A stretch of 64,000 bases of DNA from Rhodoligotrophos defluvii. GTDB taxonomy: Bacteria; Pseudomonadota; Alphaproteobacteria; Rhizobiales; Im1. The stretch lies in contig NZ_SZZM01000003.1 in the NCBI RefSeq assembly GCF_005281615.1, positions 538,207-602,206 of the forward strand, written 5' to 3'. Of the stretch, positions 1 through 64,000 are shown piece after piece. The notes below the pieces were generated by a model, which was given only the letters and a program-made list of their open reading frames with translations, ran no database searches and was not told the DNA's origin. The position numbers and the translations under genes are program-made. Numbering within the stretch: the first letter of the stretch is position 1; every line of letters begins with the position of its first letter.

Positions 1-246
1 GACTTGCGGCCGAATATATGCAGTGCACAATGAAAGTCAAATGATTTTTTGCGTCGCACAATAGCCGGCGAACCGGCACAAGTTTAACGAAATCGTAAAG
101 ATCGCTCCCGATGATCGCGCCCCAGACATGCGCATGCGCAGCGCGTGACAACCGACGGGCACCTGCCAGTGGATGACCGCAGCTGTTGACGGCCGGCCGC
201 GAACTATTCACTCTGGTAACACCGCCGGGGAGTGTGTGGGAGAGTC

Positions 247-1707
247 ATGGTCCTATCAGCGTTCGCAGGAGCTGGCCTGAGACCGCAACCGCGGCCGCTT
301 GGGTGCGTGGTCCTTGTTATCACGCTGTTCATGGCCGTCTTGCAGCTGGCAACCGGCGCGCAGGCTGCCGAGCGCGATGCCGCCCTGGCGGTGGATGCCG
401 CGACGGGCAAGATCATCTTCGGCCGCAATATCGACGCCCCGCGCTATCCCGCCTCGCTCACCAAGGTGATGACGCTTTACATCCTGTTTCAGGAGCTGCG
501 TGCCGGCCGCATGAAGCTCAACTCCCCGATCGTGATGAGCAAGCATGCGGCTTCCATGCCGCCGTCAAAGCTGGGTATCGCGCCGGGCCGGTCGATCAGG
601 GTCGACGCTGCCATCCGGGTGTTGGTGACGAAATCGGCCAACGATGTGGCTGTTGCCGTCGCCGAGGCCATTTCCGGCTCCGAAACAGCTTTTGCCGCTC
701 GCATGACCCAGGTTGCCCGCAGCCTGGGCATGAGCCGCACCCAGTTCAGAAACGCTTCCGGGCTGCCCAACCCCGACCAGGTCACCACCGCCCGCGACCT
801 CGCCACACTCGGGCTCAGGATCCAGCGCGACTTCCCGGAATATTACAAGTATTTCGGTATTTCCTCCGCCACCGTGGCCGGCAAGACCTTCCGCACCCAT
901 AATCGGCTGATTGGCAAGTATCGCGGCACAGACGGCATCAAGACCGGCTATATCAATGCGTCCGGTTTCAATCTGCTCGCCTCGGTGCGCCGCGACGGCC
1001 GGCACCTGGTCGGGGTGGTTATGGGCGGCAAGACGGCGGCCTCGCGCAACAGAGCCATGACATCAATGCTGGATGAAGCGTTCAAGCGGGTACCGGCGCG
1101 CCGCAACTATAGTATTGCCGCTTATGCCGGTGCCTCGCCCGATCGCGAGCCTGCGGCCGGCCTGGTTGCGGCGGCGCCCGTGCCGGAGAAGAAGCCAATA
1201 CTTGCCGCTGCTGCCCCTCAACCAGGGCAGACCGCAACCATAGCCAGCAGCGCCGGCCCTGCGCAGGCGCAAGCCTCCACGCAAAATGCCGCGAAGCCGG
1301 TCGTCACCAGCAATACCGCTGCGCCGACGGTGGCTGCCAATGCCGCCACGCCCCTCACCATGGCAGCCCTGGTCGCGGCAACCGCAACCGACGACATCGA
1401 GCTGGCTGAGGAAGAAGAATCAGAGATGGACGAGGGTGATACCGGCCGCAACGATGCCGGCTGGCTCATCCAGGTCGGCGCGTTTCCGACCGAGAGTGGG
1501 GCGGAACAGCGGCTGGCCACGGTCAAGGCGACGGGCCTTCCCCCACTTCGCGGCAAGCCCGGATTTACGGAAATGGCCCAGCTCGACGCACAGCGGTCCA
1601 TCTTCCGCGCCCGTTTCTCGGGCTTCACCCAGCAGAGCGCCCGCGAAGCCTGCCGTGCGCTTTCGCAGAAGTCGATCGACTGCCTCGCCCTGTCGCCGCG
1701 AGACTGA
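247..1707 (+). CDS. D-alanyl-D-alanine carboxypeptidase (peptidase S11, PBP5/DacF type) with C-terminal SPOR domain
   Basis: This is a periplasmic penicillin-binding enzyme that removes the terminal D-Ala from peptidoglycan pentapeptides. The S11 active-site motifs are in order: SLTK (catalytic Ser about residue 70), SAN (about 130-132) and KTG (about 232-234). A hydrophobic segment ending TGAQA near residue 40 looks like a signal peptide. After the catalytic domain comes a roughly 150-residue Ala/Pro/Thr-rich linker, then a SPOR domain (about 405-480, beginning GWLIQVGAF), which in this family binds denuded septal glycan. The start is uncertain: ATG 247 has GGGAG just upstream, and GTG 232 is in frame. 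No partner gene lies on the same strand next to it. The family call is firm; septal localisation is inferred from SPOR. Confidence 0.93.
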   Translation: MVLSAFAGAGLRPQPRPLGCVVLVITLFMAVLQLATGAQAAERDAALAVDAATGKIIFGRNIDAPRYPASLTKVMTLYILFQELRAGRMKLNSPIVMSKHAASMPPSKLGIAPGRSIRVDAAIRVLVTKSANDVAVAVAEAISGSETAFAARMTQVARSLGMSRTQFRNASGLPNPDQVTTARDLATLGLRIQRDFPEYYKYFGISSATVAGKTFRTHNRLIGKYRGTDGIKTGYINASGFNLLASVRRDGRHLVGVVMGGKTAASRNRAMTSMLDEAFKRVPARRNYSIAAYAGASPDREPAAGLVAAAPVPEKKPILAAAAPQPGQTATIASSAGPAQAQASTQNAAKPVVTSNTAAPTVAANAATPLTMAALVAATATDDIELAEEEESEMDEGDTGRNDAGWLIQVGAFPTESGAEQRLATVKATGLPPLRGKPGFTEMAQLDAQRSIFRARFSGFTQQSAREACRALSQKSIDCLALSPRD

Positions 1708-1731
1708 GCGCCACGCGGCCACAGCGGTCAA

Positions 1732-1749
1732 GGCCGGGCGATCCCGGCC
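1732..1749 (+). terminator. Hairpin after the carboxypeptidase gene
   Basis: A perfect 7-bp stem (GGCCGGG/CCCGGCC) with a CGAT loop lies 25 bases after the stop codon. There is no clear T-run, so a Rho-independent role is only suggested. Confidence 0.4.
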
Positions 1750-2058
1750 GGCATTCGGCGTATGACATCCGCCTGGTCGATGGCACCCACGGCCCAGCTT
1801 GAACCACAAGGGCCGCGGCCTGAGACAGACGGCCGTATTCAGAGCTCAGCAATAAATCTGAGGGAAGGCCGGTCCGGTGGAAGCTCGGCCGAGACGGGTC
1901 CTGCGGAACGTGCCGTCGCGGGCTGTACTATGCTTCGCCAAATGGACAAGCCCGGCACGGCCGAATCCGGCGGCGCGGCGGAAACGGCTCCCCCGGCCTT
2001 CTGCCTGCGATCGGCTGCCTCCGCCGCCACAGCGGCACCAAGACTGTCAAACATAACG
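1750..2058. other. No recognised gene; weak 71-codon frame on the minus strand
   Basis: I recognise nothing conserved here. A minus-strand frame at 1839-2054 (begins MFDSLGAAVA, Ala/Pro-rich) starts 4 bases after the stop of the small membrane protein at 2059-2181. It could be its translationally coupled partner, but it has no known motif and may be chance. Confidence 0.3.
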
Positions 2059-2181
2059 TCACCCCGAGGCCTGAATAAGCGTCAACACGAGATAGACCAC
2101 GGTCGCCGAAGCGGCATAAAGCACGACATCTCCGATGACACGTCCCCCCTGCCGCCCGAACGCTAATATCGCGCGTGCCAT
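2059..2181 (-). CDS. Possible 40-residue single-span membrane protein
   Basis: A short frame of 40 codons encodes a basic N-terminus (MARAILAFGRQGGR) followed by an uninterrupted hydrophobic stretch of about 20 residues (VVLYAASATVVYLVLTLI) and a short tail. This is the layout of a small inner-membrane protein with a positive cytoplasmic end. The ATG follows GGGGTGA at a 3-base distance, which is close but usable. A repeat-rich region (2272-2319) lies about 90 bases upstream on the same strand. I do not recognise a family. The charge and hydrophobicity pattern and the upstream signal support a real gene, but the frame is short enough to arise by chance. Confidence 0.4.
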   Translation of the reverse strand: MARAILAFGRQGGRVIGDVVLYAASATVVYLVLTLIQASG

Positions 2182-2271
2182 GAATCACCCCGATGCGAAC
2201 TGATAATTCCGAAGTCGCATCTTGACTTAAATGCCAATTGTGGCGGGCCGGTGGAGATGCGATCACGATTT

Positions 2272-2319
2272 CCAAAGCTTTGGTTAAGAATTCGTAACAG
2301 AAAGTAACAAACTGTAACA
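2272..2319. promoter_or_regulatory. 12-bp palindrome plus three GTAACA repeats at exact 10-bp spacing
   Basis: CCAAAGCTTTGG at 2272-2283 is a perfect palindrome. GTAACA then occurs at 2294-2299, 2304-2309 and 2314-2319, one helical turn apart. Tandem direct repeats with 10-11 bp period are typical of sites for OmpR/PhoB-type response regulators. The array lies upstream of the 40-residue minus-strand frame and downstream of the phosphoketolase gene. The protein that binds it is not identified. Confidence 0.4.
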
Positions 2320-2360
2320 GTGCAGCCCGATCCCTTCGGCAGTACCGGGCAGCAGCCCGC

Positions 2361-4757
2361 TCAGTGGGTAATCTCCTCGAGTCCCCACTCCTCGATCTCC
2401 GGCATGTCGCGGCCATGGGCCCGCACATAGGCATGGTGCTCCACGAGCTTCCGCTCGCAGGCCGCGATCACCTGTTGCCCTTTCGCGCCCGTTTGCGGCA
2501 GCCACTTGACGGCGGCCATGGCGAGATGGACGCGATCCAGCCGGTTGAGGACGACCATGTCGAACGGTGTCGTCGTCGTCCCCTCTTCTCGATAGCCGTG
2601 CACGTGGAAGGCGTCGTGGTTGGGACGTTTGTACGTCAACCGGTGAATGAGCTGGGGGTAGCCGTGGAAGGCGAAGATCACCGGCTGGCCGATGCCGAAC
2701 AGGCTTGCGAACTGCTCGTCGGGTATGCCATGCGGATGCTCTTCCGGCGACACCAGCGCCATCAGGTCGACCACATTGACCACCCGCACCGAGACCTCCG
2801 GCAGGTGCTGCCGCAGAAGCTGTGCCGCGGCGACGGCCTCCATGGTGGGAACATCACCGGCACAGGCAAGAACCACGTCCGGCTCGCGTCCCGGCTGCTC
2901 ACTGCCCGCCCAAGACCAGCGGCCGAGGCCGGCCTCGCAATGAGCGATGGCCTGGTCCATGTCGAGCCACTGTGGCGAAGGTTGCTTGCCCGCCACGATC
3001 ACATTGATGCGATCATAGGTCCTGAGACAGTGGTCGGTCACCCACAGCAGGGTGTTGGCGTCCGGCGGGAGGTAGACCCGCACGATCTCCGCCTTCTTGT
3101 TCACCACGTGGTCGATGAATCCCGGGTCCTGGTGGCTGAAGCCGTTATGGTCCTGTCGCCAGACATGGGAGGTGAGCAGATAATTGAGCGACGAGATCGG
3201 CGCGCGCCACGGAAGGTCTCGGGTCACCTTCAGCCATTTGGCATGCTGGTTGACCATGGAGTCGACGATATGGATGAAAGCCTCGTAACACGAGAACAAT
3301 CCATGGCGGCCGGTGAGGAGATAGCCTTCCAGCCAGCCCTGGCACAAATGCTCGCTCAGCACCTCCATGACGCGGCCTTGCGGCGCGAGCCCCACATCGA
3401 TCGGCAGGATGTCTTCCCGCCACACCCGGCTGGTGACGTCGAACACCGCGTCCAACCGGTTCGAGGTGGTCTCGTCAGGCCCCATCAGGCGAAAGCTGCT
3501 CGGGTTCCGCGCGATCACGTCCCTGAGCAAGCGCCCCATCTGCCGCGTCGCCTCCCCGCGCGCCACACCGGGCCGCTCGACAGCCAGGCCATGCGCGCGA
3601 AAATCGGGCATATCCAGCGGCTCGCGCAGCAAGCCGCCATTCGCGTGGGGATTTGCCCCCATTCGCCGCTGGCCCTTGGGGGCCAAGTCCTGCAACTCCG
3701 GCATGAGCCGGCCATTCCGGTCGAACAGGGTCTCGGGCCGATAGCTTCGCATCCAGGTCTCGAGCATCTTGAGATGCGCGGGATTTTCAGCAAGTCCCGC
3801 CAACGGCACTTGGTGCGAGCGCCAGAAGCCCTCCACCTGCTGGCCGTCGACGTCGTGCGGGCCGGTCCAGCCCTTGGGTGAGCGCAAGATGATCATCGGC
3901 CAGCGCGGAACACCATTACCCCCGCCCTGCCCGCCGATCCGGGCCTCCTGCTGAATGGCGTGGATGCGACCGATCGCCCGGTCGAGGATTTCCGCCATGC
4001 GCTGGTGCATCACCGTGGGATCGCTGCCTTCGACGAACAGCGGCTCATAACCCAGGCCCTCGAACAGCCGCACGAGATCGTCATGCGCCATGCGCCCGAG
4101 GATTGTGGGGTTCGCGATCTTATAGCCGTTGAGGTGGAGGATCGGCAGCACCGCACCATCGCCCACCGGATCGAGAAACTTGTTGGAGTGCCATGACGCC
4201 GCGAGCGCGCCCGTTTCCGCCTCGCCGTCGCCGACCACACAGGCAACGATCAGCTCGGGATTGTCGAAGGCAGCGCCGAATGCGTGGGCGAGCGCGTAGC
4301 CGAGTTCGCCGCCCTCATGGATCGATCCCGGTGTTTCCGGCGCCGCATGGCTGGGTATGCCGCCGGGAAAGGAGAACTGCCGGAACAGACGCCGCATGCC
4401 ATCCACATCTTGGCTGACCTCCGGATAAATCTCGGAATAGCTGCCCTCGAGATAGGTATTGGCGACCACCGCCGGGCCGCCATGGCCGGGGCCGCAAATG
4501 AAGATCATGTCGAGGTCGTCGCGCAAGACCACGCGGTTGAGATGCGCATAAACGAAATTGAGGCCGGGCGTCGTGCCCCAGTGACCGAGCAGGCGCGGCT
4601 TTATGTGGGAGAGCTTCAGCTCCTCCTGCAGCAGCGGGTTGTCGAGGAGATAGATCTGCCCGACCGAAAGGTAATTGGCCGCGCACCAGTAGCCATGAAT
4701 ATTTTGGAGCTCCCTCTCGCTGAGCGGTTGCGAAACGGCTTCGGCCAAATCACTCAT
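2361..4757 (-). CDS. xfp: Phosphoketolase (xylulose-5-P / fructose-6-P)
   Basis: This thiamine-diphosphate enzyme splits xylulose 5-phosphate (and often fructose 6-phosphate) with phosphate into acetyl phosphate and a shorter sugar phosphate in the cytoplasm. The 798-residue product has the family length of about 790-800. Both signature regions are present: [16 protein letters not shown] near residue 145 and [18 protein letters not shown] near residue 520. The start at 4757 is chosen because AGGAGGG lies directly upstream at good spacing; a frame extending to 4835 has no such site. No acetate kinase or phosphotransacetylase gene is adjacent, so the fate of acetyl phosphate cannot be read here. 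The gene stands alone, and no divergent partner shares its promoter except possibly the DUF3096 gene. Confidence 0.95.
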
Positions 4758-4985
4758 GGAACCCTCCTGCTCGGCTGCATGCCTCGGAGCCGGGAACCAC
4801 GACGTCGTGCCGATGGTTGCACATCTCAGTGACAAGGGATGGGCTCATCGCGCAACCGCGATCACGAAAACGTTACCACGGTCCAGGGAACAACGCACCG
4901 GCTACGACGTTTTAACCATACTCGGTCACTTATCCCCCGGTGACCGCGAGATCCAAGCTCCTTCCCCGCGGAGCCGATCTCATAG

Positions 4986-5016
4986 AAAGCCCCGGTGCTC
5001 CCCCCACCGGGGCTTT
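4986..5016. terminator. Strong hairpin upstream of the DUF3096 gene
   Basis: A perfect 12-bp stem (AAAGCCCCGGTG at 4986-4997, CACCGGGGCTTT at 5005-5016) has a 7-base loop. It ends 24 bases before the DUF3096 start and is not preceded by a plus-strand gene. It may be a leader or attenuator hairpin, or a terminator for an unseen short transcript. Confidence 0.5.
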
Positions 5017-5040
5017 GCTTGCCCGATCGCGAGAGTTGCC

Positions 5041-5184
5041 ATGAATGTCACCATAGATCCCGCCCTGATCCAGCCCCTGATCGCGCTCGTCGCCGGCATT
5101 CTCATTCTGGTGATGCCGCGGCTGCTGAATTACGTGGTGGCTATATATCTCATCGTGATCGGCCTGCTCGGCCTGTTCCGCTAA
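5041..5184 (+). CDS. DUF3096-family small membrane protein
   Basis: A 47-residue protein made almost entirely of two hydrophobic helices, with LIALVAGILILVMPRLLNY followed by VVAIYLIVIGLLGLF. This matches the DUF3096 pattern (a conserved ILI.MP.LLNY core between two membrane spans). The function of the family is unknown; location is the inner membrane. ATG 5041 follows a weak GCGAGAG site. The strong hairpin at 4986-5016 ends just upstream and may act as a leader structure. Confidence 0.8.
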   Translation: MNVTIDPALIQPLIALVAGILILVMPRLLNYVVAIYLIVIGLLGLFR

Positions 5185-5287
5185 AGTTTCGGGCGAAGGT
5201 CGACGATAGCGAAAGGTGGGGAACCGGTTTTGGAAACGGGTCGAGCGTGAGCTCGACCCGCGCTGCTGCTGAAGGGCGTGGTTCCGC

Positions 5288-5815
5288 TTACCCGCGGCAG
5301 AACTTCAACCGGCCGGAATGGGTCCTGAAATACCCGGTGCTCGGATCGAAGCTGCGATAGCGGCTTGAGCAGTAGCGGTACCAGGCCGGCGACCATGGCC
5401 GCAGTCCGCCGTAAACATAGGCGGGGCGATAGCCGTAGCCGTAATAGCCCCCACCATAAAGGGGCGCCGTAGCCAAGGCTGCCGCGCCGAGCCCGAGCCC
5501 CAGGCCCAGCCCTATGGCCGGTCCAGGGCCCCAGCCCCAACCGCGATGGCGCCAGCCGTGCCGCCAGCCGGGGCCCCAGCCGCCGCGCCAGCCACCCCAG
5601 CCGCCATGACGCCAGCCACGGCCCCAACCGCCACGCCAGCCGCCGCCACCCCAGAACCGATCCCGCACCTGGGTCGTCTCCAGGCCGGTCGCTTGGCGCA
5701 TGCTGTCAGCCATGGCGATCGAGCTGATCGGCGATGCAGCGGATGCCGCATTGGGAGCCAGCGCGGTCAAACCGATCACCATAGCTCCTGCAAGCCCTAA
5801 CATTGCATTCTTCAT
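5288..5815 (-). CDS. BA14K-family secreted Gly/Trp/Arg-rich protein
   Basis: A 175-residue exported protein. It begins with a signal peptide (MKNAMLGLAGAMVIGLTAL, then Ala-rich to about residue 27), continues with a low-complexity Gly/Trp/Arg/His stretch (about 55-110, repeats of the WRGGWG and WRHG type) and a Gly-rich hydrophobic patch, and ends in the BA14K domain (WYRYCSSRYRSFDPSTGYF, about 145-175). BA14K proteins are known from Brucella and other Rhizobiales as surface or lectin-like antigens; the role here is not shown. The start is placed at 5815 because AAGGAG lies 6-7 bases upstream; an in-frame ATG two codons earlier touches that site. Confidence 0.88.
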   Translation of the reverse strand: MKNAMLGLAGAMVIGLTALAPNAASAASPISSIAMADSMRQATGLETTQVRDRFWGGGGWRGGWGRGWRHGGWGGWRGGWGPGWRHGWRHRGWGWGPGPAIGLGLGLGLGAAALATAPLYGGGYYGYGYRPAYVYGGLRPWSPAWYRYCSSRYRSFDPSTGYFRTHSGRLKFCRG

Positions 5816-6260
5816 CGTCATCTCCTTCGGACCGGGCCCGCAGCCCGGCTCATGATCGAAGACGCTCGCTGTCCAGCCCCCGTTTTTCCGCTTCCGCCGT
5901 CCAGAGAAAGGGAGCGGATGAAGGACGCACGGCGACACTCCCCTGCTCTGCGCACCAACGCCAGTGTGCCGAAAATGGCTCCCAAGGTGATTGCGAATCC
6001 TCTGCCTTGGTAAAGACTGTCTACCTCGGAAGCGTGAACCGACCCTGAACGCACAACCTTAAGGTGCAGAGACGATCAGCGGATCAGGGAATGGCCGTCG
6101 GCGGAAAAGGCGCGCAAATCTGAACCGCATGGCCGCAGAGGCCCGCCCTGGCGATGCAGGTGTAAGAGAGGCGCACGCGCAGCACCCCAATGGCAATTTC
6201 ATCGGCAGTTGTTGCTTGGGCACGACACCAGCGAGGAGCGTGGACCGGAATGGGGCGACT
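5816..6260. other. Intergenic stretch without a recognised gene
   Basis: It holds the promoter region of the BA14K gene, but I see no conserved reading frame, RNA gene or repeat. The plus- and minus-strand frames present are short and lack domain features. Confidence 0.4.
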
Positions 6261-6473
6261 TTACCCGCCCCGTTTGCCGGGCGCCGCTTCAGGCAGGTGG
6301 TCCTCTGTCCCTGATGCTTTTTTGTCGCGAGCCGACGACGGTGCCGGACGGGAACCGCAGAACACGAGAACCGTCTGCCCCGTCATCGCCGCCCGCAGGG
6401 GCCGTCGAGCCACCGCCTTTTGGCCTCTGGGTGCGCCCGGAGAGATCTTGCCGTCCTTTTCGTTGCTGCTCAT
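6261..6473 (-). CDS. Small polar protein of unknown function
   Basis: A 70-residue, Lys/Arg/Pro/Ser-rich protein, probably disordered, with no recognised domain. It is included because its ATG is preceded by a textbook AGGAGG site with a 7-base spacer, and it lies 55 bases downstream of the GNAT-like gene on the same strand, so the two could be one transcript. Composition alone would not support it. Confidence 0.45.
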   Translation of the reverse strand: MSSNEKDGKISPGAPRGQKAVARRPLRAAMTGQTVLVFCGSRPAPSSARDKKASGTEDHLPEAAPGKRGG

Positions 6474-6528
6474 GCCCTGGCCTCCTGCAGCATGCGCGTG
6501 GCCTTCCGTTGATCGGTCGACCCGTGGT

Positions 6529-7158
6529 TTATTTCCTGCCTTGCGCGTCAGATCGGCTGCGCGGGCCCCCAGCGGCCTTGGATCCCTGCACTTTGCCGCC
6601 GCCCGCTGTCCGCAATCCTCCCATACGATGCGCTGCCGGACGCAAGAATTCGTCGTCCCAGGTCAGCCCTGCCAAGCCTCCATTCGCCGACTCTGGCGCC
6701 TCGGCGCCAAACTCGTCGGCGAATGTCGCATTGCCTGTCATCTGCACCACGCCCTGCGCCCGGCAGAGCGCGGTGGCCGTGTCAGCGAGCTCCCGCGCGA
6801 TGATCGACCGGTACTTGGACCGTTTGACGACGGCCCGGTCGAAGGTGGCGACCTTCCCGCTTATGCGGATACGCAGGGCTCCCACCGGTGCACGACCATG
6901 CCATGCAAGCAAATGGATAGCGCCGAAATCGCTGTCGTCAATCTCTGTCGCCTCCCGTCCTGCGCTATCGGACAAATAGCCCGCGGTGCGCAGCGCGAAC
7001 ACCACGTTCAGCTCGTCGAGCGTCTCGACCACGGTGACCGACAGGCGCCGGTCACGTCTCCCACTCCTCGCCCGCCCTAACCCGCTTGGGTCCGGGACGT
7101 GCGGCTCCTCCCCGCCCCCTTGCCGCGCGGCAAGGCGGAACAACCGGCTGCTCTCCAT
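6529..7158 (-). CDS. GNAT-fold acyltransferase-like protein
   Basis: A 209-residue protein. The N-terminal 35 residues and C-terminal 45 residues are polar and probably disordered. The core (about 40-170) has the arrangement of a GNAT or acyl-homoserine-lactone-synthase-like fold: a first strand and helix (VVETLDELNVVFALRTAGYL), an acidic stretch (EIDDSDFGAIHLLAW) and the hallmark strand VGALRIRISGKVATFDRAVV leading into an Arg-rich helix. The substrate is unknown and a standard acetyl-CoA R/Q-x-x-G-x-G/A motif is not clear. ATG 7158 follows GAGGAGG, a strong ribosome binding site. The likely transcript includes the small frame downstream. The fold call is tentative. Confidence 0.65.
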   Translation of the reverse strand: MESSRLFRLAARQGGGEEPHVPDPSGLGRARSGRRDRRLSVTVVETLDELNVVFALRTAGYLSDSAGREATEIDDSDFGAIHLLAWHGRAPVGALRIRISGKVATFDRAVVKRSKYRSIIARELADTATALCRAQGVVQMTGNATFADEFGAEAPESANGGLAGLTWDDEFLRPAAHRMGGLRTAGGGKVQGSKAAGGPRSRSDAQGRK

Positions 7159-7238
7159 ATGGCCTCCTCGAGCAACAGCTGGCTCACACGCCGCCTTAAC
7201 CTTACCGAAGGGTTAACGAGGCCGGTAATAATTGTTTA

Positions 7239-7715
7239 TTATTTGGTTAACCGTGGCGGTTTCCGGGCAAGTTTCTGCTCTGTGAGCAGCTCGCGGCGGA
7301 GCGGTGCGGGCTCGCCCTCGGGAAAGGGAAAGGAGACGCAGCCCTCGGTCACGCATTGCGCCGAGATCTCGCCGTGCTGGTCCCGGCTCCACTTCAGCCT
7401 GCTGCCGCACACCGGACAGGGGACCTCGCCGGACGTCCCCGCCTCCCGCGGGGTTGCCGCCAAGGCCCGGCGAACCTCGGTCGCTCGCTGCACGGCCTCA
7501 TGAAAGAGGCGTGCCTGCTGCTCGAGCTCGCGCTCGCTCGGCTCTTCGTAAAGCGAGCAGTCGAAGCAGCCTCGCCCCTTCTGATGACAGGGGCGATTCT
7601 CGATGGAGCTGTCTGCGGCCACGCATCGGTCGAGAACTGGAATGCCCTTCTGGCATGGCATGCCGAGCAGGACGGAATCCCGAAAGTGTTTGCAGGTCCC
7701 GCGTTTAAGGAACAC
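7239..7715 (-). CDS. Cys-rich protein with C-terminal zinc ribbon, unknown function
   Basis: A 158-residue soluble protein. The N-terminal part has a Cys/His cluster (CKHF, GMPCQKG, DRC, CHQKGRGCFDC) that could bind a metal. A helical, charged middle (about 60-95, ELEQQARLFHEAVQRATEVR) may be a coiled coil. The C-terminal part carries a CPVCG...C...GC zinc ribbon (about 98-128). I recognise no named family. The start is set at GTG 7715, which has GAGGG seven bases upstream; a TTG at 7742 is in frame but has no such site. It is divergent from the OmpA-family gene. Confidence 0.6.
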   Translation of the reverse strand: MFLKRGTCKHFRDSVLLGMPCQKGIPVLDRCVAADSSIENRPCHQKGRGCFDCSLYEEPSERELEQQARLFHEAVQRATEVRRALAATPREAGTSGEVPCPVCGSRLKWSRDQHGEISAQCVTEGCVSFPFPEGEPAPLRRELLTEQKLARKPPRLTK

Positions 7716-7792
7716 CGATACGCCCTCGCTAGCTCGAGCCAAGGAGGCTAGGCCCGCCTCGCCGTGTCAGCAAGCTCAGCCACCATTAACGG

Positions 7793-7821
7793 TTAACGAA
7801 GGCCATCTTCGGTTAATTTTT
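7793..7821. other. Imperfect inverted repeat followed by a T-run
   Basis: TTAACGAAG (7793-7801) and CTTCGGTTAA (7807-7816) form a stem with one bulge, followed by five T. It sits in the divergent region between the zinc-ribbon and OmpA-family genes, so it may be an operator or a leader hairpin rather than a gene-end terminator. Confidence 0.3.
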
Positions 7822-7932
7822 CCTTACATAAGGCCGGGAAGCCCGGAACCGAGACAGCGTTCAGGGATTGTTCAGGGCCAGAAAAGCTTGATTATGATTA
7901 AAGTTACAATGCCGGCGCCAGAGGAGAATGGC

Positions 7933-9975
7933 ATGAAGAAGAGGAATGTGCTGGCGGCAGTTGCGGCTGCCCTGGTCTTGACCACCAGCCCCGCGGCACT
8001 CGTCTATTCCCAAAGCGAAGAAGAGCAACAGCCGCGTCGGTTGCAGCGGCAGCAGCAGGAAGAGCAGCCGCAGGGTCGGCAACAGCGCCAGTCGCAGGAA
8101 CCAGACCGGCAACAACGCCAGCAGCGCCAGGAACGCCAGCAAGAACGCCAGCAGGAACGGCAACAGCGGCAGCAGGAGCGGCAGCAAGAGCGCCAGCAGC
8201 AACGCCAGGAAGGCCAGCAGGAACAGCGCCAAGAGCGCCAGCAGCAACGCCAGGAACGCCAGCAGGAACAGCGCCAGGAGCGCCAGCAGCAGCGCCAGCA
8301 ACGTCAGCAGGAGCAGCAGCAGGAGCGTCAGCAAGAACGCCGGCAGCAGCGCCAGGAACGCCAGCAGGAGCAGCAGCAGGAACGCCGGCAGCAACGCCAA
8401 GAGCGCCAGCAGGAGCAGCAGCAGGAACGGCAGCAGCAACGCCAGCAACGTCAGCAGGAGCAGCGCCAAGAGCGCCAGCAGGAACAGCCGCAGCAACAAC
8501 GCCAGGAGCGTCAGCAGCAGCGGCAGGAGCAACGGCAGGAGCGGCAGCAGCAGCGCCAGGAGCGGCAGCAGGAGATGCGCGAACGGCTGGAACAGCGCCG
8601 TCAGCAGCAGCAGGACGCCACCCCGCCCGAGCAGCAGACGCAAGAACCGCAACAGCCGCAGGACCGGCAGCGGACACGGCCCGGCGCCGACGAGCGCGAC
8701 CGCACCCGTCCGGGTGGTCCTGGCGCAGCCGATGGCCAGCGGCCCGGGCAGGAAGGTCGTGGGGAGGAGGGCCGCGACCGGGATGGCCGGCGCCAGGACG
8801 GTCAGCAGCGGCAGCGCGACCGCCAGACCGGAGAGCAGCCCGACCAGCGCGAGGAGACCTTGTCGGGCCCCGCGCGCGAACAACAGCGGGAGCGCTGGCG
8901 CCGCTGGCGGGAGCGCGACAATCCCGAATTCGACCAGGAGCGCGCAGAGCGTGCGCGCCAAGTGCTCGACGACGATCGGCCGGCCGATAGGCTCGATGAA
9001 CGCGAGCTCCGCCGGCGGCTGGACGATACACGCGACGCGCTGCAGCGGCGCGACATGAGCGAGCGCGAGCGCCAGCGGCTTCTGGAACGGCTGGAGCGCG
9101 ACCGGGAGGCCCTGCGCCGGCGGGTCGACCGCGACGACTGGGAGTTCGATCGAGACCGCTTCGACCGGCGGCGGGATCAGCGCGAGGTCAGGGAATTGCG
9201 GCGGCGTTACCTCGATAATCCGCGGCGGCCAGATCAGCTGGACGAACGCGAGTTGCGCCGGCGCGCCAACAACATAGAGTGGCTGATCGAGCATGGCGAC
9301 CTATCGCCGGCTGAGCGTCGCCGCCTGATCGCACTGCTCGAAGACGATCGCCGTTATCTCCGCCGCTACCTGCGGGATGAGCGCGAGCGCCGCTGGCGCA
9401 ACCGCGACCGCTGGGACCGCTGGGATCGCGACAGGGTGATCTACATCGAGCCTGGGGTCGTCTTCGTCCCGCAGCCCTACATCTCGGCCGCGGAATATCC
9501 GCAGGAAGAGGTGATCTACGGCCAGCTGGCGGCGCCGCCGCTTGCGCCGGTGCAGCAGACCTACAGCTACCAGCAGGTGGTGCAGCAGGAAGACGTGCGC
9601 GAGCTGATGCCCGCCATCGACCTCGATAATATCAACTTCGGCTTTGGCGAAGCCTTCATCCGCCCCGAAGAGGTCGAGAAGCTCGATGCGATCGGCATCG
9701 CGATGGAGCAGATGGTGGCGGAGAACCCTGATGAGGTCTTCCTGCTCGAGGGCCATACCGACGCTGTCGGGTCGGACGCGGCCAATCTCGAGCTGTCGCA
9801 ACGGAGAGCCGAGGCCGTCAAGGAAGCGCTCCTTGAATACTACAATCTGCAGCCGGAGAACCTGCAGACCGTCGGCTACGGCGAGCGGTACCTGAAGATC
9901 CCGACCGATGGACCCGAGCAGGAGAACCGGCGGGTCAGCGTCCGCAGGATCACACCGCTGATCGCCAGCAACTGA
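7933..9975 (+). CDS. OmpA-family protein with long Gln/Arg repeat stalk
   Basis: A 680-residue exported protein. A signal peptide (MKKRNVLAAVAAALVLTTSP) is followed by about 200 residues built from Gln/Arg/Glu units such as QQRQERQQEQ (roughly 30-230), a Pro/Asp/Arg-rich section, a charged helical region with three DE-rich LDERELRRR-like units (about 350-480), and a C-terminal OmpA domain (about 555-675). The OmpA domain has the LEGHTDAVGSDAANLELSQR peptidoglycan-binding motif and a final NRRVSVRR. OmpA domains bind diaminopimelate in the cell wall; the repeat stalk may span the periplasm. ATG 7933 has GAGGAGA upstream; an in-frame ATG at 7894 is less likely. The domain call is firm, the stalk function inferred. 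Confidence 0.88.
   Translation: MKKRNVLAAVAAALVLTTSPAALVYSQSEEEQQPRRLQRQQQEEQPQGRQQRQSQEPDRQQRQQRQERQQERQQERQQRQQERQQERQQQRQEGQQEQRQERQQQRQERQQEQRQERQQQRQQRQQEQQQERQQERRQQRQERQQEQQQERRQQRQERQQEQQQERQQQRQQRQQEQRQERQQEQPQQQRQERQQQRQEQRQERQQQRQERQQEMRERLEQRRQQQQDATPPEQQTQEPQQPQDRQRTRPGADERDRTRPGGPGAADGQRPGQEGRGEEGRDRDGRRQDGQQRQRDRQTGEQPDQREETLSGPAREQQRERWRRWRERDNPEFDQERAERARQVLDDDRPADRLDERELRRRLDDTRDALQRRDMSERERQRLLERLERDREALRRRVDRDDWEFDRDRFDRRRDQREVRELRRRYLDNPRRPDQLDERELRRRANNIEWLIEHGDLSPAERRRLIALLEDDRRYLRRYLRDERERRWRNRDRWDRWDRDRVIYIEPGVVFVPQPYISAAEYPQEEVIYGQLAAPPLAPVQQTYSYQQVVQQEDVRELMPAIDLDNINFGFGEAFIRPEEVEKLDAIGIAMEQMVAENPDEVFLLEGHTDAVGSDAANLELSQRRAEAVKEALLEYYNLQPENLQTVGYGERYLKIPTDGPEQENRRVSVRRITPLIASN
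8040..8630 (+). repeat. Degenerate coding repeat (Gln/Arg/Glu stalk of the OmpA protein)
   Basis: Blocks related to CAGCGCCAGGAACGCCAGCA recur in frame for about 590 bases with varying unit length. It encodes the Q/R/E-rich stalk and creates a long leucine-rich open frame on the opposite strand that is not a gene. Such arrays are prone to length change. Confidence 0.85.
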
Positions 9976-9994
9976 CCCCGCGGGAACAGGAAGG

Positions 9995-10025
9995 AGCGGG
10001 CGCAGGCATGATGCCGGCGCCCGCT
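9995..10025. terminator. Bidirectional hairpin between convergent ompA-like gene and prfC
   Basis: AGCGGGCGC (9995-10003) pairs with GCGCCCGCT (10017-10025), and an inner GGCAT/ATGCC pair extends the stem. It lies 20 bases after the OmpA-gene stop and 25 bases after the prfC stop, so it can end both transcripts. Confidence 0.65.
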
Positions 10026-10050
10026 TCGTCTGCGGTTCCAGGCAAATGCC

Positions 10051-11700
10051 CTATGTCCGCTCTCGCGTATCGGTGAACCGGATCTTCGGCCAGTCCTGCA
10101 TGGACCGGTTCAGGTCCCAGATCGACCGGGCGAGAAACACCGGAAATCCGTCGCGGTCCTCCGCCATGGCCGAGCGGTTATAGTCGCTGAACCGCTCGAG
10201 CTCCTTCGGATCGTCGCTGGCAATCCAGCGCGCGGTCTCGAACGGGGCGGGCTCGAAGCCCATGGCCACCTTGTATTCCTGCTCGCAGCGGGATTTCAGC
10301 ACGTCGAGCTGAAGCTGACCCACCACGCCGACGATCCAGTTGGAGCCGATCACCGGTTTGAAGATTTGCGTAACCCCCTCCTCGGCCAGGTCTTCAAGGG
10401 CCCGCCGCAGCTGCTTTGATTTCATGGGATCATCGAGCCGGATGCGCCGCAGAATCTCCGGGGCGAAATTGGGAATGCCCGTAAAGCGGACATCCTCGCC
10501 CTCGGTGAGCGCGTCTCCCACCCGCAAGACGCCGTGATTGGGAATGCCGATAATGTCGCCCGGCAGCGCATCGTCCGCTAGCTCCCGCTCCTGCGCGAAG
10601 AAGAAGATCGGGCTGTGCACCGCAATGGTTTTGCCCGACGAGACCTGCTTGAGCTTCATGCCGCGCCGGAAGGTGCCCGAGCACAGTCGCATGAAGGCCA
10701 CCCGGTCCCGATGGTTCGGATCCATGTTGGCCTGCACCTTGAAGACGAAGCCGGTCACCCTCGGTTCCTCCGGCATCACGGCCCGCGGCTCACCCGGCTG
10801 CGGCCGTGGCGGCGGCGCAAACCGCGACAGCGCCTCGAGCAGCTCCGCGACGCCGTAGCCACGCAGCGCCGAACCGAAGAACACCGGCGTCATGTGGCCC
10901 TCCCGATAGGCCTCCAGGTCGAACGGCTTGTAGGCTTCCGCCGCCAATTCCGCCATCTCCCGGAACGGGCCGGTCACATAGTCGGGCACCAGCGCATCGA
11001 GGCGCGGATCGTTAAGGCCGCCGAGTTCGACCACCGTGTCATGGACCTGCCCCCGCCCCTGGCCCGACGTGAGGAACCGCCTGGTCGTCGAATCATAGAG
11101 GCCGTGGAAGTCGGCGCCCATGCCGACCGGGAGCACCTGCGGCGCAACGTCGAGCGCGAGCGTCGCCTCGATCTCGTCCATGAGCGCGAAGGCGTCGCGA
11201 CCCTCCTGGTCGACCTTGTTGATGAAGGTGATGATCGGGATGTCACGCAGCCGGCACACTTCGAACAGCTTGCGCGTCTGGCTCTCGATACCTTTGGCCG
11301 CGTCGATCACCATCACCGCGGAGTCGACCGCAGTCAGGGTGCGGTAAGTGTCTTCGGAGAAATCTTCATGGCCCGGCGTATCGAGCAGGTTGAACGTGAG
11401 GCCGTCACGCTCGAAGGTCATGACCGAGCTCGACACCGAAATGCCGCGCTGCTGCTCGATCGCCAGCCAGTCGGAGCGGGTGCGCCGCCGCTCGCCGCGT
11501 GCCCGCACCGCGCCCGCTGCCCGGATCGCTCCGCCCGCCAGCAGCAGCTTCTCGGTCAGCGTCGTCTTGCCCGCGTCCGGATGCGAGATGATGGCGAAGG
11601 TCCGCCGGGATTCGTAAGGGGCCGGACGGCCCGAGGCCGGCGAGGGAACGGCGTTGGCCTTCACCGGCAGGACGGTGGCTGTCGAATTCGTATCTGTCAC
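10051..11700 (-). CDS. prfC: Peptide chain release factor 3
   Basis: RF3 is a translational GTPase that recycles RF1/RF2 from the ribosome after termination. The G1 motif is SHPDAGKTTLTEKLLL, G2 lies around QQRGISVSSSV, G3 is DTPGHEDF and G4 is FINKVDQEGRD. The order and the insert after G1 (AIRAAGAVR) are typical of RF3 rather than EF-G. The product is about 549 residues (E. coli 529). GTG 11700 is chosen because GGTGGAG precedes it and the residues upstream of it are not RF3-like; an ATG at 11778 is also in frame. It is a single gene, divergent from xthA. Confidence 0.95.
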   Translation of the reverse strand: MTDTNSTATVLPVKANAVPSPASGRPAPYESRRTFAIISHPDAGKTTLTEKLLLAGGAIRAAGAVRARGERRRTRSDWLAIEQQRGISVSSSVMTFERDGLTFNLLDTPGHEDFSEDTYRTLTAVDSAVMVIDAAKGIESQTRKLFEVCRLRDIPIITFINKVDQEGRDAFALMDEIEATLALDVAPQVLPVGMGADFHGLYDSTTRRFLTSGQGRGQVHDTVVELGGLNDPRLDALVPDYVTGPFREMAELAAEAYKPFDLEAYREGHMTPVFFGSALRGYGVAELLEALSRFAPPPRPQPGEPRAVMPEEPRVTGFVFKVQANMDPNHRDRVAFMRLCSGTFRRGMKLKQVSSGKTIAVHSPIFFFAQERELADDALPGDIIGIPNHGVLRVGDALTEGEDVRFTGIPNFAPEILRRIRLDDPMKSKQLRRALEDLAEEGVTQIFKPVIGSNWIVGVVGQLQLDVLKSRCEQEYKVAMGFEPAPFETARWIASDDPKELERFSDYNRSAMAEDRDGFPVFLARSIWDLNRSMQDWPKIRFTDTRERT

Positions 11701-11842
11701 TGTGGCTCCACCAGAGATCGGGGCTGCAAGGACGGTTTGCGCAGCACATATCGGTATTCCGGCGCCGGACGCAACCACGCGAGCTCACGATGCGCGTACG
11801 CCGTCGATGACAGGCTGAAACGGCCATGCCATAAGAACGTCC

Positions 11843-12625
11843 ATGAAGATCGCGACCTATAACATCAACGGCATCAAAGCTCGACTCGACAATCTGGTGC
11901 AATGGCTCAAGGAAGCCTCTCCCGACGTCTGCTGCCTGCAGGAGATAAAATGCGAGGACATGGCCTTTCCCAGGGGGCCGATCGAGGATCTCGGCTATAA
12001 CGTCGCCGTACATGGGATGAAGGGCCTGCACGGTGTCGCCATTCTGTCGAAGTCACCCATGGACGAGGTGTTGCCGCGCTTGGACGGTAATCCCGAAGAT
12101 GCCCAGTCCCGCTACATGGAAGCGGTGATCTCGACCGCCTGGGGCGCAGTGCGTGTGGCCTCCCTGTACCTGCCCAACGGCAATCCGATCGGCACCGACA
12201 AGTTCAGCTACAAGCTGGAGTGGATGCGCCGCCTGATCCATCGGGCGAAGCAGTTGTTGCTGCTCGAGGAGGCTTTCGTGCTGGCCGGCGATTACAACAT
12301 CATACCGGCCGATATCGATGCCCGCTTTCCCGAGGCATGGGTGAGCGATGCTCTGTTCCAGCCCGAATCCCGCGCGCTCTACCGGGAACTGGTCAATCTC
12401 GGCCTGACCGATGGATTTCGCGCCTGCGCGCCGGGTCCTGGCCAATACAGCTTCTGGGATTACCAGGCGGGGGCGTTCCAGAAGAACAACGGCATCCGCA
12501 TCGATCACCTGCTGCTGTCGCCGCAAGCCACCGACCGGCTGCAAGCGGCCGGCATCGACCGCCACGTCCGCGCCTGGGAACGGCCATCGGACCACGTGCC
12601 GGTCTGGATCGCGCTTGACCGCTAG
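11843..12625 (+). CDS. xthA: Exodeoxyribonuclease III (AP endonuclease)
   Basis: A 260-residue, EEP-superfamily nuclease for base excision repair: it cleaves DNA 5' of abasic sites and has 3'-5' exonuclease activity. The metal and catalytic residues are all visible: MKIATYNINGIKARL (Asn 7), CCLQEIKCED (Glu 34), SLYLPNGN, AGDYNI (Asp/Asn about 152-154), GIRIDHLLLS and the final ERPSDHVPVW (Asp/His). Length matches the family. The ribosome binding site is weak. The gene converges on the exoR-like gene with a 6-base gap. Confidence 0.96.
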   Translation: MKIATYNINGIKARLDNLVQWLKEASPDVCCLQEIKCEDMAFPRGPIEDLGYNVAVHGMKGLHGVAILSKSPMDEVLPRLDGNPEDAQSRYMEAVISTAWGAVRVASLYLPNGNPIGTDKFSYKLEWMRRLIHRAKQLLLLEEAFVLAGDYNIIPADIDARFPEAWVSDALFQPESRALYRELVNLGLTDGFRACAPGPGQYSFWDYQAGAFQKNNGIRIDHLLLSPQATDRLQAAGIDRHVRAWERPSDHVPVWIALDR

Positions 12626-12631
12626 ACTCTG

Positions 12632-13501
12632 TCAGGGCGACACGCTCCGCATCGGCCTCGGGAATTTCGCGGCCCAGTCCTGCGCGCGCCCCTCTGCGTC
12701 CGTACGCTCGGCGGCGCTGGCCTCCTTCATCAGGTGCTCGTAACGGTCGAAGATCTCTGGATTTTCTTCCGGCCGCGCGCTCTGCTGCGCCAGGATGTAC
12801 CACATCAGCGCCCGGATGCGGTCCTGCCGGACATAGTCGCCGTCCCAGTACATGTCGCCGAGCAGCGCCTCCGCCGGGGCGTAGCGCTTGCGCGCCGCGA
12901 GCATGAGCCAGCGGACCGCCTGCTCTCGGTTGCGCCTGGTTCCCTCGCCTTTGAAATACATCAGCCCGAGCGCATACTGGGCAGCCGGGTGGCTATAGGT
13001 CGAGGCGAGCTTGTATATATTCAAAGCCCTCTCTGGATCGGGCGCGATCCCTGCCTGCTTGTCACCGACCCGGTAATAATTGGCGACCTGCACCAGCGCG
13101 TCGATCGAAGCCCACCGGAGCTTGGGATCGCTCTCGTCGGGGTTAAAGGCTGCGGCCACTCTCTCGTAATATTGCAGTGCTGCCTTGTTATCGGCCGTGA
13201 CCCCCTGCCCCAGCCGGTACATATGGCCGAGATACAGGGTCGCGATCAGGTCGCCGTCGTCCGAGGCCTGCTTAAGATTGACCAGGGCTGTGGCAAAATC
13301 GCCCTTCTGATAAGCCTCCGACGCGCGTTCCCGCTCGTCCGCCCAGGTGGGCGGCACGAGGCTCTTTGTGGTGAGCTTGGGCGATGCCGGAATGAATGAG
13401 TAGAAATGGGCGGCAATGTCATTGACGTCGCTTGCCCACACCGACGACCCAGTGGCCGATGCCACGCCTGAAAAGAGCAGGCTGGCCAGCCACGCCGTCA
13501 T
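12632..13501 (-). CDS. exoR: ExoR-like periplasmic Sel1-repeat regulator
   Basis: A 289-residue exported protein with a signal peptide (MTAWLASLLFSGVASATGSS...A) and Sel1/TPR-type repeats from about residue 50 on (AYQKGDFATALVNLKQA, IATLYLGHMYRLGQGV, AAQYALGLMYFKGEG, APAEALLGDMYWDGD). The run from YYERV through NYYRVGD...PDPERALNIYKLAS to QAVRWLMLAARK parallels the layout I know for Sinorhizobium ExoR, a periplasmic inhibitor of the ExoS/ChvI two-component system that controls exopolysaccharide and motility. exoS/chvI are not in the window. GAGG lies six bases before ATG 13501; ATG 13507 is two codons upstream. It could be another Sel1 protein; the ExoR link is inferred from remembered similarity. 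Confidence 0.72.
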   Translation of the reverse strand: MTAWLASLLFSGVASATGSSVWASDVNDIAAHFYSFIPASPKLTTKSLVPPTWADERERASEAYQKGDFATALVNLKQASDDGDLIATLYLGHMYRLGQGVTADNKAALQYYERVAAAFNPDESDPKLRWASIDALVQVANYYRVGDKQAGIAPDPERALNIYKLASTYSHPAAQYALGLMYFKGEGTRRNREQAVRWLMLAARKRYAPAEALLGDMYWDGDYVRQDRIRALMWYILAQQSARPEENPEIFDRYEHLMKEASAAERTDAEGRAQDWAAKFPRPMRSVSP

Positions 13502-14086
13502 TTTCATCCTCACGCGCCTCGGTCCACGACCTGTCCACGTCGGCTTGAAACGCAACTTGACCCACTCCATCGGAGCACTCGAACACCGGCCGTAGCCGAC
13601 GCAAAAACCATCCATATTCAGCGACTCCAGAGGTCTTCTGGGAATTCCGGCGAGAAATCCGCTCAGAAAAGGCTCCTTTGTCCTACGACACAGGCCAGCT
13701 AGACCACCTCACGAAATCATCAGACTTCGCCAGGTCAACTTCGGTTGCCGGTCCCATTTATCGGAAAGCTTCGCCTGACCGGCGCGACCGACCATGCAAA
13801 AGGACGCTAATCCGTTTTTTAGGCGGAAAAAAGGAGTGGCAAGTTACTGCTCCTAACCTGAGATTAAAATCGGGTTTCCGTGCCATTTTTGCAACCAGTG
13901 GCGCAGCCCGGTTCGATGCACTTTCATGCTTACCAGAACTAACCTGCGATAGTGATCAGGTAAGGTCCTCTCGCTGACCATTGTTGGGCATGCATTCGAC
14001 AACCAGAAGGCGAGCAATTCCAAAAATGGAAGGACGCGCGTAACGATACTCGGCTATTCTGGACCCGACAGGACAGGGATCGCAGA
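13502..14086. other. 585-base intergenic region, less G+C-rich, no gene recognised
   Basis: It contains the exoR-like promoter region and a hairpin with A6/T6 arms (13811-13835: TCC-G-T6, AGGCGG loop, A6-GGA). A 99-codon plus-strand frame (13678-13977) lacks any domain, signal sequence or convincing ribosome site and was not called. Confidence 0.4.
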
Positions 14087-14596
14087 ATGATCGCGCGTAC
14101 TTTGGCTCTGGCGGTGGGCTTGTTCTGTGGCGTCGTGACATCCCAGCTGCCCGAATTCGGCCAGCAATATCGGCAGCGCCTGGGTGGGGCGATCGACGAG
14201 TTGCGGAAGGTGATGCAGCAGTTCGACAACGATGCCGAGGCCGCCGGCTTCAGCCGAGGAGAGGCACTTCAACATATGGTTGCCAGCAACGACCCGTTCC
14301 TTGAGCGGAGAGCCGCAAGCATCGGCTCGACCGCACGGCGGCTCGACAAGCTGGAGCAGCAGCAGGTCGCCATCGATCGTGCCAGCCAGTTTGGCCGATT
14401 GCTCGTCCTCGTCGACAGGTCGGATCCGCAGATCCTGACCAACACCTATTACGCCTTCGAGCCTGCGGTCCCGGTCACCGCGGAAGGCTTCGTCGCGGCC
14501 GGCGTCGGATTTGCCGGTGGCTGGTCCACCGTGCGTCTGCTCGGGTTTCTGGTCAGACGGCGCCGCCGCTCTCGCAGCCTGGCTCACGGAGCATGA
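14087..14596 (+). CDS. DUF2937 family membrane protein
   Basis: A 169-residue protein with an N-terminal hydrophobic segment (ARTLALAVGLFCGVVTS), then SQLPEFGQQYRQRLGGAIDEL, which is the conserved opening of DUF2937 proteins, a helical middle, and a second hydrophobic segment (GFVAAGVGFAGGWSTVRLLGFLV) before an Arg-rich tail. This predicts an inner-membrane protein with a periplasmic helical domain. The function is unknown. It is followed closely by the convergent PCu(A)C-like pseudogene. Confidence 0.82.
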   Translation: MIARTLALAVGLFCGVVTSQLPEFGQQYRQRLGGAIDELRKVMQQFDNDAEAAGFSRGEALQHMVASNDPFLERRAASIGSTARRLDKLEQQQVAIDRASQFGRLLVLVDRSDPQILTNTYYAFEPAVPVTAEGFVAAGVGFAGGWSTVRLLGFLVRRRRRSRSLAHGA

Positions 14597-14640
14597 TCAG
14601 GCGCCGCCGGCTCGCGGGCATCGGCCGGCCATTTGCACCC

Positions 14641-15119
14641 TCACCCGTCCCGCGGCGGCTTGCTATCGGTTTCGGCCGGAACCACCGGCACCTCGAGGTC
14701 GATGACGCCGGCCCTCTGGAAGACGACCGTTACGGGAATTCGATCCCCACCGCGAGCGGCGCCTTGAGACCGGAAAACGTCAGGTGCACGGGGCTGCCGG
14801 ATGCGAATGCAACTTGGGTCGCACCGCCGGCAGATGATCCGCCCTGTGCCACGCCGACGAGGTCGCGCTCGCCCGTCTGCTGTTGCTCGGCAAGGCTCAC
14901 CGCGCCGGCGATCGGGCTTTCGATCCGTAGGATCTGGTCTGCCTCGTCCCCGTTCTCGACCGTCAGATAGCCGTTGGTGGCGAGCGCGCCGGGTCCGGCC
15001 GGCTCGACCAACGCGCCCCGGATATTCACCCGATTGGACGTCCGGCTATCGAGCGCAAATGCCGCCAGGCTGCCCACGGTCAGGCTGATGGCGACAATGA
15101 CCTTAGCACTGAATTGCAT
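14641..15119 (-). pseudogene. Frameshifted PCu(A)C-like periplasmic protein
   Basis: The reading begins MQFSAKVIVAISLTVGSLAAF (signal peptide) and continues with PCu(A)C features: NGYLTVENGDEADQILRIES and HLTFSGLKAPLAVGIEF. It then meets TAA at 14730-14732. Shifting frame by one base at the CCC of GAATTCCC resumes the family's ending (PVTVVFQRAGVIDLEVPVV) and reads to TGA at 14641. The conserved C-terminal strand is therefore out of frame. In addition, the copper ligands of the family (H-x-M and a later H-x-M pair) are mostly absent: AEQ stands where HEM is usual, and HLTFS where HLMFM is usual. A sequencing error cannot be excluded. The gene converges on the DUF2937 gene. Confidence 0.7.
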
Positions 15120-15526
15120 TCGACCCGTTCCATGGCGTCCGCCGAACCTTTGCCAGGTCTCCCGGTGCAAGACCTGACCGGCGGCGATGCGGCCGCTCGC
15201 CTTGAAAGAACCCCAGAGAGGCGCCCGTATCGTCAGGCGCGCCGCAAGATGGCTGGCACTATCGAGCCGCGCCTGGCCGAGATCAATGCGACGCAACGGA
15301 GCGCGACAGGCTGCCTCACCCGGAAGGCTAAACCGCTAGCGGACTGGAGGATTCGGAGGCAGTTTGGAGAAGTTCTAATCTAAGGCACTGATAACTAACG
15401 AAATTTTGCCCCCAAAACACAGGGAAGCTATTGCGGTCGGGCCTCTAGGCGCCTAGTGTGCTCCGCGGCAATCGTGCATCTCGCGCTGCTGGGATCGCGC
15501 GGGATTTTTGATGTCCGGGAGGTCAC
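15120..15526. other. Region upstream of the iron transporter, no gene recognised
   Basis: This 407-base region holds the start of the PCu(A)C-like pseudogene on one side and the transporter promoter on the other. A perfect 12-bp palindrome lies at 15445-15456, and AGAA-G-TTCT at 15368-15376. No reading frame looks real. Confidence 0.4.
15445..15456. promoter_or_regulatory. Perfect palindrome upstream of the iron ABC transporter
   Basis: CTAGGCGCCTAG lies about 70 bases before the binding-protein start, where an operator would be expected. It does not match the Fur or Irr patterns I know, so the regulator is unknown. Confidence 0.3.
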
Positions 15527-16579
15527 ATGGGATTTCATCGGTTGGTAATGGCGGTGGTCGGGGGCACCATGCTCGCTGGTCAGATTCTGGTCGGCCAGGC
15601 TTCCGATGCGGATGCGCAAGAGGTGAACGTCTATTCCTATCGGCAGCCGTTCCTTATTGAGCCGCTGCTCAAGGCTTTCACCGAGGAGACCGGCATCAAG
15701 ACCAAGGTGCTGTTCGACGACAAGGCGCTTATCGAGCGCATGGTGCAGGAAGGCGCGAGCAGCCCGGCCGACGTGCTGCTGACGGTTGACGTGGGCCGTT
15801 TGCAGGCCGCGGTACAGAGCGGGGTCGTCCAGCCGGTCAAGTCCGCCGTGCTCGAGGCGAATATTCCCGCCGAGTTCCGCAGCCCCGAGGGGGAATGGTT
15901 CGCACTGACCAGCCGGGCGCGCGTGGTATACGCCTCGAAGGACCGGGTCCAGCAGGACAGCTTCACCTATGAGGAGCTGGCGGATCCGAAATGGCGGGGC
16001 AAGATCTGCATCCGTTCCGGCCAGCACGTCTACAACACCGCCCTTATCGCGGCCATGATCGCGCACCACGGGGAGGAGAAGACAAAGACGTGGCTCGAGG
16101 GGGTGAAGGCCAACTTGGCGCGCAAACCCTCCGGCGGCGATCGCGACCAGGTCAAGGGCATTTTCGCGGGCGAGTGCGACATCGCACTCGGCAACACCTA
16201 CTACATGGCCAAGATGCTCACCAACGACAAGGAGCCCGAGCAGAAGCAATGGGCTGAAGCGAGCCGCATCATCTTCCCCACCTTCGAGAATGGCGGCACC
16301 CATGTGAATATCTCCGGCGTCGCCCTGGCCAAGCACGCGCCCAATCGCGACGCGGCAGTGAAGCTGATGGAGTTCCTGTCGAGCGACAAGGCCCAGAAGC
16401 TCTATGCCGAGGCCAATGACGAATATCCGATCAAGCCGGGCATCGAGCCGGCACCGATCGTGAAGGCCTGGGGAGATTTCGAGCCCGATAATCTCAGCCT
16501 CGACGAAATCGCCGAGCTGCGCGACGAGGCGAGCCGGCTGGTGGACGAAGTCGATTTTGACGCTGGCCCCCAGTCCTGA
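15527..16579 (+). CDS. fbpA: Iron(III) ABC transporter periplasmic binding protein
   Basis: A 350-residue FbpA/FutA-type protein that binds ferric iron in the periplasm and delivers it to the permease. The signal peptide runs to about residue 31 (MGFHRLVMAVVGGTMLAGQ...DADAQ). The mature part starts EVNVYSYRQPFLIEPLLKAF, the family pattern, and continues with VLFDDKALIERM, DVLLTVDVGRL, and the paired tyrosines of the iron site in LGNTYYMAKML. GGGAGG precedes ATG 15527 at good spacing. It overlaps or abuts the permease gene, so the two form an operon. The ATP-binding subunit is not in this operon. Iron(III) is inferred from the family. Confidence 0.93.
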   Translation: MGFHRLVMAVVGGTMLAGQILVGQASDADAQEVNVYSYRQPFLIEPLLKAFTEETGIKTKVLFDDKALIERMVQEGASSPADVLLTVDVGRLQAAVQSGVVQPVKSAVLEANIPAEFRSPEGEWFALTSRARVVYASKDRVQQDSFTYEELADPKWRGKICIRSGQHVYNTALIAAMIAHHGEEKTKTWLEGVKANLARKPSGGDRDQVKGIFAGECDIALGNTYYMAKMLTNDKEPEQKQWAEASRIIFPTFENGGTHVNISGVALAKHAPNRDAAVKLMEFLSSDKAQKLYAEANDEYPIKPGIEPAPIVKAWGDFEPDNLSLDEIAELRDEASRLVDEVDFDAGPQS

Positions 16580-16601
16580 TCCGCTTGCAGGACACGACCA
16601 C

Positions 16602-18302
16602 ATGGCGGACGACCCGGCGCCGTCATCGGCATGGCGCCGCTCGTCCGCGCGGGTTGCTTCCCTAAGGATCGGCCGCAGCGGCCGATCCTGGATCGTGGCG
16701 GCATCCATCATCAGCGGTCTTGCTATCGCGCCGATCCTCGCTTTGGTGTGGATTGCGGTGGTTCATCCCACCGCCAATGCCTGGCCGCATCTGCTGGCCA
16801 CGGTGCTGCCCAGCTCAGCCTGGACCACGGCCCTGCTGCTGGGCGGCGTGTGCATCGTGGTCCTGGTCGTCGGCACGTCCACCGCTTGGCTCGTCACCAT
16901 GTACGAGTTTCCGGGCCGGCGGGTCTTCGACTGGTTGCTGGCGGTGCCGCTGGCCATGCCGACCTACCTCTCCGCCTTCGCTTATATCGAGATCTGGGAC
17001 TATGCCGGCCCGATCCAGACTACGCTGCGCCAGCTGTTCGGCTGGACCAGCGCGCGGGATTACTGGTTCCCGGACATCCGCACCCTTGGCGGCGCGATCC
17101 TGATCCTCTCCTTCGCTCTCTACCCCTACGTCTATCTCACCGCACGCGGAAGCTTCGCGCAGACGCCGGCCCAGCTGCTGGACGCCAGCCGCGCGCTCGG
17201 TCACTCCGCGCTCGAGACGTTCTGGCGCGTGGCGCTGCCGCTGGCCCGCCCCGCGCTTGCCGCCGGCGCGACCCTTGCCTTGATGGAATGTCTGAACGAC
17301 ATCGGTGCCGTCGGCTTTCTCGGTGTACGCACGCTCACGGTGAGCGTCTACAACACCTGGCTCGAACGCAACAACTTGGGCGGTGCGGCCCAGCTTGCCT
17401 GCGTGATGCTGCTCTTTGTCATGGCCTTGCTGTGGCTCGAGCGATTGAGCCGGAAGCAGCAGCGCTATCATGCCACGGGACGCCCCCAGTATCCGGTTGC
17501 GCGGCGCCGGCTTGGCCCCGCCGGCAGCAGCGCGGCGATTCTCGGTTGCACCCTGCCGATTGCCATCGGCTTCGGCACCCCGTTTTTCGTGTTCCTCAGC
17601 GCCGCCTTCACCCATTGGCAGGCGGTAATCGAGCCCACCTTCTGGGGCTTGCTGCGCAACAGCGTCCTTCTGTCGGCGATCGGCGCGGCGCTGACCGTCG
17701 CCGCCGGCCTCGTCCTCGTCTATGCCCGACGCTCCAGCGCCAGCATGCCCCTGTCCATCGTCACCCGCCTTGCCTCCCTGGGCTACGCGGTGCCCGGCAC
17801 CGTGCTGGGCCTGGGCATTCTGGTGCCTCTCGCCGCCATGGACAACTTTGTCGACGGTTGGATGCGCAGCCTGTTCGGCGTCTCGACCGGGCTGCTCGTT
17901 ACCGGCAGCGCCGGCGCCATCGTCATAGCCTACGCGATTCGTTTTCTCGCCATGTCGCAAGGCTCGATCGAAGCCGGGTTCTCCCGCCTCTCGCCCAATC
18001 TCGACGCGGCGGCCCGCAATCTCGGCCGCACCCCGCGCCAAGTTCTCTGGGAGATCCATCTGCCTCTCATCCGGCCGGCGCTCGGCGCTGCCGCCGTGCT
18101 CGTCTTCGTCGATGCCATGAAGGAGCTGCCGGCGACTTTGCTGCTGCGCCCTTTCGACTTCGACACCCTGGCCACACACGTATATACCCTCGCTTCCTTC
18201 GACATGTTCGAGGAGGCTTCGCTCTCGGCCTTGGCCATCGTAGCGGTGGGCTGTCTGCCGGTGTTCCTGCTGCAACGCTTGCTGATCGCTCGCGCGGCTT
18301 AG
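16602..18302 (+). CDS. fbpB: Iron(III) ABC transporter permease, fused two-domain
   Basis: A 566-residue inner-membrane protein made of two copies of the permease module, as usual for FbpB. Around 12 hydrophobic segments are visible. Each half carries an EAA-type cytoplasmic loop: ASRALGHSALETFWRVALPL (about 205) and AARNLGRTPRQVLWEIHLPL (about 490), which contact the ATPase. The start at ATG 16602 is preferred (GCAGGA upstream); ATG 16557 is in frame and would overlap fbpA by 23 bases. No ATPase gene follows; instead a palindromic repeat begins at the base after the stop codon. Confidence 0.92.
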   Translation: MADDPAPSSAWRRSSARVASLRIGRSGRSWIVAASIISGLAIAPILALVWIAVVHPTANAWPHLLATVLPSSAWTTALLLGGVCIVVLVVGTSTAWLVTMYEFPGRRVFDWLLAVPLAMPTYLSAFAYIEIWDYAGPIQTTLRQLFGWTSARDYWFPDIRTLGGAILILSFALYPYVYLTARGSFAQTPAQLLDASRALGHSALETFWRVALPLARPALAAGATLALMECLNDIGAVGFLGVRTLTVSVYNTWLERNNLGGAAQLACVMLLFVMALLWLERLSRKQQRYHATGRPQYPVARRRLGPAGSSAAILGCTLPIAIGFGTPFFVFLSAAFTHWQAVIEPTFWGLLRNSVLLSAIGAALTVAAGLVLVYARRSSASMPLSIVTRLASLGYAVPGTVLGLGILVPLAAMDNFVDGWMRSLFGVSTGLLVTGSAGAIVIAYAIRFLAMSQGSIEAGFSRLSPNLDAAARNLGRTPRQVLWEIHLPLIRPALGAAAVLVFVDAMKELPATLLLRPFDFDTLATHVYTLASFDMFEEASLSALAIVAVGCLPVFLLQRLLIARAA

Positions 18303-18403
18303 GAGCATTTTCGAGCGAAGTGGATACCGGTTCGCGTGAAGAAAATGCGACCCAGCAAGACCTTGAGGCGCGGATCCGCGATACGAGGAAGAGCGGACGC
18401 TCT
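18303..18403 (+). repeat. Dispersed intergenic palindromic element, copy A
   Basis: The first 50 bases (18303-18352) match 62240-62289 with only three differences. They contain nested inverted repeats: GCATTTTC with GAAAATGC, and GCGAA with TTCGC. A second palindrome, AGAGCG-GA-CGCTCT, ends the element at 18390-18403. It begins at the base after the permease stop codon. The form resembles the short intergenic mosaic elements (such as RIME) described in rhizobia; I could not compare it with them. Confidence 0.75.
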
Positions 18404-18685
18404 CAGCGCATCGACATATTGTGCTTTGCACCAAATTATGTTGCAATGCAGCTAGACATGCTTGGGCATGTCGCATTTGTTTCGATCGCTCTACCCCGGA
18501 ACGGTCGGAGCACGGCGGATCCCGGCGGGAACGGTGCGGATCCATCCAGGTTCGCGCCGGGATCTTGCCTGTTGCGGCGCCGGCTGAGTGCGTCCGCCTC
18601 GTTGTAAACTCAAATTCGCCATAATTGTCGACACGCGGGCTTGCTTGCTTTAGCACTTGGGCCGACCTTCTCGGGCGGAGCCTCC

Positions 18686-19018
18686 ATGCTTGCATCAATT
18701 CTTCTGCGCCTTTGTGCGCTCGCGATCTTTGCGGGTTGCGTCGGGGCCTCTCTGCAAGTCCAAGCCGATGGCATCGACCCGGCTTATGACAGCTTCCTCG
18801 CCCGCAAGGCCTATGATGTGCCCACGAAACCCGGGCTCGGCCCAGCCGGCTATAATCTCGGCAATTTCCACGCCGGAAATCACCAGCCCGGCGCGGTGCT
18901 GCTGGGTTCGGTCGGCGCCAAGCCACCCCCGCCGGATCAGGCTGATCCGCGCTACAACTTCATCCCCTCCAAGGACTACGGTCAAGGCGCCGGCATCAAC
19001 ATCAGGGTCAGCTTCTGA
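18686..19018 (+). CDS. Small secreted protein of unknown function
   Basis: A 110-residue protein with a signal peptide (MLASILLRLCALAIFAGCVG, cleaved near LQVQA) and a mature part of about 80 residues rich in Pro, Gly and Tyr (LGPAGYNLGNFHAGNHQPG, PPPDQADPRYNFIPSKDYG). I recognise no family. ATG 18686 has GGCGGAG upstream. Upstream, 18455-18472 holds a 7-bp inverted repeat (GACATGC/GCATGTC) of unknown role. The microprotein pair follows on the same strand about 95 bases later. Confidence 0.65.
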   Translation: MLASILLRLCALAIFAGCVGASLQVQADGIDPAYDSFLARKAYDVPTKPGLGPAGYNLGNFHAGNHQPGAVLLGSVGAKPPPPDQADPRYNFIPSKDYGQGAGINIRVSF

Positions 19019-19112
19019 GGTTGTGGGCAGGTCACCTGCCGGCTTCAATCGGTCCGGCTTCTCGTCAAATTGGCCGCTTAGAGTTCTACTCATTTGAGTG
19101 GGAGCATAATTC

Positions 19113-19310
19113 ATGTTCGACAGCCTGAAATTCGTTTTAACCCAAAAGCTTGGATGGATTTTCAAAGGTGGCGATGCAAGCGCGCCAGATCTTGGGGCCT
19201 GCAGCGGTGACGTTGTCCATGACGTGGCCGGTTCCGATCCCAAGCCTTGCAGCGACAGCGCCGACCGCGTCTTTTACGTGCCGCTGCCCGATCTGCAGAC
19301 CATGGCCTGA
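19113..19310 (+). CDS. Microprotein, first of a paralogous tandem pair
   Basis: A 65-residue protein that begins MFDSLKFVLTQKLGWIF. It shares its whole layout with the next gene: M-[FL]-D-x-[LI]-[KR]-x-x-L-x-x-x-L-G-W-I-F, then an acidic middle with a GD[VF][VF] step, then G-[SA]-D-P-x-x-C. The amphipathic N-terminus could lie on a membrane; no signal peptide is seen. GGGAG lies about eight bases before the ATG. The family is not recognised. The shared pattern between neighbours is strong evidence that both are translated. Confidence 0.68.
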   Translation: MFDSLKFVLTQKLGWIFKGGDASAPDLGACSGDVVHDVAGSDPKPCSDSADRVFYVPLPDLQTMA

Positions 19311-19328
19311 AGAGACATAGGTTGAACC

Positions 19329-19523
19329 ATGCTCGACAACATAAGGCTATTTTTAATCCGGAACCTTGGCTGGATCTTCGGGGTTAGATCTGATCCGGAG
19401 ATGAGCTGTGGCTACGATCACGGCGATTTTTTCTATGCGATGGACGGGGCCGACCCGCACGAATGCAGACGAGCTCTCGACCTGATGTATCCTGACCTGA
19501 AGAACACCGTCGCGGATTGGTAA
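19329..19523 (+). CDS. Microprotein, second of the tandem pair
   Basis: A 64-residue protein that begins MLDNIRLFLIRNLGWIFG and continues with CGYDHGDFFYAMDGADPHEC. Aligned with the preceding gene it keeps LGWIF, GD-x-x, DP and a Cys three residues after DP, while most other residues differ, so the duplication is old. The gap between the two genes is 18 bases, which suggests one transcript. The ribosome site is weak. Function unknown. Confidence 0.67.
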   Translation: MLDNIRLFLIRNLGWIFGVRSDPEMSCGYDHGDFFYAMDGADPHECRRALDLMYPDLKNTVADW

Positions 19524-19529
19524 AGCAAC

Positions 19530-21674
<2,145 letters not shown>

Positions 21675-23351
21675 TTACTCCGTACCGATCAACAACCGCT
21701 CGGCCTGGGCGCGCGCCTCGTCGGTGACCGTCGCACCGGAGAGCATGCGGGCGATCTCCTCCCGGCGCCGCGGCTCATCGAGCGTGTCGATGCGTGTCAC
21801 CATCCGCAAGTCGTCACCGTCCGACTGCTCGCGTTTGGCCACCAGCAGGTGACCGTCGGCGCGGGCGGCCACCTGCGGCGAGTGGGTCACCGCCAGAACC
21901 TGCAGCGACGTGGCGAGCCGCGCCAGCCGCTGGCCGATGGCGTCGGCCACCGCGCCGCCAACGCCCGTGTCGATTTCATCGAAAATGAGGGTGGGCGCGC
22001 TCGCCTTTGCCGAGAGCACCACCTTCAGCGCCAGCATGAAGCGGGCAAGCTCGCCGCCGGACGCAACCCGCATCAGCGGGCCAGGGTCCGCGCCGGGATT
22101 GGCGGCAACCTTGAACTCCACCCGATCGAGGCCATGGGCACCAGCCTGGTCTTCACTCGATGCAAGGTCGGTGAGGAATCGCGCCCGTTCCAGCTTCAGT
22201 GGCGGCAGCTCCACCATCACCGCCTCGTCCAGAGTACGGGCCGCTTGCCGGCGCGCCCCGCTCAAGCCTTGGGCAAGCTCGAAATACCGCGCCCGCGCCG
22301 CAGCCGCAGCCACCTCGAGTTCGCCGAGCTTGCCCTCCCCGGCCTGCAGATTGGCAAGATCGTTCTCGAAGCGCTCGAGCAAGGCAGGCAGTTCGTCGGC
22401 CGCCATCTTGTACTTGCGCGCCGCCCCACGCAGCGCAAACAGCCTTTCCTCGATGCGCTCCAGTTCGCGCGGGTCGTATTCGAACGCACGCTGCGCCTCG
22501 GCCACTGCGCTTTCCGCTTCCCCGATCTCGACCACCACCCGGTCGAGGGCCGCCACCACCGCATCCAGCCGCCCGCCCGCCTCCGCCTGCCGCCGCTCGA
22601 GGCGCCGCAGCGCCGCGTTCAAACTGGCAACACGCGTGCCATCGCCCGAGAGCGCCTGCGCCGCTTCGTCGAGCGCCGCGGCGAACTGCTCCGCATTCAT
22701 CATCAGGGCGCGCCGGTCGGCGAGATCGTCCTCTTCTCCAGGCCGGGCATCCAGCTTGCGCAGCTCATCCGCCGCGTGCTCCAGGTAATCCCGTTCGGCC
22801 GCCGCCTTGTCGAGGCTGCCGCGGTGGCGTTCCAGCACCTGCTCGGCGTCGCGCCAAGTGCGCCAAGCCGCGGCCACCGCATCGGCCTGGCGTTCGAGCC
22901 CGCCATAAGCGTCGAGCAGACGCCGATGATTGGCCACATCGACCAGGGCGCGGTCGTCATGCTGGCCATGGATCTCGGCCAGAAGCCCGCCCAGCTGCCG
23001 CAGCAGGCTCACGGACACCGGCTGATCGTTGATGGTGGCGCGGCTGCGGCCGTCCAGGGTCTGGATGCGGCGGATCACCAGCTCGCCATCCGCATCGATG
23101 CCGCTTTCCGCAAGGAGCGCGAAGGCGGCGTGGTCGGGTCTGAGGTCGAAGGCAGCCGTGACCACCGCCCGGTCCGCCCCCTTGCGCACGAGCGCGGCGT
23201 CCCCGCGCGCCCCGAGCACCAGGCCGAGGCTGTCGAGCAGAATGGATTTGCCCGCGCCGGTCTCGCCGGTGAACACGGTGAGACCCGGCCCGAGCGTTAC
23301 GTCGAGCCGGTCTATCAGCACGATGTCTCTGATCGAAAGCGCGGTCAGCAT
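21675..23351 (-). CDS. recN: DNA repair protein RecN
   Basis: A 558-residue SMC-like ATPase for recombinational repair of double-strand breaks. The Walker A motif is GETGAGKS (29-36), the long middle (about 160-370) is Glu/Arg/Ala-rich coiled coil with LDARPGEEDDL at its start, and the C-terminal ATPase half has SGGELARFMLALKV and the Walker B region TLIFDEIDTGVGG. The order of these motifs is that of RecN rather than SbcC or SMC. The gene sits upstream of ligA and downstream of the PPOX gene; bamD lies further up, with a two-gene insertion between them. Confidence 0.95.
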   Translation of the reverse strand: MLTALSIRDIVLIDRLDVTLGPGLTVFTGETGAGKSILLDSLGLVLGARGDAALVRKGADRAVVTAAFDLRPDHAAFALLAESGIDADGELVIRRIQTLDGRSRATINDQPVSVSLLRQLGGLLAEIHGQHDDRALVDVANHRRLLDAYGGLERQADAVAAAWRTWRDAEQVLERHRGSLDKAAAERDYLEHAADELRKLDARPGEEDDLADRRALMMNAEQFAAALDEAAQALSGDGTRVASLNAALRRLERRQAEAGGRLDAVVAALDRVVVEIGEAESAVAEAQRAFEYDPRELERIEERLFALRGAARKYKMAADELPALLERFENDLANLQAGEGKLGELEVAAAAARARYFELAQGLSGARRQAARTLDEAVMVELPPLKLERARFLTDLASSEDQAGAHGLDRVEFKVAANPGADPGPLMRVASGGELARFMLALKVVLSAKASAPTLIFDEIDTGVGGAVADAIGQRLARLATSLQVLAVTHSPQVAARADGHLLVAKREQSDGDDLRMVTRIDTLDEPRRREEIARMLSGATVTDEARAQAERLLIGTE

Positions 23352-23397
23352 CGCGCCCTATATACCCCATCCGGATATCGGGGCGCGAGCGGGAAGC

Positions 23398-24138
23398 TCA
23401 GTCGCGGGCAGCCTCTCCCTCGTAGAGGCGCTGCGCTTCCGTGAGCGCCTCGTCCAGGCGCCGCCCGGGCCGATACGCGGCCAGCGCCTCGGAGCGCTCG
23501 ACGCCGGGCATGAGTCCCGGCGAAGGCTCCTCCTCCCCGATGATGGTCCGCACGGGGATCACGCCCGCCCACACGGGATGGGTGCCATCCTCGTCGTCAT
23601 CGCCCACGTTCTTGGCGCGCACCTTGGCGGAGGCCTCCTCGATCCGCATGCCAATGACGGTCGTCGCTTTGCTCTCCTGGCCTGTGATCTGGCGCAGCTC
23701 CGCGGCCCGGCCGGGGAAGAACCGGTCCACCACCCCGACCAGTGCCCGCGCCTTCTCGTCCGGGTCATCCAAGATGCGGGCGGTGCCGAAGCACATCGCC
23801 GAGCGATAGTTGAGCGAATGGTTGAAGCCCGAACGGGCCAGCACCAGCCCGTCCAGATGCGAGACGGTCAGGCAGGCCGGCGTGCCGCCCTTGAGATGGC
23901 GCAGCATCCGGCTGGCCGAAGAACCGTGCCAGTAGAGCATGTCACCTTCGTGCCAGTAGATGGTGGGCGTGCAATAGGGCTGACCCTCGATCACGTAGGC
24001 CACGTGGCACAGCATGCCGGCATCCAGGATGGCGAAGACCGCGTCCCGGTCATAAGATCCGCGCTCGTGGTACCGCTTCAGCCGGTTGCGGGCCGAGACT
24101 GGAAAGGTGGACGGAGCATCAAGGGTAACATCGGTCAT
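23398..24138 (-). CDS. Pyridoxamine 5'-phosphate oxidase-fold (PPOX) flavin-binding protein
   Basis: A 246-residue split-barrel protein. It opens with NRLKRYHERGSYDRDAVFAI and continues HVAYVIEGQPYCTPTIYWHE, DMLYWHGSSASRMLRHL and ACLTVSHLDGLVLARS. This arrangement matches the FMN-binding, Nim/PPOX group of putative flavoproteins. Its substrate is not known; it is not a clear PdxH. The gene is divergent from a MocR/PdxR-type regulator with 70 bases between the starts, so the regulator likely controls it, perhaps in response to pyridoxal phosphate. ATG 24138 is chosen because the upstream in-frame residues overlap the regulator leader and are not conserved. Confidence 0.85.
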   Translation of the reverse strand: MTDVTLDAPSTFPVSARNRLKRYHERGSYDRDAVFAILDAGMLCHVAYVIEGQPYCTPTIYWHEGDMLYWHGSSASRMLRHLKGGTPACLTVSHLDGLVLARSGFNHSLNYRSAMCFGTARILDDPDEKARALVGVVDRFFPGRAAELRQITGQESKATTVIGMRIEEASAKVRAKNVGDDDEDGTHPVWAGVIPVRTIIGEEEPSPGLMPGVERSEALAAYRPGRRLDEALTEAQRLYEGEAARD

Positions 24139-24208
24139 AGCAATTGCATTCCTCGCCACAGTTATGCGCAATGTACCGGCAACATTGGCTCGCAAAAGAT
24201 CCAATTTC

Positions 24209-25636
24209 ATGCCAAAACTTCTAACCAAACCGGACTGGTCCGCGCTGATCCCGATCCTCCCGGGTAAAGGCCCGCGCGCCAACCAGCTCTACCAGGCAAT
24301 CCGCCGGCTGATCGAAACCGGCCTCGTCCCGCCCGGCGCCAAGCTGCCCACCACGCGCGATTTGGCACGGCGGCTCGGCATCTCGCGCAGTGCGGCGATC
24401 GCCGCTTTCGAGCTCCTGACCGCCGAGGGCTTCACCGAAGCGCGCGTCGGGGCGGGCACTTTCGTGGCCACCCATGTGCCCCAGAGGGCACCCTCCCCTC
24501 CAGCCCGGCCGGCGCCACCAAGCGCCTTGGCAGCTGAACCCGTGCCGCCGCTGCCCGGCACCCTCGGCATCGCCATGGCCGACGAGCGCACCTGGCACAT
24601 CTTCCGGAAGCTGATGTCGCGGCGGCTGTCCCGGCCGGCACCCGAGCACTTCGCTTACGGTGATCCGCGCGGCAGCAGCGCCTTGCGCGAGGCTGTCGCC
24701 GCCTATCTGCGCACCGCGCGCGGCGTGCGCTGCGATGCCCAGTCGATCGTGATCACCAGCGGCACCCAGCAGGGCCTGGATCTCATTGCCCGGGTCCTGA
24801 TCTGCCCCGGAGACCCGGTGCTTGTGGAGGATCCCTGCTATCCCATGGCCCGATCGGCGCTGGTCAGCCGCGGCGCCCGCCTCATCGGCATTCCGGTCGA
24901 CCGCGAGGGCCTGAACACCCTGGACGAGAAACAGCCTCTGCCCCGTGCGCGGGCGGTCTATGTCACGCCCTCACATCAATATCCCCTCGGCGTGACCATG
25001 ACCATGCGGCGGCGCCTCGCCTTGCTCGACTGGGCAAGGCACAACGACGCCTGGATCATAGAGGACGACTATGACAGCGAGTTCCGCTATCTCGGGCCCC
25101 CGCTCGCGGCAATGCAGGGCATCGACGATGCGGCCCGTGTTATCTATCTCGGCACCTTTTCCAAGGTGCTGTTCCCGGGGCTGCGGCTCGGATACGCGGT
25201 TATTCCTGACGCCCTGCTCGATGCGGTTCTGGCGCTCCGCGTGAGCTCTGACCGCCAGCCATCCACGCTCGCGGAGGCGGCCCTCGCCGATTTGATTGCG
25301 CAGGGCCATTTCGCCGCCCATCTGCGCCGGGCCCGCCGTCGGGCGCAAGCCTCACGCGACGTGCTGGTCGCTACCCTGCGCGACCACGGCCCACCGGTGC
25401 TGACGGTGGAGCCACCGGCGCAAGGGCTGCACCTCGTAGCCAAGCTCGCCAGCCCGCGACTGGACGTTGAAATTGGCGCCGCCGCCAAGGCTGCCGGCAT
25501 CGGCGCTCGTCCGCTGTCACCCATGTATGTGACCATGCCCCCGCAGCAGGGGCTGGTGCTGGGCTTCTCCGGGTTCCCCGACGAGGACCTGCGAAAAGCC
25601 GCGCGCAGGCTCTGCGAGATCGTCAGAACGGATTGA
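24209..25636 (+). CDS. MocR/PdxR-family transcription regulator (GntR wHTH fused to aminotransferase domain)
   Basis: A 475-residue regulator. The N-terminal winged helix (about 12-90) has NQLYQAIRRLIETGLVPPG and LPTTRDLARRLGISRS; a Pro/Ala linker follows; the rest is a class-I aminotransferase fold. The PLP lysine is in LGTFSKVLFPGLRLGY (about Lys 319), with SGTQQGLDLI and YVTPSHQYPLG as further fold motifs. Such proteins bind pyridoxal phosphate and often control vitamin B6 genes. It diverges from the PPOX-fold gene, the likely target. ATG 24209 is chosen; a frame reading from 24086 runs through the intergenic region. Its 3' end overlaps bamD by 14 bases. Confidence 0.93.
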   Translation: MPKLLTKPDWSALIPILPGKGPRANQLYQAIRRLIETGLVPPGAKLPTTRDLARRLGISRSAAIAAFELLTAEGFTEARVGAGTFVATHVPQRAPSPPARPAPPSALAAEPVPPLPGTLGIAMADERTWHIFRKLMSRRLSRPAPEHFAYGDPRGSSALREAVAAYLRTARGVRCDAQSIVITSGTQQGLDLIARVLICPGDPVLVEDPCYPMARSALVSRGARLIGIPVDREGLNTLDEKQPLPRARAVYVTPSHQYPLGVTMTMRRRLALLDWARHNDAWIIEDDYDSEFRYLGPPLAAMQGIDDAARVIYLGTFSKVLFPGLRLGYAVIPDALLDAVLALRVSSDRQPSTLAEAALADLIAQGHFAAHLRRARRRAQASRDVLVATLRDHGPPVLTVEPPAQGLHLVAKLASPRLDVEIGAAAKAAGIGARPLSPMYVTMPPQQGLVLGFSGFPDEDLRKAARRLCEIVRTD

Positions 25637-26561
25637 TGGAGCTCAGCGCCTGGGTGATCCAGGACGACTGGTTCTCCTTCGGCTGCAAGCCGCTGCCCTG
25701 CAGCAGGTTATAGGCGTCCTGATACCACTGGCTGCCCGGGAAATTGTGGCCGAGAACGGCGGCGGCGGTCTGCGCTTCGGAGGTTACCCCGAGGGCGAGA
25801 TAGGCTTCCACCAGACGGTAGAGCGCCTCCGGCGTATGAGACGTGGTCTGATAGGACTTGATCACCTTCTCGAAGCGATTGATCGCCGCCACATAGGCCT
25901 GCTGGGTCAGGTAATAGCGGCCGACCTCCATCTCCTTCCCGGCGAGATGGTCGCGCGCCAAAAGCGCCTTGGCCGCCGCATCCTTCGCATAGACCGAGTT
26001 CGGAAAGCGGCGGCTCACCTCGTCCAGCGCGGCGAGTGCCTTCTCGGTTGCGGTCTGATCGCGCTTCACGTCCGCAATCTGCTCGTAATAGGACAGGGCC
26101 ACGAGATAGTAGGCATAAGCCACGTCCTTGTGGCCCGGATGCAGCGTGATGAAGCGCTGGGCGGCCAGGATTGCCTCGTCATATTCATTGCGCTGGTATT
26201 GCGCATAAGCGGCCATCAGCGTGGCCCTGGTTGCCCAGCTCGAATAGGGATGCTGGCGCTCAACCTCCTCGAACTGCTTGGCGGCCTTCGCGTAGGACCC
26301 GTCCTTCATGTAGTCGAGGCCCTTGTTGTAGAGGTCCGCCACCGGCTCGGCATCGTCCACCACCTGGCTCGAACCTTCCGGCGCCAGAGCGCCGCCGGAA
26401 GCGGGCATGGCCGTGCTGCTCGAGGTATCGGTCCCGCCGCCGTTCCACATGCCCGACAGGCTGCTGCAGCCGGACAACAGAAGCGCACCCGCGGTGGTGA
26501 GCGCTATGAAGCGCATCGCCTTCAAGCTGCCGCGCGGCGCCTGCTTCCGTCCGCTGCCCAT
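25623..26561 (-). CDS. bamD: Outer-membrane protein assembly factor BamD
   Basis: A 312-residue lipoprotein subunit of the BAM complex, which folds beta-barrel proteins into the outer membrane. The lipobox LLLSGC places the lipidated Cys at residue 32. TPR helices follow from about residue 75 (DLYNKGLDYMKDGSYAKAA, RQHPYSSWATRATLMAAYAQ, FITLHPGHKDVAYAYYLVAL, SYYEQIADVKRDQT), as in BamD/ComL. ATG 26561 follows GAGGGG at good spacing; an ATG at 26516 just before the hydrophobic core is also possible. The position after ftsZ is conserved in alphaproteobacteria, but lpxC, usually between the two, is missing here. Confidence 0.95.
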   Translation of the reverse strand: MGSGRKQAPRGSLKAMRFIALTTAGALLLSGCSSLSGMWNGGGTDTSSSTAMPASGGALAPEGSSQVVDDAEPVADLYNKGLDYMKDGSYAKAAKQFEEVERQHPYSSWATRATLMAAYAQYQRNEYDEAILAAQRFITLHPGHKDVAYAYYLVALSYYEQIADVKRDQTATEKALAALDEVSRRFPNSVYAKDAAAKALLARDHLAGKEMEVGRYYLTQQAYVAAINRFEKVIKSYQTTSHTPEALYRLVEAYLALGVTSEAQTAAAVLGHNFPGSQWYQDAYNLLQGSGLQPKENQSSWITQALSSINPF

Positions 26562-26700
26562 AAGATCACCCCTCATCCAAACTCCTGGGGATTGTCGCCC
26601 TCCGTGCAGCGATCACCCGGTCCGCCGCATCCGCTGTATACCGATCACATCGCACCCCGGCAACGAGTCGGTTGATAACCTGCAATGCTAAAGGCGACAA

Positions 26701-26726
26701 ACCCGGCGGAAGTGTGTCCGCCGGGT
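26701..26726 (-). terminator. Terminator of ftsZ
   Basis: A perfect 10-bp G+C-rich stem (ACCCGGCGGA/TCCGCCGGGT) with a 6-base loop starts 30 bases after the ftsZ stop. Read on the minus strand the stem is followed by TTTG. It occupies the place where lpxC is normally found. Confidence 0.7.
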
Positions 26727-26756
26727 CTTGGCCGAGGGCCACGATGATGCCGGTTT

Positions 26757-28493
26757 TCAGTTGGCCTGTCGCCGCAGGAAAGCGGGAATCTCCAGCTGAT
26801 CATCATCGAGATCACCCTGCCCGGGCTGCTCCGCTTGCGGAGCATAGCCCTGCTGAGGTTCGGGCTGTGCGTGCATATCGCGGCGGCTGGACATGGCCGG
26901 CTCGGCCTTCGCCGGCACGTGGTCCTCGTCCTCGTCGCGCCGCCCCAAGCCTACGCTCGCCAAGCGTTCGAACAGGCTCTTGCGCTTCTTGTAGGCATGG
27001 GCGTTCAGGTCTTCCACATTGGCGTTGCGCTGTGCGTAGTGCCGCTGCGCATGGGGCGGAAAATCCTCGATCGAAGGCAGCCGCGGCGGGGTCGGTGCCG
27101 CACGCAACGCAGGCTGCGGCTGCGCCAGGGGAGGCTGCGGCGCAGACACGGCCGCAGAGGAGGCCGCGGCGCCATAGGCCCGCTCGTCTTGCTCCAGGTG
27201 ATCTTCGACCGCCTGCTGGTCCGCGACTGGCTCCTCCTCGACCGCGGCATAGGCGGGCTCGAGACCGACCGGCTCCAGCTCGCGCTCAGCCAGGGCAGAC
27301 TGTGCCTGATAGGCGGACTGAGGCTGGGGCTGAGCTTGCGGCGCCTGCGGCCGCGCTGCTGGCTGAGGTGCGGCTTCGCGCATCACCGGCTGCGGACCTG
27401 CCTCACGCATCGCGGGCTGTGGAGCCGGAGGCGCCGGCGGCCGTCCGCTCCCCGTATAGCCATAGCTGGTGCGCTCCGGTGCTGAGTCATACTCGGCATC
27501 ATAATCATGGGGCGCCTGCTCCATGGCCGGGTCGACGATACCGGTCGCCACCACGGAGACGCGCATCACCCCTTCGAGAGACTCGTCGAAGGTCGCGCCG
27601 AGGATGATATTGGCCTCCGGATCCACCTCCTCGCGGATACGGGTCGCCGCCTCGTCCACCTCGTAAAGGGTGAGGTCGTGGCCGCCCGTGATCGAGATCA
27701 GCAGGCCCCGGGCGCCGCGCATGCTCACATCGTCCAGCAGAGGATTGGAAATGGCCGCCTCGGCCGCTTCGATGGCGCGCTTGTCCCCCGCGGCCTCGCC
27801 GGTTCCCATCATCGCCTTGCCCATCTCGCTCATCACGGCGCGGACATCGGCGAAATCGAGATTGATGAGGCCCTCCTTCGTCATCAGCTCGGTGATGGAG
27901 GCCACGCCGGAATAGAGCACCTGGTCCGCCATGGCGAAAGCAGCCGCGAAGGTAGTCTTCTCGTTGGCGATGCGGAACAGGTTCTGGTTGGGAATGACGA
28001 TCAGCGTGTCGACGTGCTTGGACAGACCCTCGATGCCGCGCTCGGCGGTGATCATGCGGCGCTGCCCCTCGAACTGGAACGGCTTGGTGACCACGCCGAC
28101 GGTGAGAATGCCCTGCTCCTTGGCCGCCCGTGCGATCACCGGCGCAGCACCCGTTCCGGTGCCGCCGCCCATGCCAGCGGTGATGAAGCACATATGGGCG
28201 CCGGCCAGGTGATCCAGGATTTCGGGCAGCGCCTCCTCGGCAGCAGCCGCGCCGATCTGTGGCTGCGACCCCGCGCCAAGCCCCTGGGTGAGCGCGGTAC
28301 CCATCTGGATCCGCCGCTGCGCCGCATTCTGCGACAGCGCCTGGGCATCGGTGTTGGCTACCACAAACTCCACCCCTTCGAGCTTGGAGTGGATCATGTT
28401 GTTGACGGCGTTCCCGCCGGCGCCACCGACGCCAAAGACGGTGATGCGCGGCTTCAATTCGGCCAGATTGGGAACTGTCAAGCTGATGGTCAT
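26757..28493 (-). CDS. ftsZ: Cell division protein FtsZ
   Basis: A 578-residue tubulin-like GTPase that forms the division ring. The core is classical: [19 protein letters not shown] at the N-terminus, the GTP signature GGGTGTG (109-115) and the T7-loop NLDFAD (211-216). The core ends near residue 320; a linker of about 240 residues rich in Pro, Gln, Ala and Glu follows, then the conserved C-terminal peptide [13 protein letters not shown] that binds FtsA and other partners. The long linker is typical of Rhizobiales. The start MTISLTVPN is favoured by conservation although no strong ribosome site precedes it; an ATG at 28541 is in frame. Confidence 0.97.
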
Positions 28494-28545
28494 GGGATGG
28501 CGTCCGCTTTCTTTGAGCCTCTCCTCTACATTTGTTACCAACTCG

Positions 28546-28560
28546 ATAATAAATCGTTAA
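28546..28560 (-). promoter_or_regulatory. Near-match to a CtrA site upstream of ftsZ
   Basis: On the minus strand the sequence reads TTAA-CGATTTA-TTAT, one base off the CtrA consensus TTAA-N7-TTAA, about 55 bases before the ftsZ start. CtrA control of ftsZ is known in Caulobacter. The match is imperfect and could be chance. Confidence 0.3.
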
Positions 28561-28647
28561 CGCTGCCTTACTCCCGGTCACATTTTGAACCACTGCGGCA
28601 GCAATCCGTTAACCCACCCTTTGCAAATCTGGGCGGCTGGGCTCGGT

Positions 28648-29028
28648 TCAGCGGCGGGTGGCGGGCCTGATGCCGAGCCGGCTCTTCGCGTGGTCCACAG
28701 CGTCTGCCAGCCCGCGAATGTCTCCGGCATCGAGAGCCCGGATCACCCGTTCGAGCAGCCGCCGCGCTGAAACCTCCGTCGCGTCGACCCGCTTTTGCCC
28801 GCCTGGCATTTCGGGCAGCATCAGCCATTCCAGGGAAACCCCGAACGTGCGCGCATATTTGAGGCCCATGTCGGCATCGAACGAGACGGCTCCGTTCTCG
28901 TGCGTCCGGTACGTCGATTCCTTGACACCAACTTTCCTGGCAGCGGCTCGTGCGGTAGTGAACCCCGCTGCTATTCGGGCCTGCCGAAGCCTGTCTGCAC
29001 GCTCGATGACGAGTCGGTGTTTGTCCAT
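28648..29028 (-). CDS. XRE-family helix-turn-helix regulator
   Basis: A 126-residue DNA-binding protein with an HTH_3 domain at about residues 12-68: DRLRQARIAAGFTTARAAAR, then KVGVKESTYRTHENG and the usual end helix ALKYAR-like segment (GLKYARTFGVSLEWLML). The rest (about 75-120) is a short helical tail. No ribosome site is strong. It is divergent from an FAD monooxygenase whose upstream region carries three tandem repeats, so local regulation of that gene is a reasonable guess. It lies in the segment between ftsZ and ftsA, where most relatives have no genes. Confidence 0.88.
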   Translation of the reverse strand: MDKHRLVIERADRLRQARIAAGFTTARAAARKVGVKESTYRTHENGAVSFDADMGLKYARTFGVSLEWLMLPEMPGGQKRVDATEVSARRLLERVIRALDAGDIRGLADAVDHAKSRLGIRPATRR

Positions 29029-29053
29029 ACCGGCTTGTTAATCGATGACCGCC

Positions 29054-29083
29054 TTATAATTCTCGCGATTCAAGGTCGGCCAA
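29054..29083 (-). promoter_or_regulatory. Candidate promoter of the XRE regulator
   Basis: On the minus strand TTGGCC (29083-29078) and TTATAA (29059-29054) are separated by 18 bases. The -10-like box is about 25 bases before the XRE start codon. Confidence 0.3.
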
Positions 29084-29265
29084 CGCTAAAGATATTGACA
29101 CGCCCCACCGAACCCGGGCGACATAGGCGATGCGATCCGCGCGGCCAGCGAGCCCCCGAGCGTTGTGCGGATCAGGCGGGAGCATCAGCCGTCCGATGAA
29201 CGGACTGGTGCTCCCGTTTCCGCGACCGGTCGCTTGCCGCCCCGCCGGCAAAGTGCTCTATTCCA

Positions 29266-29318
29266 AACAGCTTTGCTGGTCCGAACAGCTTGCTGGTCCG
29301 AACGGCTTTGCTGGCGCC
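29266..29318. repeat. Three tandem 17-18 bp repeats before the monooxygenase gene
   Basis: AACAGCTTTGCTGGTCCG (29266-29283), AACAGCTTGCTGGTCCG (29284-29300) and AACGGCTTTGCTGGCGCC (29301-29318) follow each other directly and end 22 bases before the start codon. Each contains an inverted repeat of the type C[AG]GC-TT(T)-GCTG. This is the layout of a multi-site operator. Confidence 0.6.
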
Positions 29319-29340
29319 AAGCCGTGCAGGAGAAGGGCGC

Positions 29341-30597
29341 ATGACCGATACCCTGGACACCCGGTGCTGTGTTGCCGGCGGCGGCCCCGCCGGTCTCATG
29401 ACAGGTTTCCTGCTCGCCAGAGCCGGCGTGGACGTCGTCGTTCTGGAGAAGCACAAGGATTTCTTCCGCGATTTCCGCGGTGATACCATCCACCCCTCGA
29501 CGCTTGAATTGATGAACGAGCTGGGCCGGTTGGAAGCTTTCCTCGAGCTGCCGCACAATAAGGCGGAGACGTTGAGCGCCGTGTTCGGAGAGGACGAGAT
29601 CCAGGTCGCCGATTTCCGGCACCTGCCGACCCGCTGTAAATTCCTGGCGATCATGCCGCAGTGGGATTTTCTCAACTTTCTGGCGTCCGAGGCGCGCGCC
29701 TACCCTAATTTCCGGCTACTGATGGAAGCAGAGGTTGACGACCTCCTGATCGAGGATGGAAAAATTCGTGGCGTTGCGGCCCAAACCCCCTCGAGCCGCC
29801 TTGCGATCCGGGCAGACCTCACGATCGGCGCCGACGGCCGCAGCTCCACCGTGCGCGAAAAGGCAGGACTTGTGCCCCGCGACCTCGGCGCTCCCATCGA
29901 CGTGCTGTGGTTCCGCTTGTCCCGCAAGCCAGAGGATCCTCCGGCCACCATGGGCCGTTTCGCCGCCGGCCATCTGATGGTGCAGATCAATCGCGGCGAC
30001 TATTGGCAATGTGCGTACGTCATCGCCAAAGGCGGCTTTGATGCGATCAAGGCGGCGGGTCTGGACAGCTTCCGGCAGGCGATCTCGTCGCTTATGCCTG
30101 GATTGGCCGGACGGCCGGACGAACTCCAGGACTGGGATCAGATCAAGCTGCTGACCGTGCAGGTCAACCGGCTGGAGAAATGGTGGCGCCCGGGTCTGCT
30201 GTGCATCGGCGATGCCGCCCATGCCATGTCGCCGATCGGCGGCGTCGGCGTCAATCTCGCCGTGCAGGACGCGGTTGCCGCCGCCAACGCGCTCGTGCCT
30301 CCGCTGCGGGCAGGCCAGCCGCTCGAAGATGCCATGGCCGCGGTTCAGGCACGGCGGATGTGGCCCACGCGGGTCACCCAGCAGCTGCAGCTGGTGATAC
30401 AGGACCGTCTGCTCAAACCGCTGCTGGCCAGCAAGGAGCTGCCCGCGCCACCGCTGCCTCTACGGATCATGGACCACTGGCCGGTTCTCAGCCGGCTGCC
30501 GGCACGACTCATCGGGCTCGGGGTGAGGCCGGAACATGTGCAGACCCCCGATGTCGCAAGATCCGCCCCCGGGCAGCCGGCGCTCGATCTGCAATGA
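29341..30597 (+). CDS. FAD-dependent aromatic-ring-type monooxygenase
   Basis: A 418-residue flavoprotein of the UbiH/PHBH family, which usually hydroxylates aromatic or quinone-like compounds with NAD(P)H and oxygen. The Rossmann motif is GGGPAG (about 13-18), EKHKDFFRDFRGDTIHPSTL follows, the DG motif is IGADGRSS (Asp about 165) and the GD motif is CIGDAAHAMSPIGGVGVNLA (Asp about 291). No membrane segment is seen. ATG 29341 has GGAGAAGGG upstream. It is divergent from the XRE regulator and precedes the pepsin-like gene on the same strand. The substrate is unknown. Confidence 0.9.
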   Translation: MTDTLDTRCCVAGGGPAGLMTGFLLARAGVDVVVLEKHKDFFRDFRGDTIHPSTLELMNELGRLEAFLELPHNKAETLSAVFGEDEIQVADFRHLPTRCKFLAIMPQWDFLNFLASEARAYPNFRLLMEAEVDDLLIEDGKIRGVAAQTPSSRLAIRADLTIGADGRSSTVREKAGLVPRDLGAPIDVLWFRLSRKPEDPPATMGRFAAGHLMVQINRGDYWQCAYVIAKGGFDAIKAAGLDSFRQAISSLMPGLAGRPDELQDWDQIKLLTVQVNRLEKWWRPGLLCIGDAAHAMSPIGGVGVNLAVQDAVAAANALVPPLRAGQPLEDAMAAVQARRMWPTRVTQQLQLVIQDRLLKPLLASKELPAPPLPLRIMDHWPVLSRLPARLIGLGVRPEHVQTPDVARSAPGQPALDLQ

Positions 30598-30751
30598 CCG
30601 CAGTATCAGCCGCCGCCGTTTCGTTGAGCTTGCCTTAACCGCTTCCGGCAAAACACTGCCCGCCTGTCACACAGGGACATTGTGCATTCCCTGCGCCCAT
30701 GCGATCAGCCCTATGTTCATACCAAATGCCCGATCGAGGCAGGTCCGGATC

Positions 30752-31822
30752 ATGCCATCGAAATTGCTCTCACCCCATGCGGCTGCTGCCGCCTTGCTGT
30801 TGGGCATTGCCGTCGCCCTGCCCTCGCTCCGAGCAGCGGCGGACGACCTTCCGAGCTATGCCGATTTCACCGACGGGGTCTTCCTGCCCTACCTCAATGC
30901 TGGCGATGGCGACCTCACCCGGCCGCCGCGGCTGGGCCTTTCCCTTGGCGGGCGCATGCTGGCAGCGGTGGTGGATTCGGGCTCGACGGGCATTGTGGTG
31001 GCCGCCGCCTACATGCCGGACTGGCAGCAGCTGGAGAGTGTTGGGGAAGGACGGATCACCTATACCAGCTCCGGCCGCGTGATGAGCGGCCAATGGGTCA
31101 TCACGCCGGTGACCGTCCAGGGCGCCGACGGAAGCAGCGTTGCCACCACACCCATGCCGGTTCTGGTGGTCACGGAGGTGACGTGCCTGGAGCATGCCCG
31201 CAATTGCCAGCCGAACGATGACCCGCACGGCATCGCCATGATCGGCATCGGCTTTGCCCGCGAGCATGATGCCCAGGCCCAGGGCACGCCCGACAAGAAC
31301 CCGCTGTTGCAGGTGGCGGCCCAGGAGGGCCAGAAGCAGCGTCGCGGCTACATCCTGACCCAGCGGGGTGTGCATGTCGGCCTTACCGGCGCCAATACCC
31401 GAGGCACTTTCCGTGCCGTCAAGCTTGACCGGCAGCAGACGGTGGACGACTGGTCGCCGATACCTGCCTGCATCTCGATCAACGGCACCATGCCGCCCGC
31501 TTGCGGCACCATGCTCGCCGATACCGGCGTGACGGCCATGTTCCTCACCGTGCCGGCAAGCCAGGCCGGTGAAAACGAAGGCACGCTGCCGCCGGGCACC
31601 GAGGTCTCGCTGCTGCTCAACTCGGCAGATGGCGCACCGAGCGAGCTCTACAGCTTTACCGCAGATGATGGATCATCACCGCTCGCCCCAAGCTCGATCC
31701 ATCTCCGCGTCTCGCCCGAACGCACCTTCGTCAACACCAGCCTGCACATTCTGAACGGCTTCGACGTGCTTTATGACGCCGATGGCGGCTATGTGGGCTT
31801 TCGCGCCCGAGCCGGCCAATAA
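30752..31822 (+). CDS. Secreted pepsin-like (two-lobed) aspartic peptidase homologue
   Basis: A 356-residue exported protein with a signal peptide (LSPHAAAAALLLGIAVALPS, to about residue 30). Two aspartate motifs are present: VVDSGSTGIVV (Asp 75) and LADTGVTAMFLTVP (Asp 257). They are 182 residues apart, close to the spacing in pepsin. Between them, RITYTSSGRVMSGQW resembles the pepsin flap region, including its Tyr (104), and GIAMIGIGFAR resembles the conserved GILGL strand; NPLLQVAAQ follows as in pepsin. Cysteines at about 145, 152, 240 and 251 could pair. It begins 154 bases after the monooxygenase stop and converges on ftsA. Peptidase activity is inferred only; family A1 in bacteria is rare. 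Confidence 0.7.
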   Translation: MPSKLLSPHAAAAALLLGIAVALPSLRAAADDLPSYADFTDGVFLPYLNAGDGDLTRPPRLGLSLGGRMLAAVVDSGSTGIVVAAAYMPDWQQLESVGEGRITYTSSGRVMSGQWVITPVTVQGADGSSVATTPMPVLVVTEVTCLEHARNCQPNDDPHGIAMIGIGFAREHDAQAQGTPDKNPLLQVAAQEGQKQRRGYILTQRGVHVGLTGANTRGTFRAVKLDRQQTVDDWSPIPACISINGTMPPACGTMLADTGVTAMFLTVPASQAGENEGTLPPGTEVSLLLNSADGAPSELYSFTADDGSSPLAPSSIHLRVSPERTFVNTSLHILNGFDVLYDADGGYVGFRARAGQ

Positions 31823-31846
31823 GAAAGCCGGCGCAGCAGCTTGCGG

Positions 31847-33160
31847 TCAGAAGCTCTCGCGGAACCAGCGGCCCACCCGCCGCATGTAGCCGTCATTCCG
31901 CGGTCGCCGGGGCTCGACCATGATGCTCTCGTCCGGTCGCAGCGCATAGGCGAGAAGCCCGGAGGCCACCGCGAAATTGGGGCTGCGGATCGCTTCCGGC
32001 ATGCCGGTCAGCGGCTGTGGGAAGCCAAGCCGGATGTGGCGGTCGAGGATCTGGCTGGCCAGCTCGCGCGCGCCCGTCATCTGGCAGGCACCGCCGGTGA
32101 GCACCATGCGCCGGCCGGCCAGCTTGGCGAAACCCGAAGCCTGCAGCCGGTCCTTGATCAGCTCGAACGTCTCCTCGAGCCGCGGCCGCACGATGCCGGT
32201 GAGCATGGAGCGCGGGATCTTGTACACCGTATCCGTGCCGCGCTCGCCGACCAGCGGCACCGACAAGAGCTCCCGCTCGTCGAGCGCGCTTGGAATGGAC
32301 GAGCCATAGAGCGTCTTCATGCGCTCCGCATGGGCGATGGGCGTGGAGAGGCCGCGCGCAATGTCATTGGTGATGTGATGCCCTCCGATCGGGATCACAT
32401 CGGCAAAGACGAGATTGCCCTCGAAGAACACCGCAACCGACGTTGTCCCGCCACCCATGTCGATGCAGGTGACGCCCATGGCCATCTCGTCTTCCACCAG
32501 CACGGAGCGGCCGGCCGCATAAGGCGCGATCACCAGGCCGGCAATGTCGAGATGGCAGCGCTCGATCGCGAGCGACAGGTTGCGCAGCGGGCCCGGCTCG
32601 ACCGTGACCACGTTGAGATCGACCCCGAGCTTCTCCCCGAACATGCCGCGTGGATCGCGAATGCCGCGCACGTCGTCCAGCGCATATTGCACGGGCGTGG
32701 TGTGCAGCACCACCCGGCCCGGCGCCTGGATGCGTTCCCCGGCCACCTGGATTGCCCGCTCCACGTCAGTGGGGCCGACCTCACGGCCGCCGACCCGGGT
32801 CTCGCCGGTCACCGCCTCGCAGCGCGGACGTCCCCCCGAGACATTGACATAGACCTGGTCGATGCTGATCCCGGCCATGCGCTCGGCCGCATCCACCACC
32901 AGCCGGATCGCGATCTCGGCCTGGTCGATATCGGTGATGGAACCGCAGCGGATGCCCACGGCCGCCTGGTGGCCGACGCCGAGAATGTTGAGGCTCTGCG
33001 TCTTTGCGCCGCCGAAGGCGCGGTTGCGCGTGGTCCGCACCTCCGCAATGAGGCAGCATATTTTCGTCGAGCCGACGTCGATCGCGGCGATGATCGGAGA
33101 ATTGGGCGCGGGACGACGATGATGCTGGTTTTTACGCGCGTGCAACGGAACGACGTTCAT
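31847..33160 (-). CDS. ftsA: Cell division protein FtsA
   Basis: An actin-like ATPase of about 437 residues that tethers FtsZ to the membrane. Phosphate-binding motifs are IAAIDVGSTKICCLIAEV near the N-terminus and CIDMGGGTTSVAVFFEG in the second half, with VLTGGACQMTGARELA near the end. The C-terminus RRVGRWFRESF is the usual amphipathic membrane-targeting helix. The start is chosen at ATG 33160, where a GGGAG site lies 12 bases upstream; a GTG at 33196 is in frame. It is the last gene of the dcw operon; ftsZ is not next but 3.4 kb away past three inserted genes. Confidence 0.96.
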   Translation of the reverse strand: MNVVPLHARKNQHHRRPAPNSPIIAAIDVGSTKICCLIAEVRTTRNRAFGGAKTQSLNILGVGHQAAVGIRCGSITDIDQAEIAIRLVVDAAERMAGISIDQVYVNVSGGRPRCEAVTGETRVGGREVGPTDVERAIQVAGERIQAPGRVVLHTTPVQYALDDVRGIRDPRGMFGEKLGVDLNVVTVEPGPLRNLSLAIERCHLDIAGLVIAPYAAGRSVLVEDEMAMGVTCIDMGGGTTSVAVFFEGNLVFADVIPIGGHHITNDIARGLSTPIAHAERMKTLYGSSIPSALDERELLSVPLVGERGTDTVYKIPRSMLTGIVRPRLEETFELIKDRLQASGFAKLAGRRMVLTGGACQMTGARELASQILDRHIRLGFPQPLTGMPEAIRSPNFAVASGLLAYALRPDESIMVEPRRPRNDGYMRRVGRWFRESF

Positions 33161-33220
33161 GAAGCCGGCGGCTCCCGCCCTACTCAATACGAACACACAG
33201 CAGGCCGATGCGGCCCCAAC

Positions 33221-34513
33221 TCATTGGCTTCGGCTGACCTTGACCGGCTTTGCGTTCTTGGACGATTTCAGCTTCTCGGCTGCCTCGTCCGACAGGCGCA
33301 CCACGACGCGATCATGGAGCCGCATATCGATGTTGACGATATCGCGGGTCATGATCCCGTAGCGGTCGATCAAGGTCTTGAGCAGCACGAGCGCTTCGTC
33401 GACCTTGTCCTCCGGCAGATCCACTTTGATCGTGTTCGTCAAGTACAGGACCCACCGGCGGTCGGCGACGCGCACGGCTGCACGCGTCTGCGACATTAGC
33501 TCCGGTTGGGCTTCCAGATAGTTAACAAGATCTGCCGCGGCGAGATTGGCGCCCTCGCCGACCACGATCGGCAGATGCCGATAGGCGCGCACGTTGAGGC
33601 TCGGCATCGGGATGCCCGACTTGTCGATCACCTTGAACACGCCATCCGACTGCCAGAGCGCGAAGGGATGCCGCTCCGTCAGCTCGATCAGCAGCTTGTT
33701 CGGAAACAGGCGCAGCACCGAGGCTTGCGAGATCCAGTCGAGGTTTTCGAGCTTCTGCCGCGCCAGGTTGGCGTCGAAGCCGATCAGCGAACCGCCTTCC
33801 TCGACCCCGATCGCGCTCAGCACCTGCTCGCGCGTCTGCTGCTCCAGTCCCACGATGCGCACGTCGTCCGCCGACAGGCCGATCATGGACGCCACCTGGT
33901 TGACCAGGCCGCGCAGCGAGCCGCCCCGCTGCTCGAAATGGCCGCCGGCCACCAGCGCATAGCACAGGGCGATCAGCAGAAAGGCCGCCGGCGCGAGGTC
34001 GCCGGTGAGCTTCGCCTTGCGCACCGGCCGGCTCTCGCGCCGCTGGCGGGTGACCTTGGTCACCAAGTCGCGCGAGGGCAACTGGACCGGCAAAGGCTCG
34101 AACTGAGGCCGCGGCCGCTTCACCGGTGCGGGCTGCGGCGCGACCATGGCCTCCATACGGGTTTTGGGTCGCGCGGGCGGCGGATCGTCATTCGTTACCG
34201 CCGCGGCATCGAGGGGCCGCGTGCTGGCCGGCGCCGCAGCTTTGGCCTTGCCCGCTGCAGCCGCGACCGGCGGGGCGGCGCTCGCCATCTCCAGCGCGCG
34301 GGCCTTGCCCGCCGCAGCTGCCACGGGCGGCGCGCCCGATGATTTCTGCGCGGGGAGCTTGGTCTGCTCGGAAACTTTGGCAATGGCCGGCAGCTTCTCC
34401 TTGGCCGCTGCCCGCCGCAAGGTTCTCACTTGGGCCGGCAGCAGCACAGGGCCGTCGCCACGGGGGTATTCCGCGCTCCGCCTGATCCAGTCTGAGGCGC
34501 TCACCTTCCGCAT
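33221..34513 (-). CDS. ftsQ: Cell division protein FtsQ
   Basis: A 430-residue single-span membrane protein of the divisome. The N-terminal cytoplasmic part (about 170 residues) is Ala/Pro/Lys-rich with repeated APPVAAAAGKA units, longer than in E. coli. The membrane span is AAFLLIALCYALVAGGHF, and the periplasmic POTRA domain follows (VRIVGLEQQTREQVLSAIG, then LENLDWISQASVLRLFPNKL and IELTERHPFALWQ). It overlaps ddl by 13 bases and is followed by ftsA, the standard order. Confidence 0.94.
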   Translation of the reverse strand: MRKVSASDWIRRSAEYPRGDGPVLLPAQVRTLRRAAAKEKLPAIAKVSEQTKLPAQKSSGAPPVAAAAGKARALEMASAAPPVAAAAGKAKAAAPASTRPLDAAAVTNDDPPPARPKTRMEAMVAPQPAPVKRPRPQFEPLPVQLPSRDLVTKVTRQRRESRPVRKAKLTGDLAPAAFLLIALCYALVAGGHFEQRGGSLRGLVNQVASMIGLSADDVRIVGLEQQTREQVLSAIGVEEGGSLIGFDANLARQKLENLDWISQASVLRLFPNKLLIELTERHPFALWQSDGVFKVIDKSGIPMPSLNVRAYRHLPIVVGEGANLAAADLVNYLEAQPELMSQTRAAVRVADRRWVLYLTNTIKVDLPEDKVDEALVLLKTLIDRYGIMTRDIVNIDMRLHDRVVVRLSDEAAEKLKSSKNAKPVKVSRSQ

Positions 34514-35430
34514 GATGCGTCTTCCACCATCCAGGAGACGAGGGCCTCGAAGCTCATGCCGTCGTGGGCTGCCAGCTCCGGCACGAGCGAGGTGCCGGTC
34601 ATGCCGGGCTGGGTGTTGACCTCCAGCAGGATCAGCTCGCCCGTGCCGCCGGGCGTGTCGTCATAGCGCAAATCCGCACGGCTCACCCCCCGGCAGCCAA
34701 GCGCCTGATGCGCCGCCAGCGAGATCTCCTGCACGCGCCTGTAGAGATCGGCGGGAATCTGCGCCGGCAGAATGTGGCGCGAGCCGCCGGGTGCATATTT
34801 GGCCTTGTAGTCATAAAAGATGCCCGCCTCGGCGACGATGTCGATCACGCCCAGGGGCGTGTTGCCGCGCACCGCGCAGGTCAGCTCCCGCCCGGCGATG
34901 TAGCGCTCCACCATGACCTGATCGGCACCGAAAGCCGGATCGGTCAGAATGTCCTGTGGCGGGCCATTCGCGCCCTTGGGCACGATATGGACGCCGACGC
35001 TCGACCCCTCCGCTTCCGGCTTCATCACATAGGGCGGCGCCATCAGATGCGCGCGTGCGGCTTCCTCCAACGGCGCGAGCACGCTTTCCGCCACCGGCAG
35101 GCCTGCTGCGGCGAACACCGTCTTGGCCTTCGCCTTGTGCATGGCGAGCGCGGATGCCAGCACCCCGGAATGGGTGTAGGGCAGCTCGAGCGTCTCGAGG
35201 ATGCCCTGGACGCAGCCATCCTCGCCCCACTTGCCGTGCAGGGCATTGAAGGCGACCTCCGGCTTCACCGCCTCGAGCTGCCGGACGACGTCGCGCGTCA
35301 CATCGATCGCGGTCACGCGGTAGCCGGCCCGTTCGAGTGCCGCGGCGCAAGCTCTGCCGGAGTTGAGGCTGACCTCGCGCTCGGCCGACCAGCCCCCCAT
35401 CAGGACCGCCACATGGGCCTTCGCCGCCAT
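34501..35430 (-). CDS. ddl: D-alanine-D-alanine ligase
   Basis: A 309-residue ATP-grasp enzyme that joins two D-Ala for the peptidoglycan stem. Motifs in order: VLMGGWSAEREVSLNSG, FNALHGKWGEDGCVQG, the ATP-grasp lysine in PPYVMKPEAEGSSVGV, VERYIAGRELTCAV, and the metal site ILLEVNTQPGMTGTSLVPE. Length is standard. ATG 35430 lies two bases after the murB stop, with GGAGA about 10 bases upstream. Position between murB and ftsQ is typical of alphaproteobacteria. Confidence 0.97.
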   Translation of the reverse strand: MAAKAHVAVLMGGWSAEREVSLNSGRACAAALERAGYRVTAIDVTRDVVRQLEAVKPEVAFNALHGKWGEDGCVQGILETLELPYTHSGVLASALAMHKAKAKTVFAAAGLPVAESVLAPLEEAARAHLMAPPYVMKPEAEGSSVGVHIVPKGANGPPQDILTDPAFGADQVMVERYIAGRELTCAVRGNTPLGVIDIVAEAGIFYDYKAKYAPGGSRHILPAQIPADLYRRVQEISLAAHQALGCRGVSRADLRYDDTPGGTGELILLEVNTQPGMTGTSLVPELAAHDGMSFEALVSWMVEDASCGR

Positions 35431-35432
35431 GA

Positions 35433-36370
<938 letters not shown>

Positions 36371-36374
<4 letters not shown>

Positions 36375-37774
36375 CCCAGTCGCTCAAGCTCGCCCGGAAG
36401 CGCGTAGGCCCACTGGCTGATCGTGCCGGCGCCCAGGCACACCACGATATCCCCCGGCTCCACGATGCTGCCGACCAGCGGCGCAAGCTCGCCTTGCCCG
36501 TCGATTTTCATCACGCTGCGATGGCCGCGCGCCCGCATCGCCTCCAGGAGCGCATCATGGGTGATGCCGTCGATCGGCGTCTCGCCCGCCGAATAGACCG
36601 GCGCCAGGATCACCGTGTGCGCATCGTTGAAGCAGGTGGAAAAGTCGTCGAACAGATCACGCAGCCTGGTGTAGCGGTGCGGCTGCATCACGGCCACCAC
36701 CCGCCGCTCGGTCACCCGCCGCGCCGCCTTCAATACCGCTGCGATCTCCACCGGGTGATGGCCGTAGTCGTCGTAGATGGTGACCCCGTTCCAGGCGCCC
36801 GTACGGGTGAACCGGCGCTTGACGCCGGTGAAATTGGCAAGCCCTGCCCGGATCTGCTCGTCCGACATCCCGAGCTCGCGGGCAACCGCCACCGCTGCCG
36901 TGGCATTCAGCGCGTTGTGCTCGCCCGGCATGGACAGCGCGAGGTCCTCGATGGTGTGACGCGCTCCGGTCCGCCTGTCCAGCAAGCGCACGGTGAATCG
37001 GTTTGTGCCGCCCGCGAAGCTGCTCTCCGTCATGCGCACATCCGCCTGCGGGCTCCGGCCATAGGTGATCACCCGCCGGTCCGTGACCTGGCCGATGAGC
37101 TGCTGCACCACCGGATGGTCGATGCACATGACCGCGAACCCGTAGAACGGAATGTTCTGCACGAAGGAAAGAAAGCCCGCCTTGACCGCATCGAAGCTGC
37201 CGTAGTGATCGAGATGTTCGGGATCGATATTGGTGACGATCACCACATCCGCCGGCAGCTTCACGAACGTGCCGTCGGATTCGTCCGATTCCACCACCAT
37301 CCAGTCGCCCTTGCCCAGCCGCGCATTCGTGCCATAGGCGTTGATGATGCCGCCATTCACCACCGTGGGGTCCATGCCGCCCGCATCGAGGAGCGCGGCG
37401 ACCAGCGACGTGGTGGTCGTCTTGCCATGGGTGCCGCCCACCGCGACGCAGGTACGGAACCGCATCAGCTCCGCCAGCATTTCAGCCCGCCGCACGATGG
37501 GCAGGAAGCGCTCGCGCGCCGCGACCACCTCCGGATTGTCCGGCTTCACCGCAGACGATATGACCACCACCTGCGCATCGCCCAGATTGACCGCGTCATG
37601 CCCGATGTTGATCGGAATGCCGAGCCCACGCAGCCGCTCCACGTTGGCATTGGCCGACAGGTCCGAGCCCTGCACCGAATAGCCGAGCGTCGCCATCACC
37701 TCGGCGATGCCGCTCATGCCGATGCCGCCAATGCCGACGAAGTGAATGGGGCCGATGTCGCGCGGTATCTTCAT
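36371..37774 (-). CDS. murC: UDP-N-acetylmuramate-L-alanine ligase
   Basis: A 467-residue Mur ligase that adds L-Ala to UDP-MurNAc with ATP. The N-terminal Rossmann motif is [16 protein letters not shown], the ATP loop is [11 protein letters not shown] (about 113-123), and the later motifs [20 protein letters not shown] and [11 protein letters not shown], then [14 protein letters not shown] and [14 protein letters not shown] are all MurC-specific. It overlaps murG by four bases at its start and murB at its end. Confidence 0.97.
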
Positions 37775-38979
37775 GAAATCTCCTTATGACCTGGCCCGTT
37801 GACGATGGCGCGCGCGCCCTCCTGCAGAGTCTGGGATGAGCTTGCGCGAGATGCGGCCCCGCCCGGCAGATTTTCCACCAGGTCGGCCAGCCGCTCCGCC
37901 GCATCGGGACGGCCGAAGCTGGCTGCCCCCCTGGCGGCGCGGGCAAGCCCCGCATCGTCATAGCGCAGAGTGAGGATAAGGCTGGTTAATCGCTCGGCCG
38001 TGAAGCCGGATTGCTCGATGACCCAGCCGCCGCCGGCTGCCGCGAACTGCTTGGCGTTGCTCATCTGGTCGCCCTCCAGCGATTGGGCAAGCGGCACCAG
38101 GATCGCCGGCCGGCCGATCACGCCGAGCTCGCTGACGGTCGATGCGCCAGCCCGGGCCACCACCAGGTGGGCATTGGCCATGCGCTCCGCCATGTCGGTG
38201 AAGAACGGCTTCACCTCGGCGGCAATGCCTGCCTCCCTGTATTGCTGCTCGACCCTCTCCACATCCTCCGGCCGCGCCTGCTGCACCACCGTCAAGGCCC
38301 GCCGGGTGGCAGCCGGCAGAGCGGCGAGCGCGGGCGGCACAATGTCGGAGAAGATCCGCGCGCCTTGGCTGCCGCCGAACACCAGGAGCCGAAACGGCTC
38401 GTCGGCGGTGGGCGGCGTGTAAGGGGTGTTGCTCGCGGCATAAACCGCCGCGCGCACCGGGTTGCCGATGAGCGCGAGCTTGGAACGCGCCTTGGGCGGC
38501 ACCAGCGAAACCTCCGGAAAGGCCGTGGCGATCAGGCGCGCATAAGGGGCGATCACCCGGTTGGCCTTGCCCATCACCGCATTCTGCTCGTGCAGCAGCA
38601 CCGGCAGCCGCAGGGAGAGCGCGGCGGCCATGGGCGGCAGCGAGGGATAGCCGCCGAAGCCCACCACCGCCACAGGGTTGATCGCCGCAAGGCTCCTGCG
38701 CGCCTTGGCGAGCCCGCGCCCGAGCGTGAGCAGCTGGCCGGGCACCGACAGAGGCTTGGAGGTGACGATGGTGGCCGACGGGATCACATGCACCATCAGC
38801 GCCGGGAACCGGCTGCTGTGGTCGAGGCCCCGCCGATCAGTGAGCAGATGCACCGCATAGCCGCGCGCATTGAGCACCTCGGCCAGGGCTTGCGCGGGAA
38901 ACAGGTGCCCGCCGGTCCCGCCGGCCGCCAGGGCCACCGCCGGCCTGGCCGTCCATTCCGATTGCGGGCGCGCCATCAT
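37771..38979 (-). CDS. murG: Lipid II synthase, GlcNAc transferase MurG
   Basis: A 402-residue GT28 glycosyltransferase at the inner face of the membrane that adds GlcNAc to lipid I. The N-terminal glycine loop is [19 protein letters not shown], followed by [20 protein letters not shown] and [16 protein letters not shown]. The donor-site part has [19 protein letters not shown] and [20 protein letters not shown]. It starts four bases inside the ftsW stop region. The C-terminus is about 30 residues longer than in E. coli. Confidence 0.97.
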
Positions 38980-40139
38980 CGTCCCATCGCGGCCAATCCC
39001 ACCGCAACATTGCCCTGGTTCGGCATGTGCCCCATGGGTGTGCGCCGCGCCAGCGCCACCATGAGCCCCATCCCCAGCGCCATGGCCACAAGCGACGAGC
39101 CCCCATAGGAGACGAGCGGCAGGGTCATGCCCTTGGCCGGCAGCAGTGAGACATTCACCCCCATATTGATGAAGGCCTGGAAGCCGAACACCGAGACGAG
39201 CCCGGCGATGGCCAGGGCGCAGAACGGGTCCTGCGCATTGAGGCTGTGGCGCAGGCCGCGGATCACCACGAAGGCGAACAGCAAGAGGATGCCGAGGCAG
39301 ATGATGAAGCCGAATTCCTCGCCAGCGACCGAGAAGACGAAATCGCTATGCGCATCCGGGATCACTGCCTTGACCGTGCCGCTGCCCGGGCCGACCCCGT
39401 AGAGCCCGCCATGGGCAAAGGCGTCGATCGCCCGATCCACCTGGAAGGTGTCGCCCGCATCCCGGTTCATGAACCGGTCGATGCGCGAGGCGAAGTGGTC
39501 GCCCGTGGCATAGGCGACGCCGCCGGCCACCACGCCGAGGCAGCCCAGTCCGACGATCCAGAACCAGGAGATGCCGGTGAGGAACAGCATCACGCCCCAC
39601 ACCGCGGCGATGAGGATCGTCTGGCCATAGTCTGGCTGCAGCACCAGAAGGCCGGCCACCGCCATCAGCATCACCAGAGCGATCAGATAGCCCCAGATGG
39701 TACGGTTGCGCGCACTCTCCGCCAGGAACCAGGCGGCGAGCACCACGAAGGCCGGCTTCACGAATTCCGAAGGCTGCACCGAGAAGCGGCCGAGCTCAAG
39801 CCAGCGGCGCGCGCCCTTCACCTCGGGCCCGATCGCCAGGGTCAGCGCCATCATCAGCAGCCCCACCATGAACAGGGCGAGACAGATGCGCCGCGCGAGC
39901 TGGGGCGTGGCGAATGACGCGCCGATCAGGGTGATCACCGCCGGCACGAGAAAAAAGAGGTGCCTGCGGAAGAAGTAGAAGGCGTCCACGTTGAGGCGCT
40001 CGGCCACGGGCGGGCTTGCCGCCATGGACAACAGCGCGCCGATCACCATCAGCATCAGCAGCGCCGTGAGCAACAGGCGGTCGACCGTGAACCACCAGTT
40101 GGCGACCAGCCCGCGATCGGCCCGACTGATCAGGCTCAT
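38976..40139 (-). CDS. ftsW: Septal peptidoglycan polymerase FtsW (SEDS)
   Basis: A 387-residue SEDS glycosyltransferase with about 10 membrane spans that polymerises lipid II at the septum together with FtsI. Family signatures seen: RRWLELGRFSVQPSEFVKPA, LVLQPDYGQTILIAAVWG, and near the end NMGVNVSLLPAKGMTLPLVS followed by YGGSSLVAMALGMGL. ATG 40139 overlaps the murD stop (ATGA). A longer upstream frame that overlaps murD is not conserved and was not used. Confidence 0.96.
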   Translation of the reverse strand: MSLISRADRGLVANWWFTVDRLLLTALLMLMVIGALLSMAASPPVAERLNVDAFYFFRRHLFFLVPAVITLIGASFATPQLARRICLALFMVGLLMMALTLAIGPEVKGARRWLELGRFSVQPSEFVKPAFVVLAAWFLAESARNRTIWGYLIALVMLMAVAGLLVLQPDYGQTILIAAVWGVMLFLTGISWFWIVGLGCLGVVAGGVAYATGDHFASRIDRFMNRDAGDTFQVDRAIDAFAHGGLYGVGPGSGTVKAVIPDAHSDFVFSVAGEEFGFIICLGILLLFAFVVIRGLRHSLNAQDPFCALAIAGLVSVFGFQAFINMGVNVSLLPAKGMTLPLVSYGGSSLVAMALGMGLMVALARRTPMGHMPNQGNVAVGLAAMGR

Positions 40140-41548
40140 GCCGCAACCCCCTTGGCCATGACCACACCATCGAGTGCCCGCACGGCAGCGCAGAACGCGT
40201 CGCCGCGAAGCTCGAAATTCCGAAACTGATCGAACGAGGCGCAGGCGGGCGAGAGCAGCACCACCGGTTCGTGCCGTCGTTCCGCCACCGCGTCGCGCGC
40301 CGCGGACGCAACCGCCCTGTCCAGCGTGCCGCAGATCACCGCGTCCACCTTCCCCGCCAGCGTGGCCGCGAATTCCTCCGCAGCCTCGCCGATCAGATAA
40401 GCCCGCACGATGCGCGAGAAATAGGGCCTGAGGCTCGTGATGCCTCCGGATTTCGCCCGGCCGCCGGCAATCCAGTAAATGTCGTGGAACGAGGCCAAGG
40501 CCTTGGCGGTCGCATCCGCATTGGTGCCCTTGGAGTCGTTGACGAAGCGCACATCGCCGATGCGGGCGATTTCCTGCATGCGGTGGGCGAGGCCGGCAAA
40601 GCTCGCAAAACCCGCGGCGATCTCCTCGGTGGTCAGGCCCACAGCCCGCATCGCTCCATAGGCGGCCGCCGCGTTCTCCCAATTGTGGCTGCCGCGCAGA
40701 GAATTGAGGCCGTTCAGGTTTATCTCCGCCACCGTGCGCGCGGCCACCCGCTCGGCGAGCACGCCGTCCACCACCGAGATGCCGTCCTCGATGGGGCGGC
40801 CGATGGTCACCCGCCGCAGCGTTGCCGGCGCGCGGCTCAAACGCTCCGCAATGGCGCTTGTATGCTCGTCGTCGACGCAGATCACCGCCGCGTCATCGGC
40901 GGTCTGATTGGCGAAGATCCGCGCCTTCACCTCAGCGTAATGCGCCATCGTGCCGTGCCGGTCGAGATGGTCCGGCGTGATGTTCAGCAATATGGCCGCA
41001 CTCGCATGCAGGCTCGGGGCGAGATCGATCTGGTAGGACGAGAGCTCCAGAACATAATGCCTTCCGTCGGCAAGCGGAGCCAGATCGAGCACCGCCGTGC
41101 CGATATTGCCGCCCACCTGCACATCCCGTCCGGCTTCCTTGAGCAGATGCCCGCACAGGGCGGTGGTCGTCGATTTGCCGTTCGTGCCGGTGATCGCCAC
41201 CACCGGTGACCGGGTGCCGAGCGCCGCCCGCTCCCGAAAGAAGATCTCGATGTCGCCGATCACCTCGACCCCTGCGGCTTGCGCCTTCCGCACGGTCCAG
41301 TGCGGCTCGGGATGGGTGAGCGGCACACCCGGGCTTAAAACCAGCGCATGGAAGCGGGTGAAGTCCTCCGCGGCAAGGTCGATGACCGGTGCGCCCTCGA
41401 TCTCCACTGCCGAGCGGATCGCTTCCCCGTCATCCCAGGCTGAAACCCTGGCCCCGCCGGCCAACAGCGAACGCACCACCGCCCGGCCGCTGCCCCCCAG
41501 ACCGAACACCGCGACCGCCTTGTCGGCAAAAGTTCTCGCGGGGATCAT
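40136..41548 (-). CDS. murD: UDP-N-acetylmuramoylalanine-D-glutamate ligase
   Basis: A 470-residue Mur ligase that adds D-Glu to UDP-MurNAc-L-Ala. It has an N-terminal KAVAVFGLGGSGRAVVRSL, the ATP loop VVAITGTNGKSTTTAL (121-128 core), VLELSSYQIDLAP, LNITPDHLDRHGTM, FVNDSKGTNADATAKAL and LLSPACASFDQF. Together these are MurD-specific. ATG 41548 lies 5 bases after the mraY stop; longer frames upstream run through mraY in another frame and are not real. Confidence 0.96.
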   Translation of the reverse strand: MIPARTFADKAVAVFGLGGSGRAVVRSLLAGGARVSAWDDGEAIRSAVEIEGAPVIDLAAEDFTRFHALVLSPGVPLTHPEPHWTVRKAQAAGVEVIGDIEIFFRERAALGTRSPVVAITGTNGKSTTTALCGHLLKEAGRDVQVGGNIGTAVLDLAPLADGRHYVLELSSYQIDLAPSLHASAAILLNITPDHLDRHGTMAHYAEVKARIFANQTADDAAVICVDDEHTSAIAERLSRAPATLRRVTIGRPIEDGISVVDGVLAERVAARTVAEINLNGLNSLRGSHNWENAAAAYGAMRAVGLTTEEIAAGFASFAGLAHRMQEIARIGDVRFVNDSKGTNADATAKALASFHDIYWIAGGRAKSGGITSLRPYFSRIVRAYLIGEAAEEFAATLAGKVDAVICGTLDRAVASAARDAVAERRHEPVVLLSPACASFDQFRNFELRGDAFCAAVRALDGVVMAKGVAA

Positions 41549-41553
41549 CGTCG

Positions 41554-42642
41554 TCACCTCAGCTTGAGGGTCGCGAGCCCGATCAGGGCCAGCAGCACCG
41601 AGATGATCCAGAAGCGGATGACGATGGTCGGCTCCTTCCAGCCCTTCTGCTCGAAATGATGGTGCAGCGGCGCCATCGCGAAGACGCGCTTGCCCGTCAG
41701 CTTGAATGATACCACCTGCACCACCACCGACACCGTCTCCAAGACGAACAGGCCGCCGATGATGGCCAGCACGATCTCGTGCTTGGCCGCCACGGCGATC
41801 GCGCCCAGAGCCCCGCCCAGCGACAGGGAGCCGGTGTCGCCCATGAAAATCATGGCGGGTGGCGCGTTGAACCAGAGGAAGCCGAGGCCGGCGCCGAGAA
41901 TGGCCCCGCATAGCACCGCCAGCTCGCCGGTGCCGCGCACGAAATGAATCTGCAGGTAATCGGCAAAGACCGCGTTGCCGACGAGATAGGCGATCAGTCC
42001 GAAGCTGGCCGCCGCCACCATCACCGGCACGATGGCGAGTCCGTCGAGCCCATCGGTGAGGTTCACCGCGTTGCCGCAGCCGACGATGACGAAGATGCCG
42101 AGGGGAATGAAGAACCAGCCAAGATGCGCCACCACGTCCTTGAAGAACGGGAACGTCAACGAGCTCGACAGCGGCGCCTCGCCCACCCTGATGATGGCAT
42201 AGGTCGCGGCGGCCGCGATCATGCATTCGAGCAGCAGCCGGAACCGCCCGGAAAAGCCCTTGGCCGAGATCTTCGTCACCTTGAGATAATCGTCATAGAG
42301 GCCGATCGCGCCGAACCCCAGGGTCACCAGCAGCACGATCCACACATAGGCATTGCTGAGATCGCCCCACAGCAGTGTTGCCACAAGGATGCCGGACAGG
42401 ATCATCAGCCCGCCCATGGTTGGTGTGCCCTGCTTTTCGATGATATGCCGCTGCGGCCCGTCTTCCCGGATCGGCTGCCCCTTGCCCTGCTTCACGCGCA
42501 ACAGCGAGATCAGGCTCGGCCCGAACAGGAACACGAAGGCGAGCGCGGTCATGATCGCCCCGCCCGTACGAAAGGTGATGTAACGGAATACGTTAAGGCC
42601 AGGAAACGGTCCCCCGAGCTCCGCCAGAAAGTAATACAGCAT
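41554..42642 (-). CDS. mraY: Phospho-N-acetylmuramoyl-pentapeptide transferase
   Basis: A 362-residue, ten-span inner-membrane enzyme that moves phospho-MurNAc-pentapeptide to undecaprenyl phosphate, making lipid I. Signature regions: [30 protein letters not shown], the metal-site [33 protein letters not shown] and the final [20 protein letters not shown]. Length is standard. A 70-base gap separates it from murF. Confidence 0.97.
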
Positions 42643-42712
42643 CTCTGTTCCCCACAGGCCCGGCTGGCGTGACCGTCAGTCGGTCCGTATCGCTCGTGCC
42701 CGCGCGCCGCTA

Positions 42713-44137
42713 TCAGGCGGCATTGGCCTCGATTTCAGCAAAGTTCCGGCGGAGGGCGTCGATCAGCAGGCCCATGCGGCTGCCGAGCGAGCCCTTTACC
42801 ATAATCACGTCCCCGGCGCGTATGCCGTCGAGCAGCGGGTCGGCCAGATCCTGCGAGGATGTTGCATAGTATCCCCGCTGGTCGTGGCGCAGGGCATCCC
42901 ACAGCGACTTCATGTCCGGCCCGCAGGCATAGACCACATCCACCCCTGCCGCATCGATCGCCCCTGCGAGGTCGCCATGGAACCGACGCGACTCCGGGCC
43001 AAGCTCCAGCATGTCGCCCATGACGGCGATCCGCCGCCCCCCGGGGCCGGGCGTCGAATGGCCGAGCAGGGCGAGAGCGGCGCGCATGGACACCGGATTG
43101 GCATTATAGCTCTCGTCGATCACCGTGATGTCGCCGTCGCGCGTCCGCAGCTTGAACCGCGCGCCACGCCCCTTGGGCGGCTCGAGCTCGCGCAGCTTCA
43201 GGGCGCCCAGGGCAAGATCGCCGCCAGCGCATTTGATGGCCGCCAGCACCGCCAGGCTGTTCACGGCGATGTGCCGGCCGGGCGCGCCCACCCGATAGGT
43301 CACGTCCTGGCCCAGGATTCGAGCCTGCACGATTGTGCAGATCTCCTTGACGCCCGCCTGCCTCAGCCGGGCATCCGCCGCCTCGTGCTCGCCAAAGGTG
43401 ACGATCCGCTTGACCCCTGCGGCCTTCGCAGCGGCCTCGAGGCGCTCGAACTGCCCGATATCGCGGTTGAGGATGGCAACGCCCTTGGGCTCGAGCCCGG
43501 TAAAGATCTCGGCCTTGGCGTCGGCGATCGCCTCGATCGATCCGAGCGGGCCGAGATGCACCGGCGCAATGGTGGTGATGATCGCGATGTGCGGGCGCAC
43601 CATGGCCACCAGCGGCGTAATCTCGCCCGCATGGTTCATGCCGATCTCGAACACCGCGAACCGTGCCGTCGACGACAGACGGGCAAGCGACAGCGGCACG
43701 CCCCAGTGGTTGTTGTAGGATGCAGCCGAGGCATGCGTCTCGCCCGACGCGCTGAGGCACAGGCGCAAGGCTTCCTTGGTGCCGGTCTTGCCGACGCTGC
43801 CGGTCACCGCGACAATCTGTGCCTGGGATCGCGCCCGTGCCGCAATCCCCAGGCGCTCCAGCGCCTTCAGCGGGTCGTCGACCACCAGCAAGCCGCCGCC
43901 GGCGGCCATTTCCGGCGTCTGACGCGACACGACGGCAAGCCCCGCCCCCGCCTTGTGCGCTGCGGACACGAAATCGTGCCCGTCATGGGTGTCGCCACGA
44001 ATGGCCACGAAAATCTCGCCCGGCCTGACCGTGCGGCTGTCGATCGAGACCCCGGTGAAGGCGTGGGGCGGTGAGCCGATGATCTCCCCGCCAGCAGCCT
44101 TGACGACCTCGCGCAAAGTCCAGAGTGCCTCAGCCAT
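42713..44137 (-). CDS. murF: UDP-MurNAc-tripeptide-D-Ala-D-Ala ligase
   Basis: A 474-residue Mur ligase that adds the D-Ala-D-Ala made by Ddl. It starts with ALWTLREVVKAAGG and GVSIDSRTVRPGEIFVAIRG, carries the ATP loop VAVTGSVGKTGTKEAL (Lys about 117), AASYNNHWGVPLSLARL, VFEIGMNHAGEI, and VIDESYNANPVSMRAAL, then VMGDMLELG. These are MurF-specific. ATG 44137 overlaps the murE end by 8 bases. Upstream residues in a longer frame match murE read in another frame and are excluded. Confidence 0.96.
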   Translation of the reverse strand: MAEALWTLREVVKAAGGEIIGSPPHAFTGVSIDSRTVRPGEIFVAIRGDTHDGHDFVSAAHKAGAGLAVVSRQTPEMAAGGGLLVVDDPLKALERLGIAARARSQAQIVAVTGSVGKTGTKEALRLCLSASGETHASAASYNNHWGVPLSLARLSSTARFAVFEIGMNHAGEITPLVAMVRPHIAIITTIAPVHLGPLGSIEAIADAKAEIFTGLEPKGVAILNRDIGQFERLEAAAKAAGVKRIVTFGEHEAADARLRQAGVKEICTIVQARILGQDVTYRVGAPGRHIAVNSLAVLAAIKCAGGDLALGALKLRELEPPKGRGARFKLRTRDGDITVIDESYNANPVSMRAALALLGHSTPGPGGRRIAVMGDMLELGPESRRFHGDLAGAIDAAGVDVVYACGPDMKSLWDALRHDQRGYYATSSQDLADPLLDGIRAGDVIMVKGSLGSRMGLLIDALRRNFAEIEANAA

Positions 44138-45623
44138 TCGCAGTCTCGCTTCTGTCGTGGATTCTGGCCGCCGCCCGGATCTCCTCCTGATCGCTGAACG
44201 GCAGTATGCGGCCGGCAATCTCCTGGCCGGTCTCGTGGCCCTTGCCGGCCACCACCAGGATATCGCCCGGCGCGAGCATGGAAAGCCCCAGGCGGATGGC
44301 ATGGGCGCGATCGCCGCCGTCGATGCCGCCGGGGCAGCCGGCCAGCACCTGGGCGCGGATCGCGGCAGGGTCTTCCGAGCGCGGATTGTCGTCCGTGACG
44401 ATCGCGACATCCGCAAGCCGTGCGACGGCGGCCCCCATCTGCGGCCGCTTGCCGGGATCGCGGTCGCCGCCGGCCCCGAACACCACGATGACCCGGCCGC
44501 TCGCATAGGGCCGCAGCGCGGTAATGGCGTTCTCCAGCGCGTCTGGCGTATGGGCGAAATCGACGAACACCTGCGCCCCGTTGAAGGAGGTCACGCGTTC
44601 CAGCCGGCCGCTCGCCCCTTTGAGGCCAGAAAGCGCTGCGACGGCCTGCGCGACGGGAGCGCCGGTAGCTATGGCGAGGGCAAGAGCAACCAGGGCGTTG
44701 GAGGCCTGGAAGTCCCCCACCAGCGGCAGATCGACGTCGAACCGCTCGCCGTCGACCGCGATGCGCAGCAATTGCCCGGTCGCGTTGCGCTGCTGCTCGA
44801 TGAGGCGGATGCGCTCGCCTCGATGCCCCACCGTGATCACGTCGAGCCCCCGTCTGCGGGCTGTGCGGATCACCCGTTCCGCCTCGGCGAAGTCGGCATT
44901 GATCACCGCGGCAGCACCCGCCGGCAGCACTTCGCCGAACAGGCGCAGCTTCGCGGAAAAGTAGTCCTCGAAGTCCGGATGATAGTCCAGGTGATCACGG
45001 CTGATATTGGTGAAGGCACCGGCGCTCACCTGGAGGCCATCCAGCCGGTGCTGCGCAAGTCCGTGGCTCGATGCCTCGATGGCCGCATGGCTCACCCCGT
45101 CATGGGCGAGCTCGGCCATCACCGCCTGCAACTCCACCGGGTCCGGCGTCGTGTGCTGCAGCTTGCGCTGGCCTTTGGGCGAGACGATGCCCACCGTCCC
45201 GATGCTGGCCGCCCCGTGGCCGAGCGCCGTCCAGATCTGCCGCGTGAAGGCCGCAACCGAGGTCTTGCCGTTGGTGCCGGTGACCGCGGCCACCGTTGCG
45301 GGCTGCGCGCCGTAGAAGCGCGCGGCGGCGCGGGCCAGGGCAGCGCGCGGATTTGCCACCCGGATCACCGGCAGCGGACCGGCATCCACCGCCGTCGCCT
45401 CGTCCGTCAGCACCGCAATCGCACCCTGGCCTATGGCCTTGGGAATGAATGCGGCGCCGTCGGCCTTCACGCCTTTCAGCGCGGCGAATAGATAGCCGGG
45501 CGCCACCGCCCGGCTATCCGCCGTCAAGCCCTTCACGTCGAGCGCGGCATGGGCCGCCTCGAGCCTTGCATCCGAACCGATGATTGCATCCAGCCGCATG
45601 TGCTGTCTCGCAGCCCCGATCAT
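44130..45623 (-). CDS. murE: UDP-MurNAc-tripeptide synthetase (meso-DAP type)
   Basis: A 497-residue Mur ligase that adds the third amino acid. The ATP loop is VTGTNGKTSVAAF (Lys 120), followed by HTTPDPVELQAVMAEL, AIEASSHGLAQHRLDGL, TNISRDHLDYHPDFEDYF and VFVDFAHTPDALENAI. The substrate-selecting stretch DDNPRSEDP is the DNPR form seen in enzymes that use meso-diaminopimelate, as expected for a Gram-negative. The start at 45623 forms ATGA with the ftsI stop; ATG 45599 is an alternative. Confidence 0.96.
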   Translation of the reverse strand: MIGAARQHMRLDAIIGSDARLEAAHAALDVKGLTADSRAVAPGYLFAALKGVKADGAAFIPKAIGQGAIAVLTDEATAVDAGPLPVIRVANPRAALARAAARFYGAQPATVAAVTGTNGKTSVAAFTRQIWTALGHGAASIGTVGIVSPKGQRKLQHTTPDPVELQAVMAELAHDGVSHAAIEASSHGLAQHRLDGLQVSAGAFTNISRDHLDYHPDFEDYFSAKLRLFGEVLPAGAAAVINADFAEAERVIRTARRRGLDVITVGHRGERIRLIEQQRNATGQLLRIAVDGERFDVDLPLVGDFQASNALVALALAIATGAPVAQAVAALSGLKGASGRLERVTSFNGAQVFVDFAHTPDALENAITALRPYASGRVIVVFGAGGDRDPGKRPQMGAAVARLADVAIVTDDNPRSEDPAAIRAQVLAGCPGGIDGGDRAHAIRLGLSMLAPGDILVVAGKGHETGQEIAGRILPFSDQEEIRAAARIHDRSETANG

Positions 45624-47344
45624 TCGACCGCCGTACCGGCTATGGTCATGTTGGCGTCCTTGCCCTCGAATTTCGGCGTCACGCCCAAGAGGGGCGCAAT
45701 CCGCTCGATGATCTTGCCGCCCGTCGGCACGGCATTCCAGCCAGATGTCCTAAAACCATATGTCTCTTTCAAGGCTTGCGGCTCATCCAGCAGCACGAAC
45801 ACCAGATAGCGTGGCTTTTCCATGGGAAAGCCGGCGATGAAATTGGTGACGTTCTTTCCCTTGCTGTAGCGGCCGTTCAACACCTTTTCCGCCGACCCGG
45901 TCTTGCCGCCAATCCGGTATCCCTCGACATTGGCCTTCTTGGCGCTGCCAATCAGCGCGTTCTGCCGCAGCAGCCAGCGCATCTTATCGGAGGTTTCCGG
46001 CTTGATCACTTGCGGCGCACTGTCCTCCATCAGGGTCGGGTCCTTCCTGAGGAATGTCGGCTGGACCAGCCTGCCGCCGTTCATGAAGGCCGCGACCGCC
46101 GACAGGAGCCGCAGGGGCGCCACCGACATCCCATGGCCGAAGGAAATGGTCGCCGTCGAGATCTTGCCCCAGCGGGTCGGCACCAGCGGCGAGGCGGATT
46201 CAGGGATCTCCGTCTGCAGCCGGTCGAAGAAACCGAGCTTGCGCAGGAATGCCTGATGGCGCTCGATTCCTTGGTCGAGCGCCATGCGTGCCGTGCCGAT
46301 ATTCGAGGAATAGGTGAACACCTCCGGCAGGCTCAGAACGCGGTTCTCGCCGCGGAAGTCGCCGATGCGCGAGCGGCCGATGACCAGCGAGCCGCGCGCA
46401 TCCCAGCGCGACTGCATGCTGATGCCGTTGTCCAACGCCATGGCGAAGGTCACCGTCTTGAAGGTCGACCCCATCTCGTAGACTGCCGTGGTCAGGCGGT
46501 TCATGTGGTTCTTGTCCAGGGCCTCGCGCGGGTCGTTCGGGTTGAAGTCGGGCAGCGAAGCCATGGCGATGATCTCGCCGGTATTGACGTCCATCACCAC
46601 GCCGGCCGCCGCCAGCGCCATGAACTTCTCCATGGCCTTCTGCAGCTCCTCCGTCATGGCATACTGGACGCGCAGATCGAGCGAGAGCGCCACCGGCCCC
46701 GTTTTGGCTTCCAGCGGATCGGCCAGCGCCGCCACCAGGATCTGGCCCTGGCCGTCCAGATAGCGCTCGATGCCCGCAATGCCGCGATTGTCGATGTCGA
46801 CGAACCCGAGCACGTGGCTGGCGAGGCGCCCATTGGGATAGAGCCGCTGCCGTTCCCAGCGGAAGCCGACGCCGGGAATGCCGAGATTGTGGATGATCGC
46901 CTGCTCCTCCGGGCTGATCTGCCGGGCGAGCCACACGAAGGCCCGTTTGTGGTCGGACAGGCGGCGACGGACCTCGGCGGGATCGAGCCGCGGCAGGTTG
47001 GCGGTGAGCTGTTCCACCGCTTCGTCGATGTCGATGATCTTGCGCGGATCGGCGAACAGCGAGGCGACCTGAATATCCGTGGCGAGCAGCTCCCCATTGC
47101 GGTCGACGATCTCCGGTCGCGGAATCTTGTCGTCTGCCTGGCGCCCCACCTCCACAGGCCGTGGCATGCCGATCGTAAGCTGGCCCAAGCGCACCGCCAC
47201 CGCCGAGAAGGCGATGAGAAAGAAGATGATCACGAGGCGCGCCCGCTTGTGCCCTCTGAGCTGTACGCCGAAGGCTGCTTCGGCCAGCTTGCGGGCGGCG
47301 AGCGCTTGAATGGTTTCGTGCGCGTTGGGGCTCGTACCCGTCAT
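45620..47344 (-). CDS. ftsI: Septal transpeptidase FtsI (PBP3)
   Basis: A 574-residue class B penicillin-binding protein for septal cross-linking. The short cytoplasmic N-terminus is followed by a membrane anchor (ARLVIIFFLIAFSAVAVRLG, about 35-55), the pedestal domain with RPEIVDRNGELLATD, and the transpeptidase domain with STFK (Ser 293), SSN (346-348) and KTGS (481-484). Length and order are standard. It overlaps ftsL by four bases and pairs with FtsW. Confidence 0.97.
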   Translation of the reverse strand: MTGTSPNAHETIQALAARKLAEAAFGVQLRGHKRARLVIIFFLIAFSAVAVRLGQLTIGMPRPVEVGRQADDKIPRPEIVDRNGELLATDIQVASLFADPRKIIDIDEAVEQLTANLPRLDPAEVRRRLSDHKRAFVWLARQISPEEQAIIHNLGIPGVGFRWERQRLYPNGRLASHVLGFVDIDNRGIAGIERYLDGQGQILVAALADPLEAKTGPVALSLDLRVQYAMTEELQKAMEKFMALAAAGVVMDVNTGEIIAMASLPDFNPNDPREALDKNHMNRLTTAVYEMGSTFKTVTFAMALDNGISMQSRWDARGSLVIGRSRIGDFRGENRVLSLPEVFTYSSNIGTARMALDQGIERHQAFLRKLGFFDRLQTEIPESASPLVPTRWGKISTATISFGHGMSVAPLRLLSAVAAFMNGGRLVQPTFLRKDPTLMEDSAPQVIKPETSDKMRWLLRQNALIGSAKKANVEGYRIGGKTGSAEKVLNGRYSKGKNVTNFIAGFPMEKPRYLVFVLLDEPQALKETYGFRTSGWNAVPTGGKIIERIAPLLGVTPKFEGKDANMTIAGTAVE

Positions 47345-47691
47345 TCCAGTCCCTCGAGCAGATTGGCAATGGGATCACCGTCCTGATCCGGCTTGCGGAA
47401 GCGGTCGAACTCCGGAATAGCCCTTGTGATGTCCCGTGCGGGAATGATCTGTTCCGGCTTGAGGGGCGCCAGGGTGAGATGCTTGCGCGCCAGCTCCTCG
47501 ATGCGCTGCGGCCGGGTCAAACTCGCCCATTCGGCCCGGAGCAGCCTGATCGCCTCATACTCGCCGGTCATCTGCCGCTTGAGCGCGGCAATCTCGTCTT
47601 CGGCGACCCGCGCCTGATACTCGAGCTGATAGAGCCAGAACGCCACGCCCATGAGGCAGGCCACCAATATGCCGTTGATGATCCTCAGCAT
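47341..47691 (-). CDS. ftsL: Cell division protein FtsL
   Basis: A 116-residue bitopic membrane protein. It has a short N-terminus, a membrane span ([20 protein letters not shown]) and a periplasmic heptad-rich coiled coil ([34 protein letters not shown]), as in FtsL, which bridges FtsB/FtsQ and FtsI/FtsW. It overlaps rsmH by 7 bases and ftsI by 4. The family call rests on layout and position, because FtsL sequences are poorly conserved. Confidence 0.93.
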
Positions 47692-48710
47692 GGCAATGGC
47701 TCCAGCGCGACGGCCGGCACGCCCATCTCCGCGAGGTCCACGGGCAAGGCGGGCGCCTGCGTGCGCCGGCCGGCCCGCAGCTTGGCGGAGCGGGCACGCG
47801 GATTCGCGGCAATCTCCGCCTCGCCAGCCGTGGTTGCGCCACGGCCGATGGCAGCGAAGCTCGGCTCGGCCCGCCCGGTTTCCGGCAGATGGCGCGATGC
47901 ACGTGGGGTCTGCCCCGTCCGCGTCGCAAAGAAGCGCTTCACGATACGGTCTTCCAGCGAATGGAACGACACGACCGCCAGGCGGCCGCCGGGCTTGAGC
48001 AGCCGTTCGGCGGCGCCAAGCCCGCGCGCCAGCTCGCCGAGCTCGTCATTCACGAGAATGCGCAAGGCCTGGAAGGTGCGGGTTGCCGGATGGATCCGGT
48101 CTTGCGGGCGCCGGCCGCCCACGGCTCCCTCCACGATGTCCGCCAGCTGCAGCGTCCGCACGATCGGCGCCTCGGCACGCGCTTTGACGATGGCGCGGGC
48201 GATCGCACGCGATTTCCGCTCCTCACCCAGATAAAAAACGATGTCGGCCAGCTGCCGCTCGGAACATGCCGCGACCACGTCCGCGGCGGACGGGCCATCG
48301 CGCCCCATGCGCATGTCCAGCGGCCCGTCGGCCAGGAAGGAAAAGCCGCGCTCCGGCCGGTCAAGCTGCATGGATGACACCCCAACGTCGAGCGCGACAC
48401 CGTCCATCTGGTCTGCCCCGGCGCTTTTCGCCAGCGCCTCCATCTCGCTGAACCGGCCAGGGACCAGCTTGAGCCTGTCCGGATACTGCGTAACGAGAGC
48501 CTCGCCTTCGCGGATCGCGTGTATGTCCCGATCTATGGCGAGCACCCGGGTGTCCGGCGCCGCATTCAGAATGGCGCGGCTGTACCCCCCCGCGCCGAAG
48601 GTGCCATCGAGGAAGATCTCCCCGGGCCCAGGGGCCAGGACAGCCAGCACCTCGGCCAGCAACACCGGCACATGACCGCCTGATTTCCCCGCGTTCGTGA
48701 AGGCAGACAT
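47685..48710 (-). CDS. rsmH: 16S rRNA m4C1402 methyltransferase
   Basis: A 341-residue SAM-dependent methyltransferase (formerly MraW) that N4-methylates C1402 of 16S rRNA. Signatures: [15 protein letters not shown], the SAM loop [46 protein letters not shown] and near the end [18 protein letters not shown]. It is the first gene of the dcw operon here. The usual first gene, mraZ, is not upstream. ATG 48710 gives the conserved N-terminus; a longer frame to 48770 is not conserved. Confidence 0.96.
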
Positions 48711-48770
48711 GAAAGAACTCGACGACAGACCTCGGACCGCGACCCGGCTCAGGCAGATCCCAATCAGCAA

Positions 48771-48785
48771 TTAACCGGCGGTTAG
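48771..48785. promoter_or_regulatory. Near-match to a CtrA site upstream of rsmH
   Basis: TTAA-CCGGCGG-TTAG is one base off TTAA-N7-TTAA and is itself almost palindromic. It lies 60 bases before the rsmH start, where the dcw promoter should be. One mismatch leaves the call open. Confidence 0.3.
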
Positions 48786-48908
48786 CACTCTGCGCCGAAC
48801 AGGCTTAACAATCGGTTGCGACGGCGAGCTTGCGCGGGTTTCTGTTGCGGACGAGCCAGCCGGTGGGGCGACCGGATTCCCTGCCCCGCCAGCCGTCGCC
48901 GACCCGCC

Positions 48909-49400
48909 TTACTCGTCCACGTCCTTGCAGGTGCCGAAGCCGTTCAGCACCGTATGGTCGGAAGCGGCCGAAAAGGTCATCGTGTCGTCCTGCCGGTCGG
49001 CCAGGAGCATCCAGGTGACCGCGCCATCGGTTCCCTGCGCTGCAAGATCGTGGTCGGTCTGGCTGTAGAGCTGGATCGGCGTGATATGCGGCAGCCCGTC
49101 CTTGTTGACGCCGGCGAGAATGCGGCGCTCCGGATCCGCCAGCATCTTGGCCGGCAGGGGGATCTCGCCGAAGCTCTGCGAGTCCTGGCAGCCGTCCTTG
49201 CTGCAGACCGTCACCTTGTCGACGGTGCAGTGGAGCGCTTTCAGCGCGTCCATCATCTCCTGCGGCGGCTCTTGGCCGGTCGCCGCCGCCGGTTGGGTCG
49301 GCTGCGGTGCACTTGGCGTGGCGGTGGTTGTCGTCTGGGCGAGAGCCGGTGCGAGAAAAGCTGCCGAAAGCAGCCCGGCCGCCAAAATCACTCTGATCAT
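48909..49400 (-). CDS. Secreted protein of unknown function with four cysteines
   Basis: A 163-residue protein with a signal peptide (MIRVILAAGLLSAAFLAPALA, cleavage near residue 21), a Thr/Ala/Pro/Gln-rich linker, and a compact domain from about residue 45. That domain has four cysteines (HCTVDKVTVCSKDGCQ and GFGTCKD), which could form two disulfides in the periplasm, and a beta-rich middle (ITPIQLYSQTDHDLAAQG). I do not recognise the family. GGGGGATATG precedes the ATG. It sits upstream of rsmH in the same direction, but a 198-base gap argues against one operon. Confidence 0.75.
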   Translation of the reverse strand: MIRVILAAGLLSAAFLAPALAQTTTTATPSAPQPTQPAAATGQEPPQEMMDALKALHCTVDKVTVCSKDGCQDSQSFGEIPLPAKMLADPERRILAGVNKDGLPHITPIQLYSQTDHDLAAQGTDGAVTWMLLADRQDDTMTFSAASDHTVLNGFGTCKDVDE

Positions 49401-49495
49401 GGATCATATCCCCCTGAAACCATCTCGAGCCACATTGCCCGCACATGGTCTATGGATGAAACTCAGAACCCGGACGCACCCGGGGCAAAGCACTG

Positions 49496-49768
49496 CTAGC
49501 GCGGATAGTAGTAGGGCGGCGGTGGCGCATAGACCGGCCCGCAAGGCGGATAGGGATAATAGCCGCAAGCGGGCCCGTAATAGACCTTCGGACGCTTGTA
49601 GTAATAAGGCCTCGAGGCCGAAGCCACGGCGCCGCCGATCACCGCGCCGGCCACCAGGCCGCCCACGAACGCGCCGGCCTTGTGAGCTTGCGCCGGCGCT
49701 GGCGCCAGGCTGCTCGCTATGATGGCCATCCCCAGGACGGCTGCCACTGTCGATTTTGGTAATCTCAT
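49496..49768 (-). CDS. Small secreted Tyr/Pro-rich protein
   Basis: A 90-residue exported protein. The signal peptide (STVAAVLGMAIIASSLAPAP, cleaved near AQA at residue 28) is followed by a Gly/Ala segment (GAFVGGLVAGAVIGGAVAS) and a C-terminus dominated by Tyr and Pro (RPYYYKRPKVYYGP, PPPPYYY). Such glycine-zipper plus YYP-tail proteins are common in Rhizobiales with unknown function. GGAGGG precedes ATG at good spacing, so the start is reliable. Confidence 0.78.
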   Translation of the reverse strand: MRLPKSTVAAVLGMAIIASSLAPAPAQAHKAGAFVGGLVAGAVIGGAVASASRPYYYKRPKVYYGPACGYYPYPPCGPVYAPPPPYYYPR

Positions 49769-50026
49769 CCGTTCCCTCCAAGCTCAAGTCACACGACCAG
49801 CAAAACCTGCCACAGAAAATGAGTCGATTGTGTAAATAGCAGTACAGGAACCTGGCATGATCTGCGATTGAGCCTCGCGGACGGGGTAAATTATTCCCTC
49901 CCAATCCCAGGATCGCCACCGCACGCCCTATTCAACCGCGAGGGTTGCGGGAATCCGGGGAAGGTCTTAAATCATCGGGAATTGCAAGCCCCGCCGCCTC
50001 CAGCGGCGTTGAGGAAAGGCCGAGGG
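49769..50026. other. Leader of metA with hairpins; no riboswitch that I can support
   Basis: CGCCGC/GCGGCG forms a hairpin (CTCCA loop) just before the ribosome site GAGGAAAGG. Further up, GGTCTT and AAGCC could pair around ATTGC. This recalls SAM-II in outline, but its conserved core bases are not present. Confidence 0.3.
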
Positions 50027-50986
50027 ATGCCGATCAAGATCCCCAATGATTTGCCCGCCCGCACGACCCTCGAGAACGAGGGCGTCATGGTGATGACCGA
50101 GGACGACGCCATCCGCCAGGATGTGCGTCCGCTGCGCATCGCGCTCTTGAACCTCATGCCCAACAAGGAGCGGACCGAGACGCAGTTTGCCCGGCTCGTG
50201 GGCGCCACGCCCCTGCAGGTCGAGCTGTCGCTGATGTCGCTTTCGAGCCACACGCCCAAGAACACGCCGACCGAGCACATGCTCACCTTCTACCGCCCGT
50301 GGGAGGCGCTCCGGGAAGAGAAGTTCGACGGCTTCATCATCACCGGCGCGCCGGTCGAGCTGCTTGATTTCGAGAGCGTCACCTATTGGCGCGAGCTCAC
50401 CCGCATCTTCGAGTGGACGCAGACCAATGTGCACTCGATGTTCGCGATCTGCTGGGGTGCGCAGGCAGCCCTGTGGCATTTCCACCGCGTGCCCAAATAC
50501 GAGCTCAAGGAGAAGGCATTCGGGGTATTCCGGCACAAGAACCTGAAGCCGTCCTCGCCCTATCTGCGCGGCTTCTCTGACGACTTCGCCGTGCCGGTCT
50601 CCCGCTGGACCGAGAACCGCCGCGAGGACCTGCCCAAAAATGCCGGTATCGAGGTGCTGATGGAGTCGGACGAGACGGGTCTCTGCCTGGTGCACGACGG
50701 GCCGCGCCGCGCGCTCTATATGTTCAACCACCTGGAATATGATAGCCGCAGCCTGGGCGATGAGTATTGGCGCGACCGCAACGCCGGCAAGCCGATCAAC
50801 CTGCCGCGCAACTACTATCCCGGCGACGACCCGACCGCGGTGCCGGAAAACCGCTGGCGCAGCCACGCGCATCTGCTGTTCGGCAACTGGATCAACGAGG
50901 TCTACCAGACCACGCCCTTCAACGTCGAAGAAATCGGCCGGACAAACAGCGCCCCAGCTGGCGAACCCGTGCGGCGCGCCTCCTGA
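50027..50986 (+). CDS. metA: Homoserine O-acyltransferase (MetA family, probably acetyl-specific)
   Basis: A 319-residue enzyme for the first step from homoserine towards methionine. The class-I glutamine-amidotransferase-like fold shows the nucleophile in [12 protein letters not shown] (Cys 142) and the later His/Glu in NHLEYDS. Residue 111 is Glu ([11 protein letters not shown]). In the MetA family, Glu at this place goes with acetyl-CoA and Gly with succinyl-CoA (E. coli has TGAPLG), so homoserine O-acetyltransferase activity is inferred despite the usual succinyl annotation. ATG 50027 follows a CGAGGG/GAGGAAAGG site; the longer frame from 49868 is not conserved. Confidence 0.93.
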
Positions 50987-51018
50987 GGGCGCCCGCTCCT
51001 CCCACAGGAGCATGACTT

Positions 51019-51540
51019 ATGCTGCGCCTGATGCTCCTGCGCCACGCCAAATCCAGCTGGGCGGATGCCGACCTTTCCGACAGCGAGCGTCCGCTGAATG
51101 GTCGCGGCCGCAAGGCGGCCCCGGCCATGGGCCTTTACATGGCCGACAAGGATCTCGTTCCCGAACTGATCCTCTGCTCGCCCGCGGTGCGTGCAAGGAC
51201 GACCCTGGCCCTTGCAGCCCGGGCATTTCCCCGCGAGATCGAGACGCGCTTCATCGACGATCTCTATGACTTCGGGGACGGCGACGCGATAATCGATGTG
51301 GTCAAGGCGGTGATCGGCGCGCCCTCGCCTCTCCTGGTCGTCGGCCACAATCCCAGCTTGGCCGGCGCCGCCCTCAGCCTCGGGCGGCCCAACCTCAGCC
51401 CGGTCCGCAGCCGGGTGGCCGCGAAATATCCGACGGCCGCCCTCCTCGTGCTCGACTTCGCCATCGGCACCTGGGCCGCGCTCGCGCCCGGCACCGGCGA
51501 GATGGTGAGCTTCACGACCCCGCGGGATCTTGGGGTATAA
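51019..51540 (+). CDS. sixA: SixA-type phosphohistidine phosphatase
   Basis: A 173-residue member of the histidine phosphatase superfamily. The catalytic motif is LMLLRHAKSSW (His 9) near the N-terminus, ERPLNGRGRKAA follows, then the second basic/acidic segments SPAVRARTTLALAA and VVGHNPSLAGAAL (second catalytic His). SixA removes phosphate from the histidine of phosphotransfer proteins. It lies 32 bases after metA and 3 bases before ycjX on the same strand, so it may be in one transcript with these, but no common pathway is evident. Confidence 0.9.
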   Translation: MLRLMLLRHAKSSWADADLSDSERPLNGRGRKAAPAMGLYMADKDLVPELILCSPAVRARTTLALAARAFPREIETRFIDDLYDFGDGDAIIDVVKAVIGAPSPLLVVGHNPSLAGAALSLGRPNLSPVRSRVAAKYPTAALLVLDFAIGTWAALAPGTGEMVSFTTPRDLGV

Positions 51541-51543
51541 GCC

Positions 51544-53004
51544 GTGGCACGTTCCACCCTGGGCAAGCTGACCGACCGAGGCCTCATCGCGCTGAGCGAG
51601 CTCGCCGATTACGCGAGTGCCTTTGGCAACCCTTCCCTGCGGTTGGGGGTAACCGGCCTCTCCCGCTCGGGCAAGACGGTGTTCATCACCGCGCTCGTGC
51701 ACAATCTGCTGCATGGCGGCAGACTGCCTCTGTTCGATCCCCAAGCGGAACAGCGCATCATCCGCGCCTATCTGGAGCCGCAGCCCGACGATGCTGTGCC
51801 CCGCTTCGCCTATGAGGATCATGTAGAGGCTTTGATCGGCAAGGACCGCCACTGGCCGGAAAGCACCCGCCGCATGAGCCAGCTGCGGCTCACGGTCGAG
51901 TTCCTGCCGCGTGGTCAGCTTGCCCGCCGGCTCGGCCGCAACCGGCTGCACATCGATATCGTGGATTATCCCGGCGAATGGCTGCTCGACCTGCCCCTGC
52001 TCGATCTGAGCTACGAGGCTTGGTCGGCCGAGATGATCGCCGCAAGCCGCCGTCCCACCACCAGCGCCCACGCCGGCGAGTGGCATGCGCTGCTCACCGC
52101 GCGCGACCCGCAAAGCCCGGCCGATGAGCCCCTGGCCGTGAAGTCCGCCGACGCCTTCCGCCGCTTTCTCATCGCTTGTCGTGACGACCAGGTCGCCCTC
52201 TCCTTCCTGCCGCCCGGCCGGTTTCTCATGCCAGGCGATCTCGAGGGCTCGCCCCTGCTCACCTTCGCGCCTCTCGACGTGCCGTCGGAGGGAACCCCGC
52301 CCAAGGGCTCCTATTGGGCCATGATGGCGCGCCGCTATGACGCCTATGTGCGCCATGTCGTGCGGCCGTTCTTTCGCGAGCACTTCTCCCGTCTCGACCG
52401 GCAGATCGTGCTGATGGACGCGCTCGCCGCCCTCAATGCCGGGGCGGAGGCGGTGAGCGATCTCGGCCGGGCGCTCACCGATGTGCTCCTGGCGTTCCGT
52501 CACGGCCGCGCCAACCCGCTCGCCAGCATGTTCGGCCGCCGCATCGACCGCATCATGATCGCGGCCACCAAGGCGGACTATCTCCACCATACCAGCCACG
52601 ATCGGCTGGAGGCGATCGCCAGCCGGCTGGTGCAGAAGGCCACCGAGCACGCCGCGTTCGCCGGCGCCGATGTCGAGGTGACCGCGCTTGCCGCGATACG
52701 CGCTACCCGCGAGGCGGAGATCCTGGAGGACGGCGAGCGGCTGCCCTGCATCGTCGGCGTGCCCCAGGCCGGCGAGCGGCTGGGCAACGAGTATTTCGAC
52801 GGCGAGCGCGAGGCGGCGATCTTTCCCGGCGACCTGCCGGACAATCCCGATGACGCCTTGGCCGGTGCCGTCGAGGGCCAGGTCCGCTTCATCCGCTTTC
52901 GGCCGCCAATGATCGACGCGAGTCGTTGGGACCTCGGGCCCAGCTTTCCGCATATCCGGCTCGACCGCACGCTCAACTTCCTGCTGTCGGACTTCCTGGC
53001 ATGA
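51544..53004 (+). CDS. ycjX: YcjX-family P-loop NTPase
   Basis: A 486-residue protein of the DUF463/YcjX family, predicted cytoplasmic P-loop NTPase. The P-loop is LGVTGLSRSGKTVFITALVH (Lys about 41), a family-specific LFDPQAEQRI and HIDIVDYPGEWLLDLPLLDL (Walker B/switch region) follow, and MIAATKADYLHHTSHDRLEA resembles the base-recognition step. In E. coli, ycjX and ycjF are together in a stress-linked operon; the same pairing exists here with an ATGA overlap. The function is not defined. Confidence 0.92.
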   Translation: MARSTLGKLTDRGLIALSELADYASAFGNPSLRLGVTGLSRSGKTVFITALVHNLLHGGRLPLFDPQAEQRIIRAYLEPQPDDAVPRFAYEDHVEALIGKDRHWPESTRRMSQLRLTVEFLPRGQLARRLGRNRLHIDIVDYPGEWLLDLPLLDLSYEAWSAEMIAASRRPTTSAHAGEWHALLTARDPQSPADEPLAVKSADAFRRFLIACRDDQVALSFLPPGRFLMPGDLEGSPLLTFAPLDVPSEGTPPKGSYWAMMARRYDAYVRHVVRPFFREHFSRLDRQIVLMDALAALNAGAEAVSDLGRALTDVLLAFRHGRANPLASMFGRRIDRIMIAATKADYLHHTSHDRLEAIASRLVQKATEHAAFAGADVEVTALAAIRATREAEILEDGERLPCIVGVPQAGERLGNEYFDGEREAAIFPGDLPDNPDDALAGAVEGQVRFIRFRPPMIDASRWDLGPSFPHIRLDRTLNFLLSDFLA

Positions 53005-54089
53005 GCCGAGACGATACAGCGCCGCCGCGGCCGGTGCGGCAGCCCAGGGTGTTCACAGCACCGCCGCCGCCACCCCCGCCGCCTCCGCCTTCCGAACAGC
53101 CGGAGGTGCTGCGGCACCTCGCGGGACGGCGCAAAGGCATCCGTTGGGGCGCGCTGTTCCTGTCGTCCGTCGGCGGCCTGATCACCATGGCCATCGGCTA
53201 TTCCGCCTACCGGTTTGTCGAAGACCTGTTCGCCCGCCAGGATTGGCTCGGCTGGCTGGCTTTTTCTCTCGCCGTGCTGGCGGGGGTCGCCGCGATCAGC
53301 ATCATACTGCGCGAGATCTGGGGCCTTTCCCGCCTGGCCAAGATGGGCGAGATCCGCACCATTGCCGAGCGCGCCATCCGCCAGGACAGTGCGAGCGATG
53401 CCGCGAGCACCGTCGGCAGCCTGCGGAGCCTCTATTCCGGTCGGCGCGACATGGCCCAGGCCCTCACGAGCTTTGCTGAATATGACCGCGAGATCATGGA
53501 CCCGCGCGACCGGGTGAAGCTCGCCGAACGCATGCTGATGTCCGAGCTCGACCGCGATGCGGCCGGCCTCATCGCCCGCTCGGCCCGGCGCATCTCGATC
53601 CTCACCGCGGTCACGCCCGCAGCCGTGCTCGACGTGCTGTTCGTGGGCGCCCAGAACCTGGTCATGCTGCGCGGGCTCGCCACCCTCTACGGCGCCCGGC
53701 CCCACCTCCTCGGCACCATCAAGCTCACCCGCATGGTGGTGACCCATTTGGCCGTCACGGGATCGATCGCCTTCTCCGACACGGTGCTGCAGCACATCAT
53801 TGGCCGCGGCATTGCGGGGCGTATCTCGGCGAGGCTGGGTGAAGGCGCGGTCAACGGCATCATGACGGCCCGCATCGGCCTTGCCGCCATGGACGTGGTG
53901 CGGCCGCTCCCGTTCGAGACCCTGCGCCGGCCCAGCCTGTCCAGCATTGCCGGCCGCATCGGCGATGTCGCCGGCACCCCCGACGAGGACGGGCCGGAAC
54001 AGTCCCAGGATGCGACGCCCCACGGCACCCAGCCCCAAGGCCCGGCCGCCGGCGCCCTTGTCGAGCGCGATGCTTCCAGGATACCTTGA
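53001..54089 (+). CDS. ycjF: YcjF-family membrane protein (DUF697, TIGR01620 type)
   Basis: A 362-residue inner-membrane protein. The N-terminus is Pro-rich (PPPPPPPPPPSEQPEVLRHL region, about 20-45), followed by two membrane spans (ALFLSSVGGLITMAIGYSAY and WLAFSLAVLAGVAAISII, about 55-110) and a large DUF697 domain with SARRISILTAVTPAAVLDV and LVMLRGLATLYGARPHLLGT. The start ATG overlaps the ycjX stop (ATGA), so the two proteins are made together. Its C-terminal tail is acidic and probably disordered. Function unknown. Confidence 0.88.
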   Translation: MSRDDTAPPRPVRQPRVFTAPPPPPPPPPPSEQPEVLRHLAGRRKGIRWGALFLSSVGGLITMAIGYSAYRFVEDLFARQDWLGWLAFSLAVLAGVAAISIILREIWGLSRLAKMGEIRTIAERAIRQDSASDAASTVGSLRSLYSGRRDMAQALTSFAEYDREIMDPRDRVKLAERMLMSELDRDAAGLIARSARRISILTAVTPAAVLDVLFVGAQNLVMLRGLATLYGARPHLLGTIKLTRMVVTHLAVTGSIAFSDTVLQHIIGRGIAGRISARLGEGAVNGIMTARIGLAAMDVVRPLPFETLRRPSLSSIAGRIGDVAGTPDEDGPEQSQDATPHGTQPQGPAAGALVERDASRIP

Positions 54090-54094
54090 CCTCC

Positions 54095-55270
54095 ATGTTC
54101 GTGAATTTCTTCACCAGCCTCAAGGCCGCCGGCGTGCCGGTCTCGCTTCGCGAATATCTGACGCTGATGGAAGCGTTGGATGCGGGCTGCACTGAATATC
54201 GCGTGGAGGATTTCTACTATCTCTCCCGCAGCACCCTGGTGAAGGACGAGCGCAACTTCGACCGCTTCGACAAGGTGTTTGGCCATGTCTTCAAGGGCAT
54301 CGACTTCATCCCCGAGGATGCGATCGCCCATATTCCCGAGGAATGGCTGACCAAGCTCAACGAGAAATACCTCACCGACGAGGAGAAGGCGCTGATCGAA
54401 AGCCTCGGCGGCTGGGACAAGATCATGGAGGAGCTGAAGAAGCGGCTCGAGGAGCAGAAGGGCCGGCACCAGGGCGGCAGCAAATGGATCGGCACCGCCG
54501 GCACCTCTCCCTTCGGCGCCTATGGCTACAACCCGGAAGGGGTGCGCATCGGGCAGGATGGAAACCGCAATAACCGCGCCATCAAGGTATGGGACAAGCG
54601 CGAGTTCCGCGACCTCGACGACACGGTCGAGCTCGGCACCCGCAACATCAAGATCGCCCTGAGGCGCCTGCGCAAATTCGCCCGCACCGGGGCGGCGGAG
54701 GAGCTCAATCTCGACGGCACCATCCACGCGACGGCCCGCAAGGGCTATCTCGACCTGAATTTCGTGCCCGAGCGCCACAATGCGGTGAAGGTGCTGATCT
54801 TCTTCGACGTGGGCGGTTCCATGGACCCCCATGTCGCGCTCTGCGAGGAGCTGTTCTCGGCAGTGCGCACCGAGTTCAAGCATCTCGAATATTTCTACTT
54901 CCACAATTGCCTCTACGAGACCGTGTGGAAGGATAATCGCCGCCGCCATGTGGAGCGCATCGCCACCTGGGACGTGCTCAACACCTATCCCGCCGACTAC
55001 AAGGTGATCTTCGTCGGCGATGCCTCCATGAGCCCCTATGAGGTCACCCATCCCGGCGGCTCGGTCGAGCACATGAACCCGGAAGCCGGCGCGGTGTGGC
55101 TGCAGCGGGTGCTCGACATCTACCCCAAGGCGGTCTGGCTCAATCCGACGAACGAGAACTACTGGGGCTATACGCCATCCATCAGCCTCATCCAGCGCCT
55201 GTTCGGCGAGCGTATGTACCCGCTGACCTTGGAAGGGCTGGACGAAGCCATGCGCGAGCTCTCGCGCTGA
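54095..55270 (+). CDS. CoxE-like von Willebrand factor A domain protein
   Basis: A 391-residue protein. It opens MFVNFFTSLKAAGVPVSLRE, the standard CoxE-family start, and has a charged helical part with EELKKRLEEQKGRHQGGSKW, then the VWA domain from about residue 235, where the MIDAS-like motif is FFDVGGSMDPH (D-x-G-G-S rather than D-x-S-x-S). Such proteins usually work with a MoxR AAA+ ATPase in cofactor or metal insertion, but no moxR gene is adjacent. ATG 54095 is preferred over a TTG at 54086 that overlaps ycjF. The exact role is unknown. Confidence 0.88.
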   Translation: MFVNFFTSLKAAGVPVSLREYLTLMEALDAGCTEYRVEDFYYLSRSTLVKDERNFDRFDKVFGHVFKGIDFIPEDAIAHIPEEWLTKLNEKYLTDEEKALIESLGGWDKIMEELKKRLEEQKGRHQGGSKWIGTAGTSPFGAYGYNPEGVRIGQDGNRNNRAIKVWDKREFRDLDDTVELGTRNIKIALRRLRKFARTGAAEELNLDGTIHATARKGYLDLNFVPERHNAVKVLIFFDVGGSMDPHVALCEELFSAVRTEFKHLEYFYFHNCLYETVWKDNRRRHVERIATWDVLNTYPADYKVIFVGDASMSPYEVTHPGGSVEHMNPEAGAVWLQRVLDIYPKAVWLNPTNENYWGYTPSISLIQRLFGERMYPLTLEGLDEAMRELSR

Positions 55271-55352
55271 CGGAACGCCTCAGCCGCTCTCGCCCAGCGA
55301 CACGAGCCTCGCTAAACTGTCGTTCAAATCAGCCGATGGCGAGGGACAAAGA

Positions 55353-57416
55353 ATGGCAACGACGCTCGTCCGCTCGAATGACCCGCTCCTACAACCGTAC
55401 CAGCTCAAGCACCTCACCCTCAAAAACCGCATCATCTCCACCGCCCACGAACCCAATTACCACGATGGTAACGGCATGCCGGGCGAGCGCTACCGGCTTT
55501 ATCACGTGGAGAAGGCCAAGGGCGGCATCGCCATGACCATGACCGCGGGCTCGGCCTCCGTCGCCCGCGACAGCCCGCCCGCCTTCGGCAACCTGCTCGC
55601 CTACAGGGACGAGATCGTGCCCCATCTGCGCCGGCTCGCCGATGATTGTCACGAGCATGGCTGCGCGGTGATGATCCAGCTCACCCATCTCGGCCGCCGC
55701 ACCGGCTGGAACAAGGCGGACTGGCTGCCGGTGCTCGCCCCCTCCCCCGTGCGCGAGCCGGCGCACCGGGCCTTCCCCAAGACCATCGAGGACTGGGACA
55801 TCGAACGGATCATCGCCGATTACGCCGGCGCCGCCCAGCGCATGCAGGCCGCTGGCCTGGATGGCATCGAGTTCGAGGCCTATGGCCATCTGCTCGACCA
55901 GTTCTGGTCGCCCGCCACCAACAAGCGCCATGACGATTATGGCGGCAGCATCGACAACCGCCTGCGTTTCACCTACCGGGTGCTGGATGCCGTGCGCGAG
56001 GCGGTCGGGCCCGATTTCATTGTCGGCTTGAGGCTGGTTGTCGACGAGGACTGGCGCCAAGGCCTCACCCGCGAGGAGGGGCTGGAGATTGCCCGCCGTC
56101 TGATCGGCACCGGCCAGATCGATTTCCTCAACGTGATCCGCGGCCATATCGACAGCGACCCCGCCCTGACCAAGGTCATCCCCGTACATGGCATGCGCGC
56201 GGCGCCCCATCTCGATTTTGCCGGCGAGGTGAAAGCAGCAACCAAGTTCCCAGTCTTCCATGCCGCCCGCATCAGCGACGTGGCCACGGCCAGGCACGCC
56301 GTGGCCTCGGGCAAGCTCGACCTGGTCGGAATGACTCGCGCCCATATCGCCGATCCGCACATCGTGCGGAAGATCGAGCAGGGCCGCGAGCACGAGATCC
56401 GTCCATGCGTCGGCGCGACCTACTGCCTGGACCGCATCTACGAGGCCGGCGAAGCGCTGTGCATTCACAATGCCGCCACGGGCCGCGAGGCCACCATGCC
56501 TCACGTCATTCCGCCAGCCGAAAAACGCGGGCTGAAGGCGGTGGTGGTGGGCGCAGGTCCTGCCGGCCTGGAGGCAGCGCGCGTGCTGGCCGAGCGCGGC
56601 CATGCCGTCACTCTGTTCGAGGCGGCCGACAAGCCGGGCGGGCAGATCCGGCTCATCGCCCAGCTGGCCCGCCGCAAGGAATTCATCGGCATCGTCGACT
56701 GGCGCATGGCTCGCCTGGAGGCGCTTGGGATCGCCATGCGCTTCAACCACTTGGCCGATACTGTCGATGTTCTGGCGCAAGACCCCGACCTCGTGATCGT
56801 CGCAACTGGCGGCTTGCCCCAGCACCCGCCGATCGAACAAGGCGGCGACCTGGCGGTGTCCACCTGGGACATCCTGTCAGGCGACGTGAAACCGGCCGAA
56901 GAGGTGCTGCTTTACGACGACAACGGCGCCCATCCCGGGCTCACCGCCGCCCAGTTCCTGGTCGAGCAGGGCGCATCCCTCGAGCTGGTGACGCCGGAGC
57001 GCATGTTCTTCCCCGATGTGGGCGGCATGAATCTCGTGCCTTATCTCGCCGCGCTGCAGCGGCACGGCGCGCGGCTGACCATTGGCACCACCGTCCGCGC
57101 GATCCGCCGCGAGGGCAACAAGCTCGCCGTGGCCCTCGCCAGCGACTATGCCGAGCAGGACATTGGCGAGCGGCTGGTCGACCAGGTGGTCGTGGAGCAT
57201 GGAACCCTGCCCCTCGACGAGCTCTACTTCACCCTCAAGGACCGCTCCGTGAACCGCGGTGCGGTGGATTACGATGCGCTGATCTCCGGTCACCCGCAGG
57301 CGATCCGCAGCAATCCACAGGGATCCTTTCAGCTGTTCCGCATCGGCGATGCGGTCGCCTCCCGCAATATTCACGCCGCCATCTATGATGCGCTCAGGCT
57401 GTGCAAGGATCTATGA
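55353..57416 (+). CDS. NADH:flavin oxidoreductase, FadH/N-methylproline demethylase type
   Basis: A 687-residue protein with an N-terminal old-yellow-enzyme barrel (FMN; LKHLTLKNRIISTAHEPNYH to about 350) and a C-terminal NAD(P)/FAD part (GLKAVVVGAGPAGLEAARVL, about 395 on; DKPGGQIRLIAQ). Between them is an iron-sulfur cluster region, RPCVGATYCLDRIY then ALCIHNAATGRE. In FadH the first element is CxxC; here only the first Cys of that pair remains. The pattern CVGxxYC...CIHNAATGRE resembles betaine/N-methylproline demethylase-type enzymes (as in stachydrine use). Substrate is inferred only. An ATGGCAACG start follows AGGGAC at a good distance. Confidence 0.85.
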   Translation: MATTLVRSNDPLLQPYQLKHLTLKNRIISTAHEPNYHDGNGMPGERYRLYHVEKAKGGIAMTMTAGSASVARDSPPAFGNLLAYRDEIVPHLRRLADDCHEHGCAVMIQLTHLGRRTGWNKADWLPVLAPSPVREPAHRAFPKTIEDWDIERIIADYAGAAQRMQAAGLDGIEFEAYGHLLDQFWSPATNKRHDDYGGSIDNRLRFTYRVLDAVREAVGPDFIVGLRLVVDEDWRQGLTREEGLEIARRLIGTGQIDFLNVIRGHIDSDPALTKVIPVHGMRAAPHLDFAGEVKAATKFPVFHAARISDVATARHAVASGKLDLVGMTRAHIADPHIVRKIEQGREHEIRPCVGATYCLDRIYEAGEALCIHNAATGREATMPHVIPPAEKRGLKAVVVGAGPAGLEAARVLAERGHAVTLFEAADKPGGQIRLIAQLARRKEFIGIVDWRMARLEALGIAMRFNHLADTVDVLAQDPDLVIVATGGLPQHPPIEQGGDLAVSTWDILSGDVKPAEEVLLYDDNGAHPGLTAAQFLVEQGASLELVTPERMFFPDVGGMNLVPYLAALQRHGARLTIGTTVRAIRREGNKLAVALASDYAEQDIGERLVDQVVVEHGTLPLDELYFTLKDRSVNRGAVDYDALISGHPQAIRSNPQGSFQLFRIGDAVASRNIHAAIYDALRLCKDL

Positions 57417-57437
57417 GTCCTTGCAGCGCGTGCGAAT

Positions 57438-58589
57438 CTACGCCGCCCGTGGCGGAGAAGAGATGAGCCGCTCGGTAATCGGCTTGATCTCCTCGGGCCC
57501 GAAATTGCCGATCAGCGCGAGAATGGCGGCGAGATCCTCGCTCATGCGCCCTTTGCCGCGCCGCACCGCCGCCTCGACCAGTTCGTGGGCGAAGGCGTTG
57601 CCGTCCCCATCGCCGCTGATGCCGCATTCCAGTGCCAGCTGCAGCAGCTCGCGGCAAGGATCGGGCAGCTGCGCCTGCTCGCATATGATTGCAAGCCCGG
57701 CGGCATTGCCCGTGGCCAGCACATTGGCCACGTGCCGGCGCGGCATGCCGGCCAGCTGGGTGAGTGCTTCGATGACAAAATCAATCTCGCCATGGCAGAT
57801 CGCGCGGCACACCAGCGACCCCGTCAACAGCCGGTTGGCAGAGAGATAGCGCACCATCGCCTCCAGATCGGCCGCATCGAGCCCATGGGCGATCTGCAGG
57901 AAGGTGTGGTCTTCCGCTTCCGACACGAGCTCGTCCAAACGGCTGTCGTCGACCCAGCCCTGCCGCGCCAGCACCACCTTGACCCGGTCGTTGTTGATCT
58001 GAGCGAGCTTAATGCGGATCTCCACCGGCAGGTCCTGACGCCGCCGCATCGCTTCGCACACGGAGGTCACCGAGGCAAAGCGCGCCATGATCGTGCGGTA
58101 GCCCTCCACCGGAATAGTGACCTTGTCGTTCTTCAGAAGCTCCCGGCAGACCTTGGCCGAGCCGAACTTGATAAGCACGGCAAGCGCATGGCGCGGCAAG
58201 TTCTGGCGGCGCGCAATCGCGCACAGGCGCGCGTCATCGCCAATCCGGGCGACGGCCACCAGCGTGCCGTCGCTCAGTCCCGGGCAGGACGACAGGAAAG
58301 GCAGTGCGATCTCGTCCTCGTCCGCTGCAATCGCAAAAGCGATATCCGGAGGCACGCTGGGCGCAAGTTCCAGCTCCTGGGCAATGGCGCGGCGAACCGT
58401 AATGGCTTCGTCATTGGCGAGCTTCAGCACAATGGGCAGCACGGCATCGCGTTCCGCCTTGGTGTTGGCGTGATTGCAGACGAAGGCCGCAAGCTCGGTC
58501 GCAAGCTTCATCCGCTGATAGGGCGATGGATCTTCCGCCACGCGTGTCAAGAAATCGAGGTCCAAACCGATGGCACTCTTTTTCGACAT
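57438..58589 (-). CDS. DUF2336 protein (helical-repeat type)
   Basis: A 383-residue all-helical protein. It starts MSKKSAIGLDLDFLTRVAED, and continues with HEAT-like helix pairs (FVCNHANTKAERDAVLPIV, DEAITVRRAIAQELELAPS, ALPFLSSCPGLSDGTLVAV). These fit DUF2336, a family nearly confined to alphaproteobacteria with unknown function. ATG 58589 has GGGGGA six bases upstream. It is convergent with the flavin oxidoreductase gene. Confidence 0.85.
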   Translation of the reverse strand: MSKKSAIGLDLDFLTRVAEDPSPYQRMKLATELAAFVCNHANTKAERDAVLPIVLKLANDEAITVRRAIAQELELAPSVPPDIAFAIAADEDEIALPFLSSCPGLSDGTLVAVARIGDDARLCAIARRQNLPRHALAVLIKFGSAKVCRELLKNDKVTIPVEGYRTIMARFASVTSVCEAMRRRQDLPVEIRIKLAQINNDRVKVVLARQGWVDDSRLDELVSEAEDHTFLQIAHGLDAADLEAMVRYLSANRLLTGSLVCRAICHGEIDFVIEALTQLAGMPRRHVANVLATGNAAGLAIICEQAQLPDPCRELLQLALECGISGDGDGNAFAHELVEAAVRRGKGRMSEDLAAILALIGNFGPEEIKPITERLISSPPRAA

Positions 58590-58730
58590 GCGCATCCCCC
58601 AGGAGAAATCCTGATTTCGGTAAGTTCATCCGCACTGGGAGAAGATGATTGCAAGCAAGTGTTAAGGAACCGTTTACCTTAACGAAAAGTGCTCATCGCA
58701 TGGGGCATCGGCCGCGACGCGTGCCCCGGG

Positions 58731-59966
58731 TCATGCGCCCTCCTGAGTTTGAGCCGCCATGCTGCCGCGCGTGAGCGGCTCACCCCGCGGGTTGACGAGG
58801 ACGAATTCGCTCTTGGGCGGCGGCGCGGCGCGGCGCGACATGCGATAGAGGGCAAAGGCGCCGATGCCCGCGTAGACCGCCGCCAGATACCCTGGAAAGG
58901 CTTGCGGCCCGAACGTGCCCATCACCTGGCCCGCCACCAGCGGTCCTGTAATGGCCCCCACCCCATAGACCAGCACCAGCTTGCCGCTTGCCCCGAGGAT
59001 CTGATCGGGATCGAGATTGTCGTTGGCGTGAGACAAGGCCACCGAGTAGAGAGGCAGGGCCAGCGCTCCGAACAGGCAAAAGATCACGATCAGCAGGTCG
59101 GCGCCGACACGCGCCGCGGGAAAGCAGGCGATGGCGAGCGCAGCCGCGGCGAAGGCCAGCACCGTGAGCACCGTCCGCCGATCCCTGCGGTCGGAAATAT
59201 AGCCGATGGGAAACTGGGAGAGGATCACGGCCAGCGGCGGCAGCGCCATCAGAATGGAGACCTGCGCCACGGTGAGGCCCGACAGCGTCCCATAAACCGC
59301 GCCCATGCTGAAGAAAGCTCCCTGGCCGAGCCCGTTGGCGAAGGCGCAGACCACTCCGAGCGGCGACCGGCGATAGAGCTCGGCAATGCCGACGCCGCGC
59401 GGGCGCAGAATGTCGGGCGCGGAGATTCGCACCAGGGTCATCGGCACCATGGCGATCGAGACGAGCGCCGAGACCACCACGAACAGCACGAAACCGCTGG
59501 GGCTCGCGATATTCAGCAGAAACTGGCCAAGCCCGATGCAGGAATAGCTCACGATCATATAGACCGAAAGGATCTGGCCGCGGTTCCGGTTGTTGGAAAC
59601 CGCGTTGAGCCAGCTCTCCGCCACGATGAACAGGCCGGACACACAAAAGCCGACCGCGGCCCGCGTAATGAACCATGAAAGCGGCTCCACCAGCACCGGG
59701 AACATGAGCACGGCCGTCGAGGAGATGGACGCAAAGGCCGCAAAGACCCTGATGTGCCCCACATAGGAAATCAGCCGTGGGGTGAAGAAAGAGCCGATCA
59801 GCAGCCCCACGGAATAAGCGGACATCACCACGCCCGTCACCGCCGGGCCGAAATGCTCGATCGAAGCCCTCACGCCGAGCAGCGTGCCCTGCAAGCCATT
59901 GCCGAGCGAGAGCAGCGCCACCCCGAGAAGGAGCGCCCAAACGGAGCGTACACCGTCCAGAAACAT
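58731..59966 (-). CDS. MFS transporter, YcaD type
   Basis: A 411-residue inner-membrane protein with about 12 hydrophobic spans. It begins VWALLLGVALLSLGNGLQGT and carries GSFFTPRLISYVGHIRVFAA and AESWLNAVSNNRNRGQILSV, the latter typical of the YcaD/MFS_3 group; GYISDRRDRRTVL in the second half is the loop motif between spans 8 and 9. The substrate is unknown. It stands alone, 129 bases upstream of the pseudo-receiver gene end. Confidence 0.9.
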   Translation of the reverse strand: MFLDGVRSVWALLLGVALLSLGNGLQGTLLGVRASIEHFGPAVTGVVMSAYSVGLLIGSFFTPRLISYVGHIRVFAAFASISSTAVLMFPVLVEPLSWFITRAAVGFCVSGLFIVAESWLNAVSNNRNRGQILSVYMIVSYSCIGLGQFLLNIASPSGFVLFVVVSALVSIAMVPMTLVRISAPDILRPRGVGIAELYRRSPLGVVCAFANGLGQGAFFSMGAVYGTLSGLTVAQVSILMALPPLAVILSQFPIGYISDRRDRRTVLTVLAFAAAALAIACFPAARVGADLLIVIFCLFGALALPLYSVALSHANDNLDPDQILGASGKLVLVYGVGAITGPLVAGQVMGTFGPQAFPGYLAAVYAGIGAFALYRMSRRAAPPPKSEFVLVNPRGEPLTRGSMAAQTQEGA

Positions 59967-60095
59967 TGGGTCTTCCCGGGTGAAACCTATCCGCTGCTGC
60001 GGCCAAGCTATCGAATTGCGCAGATGCCCCCGAACTGCTTCGATACCACCGACGCTTCCCCTGTCGGAAGCGGCTGCCGGCTGCGACAGCTGCCT

Positions 60096-60479
60096 CTAAG
60101 CCGCGACATCGCGGCGCACGATACCGACCTGACGGAGCTTGAAGTCAAGAATATCGGCGTCGAATGGCTGCAGCAGGCACTCGGCCGCGCCCTCCCAGAT
60201 CGCCTGACCGATCGAAGATGCGCTCGCTTCACGTGCACAAACCAGCACGGCCGGGGACCTGCCGCGGCGAATGCGCTGCAGGCGCTGAAGGAACTCCACG
60301 CTGTTCATGGAGCCGAGCGCGTCGGGAAGCATGATGAGATCGGGCATGCGCTGCAGACAAGCCAGAAGCGCCTGCTCCGGCGTTTCCGCATAATCCAGCG
60401 AAAAACCATACGTGCTCAGCATCGAGGCCAGTTCGTGCCGAGTGCTCGCCGTGCCTGCGATGATCAAGCAATGGGTCAT
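60096..60479 (-). CDS. Degenerate (pseudo-)receiver domain protein
   Basis: A 127-residue single receiver domain. Its frame matches the CheY-like family of alphaproteobacteria (CLII...., AETPEQALLACLQRMPD, EFLQRLQRIRRG, EGAAECLLQPFDADILDFKL). Each phosphotransfer position is changed: the acidic pair near the start is AGTA, the phospho-acceptor Asp region is IMLPDALGSMN, the Thr/Ser strand reads LVCAREAS, and the Lys of KPFD is Gln in LQPFD. It cannot be phosphorylated in the normal way. An exact CtrA-type motif lies 76 bases upstream of its start. The partner is unknown. Confidence 0.83.
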   Translation of the reverse strand: MTHCLIIAGTASTRHELASMLSTYGFSLDYAETPEQALLACLQRMPDLIMLPDALGSMNSVEFLQRLQRIRRGRSPAVLVCAREASASSIGQAIWEGAAECLLQPFDADILDFKLRQVGIVRRDVAA

Positions 60480-60554
60480 TCACCTGCTCCCCGAGCGTTC
60501 AAGACGCTAACATCAGCACCTCAACGCCCGGGACGAGTCCTAGGGATTGCCTCT

Positions 60555-60570
60555 TTAATGAAAGGTTAAC
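60555..60570. promoter_or_regulatory. Exact CtrA-type binding motif
   Basis: TTAA-TGAAAGG-TTAAC matches TTAA-N7-TTAAC with no mismatch. It lies between the pseudo-receiver gene (start 76 bases away on the minus strand) and the MaoC gene (start 182 bases away on the plus strand). Closeness favours the pseudo-receiver gene as target. Confidence 0.5.
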
Positions 60571-60752
60571 GGCATATCCACAGGAGACGACGCGATATTT
60601 TTTCTTTAAATTCAAAACGATAGTGGCGTGGTTAAAAATCTGTGCAAAACACGAATGTGGAAAAGTCGCGGCAAGGTGCTCATACTCGCCCTCGACTCAA
60701 CGCCAAGGAAGCGACGACTCACGCGCATCTGCGCGCCTGCAAGAGGACGGGA

Positions 60753-61217
60753 ATGGGTGGACTATATTTCGAGCAGTTTGAGATCGGCCAGGTCTTCAAT
60801 CATCTGTTGCGGCGCACGGTTACCGAGAGCGACAACATGTTGTTCTCGAACATGACGCTCAACCCACAGCCGCTGCACATCGATCGGCACTTCTGCGAGA
60901 CGCAGACCGAGTGGGGCCAACCCCTGGTCAACAGCCTCTTCACCCTGGGTCTCATGATCGGCATTTCCGTCAATGACACCACCATCGGCACCACCATCGC
61001 CAATCTGGGCATGACCGACGTGCGCTTCCCTCACCCGCTGTTCCACGGCGACACTGTTCATGTGCAGAGCGAGGTGATCGCCAAGCGGGAAAGTAAGTCG
61101 CGCCCCGATGCTGGCATAATCGAATTCGAGCATCGCGCCTATAACCAGAATGACGTGCTGGTCGCCACCTGTCGGCGACAGGCCTTCATGCGGAAGGCGC
61201 CGCGCCCGGAGGCTTGA
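60753..61217 (+). CDS. MaoC-like dehydratase/hydratase
   Basis: A 154-residue hot-dog-fold protein. It begins MGGLYFEQFEIGQVFNHLLR, with the active-site stretch MTLNPQPLHIDRHFC (about 35-50), in which the His and Asp are kept, and then GQPLVNSLFTLGLMIGISVN. This pattern is that of the MaoC proteins that sit next to CitE-like lyases in alphaproteobacteria, where mesaconyl-CoA or similar enoyl-CoA substrates are known. GAGGACGGG precedes ATG 60753. It is 3 bases from the CoA-ester lyase gene, so the two form an operon. The substrate is inferred. Confidence 0.85.
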   Translation: MGGLYFEQFEIGQVFNHLLRRTVTESDNMLFSNMTLNPQPLHIDRHFCETQTEWGQPLVNSLFTLGLMIGISVNDTTIGTTIANLGMTDVRFPHPLFHGDTVHVQSEVIAKRESKSRPDAGIIEFEHRAYNQNDVLVATCRRQAFMRKAPRPEA

Positions 61218-61220
61218 CCC

Positions 61221-62090
61221 ATGCGCTCATTGCTGTTCGTGCCGGCCGATAGCACCCGCAAGATCGAGAAGGCATTGGCCTGCGGGGCCGATGTGATCAT
61301 CTTCGACCTCGAGGACTCTGTTGCTGCGGCCGCAAAGCCAGCGGCGCGCGAGCTCCTCCGCGAGACGCTCCAGGGCCTCGCCGACCGCTCCCAGGCGGAG
61401 ATGCCCCGACTTTACGTCAGGGTGAACGCGCTCGATACCGGCCTCACCGCGGCCGACCTCGAATGCCTCCGCGGCCTGCGGGTGGACGGCATCATGCTGC
61501 CCAAAGCCGAGGGTGCCGGCTGCGTGCGCCGCCTCTCGGCCATGATCGGCGGCGTCGAGCCCTCCGACCACCGCGGGGCGACCCGGATCATCGTGGTCGC
61601 GACCGAGACGGCGAAAGCCATCTTCGGCCTGCCATCCTATGCCAGCGCCGGCCCGCGGCTTGCGGCGCTGACCTGGGGCGCTGAGGATCTGCGCGCCGAC
61701 ATCGGCGCCCGCGACAACCGCAGCCCCGATGGGCGGCATACCGAGCCATTTCGCCTCGCTCGGTCCTTGTGCCTGTTTGCCGCCGTTGCCGCCGGGGTGG
61801 AGCCCATCGATACGGTATTTCCCAACTTCCGCGACGAAGCCGGCTTCAAGCAGGAATGCGATGAAGCCCTGCGCGACGGCTTCACCGGAAAGATGGCCAT
61901 CCACCCCGACCAGGTGCCGATCATCAACGAGATGTTCTCGCCCTCGCCCCAAGCGGTGGCCCGCGCCCAAGCCATTGTGGATGCCTTTGCCGCGGCCGGC
62001 GATGCCGGCGTGATCGGGCTCAACGGCGAGATGCTGGACCGGCCGCACTTGCTGCATGCACAGCGCCTGCTGGCCCGCGCCGGGCGCTGA
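61221..62090 (+). CDS. HpcH/CitE-type CoA-ester lyase
   Basis: A 289-residue TIM-barrel enzyme. It opens MRSLLFVPADSTRKIEKALA, with the conserved metal residues in IIFDLEDSVAAAAKP (Asp/Glu) and IIVVATETAKAIFGLPSYA, then LTWGAEDLRADIG and GKMAIHPDQVPIINEMF, all CitE/malyl-CoA-lyase motifs. Family members cleave citramalyl-, malyl- or beta-methylmalyl-CoA, or hydrolyse malyl-CoA. The MaoC partner suggests a hydratase-lyase pair for a C4-C5 acyl-CoA. No more specific substrate can be read. Confidence 0.88.
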   Translation: MRSLLFVPADSTRKIEKALACGADVIIFDLEDSVAAAAKPAARELLRETLQGLADRSQAEMPRLYVRVNALDTGLTAADLECLRGLRVDGIMLPKAEGAGCVRRLSAMIGGVEPSDHRGATRIIVVATETAKAIFGLPSYASAGPRLAALTWGAEDLRADIGARDNRSPDGRHTEPFRLARSLCLFAAVAAGVEPIDTVFPNFRDEAGFKQECDEALRDGFTGKMAIHPDQVPIINEMFSPSPQAVARAQAIVDAFAAAGDAGVIGLNGEMLDRPHLLHAQRLLARAGR

Positions 62091-62221
62091 TCTCCACGGC
62101 GAACTGCGCGGTTGCTCGGGATATCGGATTCACTTTCTCAACACGGCGACTCTGTTTCTGAAAGTCCCGTGCCAAGGCCTTGCAACGACTCGCATTCCAA
62201 GCGTTTTCGAACCAAATGCTC

Positions 62222-62340
62222 AAGAGCGACAGCGTTTTAGAGTATTTTCGAGCGAAGTGGGTACCGGTTCGCGTGAAGAAAACGCGACCAGGCAAAACCT
62301 GGAATGCTTCCGCGATTCGAAGAAGAGCGGAAGCGCTCTA
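62222..62340. repeat. Dispersed intergenic palindromic element, copy B
   Basis: Bases 62240-62289 match 18303-18352 with three differences. The flanking AGAGCG...CGCTCT palindrome (62324-62339) also corresponds to the end of copy A, and here overlaps the dnaE stop codon. The segment 62222-62239 may be part of the element but has no partner in copy A. Confidence 0.75.
62324..62339 (-). terminator. Possible dnaE terminator inside the repeat element
   Basis: AGAGCG-CTTC-CGCTCT as read on the minus strand, followed by TCTT. It begins in the last codon of dnaE. The stem is only six pairs. Confidence 0.4.
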
Positions 62341-64000
62341 GAGGTCGCGCACCTCGAGCACCCCGGGTATGGCTTTGATCGCCGCCTTGATCTGGGGCGT
62401 CACCGTGAACCGGTTGCCGAGCGCGATCTCGATTTCGCGCGAGGCATCCACCAGCACCCTGAGACGGACCGGCGCCCGCCCGCCATTGGTCAATCGCGCT
62501 GCCAGGCTATCGACCGAAACGGTCTCCCGGACGGCGATCTCGAGCCCTAGGCTCATATTCGCCGCCGCCTTGTCCAGCGGCTCGACTGCGAGCAGCCGCA
62601 GCCTCAAGTCGTCCCCGTCGGACTCCGCCTCCACCCGCAGCAGCACCGCGCTTCCCGGCTCCAACAAATCGCGCATCTGGCTGAGCTGGTCCGAAAACAC
62701 CACCGCCTCGAACTGGCCGGTCGGGTCCGAAAAGCCGACGAAGGCGAACCGGTTGCCGCTCTTCGAGCGCCGCTCCTGCCGATAGGTGACGGTGCCCGCC
62801 AGCCGACCCGCAGGCGCGCCCTTCGTCTTCACCTTCTCCGCGAACGAGACCCACGTCTCCACGCCGATCTTCGCCAGGGGCGCCATGTAGTCGTCCAGCG
62901 GATGACCTGAGAGATAAAAGCCGACCGCGTCGAATTCCTGGGAAAGCTGCTCCATCGGCAGCCACGGCTCGACCTGCGGCAGCGGCACGTCGATCGCATC
63001 GGCCCCGCCGCCGGCAAACAGGTCATTCTGGCCGGAAGCCGCATCCTCCGCGGTGCGCTCCGCCATGGACATGATCGCATCGAGCCCCGCCAGGAGCTGC
63101 GCGCGGTTCGGATTGAACACGCTGAGCGCGCCGGCGCGGACCATGCTCTCCAGTGCCCGCCGGGTCACCACCCGCGGGTCGATGCGCTGCACGAAATCGG
63201 CAAGGCTGGTGAACGGCCCGCCCTCGCTTCTCAGCCGCACGATATGCTCGACCACCCCGCGGCCGACATTCTTGAGCGCCGCGAGGGAATAGCGGATGCG
63301 GCCGTCCTTCACCACGAAGTCCACGTCCGATTCATTGATGTCGGGCGGATCGATCTTGACCTTCAGCCGCTGCGCCTCCCGGCGGAACAGGTCGAGCTTG
63401 TCGGTGTTGCCCACGTCCAGGCTCATGGACGCCGCGAGGAACTCGACGGGATAATTCGCCTTGAGGTAGGCGGTCTGATAGGCGATCAGCCCGTAGCAGG
63501 CGGAATGGGACTTGTTGAAGCCATAGCCCGCAAACTTGGCCACCAGCTCGAAGATGAACTCGGCCTGCGCCTTGTCCACGCCCTTGGCGACCGCGCCTTC
63601 GACGAAGCGGGCCTTCTGCTGGTCCATCTCCGCCTTGATCTTCTTGCCCATGGCGCGGCGCAGGAGGTCGGCCTCGCCCAGGGAATAGCCGGAGAGCACC
63701 TGGGCGATCTGCATCACCTGTTCTTGGTAGATGATGACGCCGTAAGTGTCCGCGGTGATCGGCGTCACGGTCTCGTGCAGGAATTCCGGCGCCTCCTCGC
63801 CGTGCTTGGCGGCGAGATACTTCGGAATGTTGTCCATCGGCCCCGGCCGATAGAGCGCCACCAGCGCGATGATGTCTTCGAGCACGCTCGGCTGCGCCTT
63901 GCGCAGCAGGTCCTTGAAACCCGAGCTTTCCAGCTGGAACACGCCGACCGTATCGCCCTGGCTCAGCATGCGGTACGTATTGGTGTCGTCGAAGGGGATG
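62338..64000 (-). CDS. dnaE: DNA polymerase III alpha subunit, 3' part (5' end outside the window)
   Basis: The replicative polymerase catalytic subunit. The window holds the C-terminal 554 residues or so; the reading continues open to the window edge, so the start and the PHP and palm domains are missing. Visible parts: fingers and helix region (ALYRPGPMDNIPKYLAAKHG, QEQVMQIAQVLSGYSLGEAD, GYGFNKSHSACYGLIAYQTA), the internal beta-clamp motif QNDLF, and the OB domain (RLAGTVTYRQERRSKSGNRF). These are typical of DnaE1. It is convergent with the lyase gene and ends in the repeat element. Confidence 0.96.
   Translation of the reverse strand, partial: IPFDDTNTYRMLSQGDTVGVFQLESSGFKDLLRKAQPSVLEDIIALVALYRPGPMDNIPKYLAAKHGEEAPEFLHETVTPITADTYGVIIYQEQVMQIAQVLSGYSLGEADLLRRAMGKKIKAEMDQQKARFVEGAVAKGVDKAQAEFIFELVAKFAGYGFNKSHSACYGLIAYQTAYLKANYPVEFLAASMSLDVGNTDKLDLFRREAQRLKVKIDPPDINESDVDFVVKDGRIRYSLAALKNVGRGVVEHIVRLRSEGGPFTSLADFVQRIDPRVVTRRALESMVRAGALSVFNPNRAQLLAGLDAIMSMAERTAEDAASGQNDLFAGGGADAIDVPLPQVEPWLPMEQLSQEFDAVGFYLSGHPLDDYMAPLAKIGVETWVSFAEKVKTKGAPAGRLAGTVTYRQERRSKSGNRFAFVGFSDPTGQFEAVVFSDQLSQMRDLLEPGSAVLLRVEAESDGDDLRLRLLAVEPLDKAAANMSLGLEIAVRETVSVDSLAARLTNGGRAPVRLRVLVDASREIEIALGNRFTVTPQIKAAIKAIPGVLEVRDL

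Follow-up and report, generated by a model that had tools for sequence, protein, structure and literature searches.

The 64,000-nucleotide stretch of the Rhodoligotrophos defluvii genome analyzed here (the window) encodes a 356-residue protein that we consider likely, from its sequence, its predicted fold and analogy with characterized relatives, to be an exported and active aspartic peptidase, monomeric and two-lobed, functioning in the periplasm or at the cell exterior. The original prediction, made from the nucleotide sequence, was of a secreted pepsin-type peptidase homologue, and its basic observations hold: the open reading frame begins with an ATG at 30752 and ends in a stop codon, VVDSGST places one aspartate at residue 75 and LADTGV a second at residue 257, 182 residues apart, and Tyr104 in ITYTSSG, the GIGFAR sequence and the M163-I164-G165 strand lie where they had been placed. 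The gene and its landmarks are as follows.

30752..31822, plus strand: whole gene, 356-residue predicted exported pepsin-like aspartic peptidase homologue (open reading frame, 70% identical same-genus orthologue, dN/dS)
30752..30841, plus strand: predicted Sec signal peptide, residues 1–30 (sequence; same layout in nearly all homologues)
30842..31819, plus strand: mature two-lobed domain (predicted fold, pLDDT 91, pTM 0.90)
30974..30976, plus strand: putative catalytic Asp75 in D-S-G-S-T-G, N-terminal lobe (invariant; aligns with the first DTG of 1am5 and 4ehc)
31061..31063, plus strand: flap Tyr104 in I-T-Y-T-S-S-G (nearly invariant in homologues)
31184..31207, plus strand: conserved pair Cys145/Cys152, probable disulfide
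31238..31246, plus strand: psi-loop hydrophobic-hydrophobic-Gly, M163-I164-G165, counterpart of pepsin GILGL (sequence; G165 invariant)
31469..31504, plus strand: conserved pair Cys240/Cys251, probable disulfide (nearly invariant in the homologue alignment)
31520..31522, plus strand: putative catalytic Asp257 in D-T-G-V, C-terminal lobe (nearly invariant; aligns with the second DTG of 1am5)
31733..31741, plus strand: N328-T-S, replacing the second hydrophobic-hydrophobic-Gly (Asn invariant; N-T-G in most relatives)

The putative signal peptide has a lysine at position 4, a hydrophobic core from A10 to P24, and A28-A29-A30 immediately preceding D31. A hydrophobic segment stands just ahead of the conserved domain in nearly every homologue; L060 is lipoprotein-like, and L064 has no such segment. 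At most about ten residues separate the predicted cleavage site from the start of the fold, and here, as in nearly all homologues, no space is left for a propeptide. A promoter scan found no sigma-70-like site.

A confident AlphaFold2 model built from 30 homologues, together with its structural alignments and Foldseek comparisons, predicts a two-lobed, pepsin-like fold. The top structural alignment is to 4ehc, the C-terminal domain of Mycobacterium tuberculosis PE_PGRS16 (Z of 20.1, 256 residues, 3.1 A), followed by plasmepsin II (Z of 19.8), renin (19.7) and pepsin 6xcy (19.1, 260 residues aligned), with fungal aspartyl peptidases also among the matches at Z of 19–20; all of these are tied within the error of the method, and every one covers both lobes. 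Residues 9–321 of the model align with 4ehc and 12–324 with pepsin, although the eukaryotic matches are only 10–16% identical in sequence; Foldseek returned BACE1 at 1.1e-11. In the alignments the two D-[ST]-G motifs fall at the catalytic positions. The fold is thus two-lobed and pepsin-like, so that the outcome named in advance as counting against the prediction did not arise, and the secreted two-lobed fold with catalytic landmarks that had been proposed is borne out by structure prediction and structural alignment.

Assignment from sequence is less direct. The Pfam pepsin model PF00026 does not match the window protein, and a direct search of this single sequence against solved structures gave only chance-level matches; the models gag-asp_proteas, Asp_protease_2 and RVP match weakly near the first motif. 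PF20729 (PE-PGRS_C) is narrowly passed, at 36.1 bits against a cut-off of 33, the match extending little beyond the N-terminal lobe; in a six-frame search it scored 22.6 bits, under the same cut-off. The same model is matched at an E value of 0.01 or better by 25 of 30 relatives. The NCBIfam PecA equivalog NF038019 fails (27.2 bits against a cut-off of 150), and there is no PE domain in the window ORF. PF00026 is just passed by a distant autotransporter relative in genome G728. With a profile of the 30 homologues the best solved structure is 4ehc (6.6e-4), and a more diverse family profile brings up 4ehc (1.3e-7) as well as 1am5, the cod pepsin (5e-4); the D-T-G motifs of the two lobes are in register, the alignment to 1am5 extending to the C-terminal G-x-x-F-L-x-x-Y-x-x-x-Y-D-x(5)-V-G-F. 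Homology to the pepsin superfamily is therefore backed by sequence as well as structure.

The window protein shares with family A1 the two lobes in one chain, a D-[ST]-G in each lobe and the flap tyrosine; it has neither a PF00026 score above the cut-off nor a hydrophobic-hydrophobic-Gly in both lobes. The place of the second is taken by V-N-T-S, or V-N-T-G in many relatives, with an invariant asparagine, and for want of this pepsin feature we do not file the protein in A1 proper. The description as a pepsin-type homologue thus stands for fold and landmarks but not for strict A1 membership, and we say instead that the protein would belong to a wider pepsin/PecA group and, to judge from its sequence and model, work like pepsin. 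The nearest known group is not the shewasins, to which the prediction had referred: the PF20729 match, the rank of 4ehc and the profile searches point to mycobacterial PecA/PE_PGRS16 as the closest known relative.

Like PE_PGRS16 (Rv0977, 4ehc) and PecA, the window protein is bacterial, has the two-lobed pepsin-like fold and a predicted exported or surface location, and carries a first motif of the D-T-G-S-T-G-[IL]-V type with D-[ST]-G as the second; unlike them it lacks PE and PGRS domains and type VII secretion, and instead has a predicted Sec signal peptide and a Gram-negative host. Identity to PE_PGRS16 is about 20% in the structural alignment, and a further difference from PE_PGRS16 and PecA is the two conserved cysteine pairs that most close relatives of the window protein have. 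Shewasins A and D of Shewanella (MEROPS A1) are also bacterial, with two lobes, two aspartates, a flap tyrosine and no propeptide, but they are direct pepsin homologues that lack a signal peptide as well as a prosegment, shewasin D being mainly cytoplasmic (PMC2761423, PMC4814920), whereas a signal peptide is predicted for the window protein, which PF00026 does not match. With pepsin, renin and plasmepsin II it shares the fold across 260–270 residues, the I-T-Y flap strand and the C-terminal Y-D-x(5)-V-G-F, and the spacing of the two aspartates is 183 residues in pepsin and 182 here; it differs from all three in its low identity and the lack of a prosegment, and from pepsin in having Val for Trp39, Val for Thr218 and V-N-T-S for the second hydrophobic-hydrophobic-Gly. 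The Val at the Thr218 position might be taken to indicate a neutral pH optimum, but we do not rely on this; Ala is the usual residue at that place in bacterial A1 homologues, and shewasin D still works at acid pH (PMC2761423, PMC4814920).

The motifs are well conserved. Among 26 divergent homologues D75, G77 and S78 are invariant, as is the psi-loop glycine G165, while D257 and Y104 are nearly so, and this conservation shows that the D-[ST]-G motifs are not chance occurrences; in the homologue alignment C145 is invariant and C152 nearly so. The orthologue in another genome of the genus gives a dN/dS of about 0.2 (0.20/1.01), which indicates purifying selection on the gene. Only one divergent relative (L007:1084-2397, plus strand) has clearly lost the second aspartate; it reads LFGTG at that place and is probably, judging from this substitution, an inactive member of the family; it also has a weak match to DUF3443. 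We note separately that L068 matches DUF3443, PF00026 and PF20729; the pepsin-like superfamily may have one more branch in DUF3443.

Close homologues are found in Methylobacterium, Microvirga, Ancylobacter, Kaistia, Enterovirga and other genera, as well as in Serratia, Citrobacter and Atlantibacter, a patchy distribution across the alphaproteobacteria and a few gammaproteobacteria. The peptidase is present in 5 of 61 relatives, 7 of 289 genomes of the class and 7 of 398 in a sample of the phylum, and in 22 of 111 genomes of the genus of G342, which is apparently Methylobacterium because the G342 copy resembles the Methylobacterium copies. The Citrobacter gene has no DNA match in E. coli genomes. 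In a tree that contained no eukaryotic sequence, the window protein falls in a well-supported eleven-member clade, and the copy in G002, the third genome of the window genus, lies outside this clade; its position in the tree and its different locus suggest exchange from lineage to lineage. The family is scattered among bacteria and apparently undescribed: the open-access literature yielded no account of this proteobacterial group or of activity in any of its members, and none of a pepsin-like domain as autotransporter passenger or of a fusion of aspartic and serralysin proteases, which is weak evidence.

The same domain also occurs with machinery for other export routes. In five genomes (G019, G047, G339, G728 and G835) type V autotransporters that end in a PF03797 domain carry it as their N-terminal passenger, with two copies in G339 and two overlapping tandem ORFs in G728; plasmepsin and 4ehc are again matched (Z of about 19) by an AlphaFold2 model of the passenger from G019. 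In addition, six ORFs of about 1010–1100 residues in four genomes of the genus of G342 join an N-terminal pepsin-like domain to a serralysin (M10) domain and C-terminal RTX repeats. Both D-T-G motifs and an intact zinc motif, HEIGHxLGLxH, are present in all six (the Pfam scan covered two), and from sequence these would appear to be two-in-one proteases for type I secretion. The ORFs are listed below.

L055:2074-5304, minus strand: autotransporter with pepsin-like N-terminal passenger, PF03797
L056:2340-5744, plus strand: autotransporter with pepsin-like N-terminal passenger, PF03797
L057:1834-5277, minus strand: autotransporter with pepsin-like N-terminal passenger, PF03797
L058:4284-7616, plus strand: autotransporter with pepsin-like N-terminal passenger, PF03797
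L069:442-3552 and 3492-6950, minus strand: two overlapping tandem autotransporter ORFs, pepsin-like passengers, PF03797
L084:763-5148, minus strand: autotransporter with pepsin-like N-terminal passenger, PF03797
L083:1688-4975, minus strand: aspartic-serralysin-RTX fusion ORF
L085:3172-6288, plus strand: aspartic-serralysin-RTX fusion ORF
L086-L089: further aspartic-serralysin-RTX fusion ORFs

That the domain is found joined to a second protease and to machinery for surface display favors a proteolytic and extracytoplasmic role for the family.

The location of the window gene between ftsA and ftsZ had been remarked on as unusual. Its neighbors are as they had been named (FtsZ, an HTH/XRE protein, an FAD_binding_3 monooxygenase, FtsA and FtsQ), but the setting is not a conserved one and varies within the genus.

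28541-31847 of the window, with L053, L077 and L078: variable ftsA-ftsZ spacer, compared across G000–G003
28648-29028, minus strand: HTH/XRE gene adjoining ftsZ, without homologue in the compared genomes
29335..30597, plus strand: upstream FAD monooxygenase (PF01494), a neighbor only and outside the peptidase system

Peptidase and monooxygenase both lie between ftsA and ftsZ in the window genome (G000) and in G001; in G002 the spacer is about 7 kb and contains the monooxygenase without the peptidase, whose gene is on another contig, and in G003, from a related genus, ftsA and ftsZ are only about 0.3 kb apart. The spacer is thus a variable insertion site and uninformative as to function, and we reject a role in cell division that might be supposed from its position. 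No neighbor recurs beyond closely related species, and only the peptidase itself is common to the loci. For the XRE-type gene, a comparison with seven genomes from the genus, family and order gave no homologue, for which reason a functional link with it is also rejected; it would be a strain- or species-specific insertion.

We propose that the protein is exported by Sec, as its signal peptide implies, and that two probable disulfides lend it stability in the periplasm or the extracellular space. Each lobe would contribute one aspartate, Asp75 and Asp257 respectively, to hold and activate the water that attacks the peptide bond, with the flap Tyr104 closing over an extended peptide in the cleft, as in pepsin. 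Exported proteins may be its targets, whether for limited or for general proteolysis, which would make it a Gram-negative counterpart of PecA. Because there is no space for an inhibitory propeptide it would probably be active once folded, in which case control must come from pH, localization or access to substrate.

Whether the fold is catalytic is one point on which a different interpretation might be offered. PecA (PE_PGRS35) shares this fold and is a working protease dependent on its first aspartate (PMC6819658), but the solved relative PE_PGRS16 gave no activity when assayed, as reported in the same paper. The latter, together with the loss of the second aspartate in some relatives such as L007, could be taken to favor a catalytically dead binder or inhibitor resembling the pregnancy-associated glycoproteins or the family A1 xylanase inhibitor. 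The PE_PGRS16 case shows how difficult activity can be to demonstrate, and both aspartates, their flanking glycines, the flap tyrosine and the psi-loop glycine are kept in the window protein and nearly all relatives; such a long-kept catalytic set exceeds the needs of a binding-only role, which we regard as improbable. A narrower form of our preferred explanation, and not exclusive of it, is that the active peptidase is dedicated to processing one or a few partners, much as PecA, the closest characterized relative, processes particular exported proteins of the PE_PGRS type (PMC6819658). However, no partner gene travels with the peptidase, neighbors being common only to close species, its position varies even within the genus, and its presence is patchy both in the genus of G342 (22/111) and in the class (7/289), so that we see this specialization as rather unlikely.

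The remaining alternatives concern the kind of protein and its origin. The pepsin-like fold, the patchy distribution and the scores of renin, plasmepsin II and pepsin, all within about one Z unit of 4ehc, are what might be seen had a eukaryotic A1 pepsin gene been recently acquired; we think this highly improbable given that the best relative is bacterial by both sequence and structure, that there is no PF00026 match, that identity to the eukaryotic matches is 10–16%, and that DTGSTG[IL]V is a shared bacterial feature. Bacterial retropepsins such as APRc of Rickettsia and RimB and RloA of Pseudomonas share the clan AA aspartic chemistry, and some have a signal peptide or surface location, but they are single-lobed and active as dimers. 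That the window protein is of this single-lobe (A2-like) type with an accidental second D-T-G finds some encouragement in the weak gag-asp_proteas, Asp_protease_2 and RVP matches near its first motif, yet the model has two full lobes in one chain, aligned with 4ehc (9–321) and pepsin (12–324), and the second D-T-G is conserved in homologues; we give this interpretation almost no credence.

Two-lobed pepsin-type peptidases were long regarded as eukaryotic. The bacterial members reportedly announced in 2009 were predicted to be cytoplasmic, and PecA is said to be unusual among bacterial aspartic proteases in being extracellular. Taken jointly, our observations raise the possibility, which we hold tentatively and at a little less than even confidence, of a bacterial lineage of exported aspartic peptidases with two lobes, ancient and so far undescribed, that stands apart from the shewasins, connects the pepsins with PecA and DUF3443, uses multiple export routes (Sec to the periplasm, lipoprotein, type V passenger and type I RTX) and includes natural aspartic-serralysin two-in-one proteins. 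The family of Gram-negative proteins with signal peptides, in alphaproteobacteria and some enterobacteria, offers many independent and easily cultured cases in which the function of an exported bacterial pepsin can be approached. It also supplies deep bacterial sequences for dating the pepsin gene duplication, and if the branch is truly ancient, it would bear on whether that duplication predates the split between bacteria and eukaryotes.
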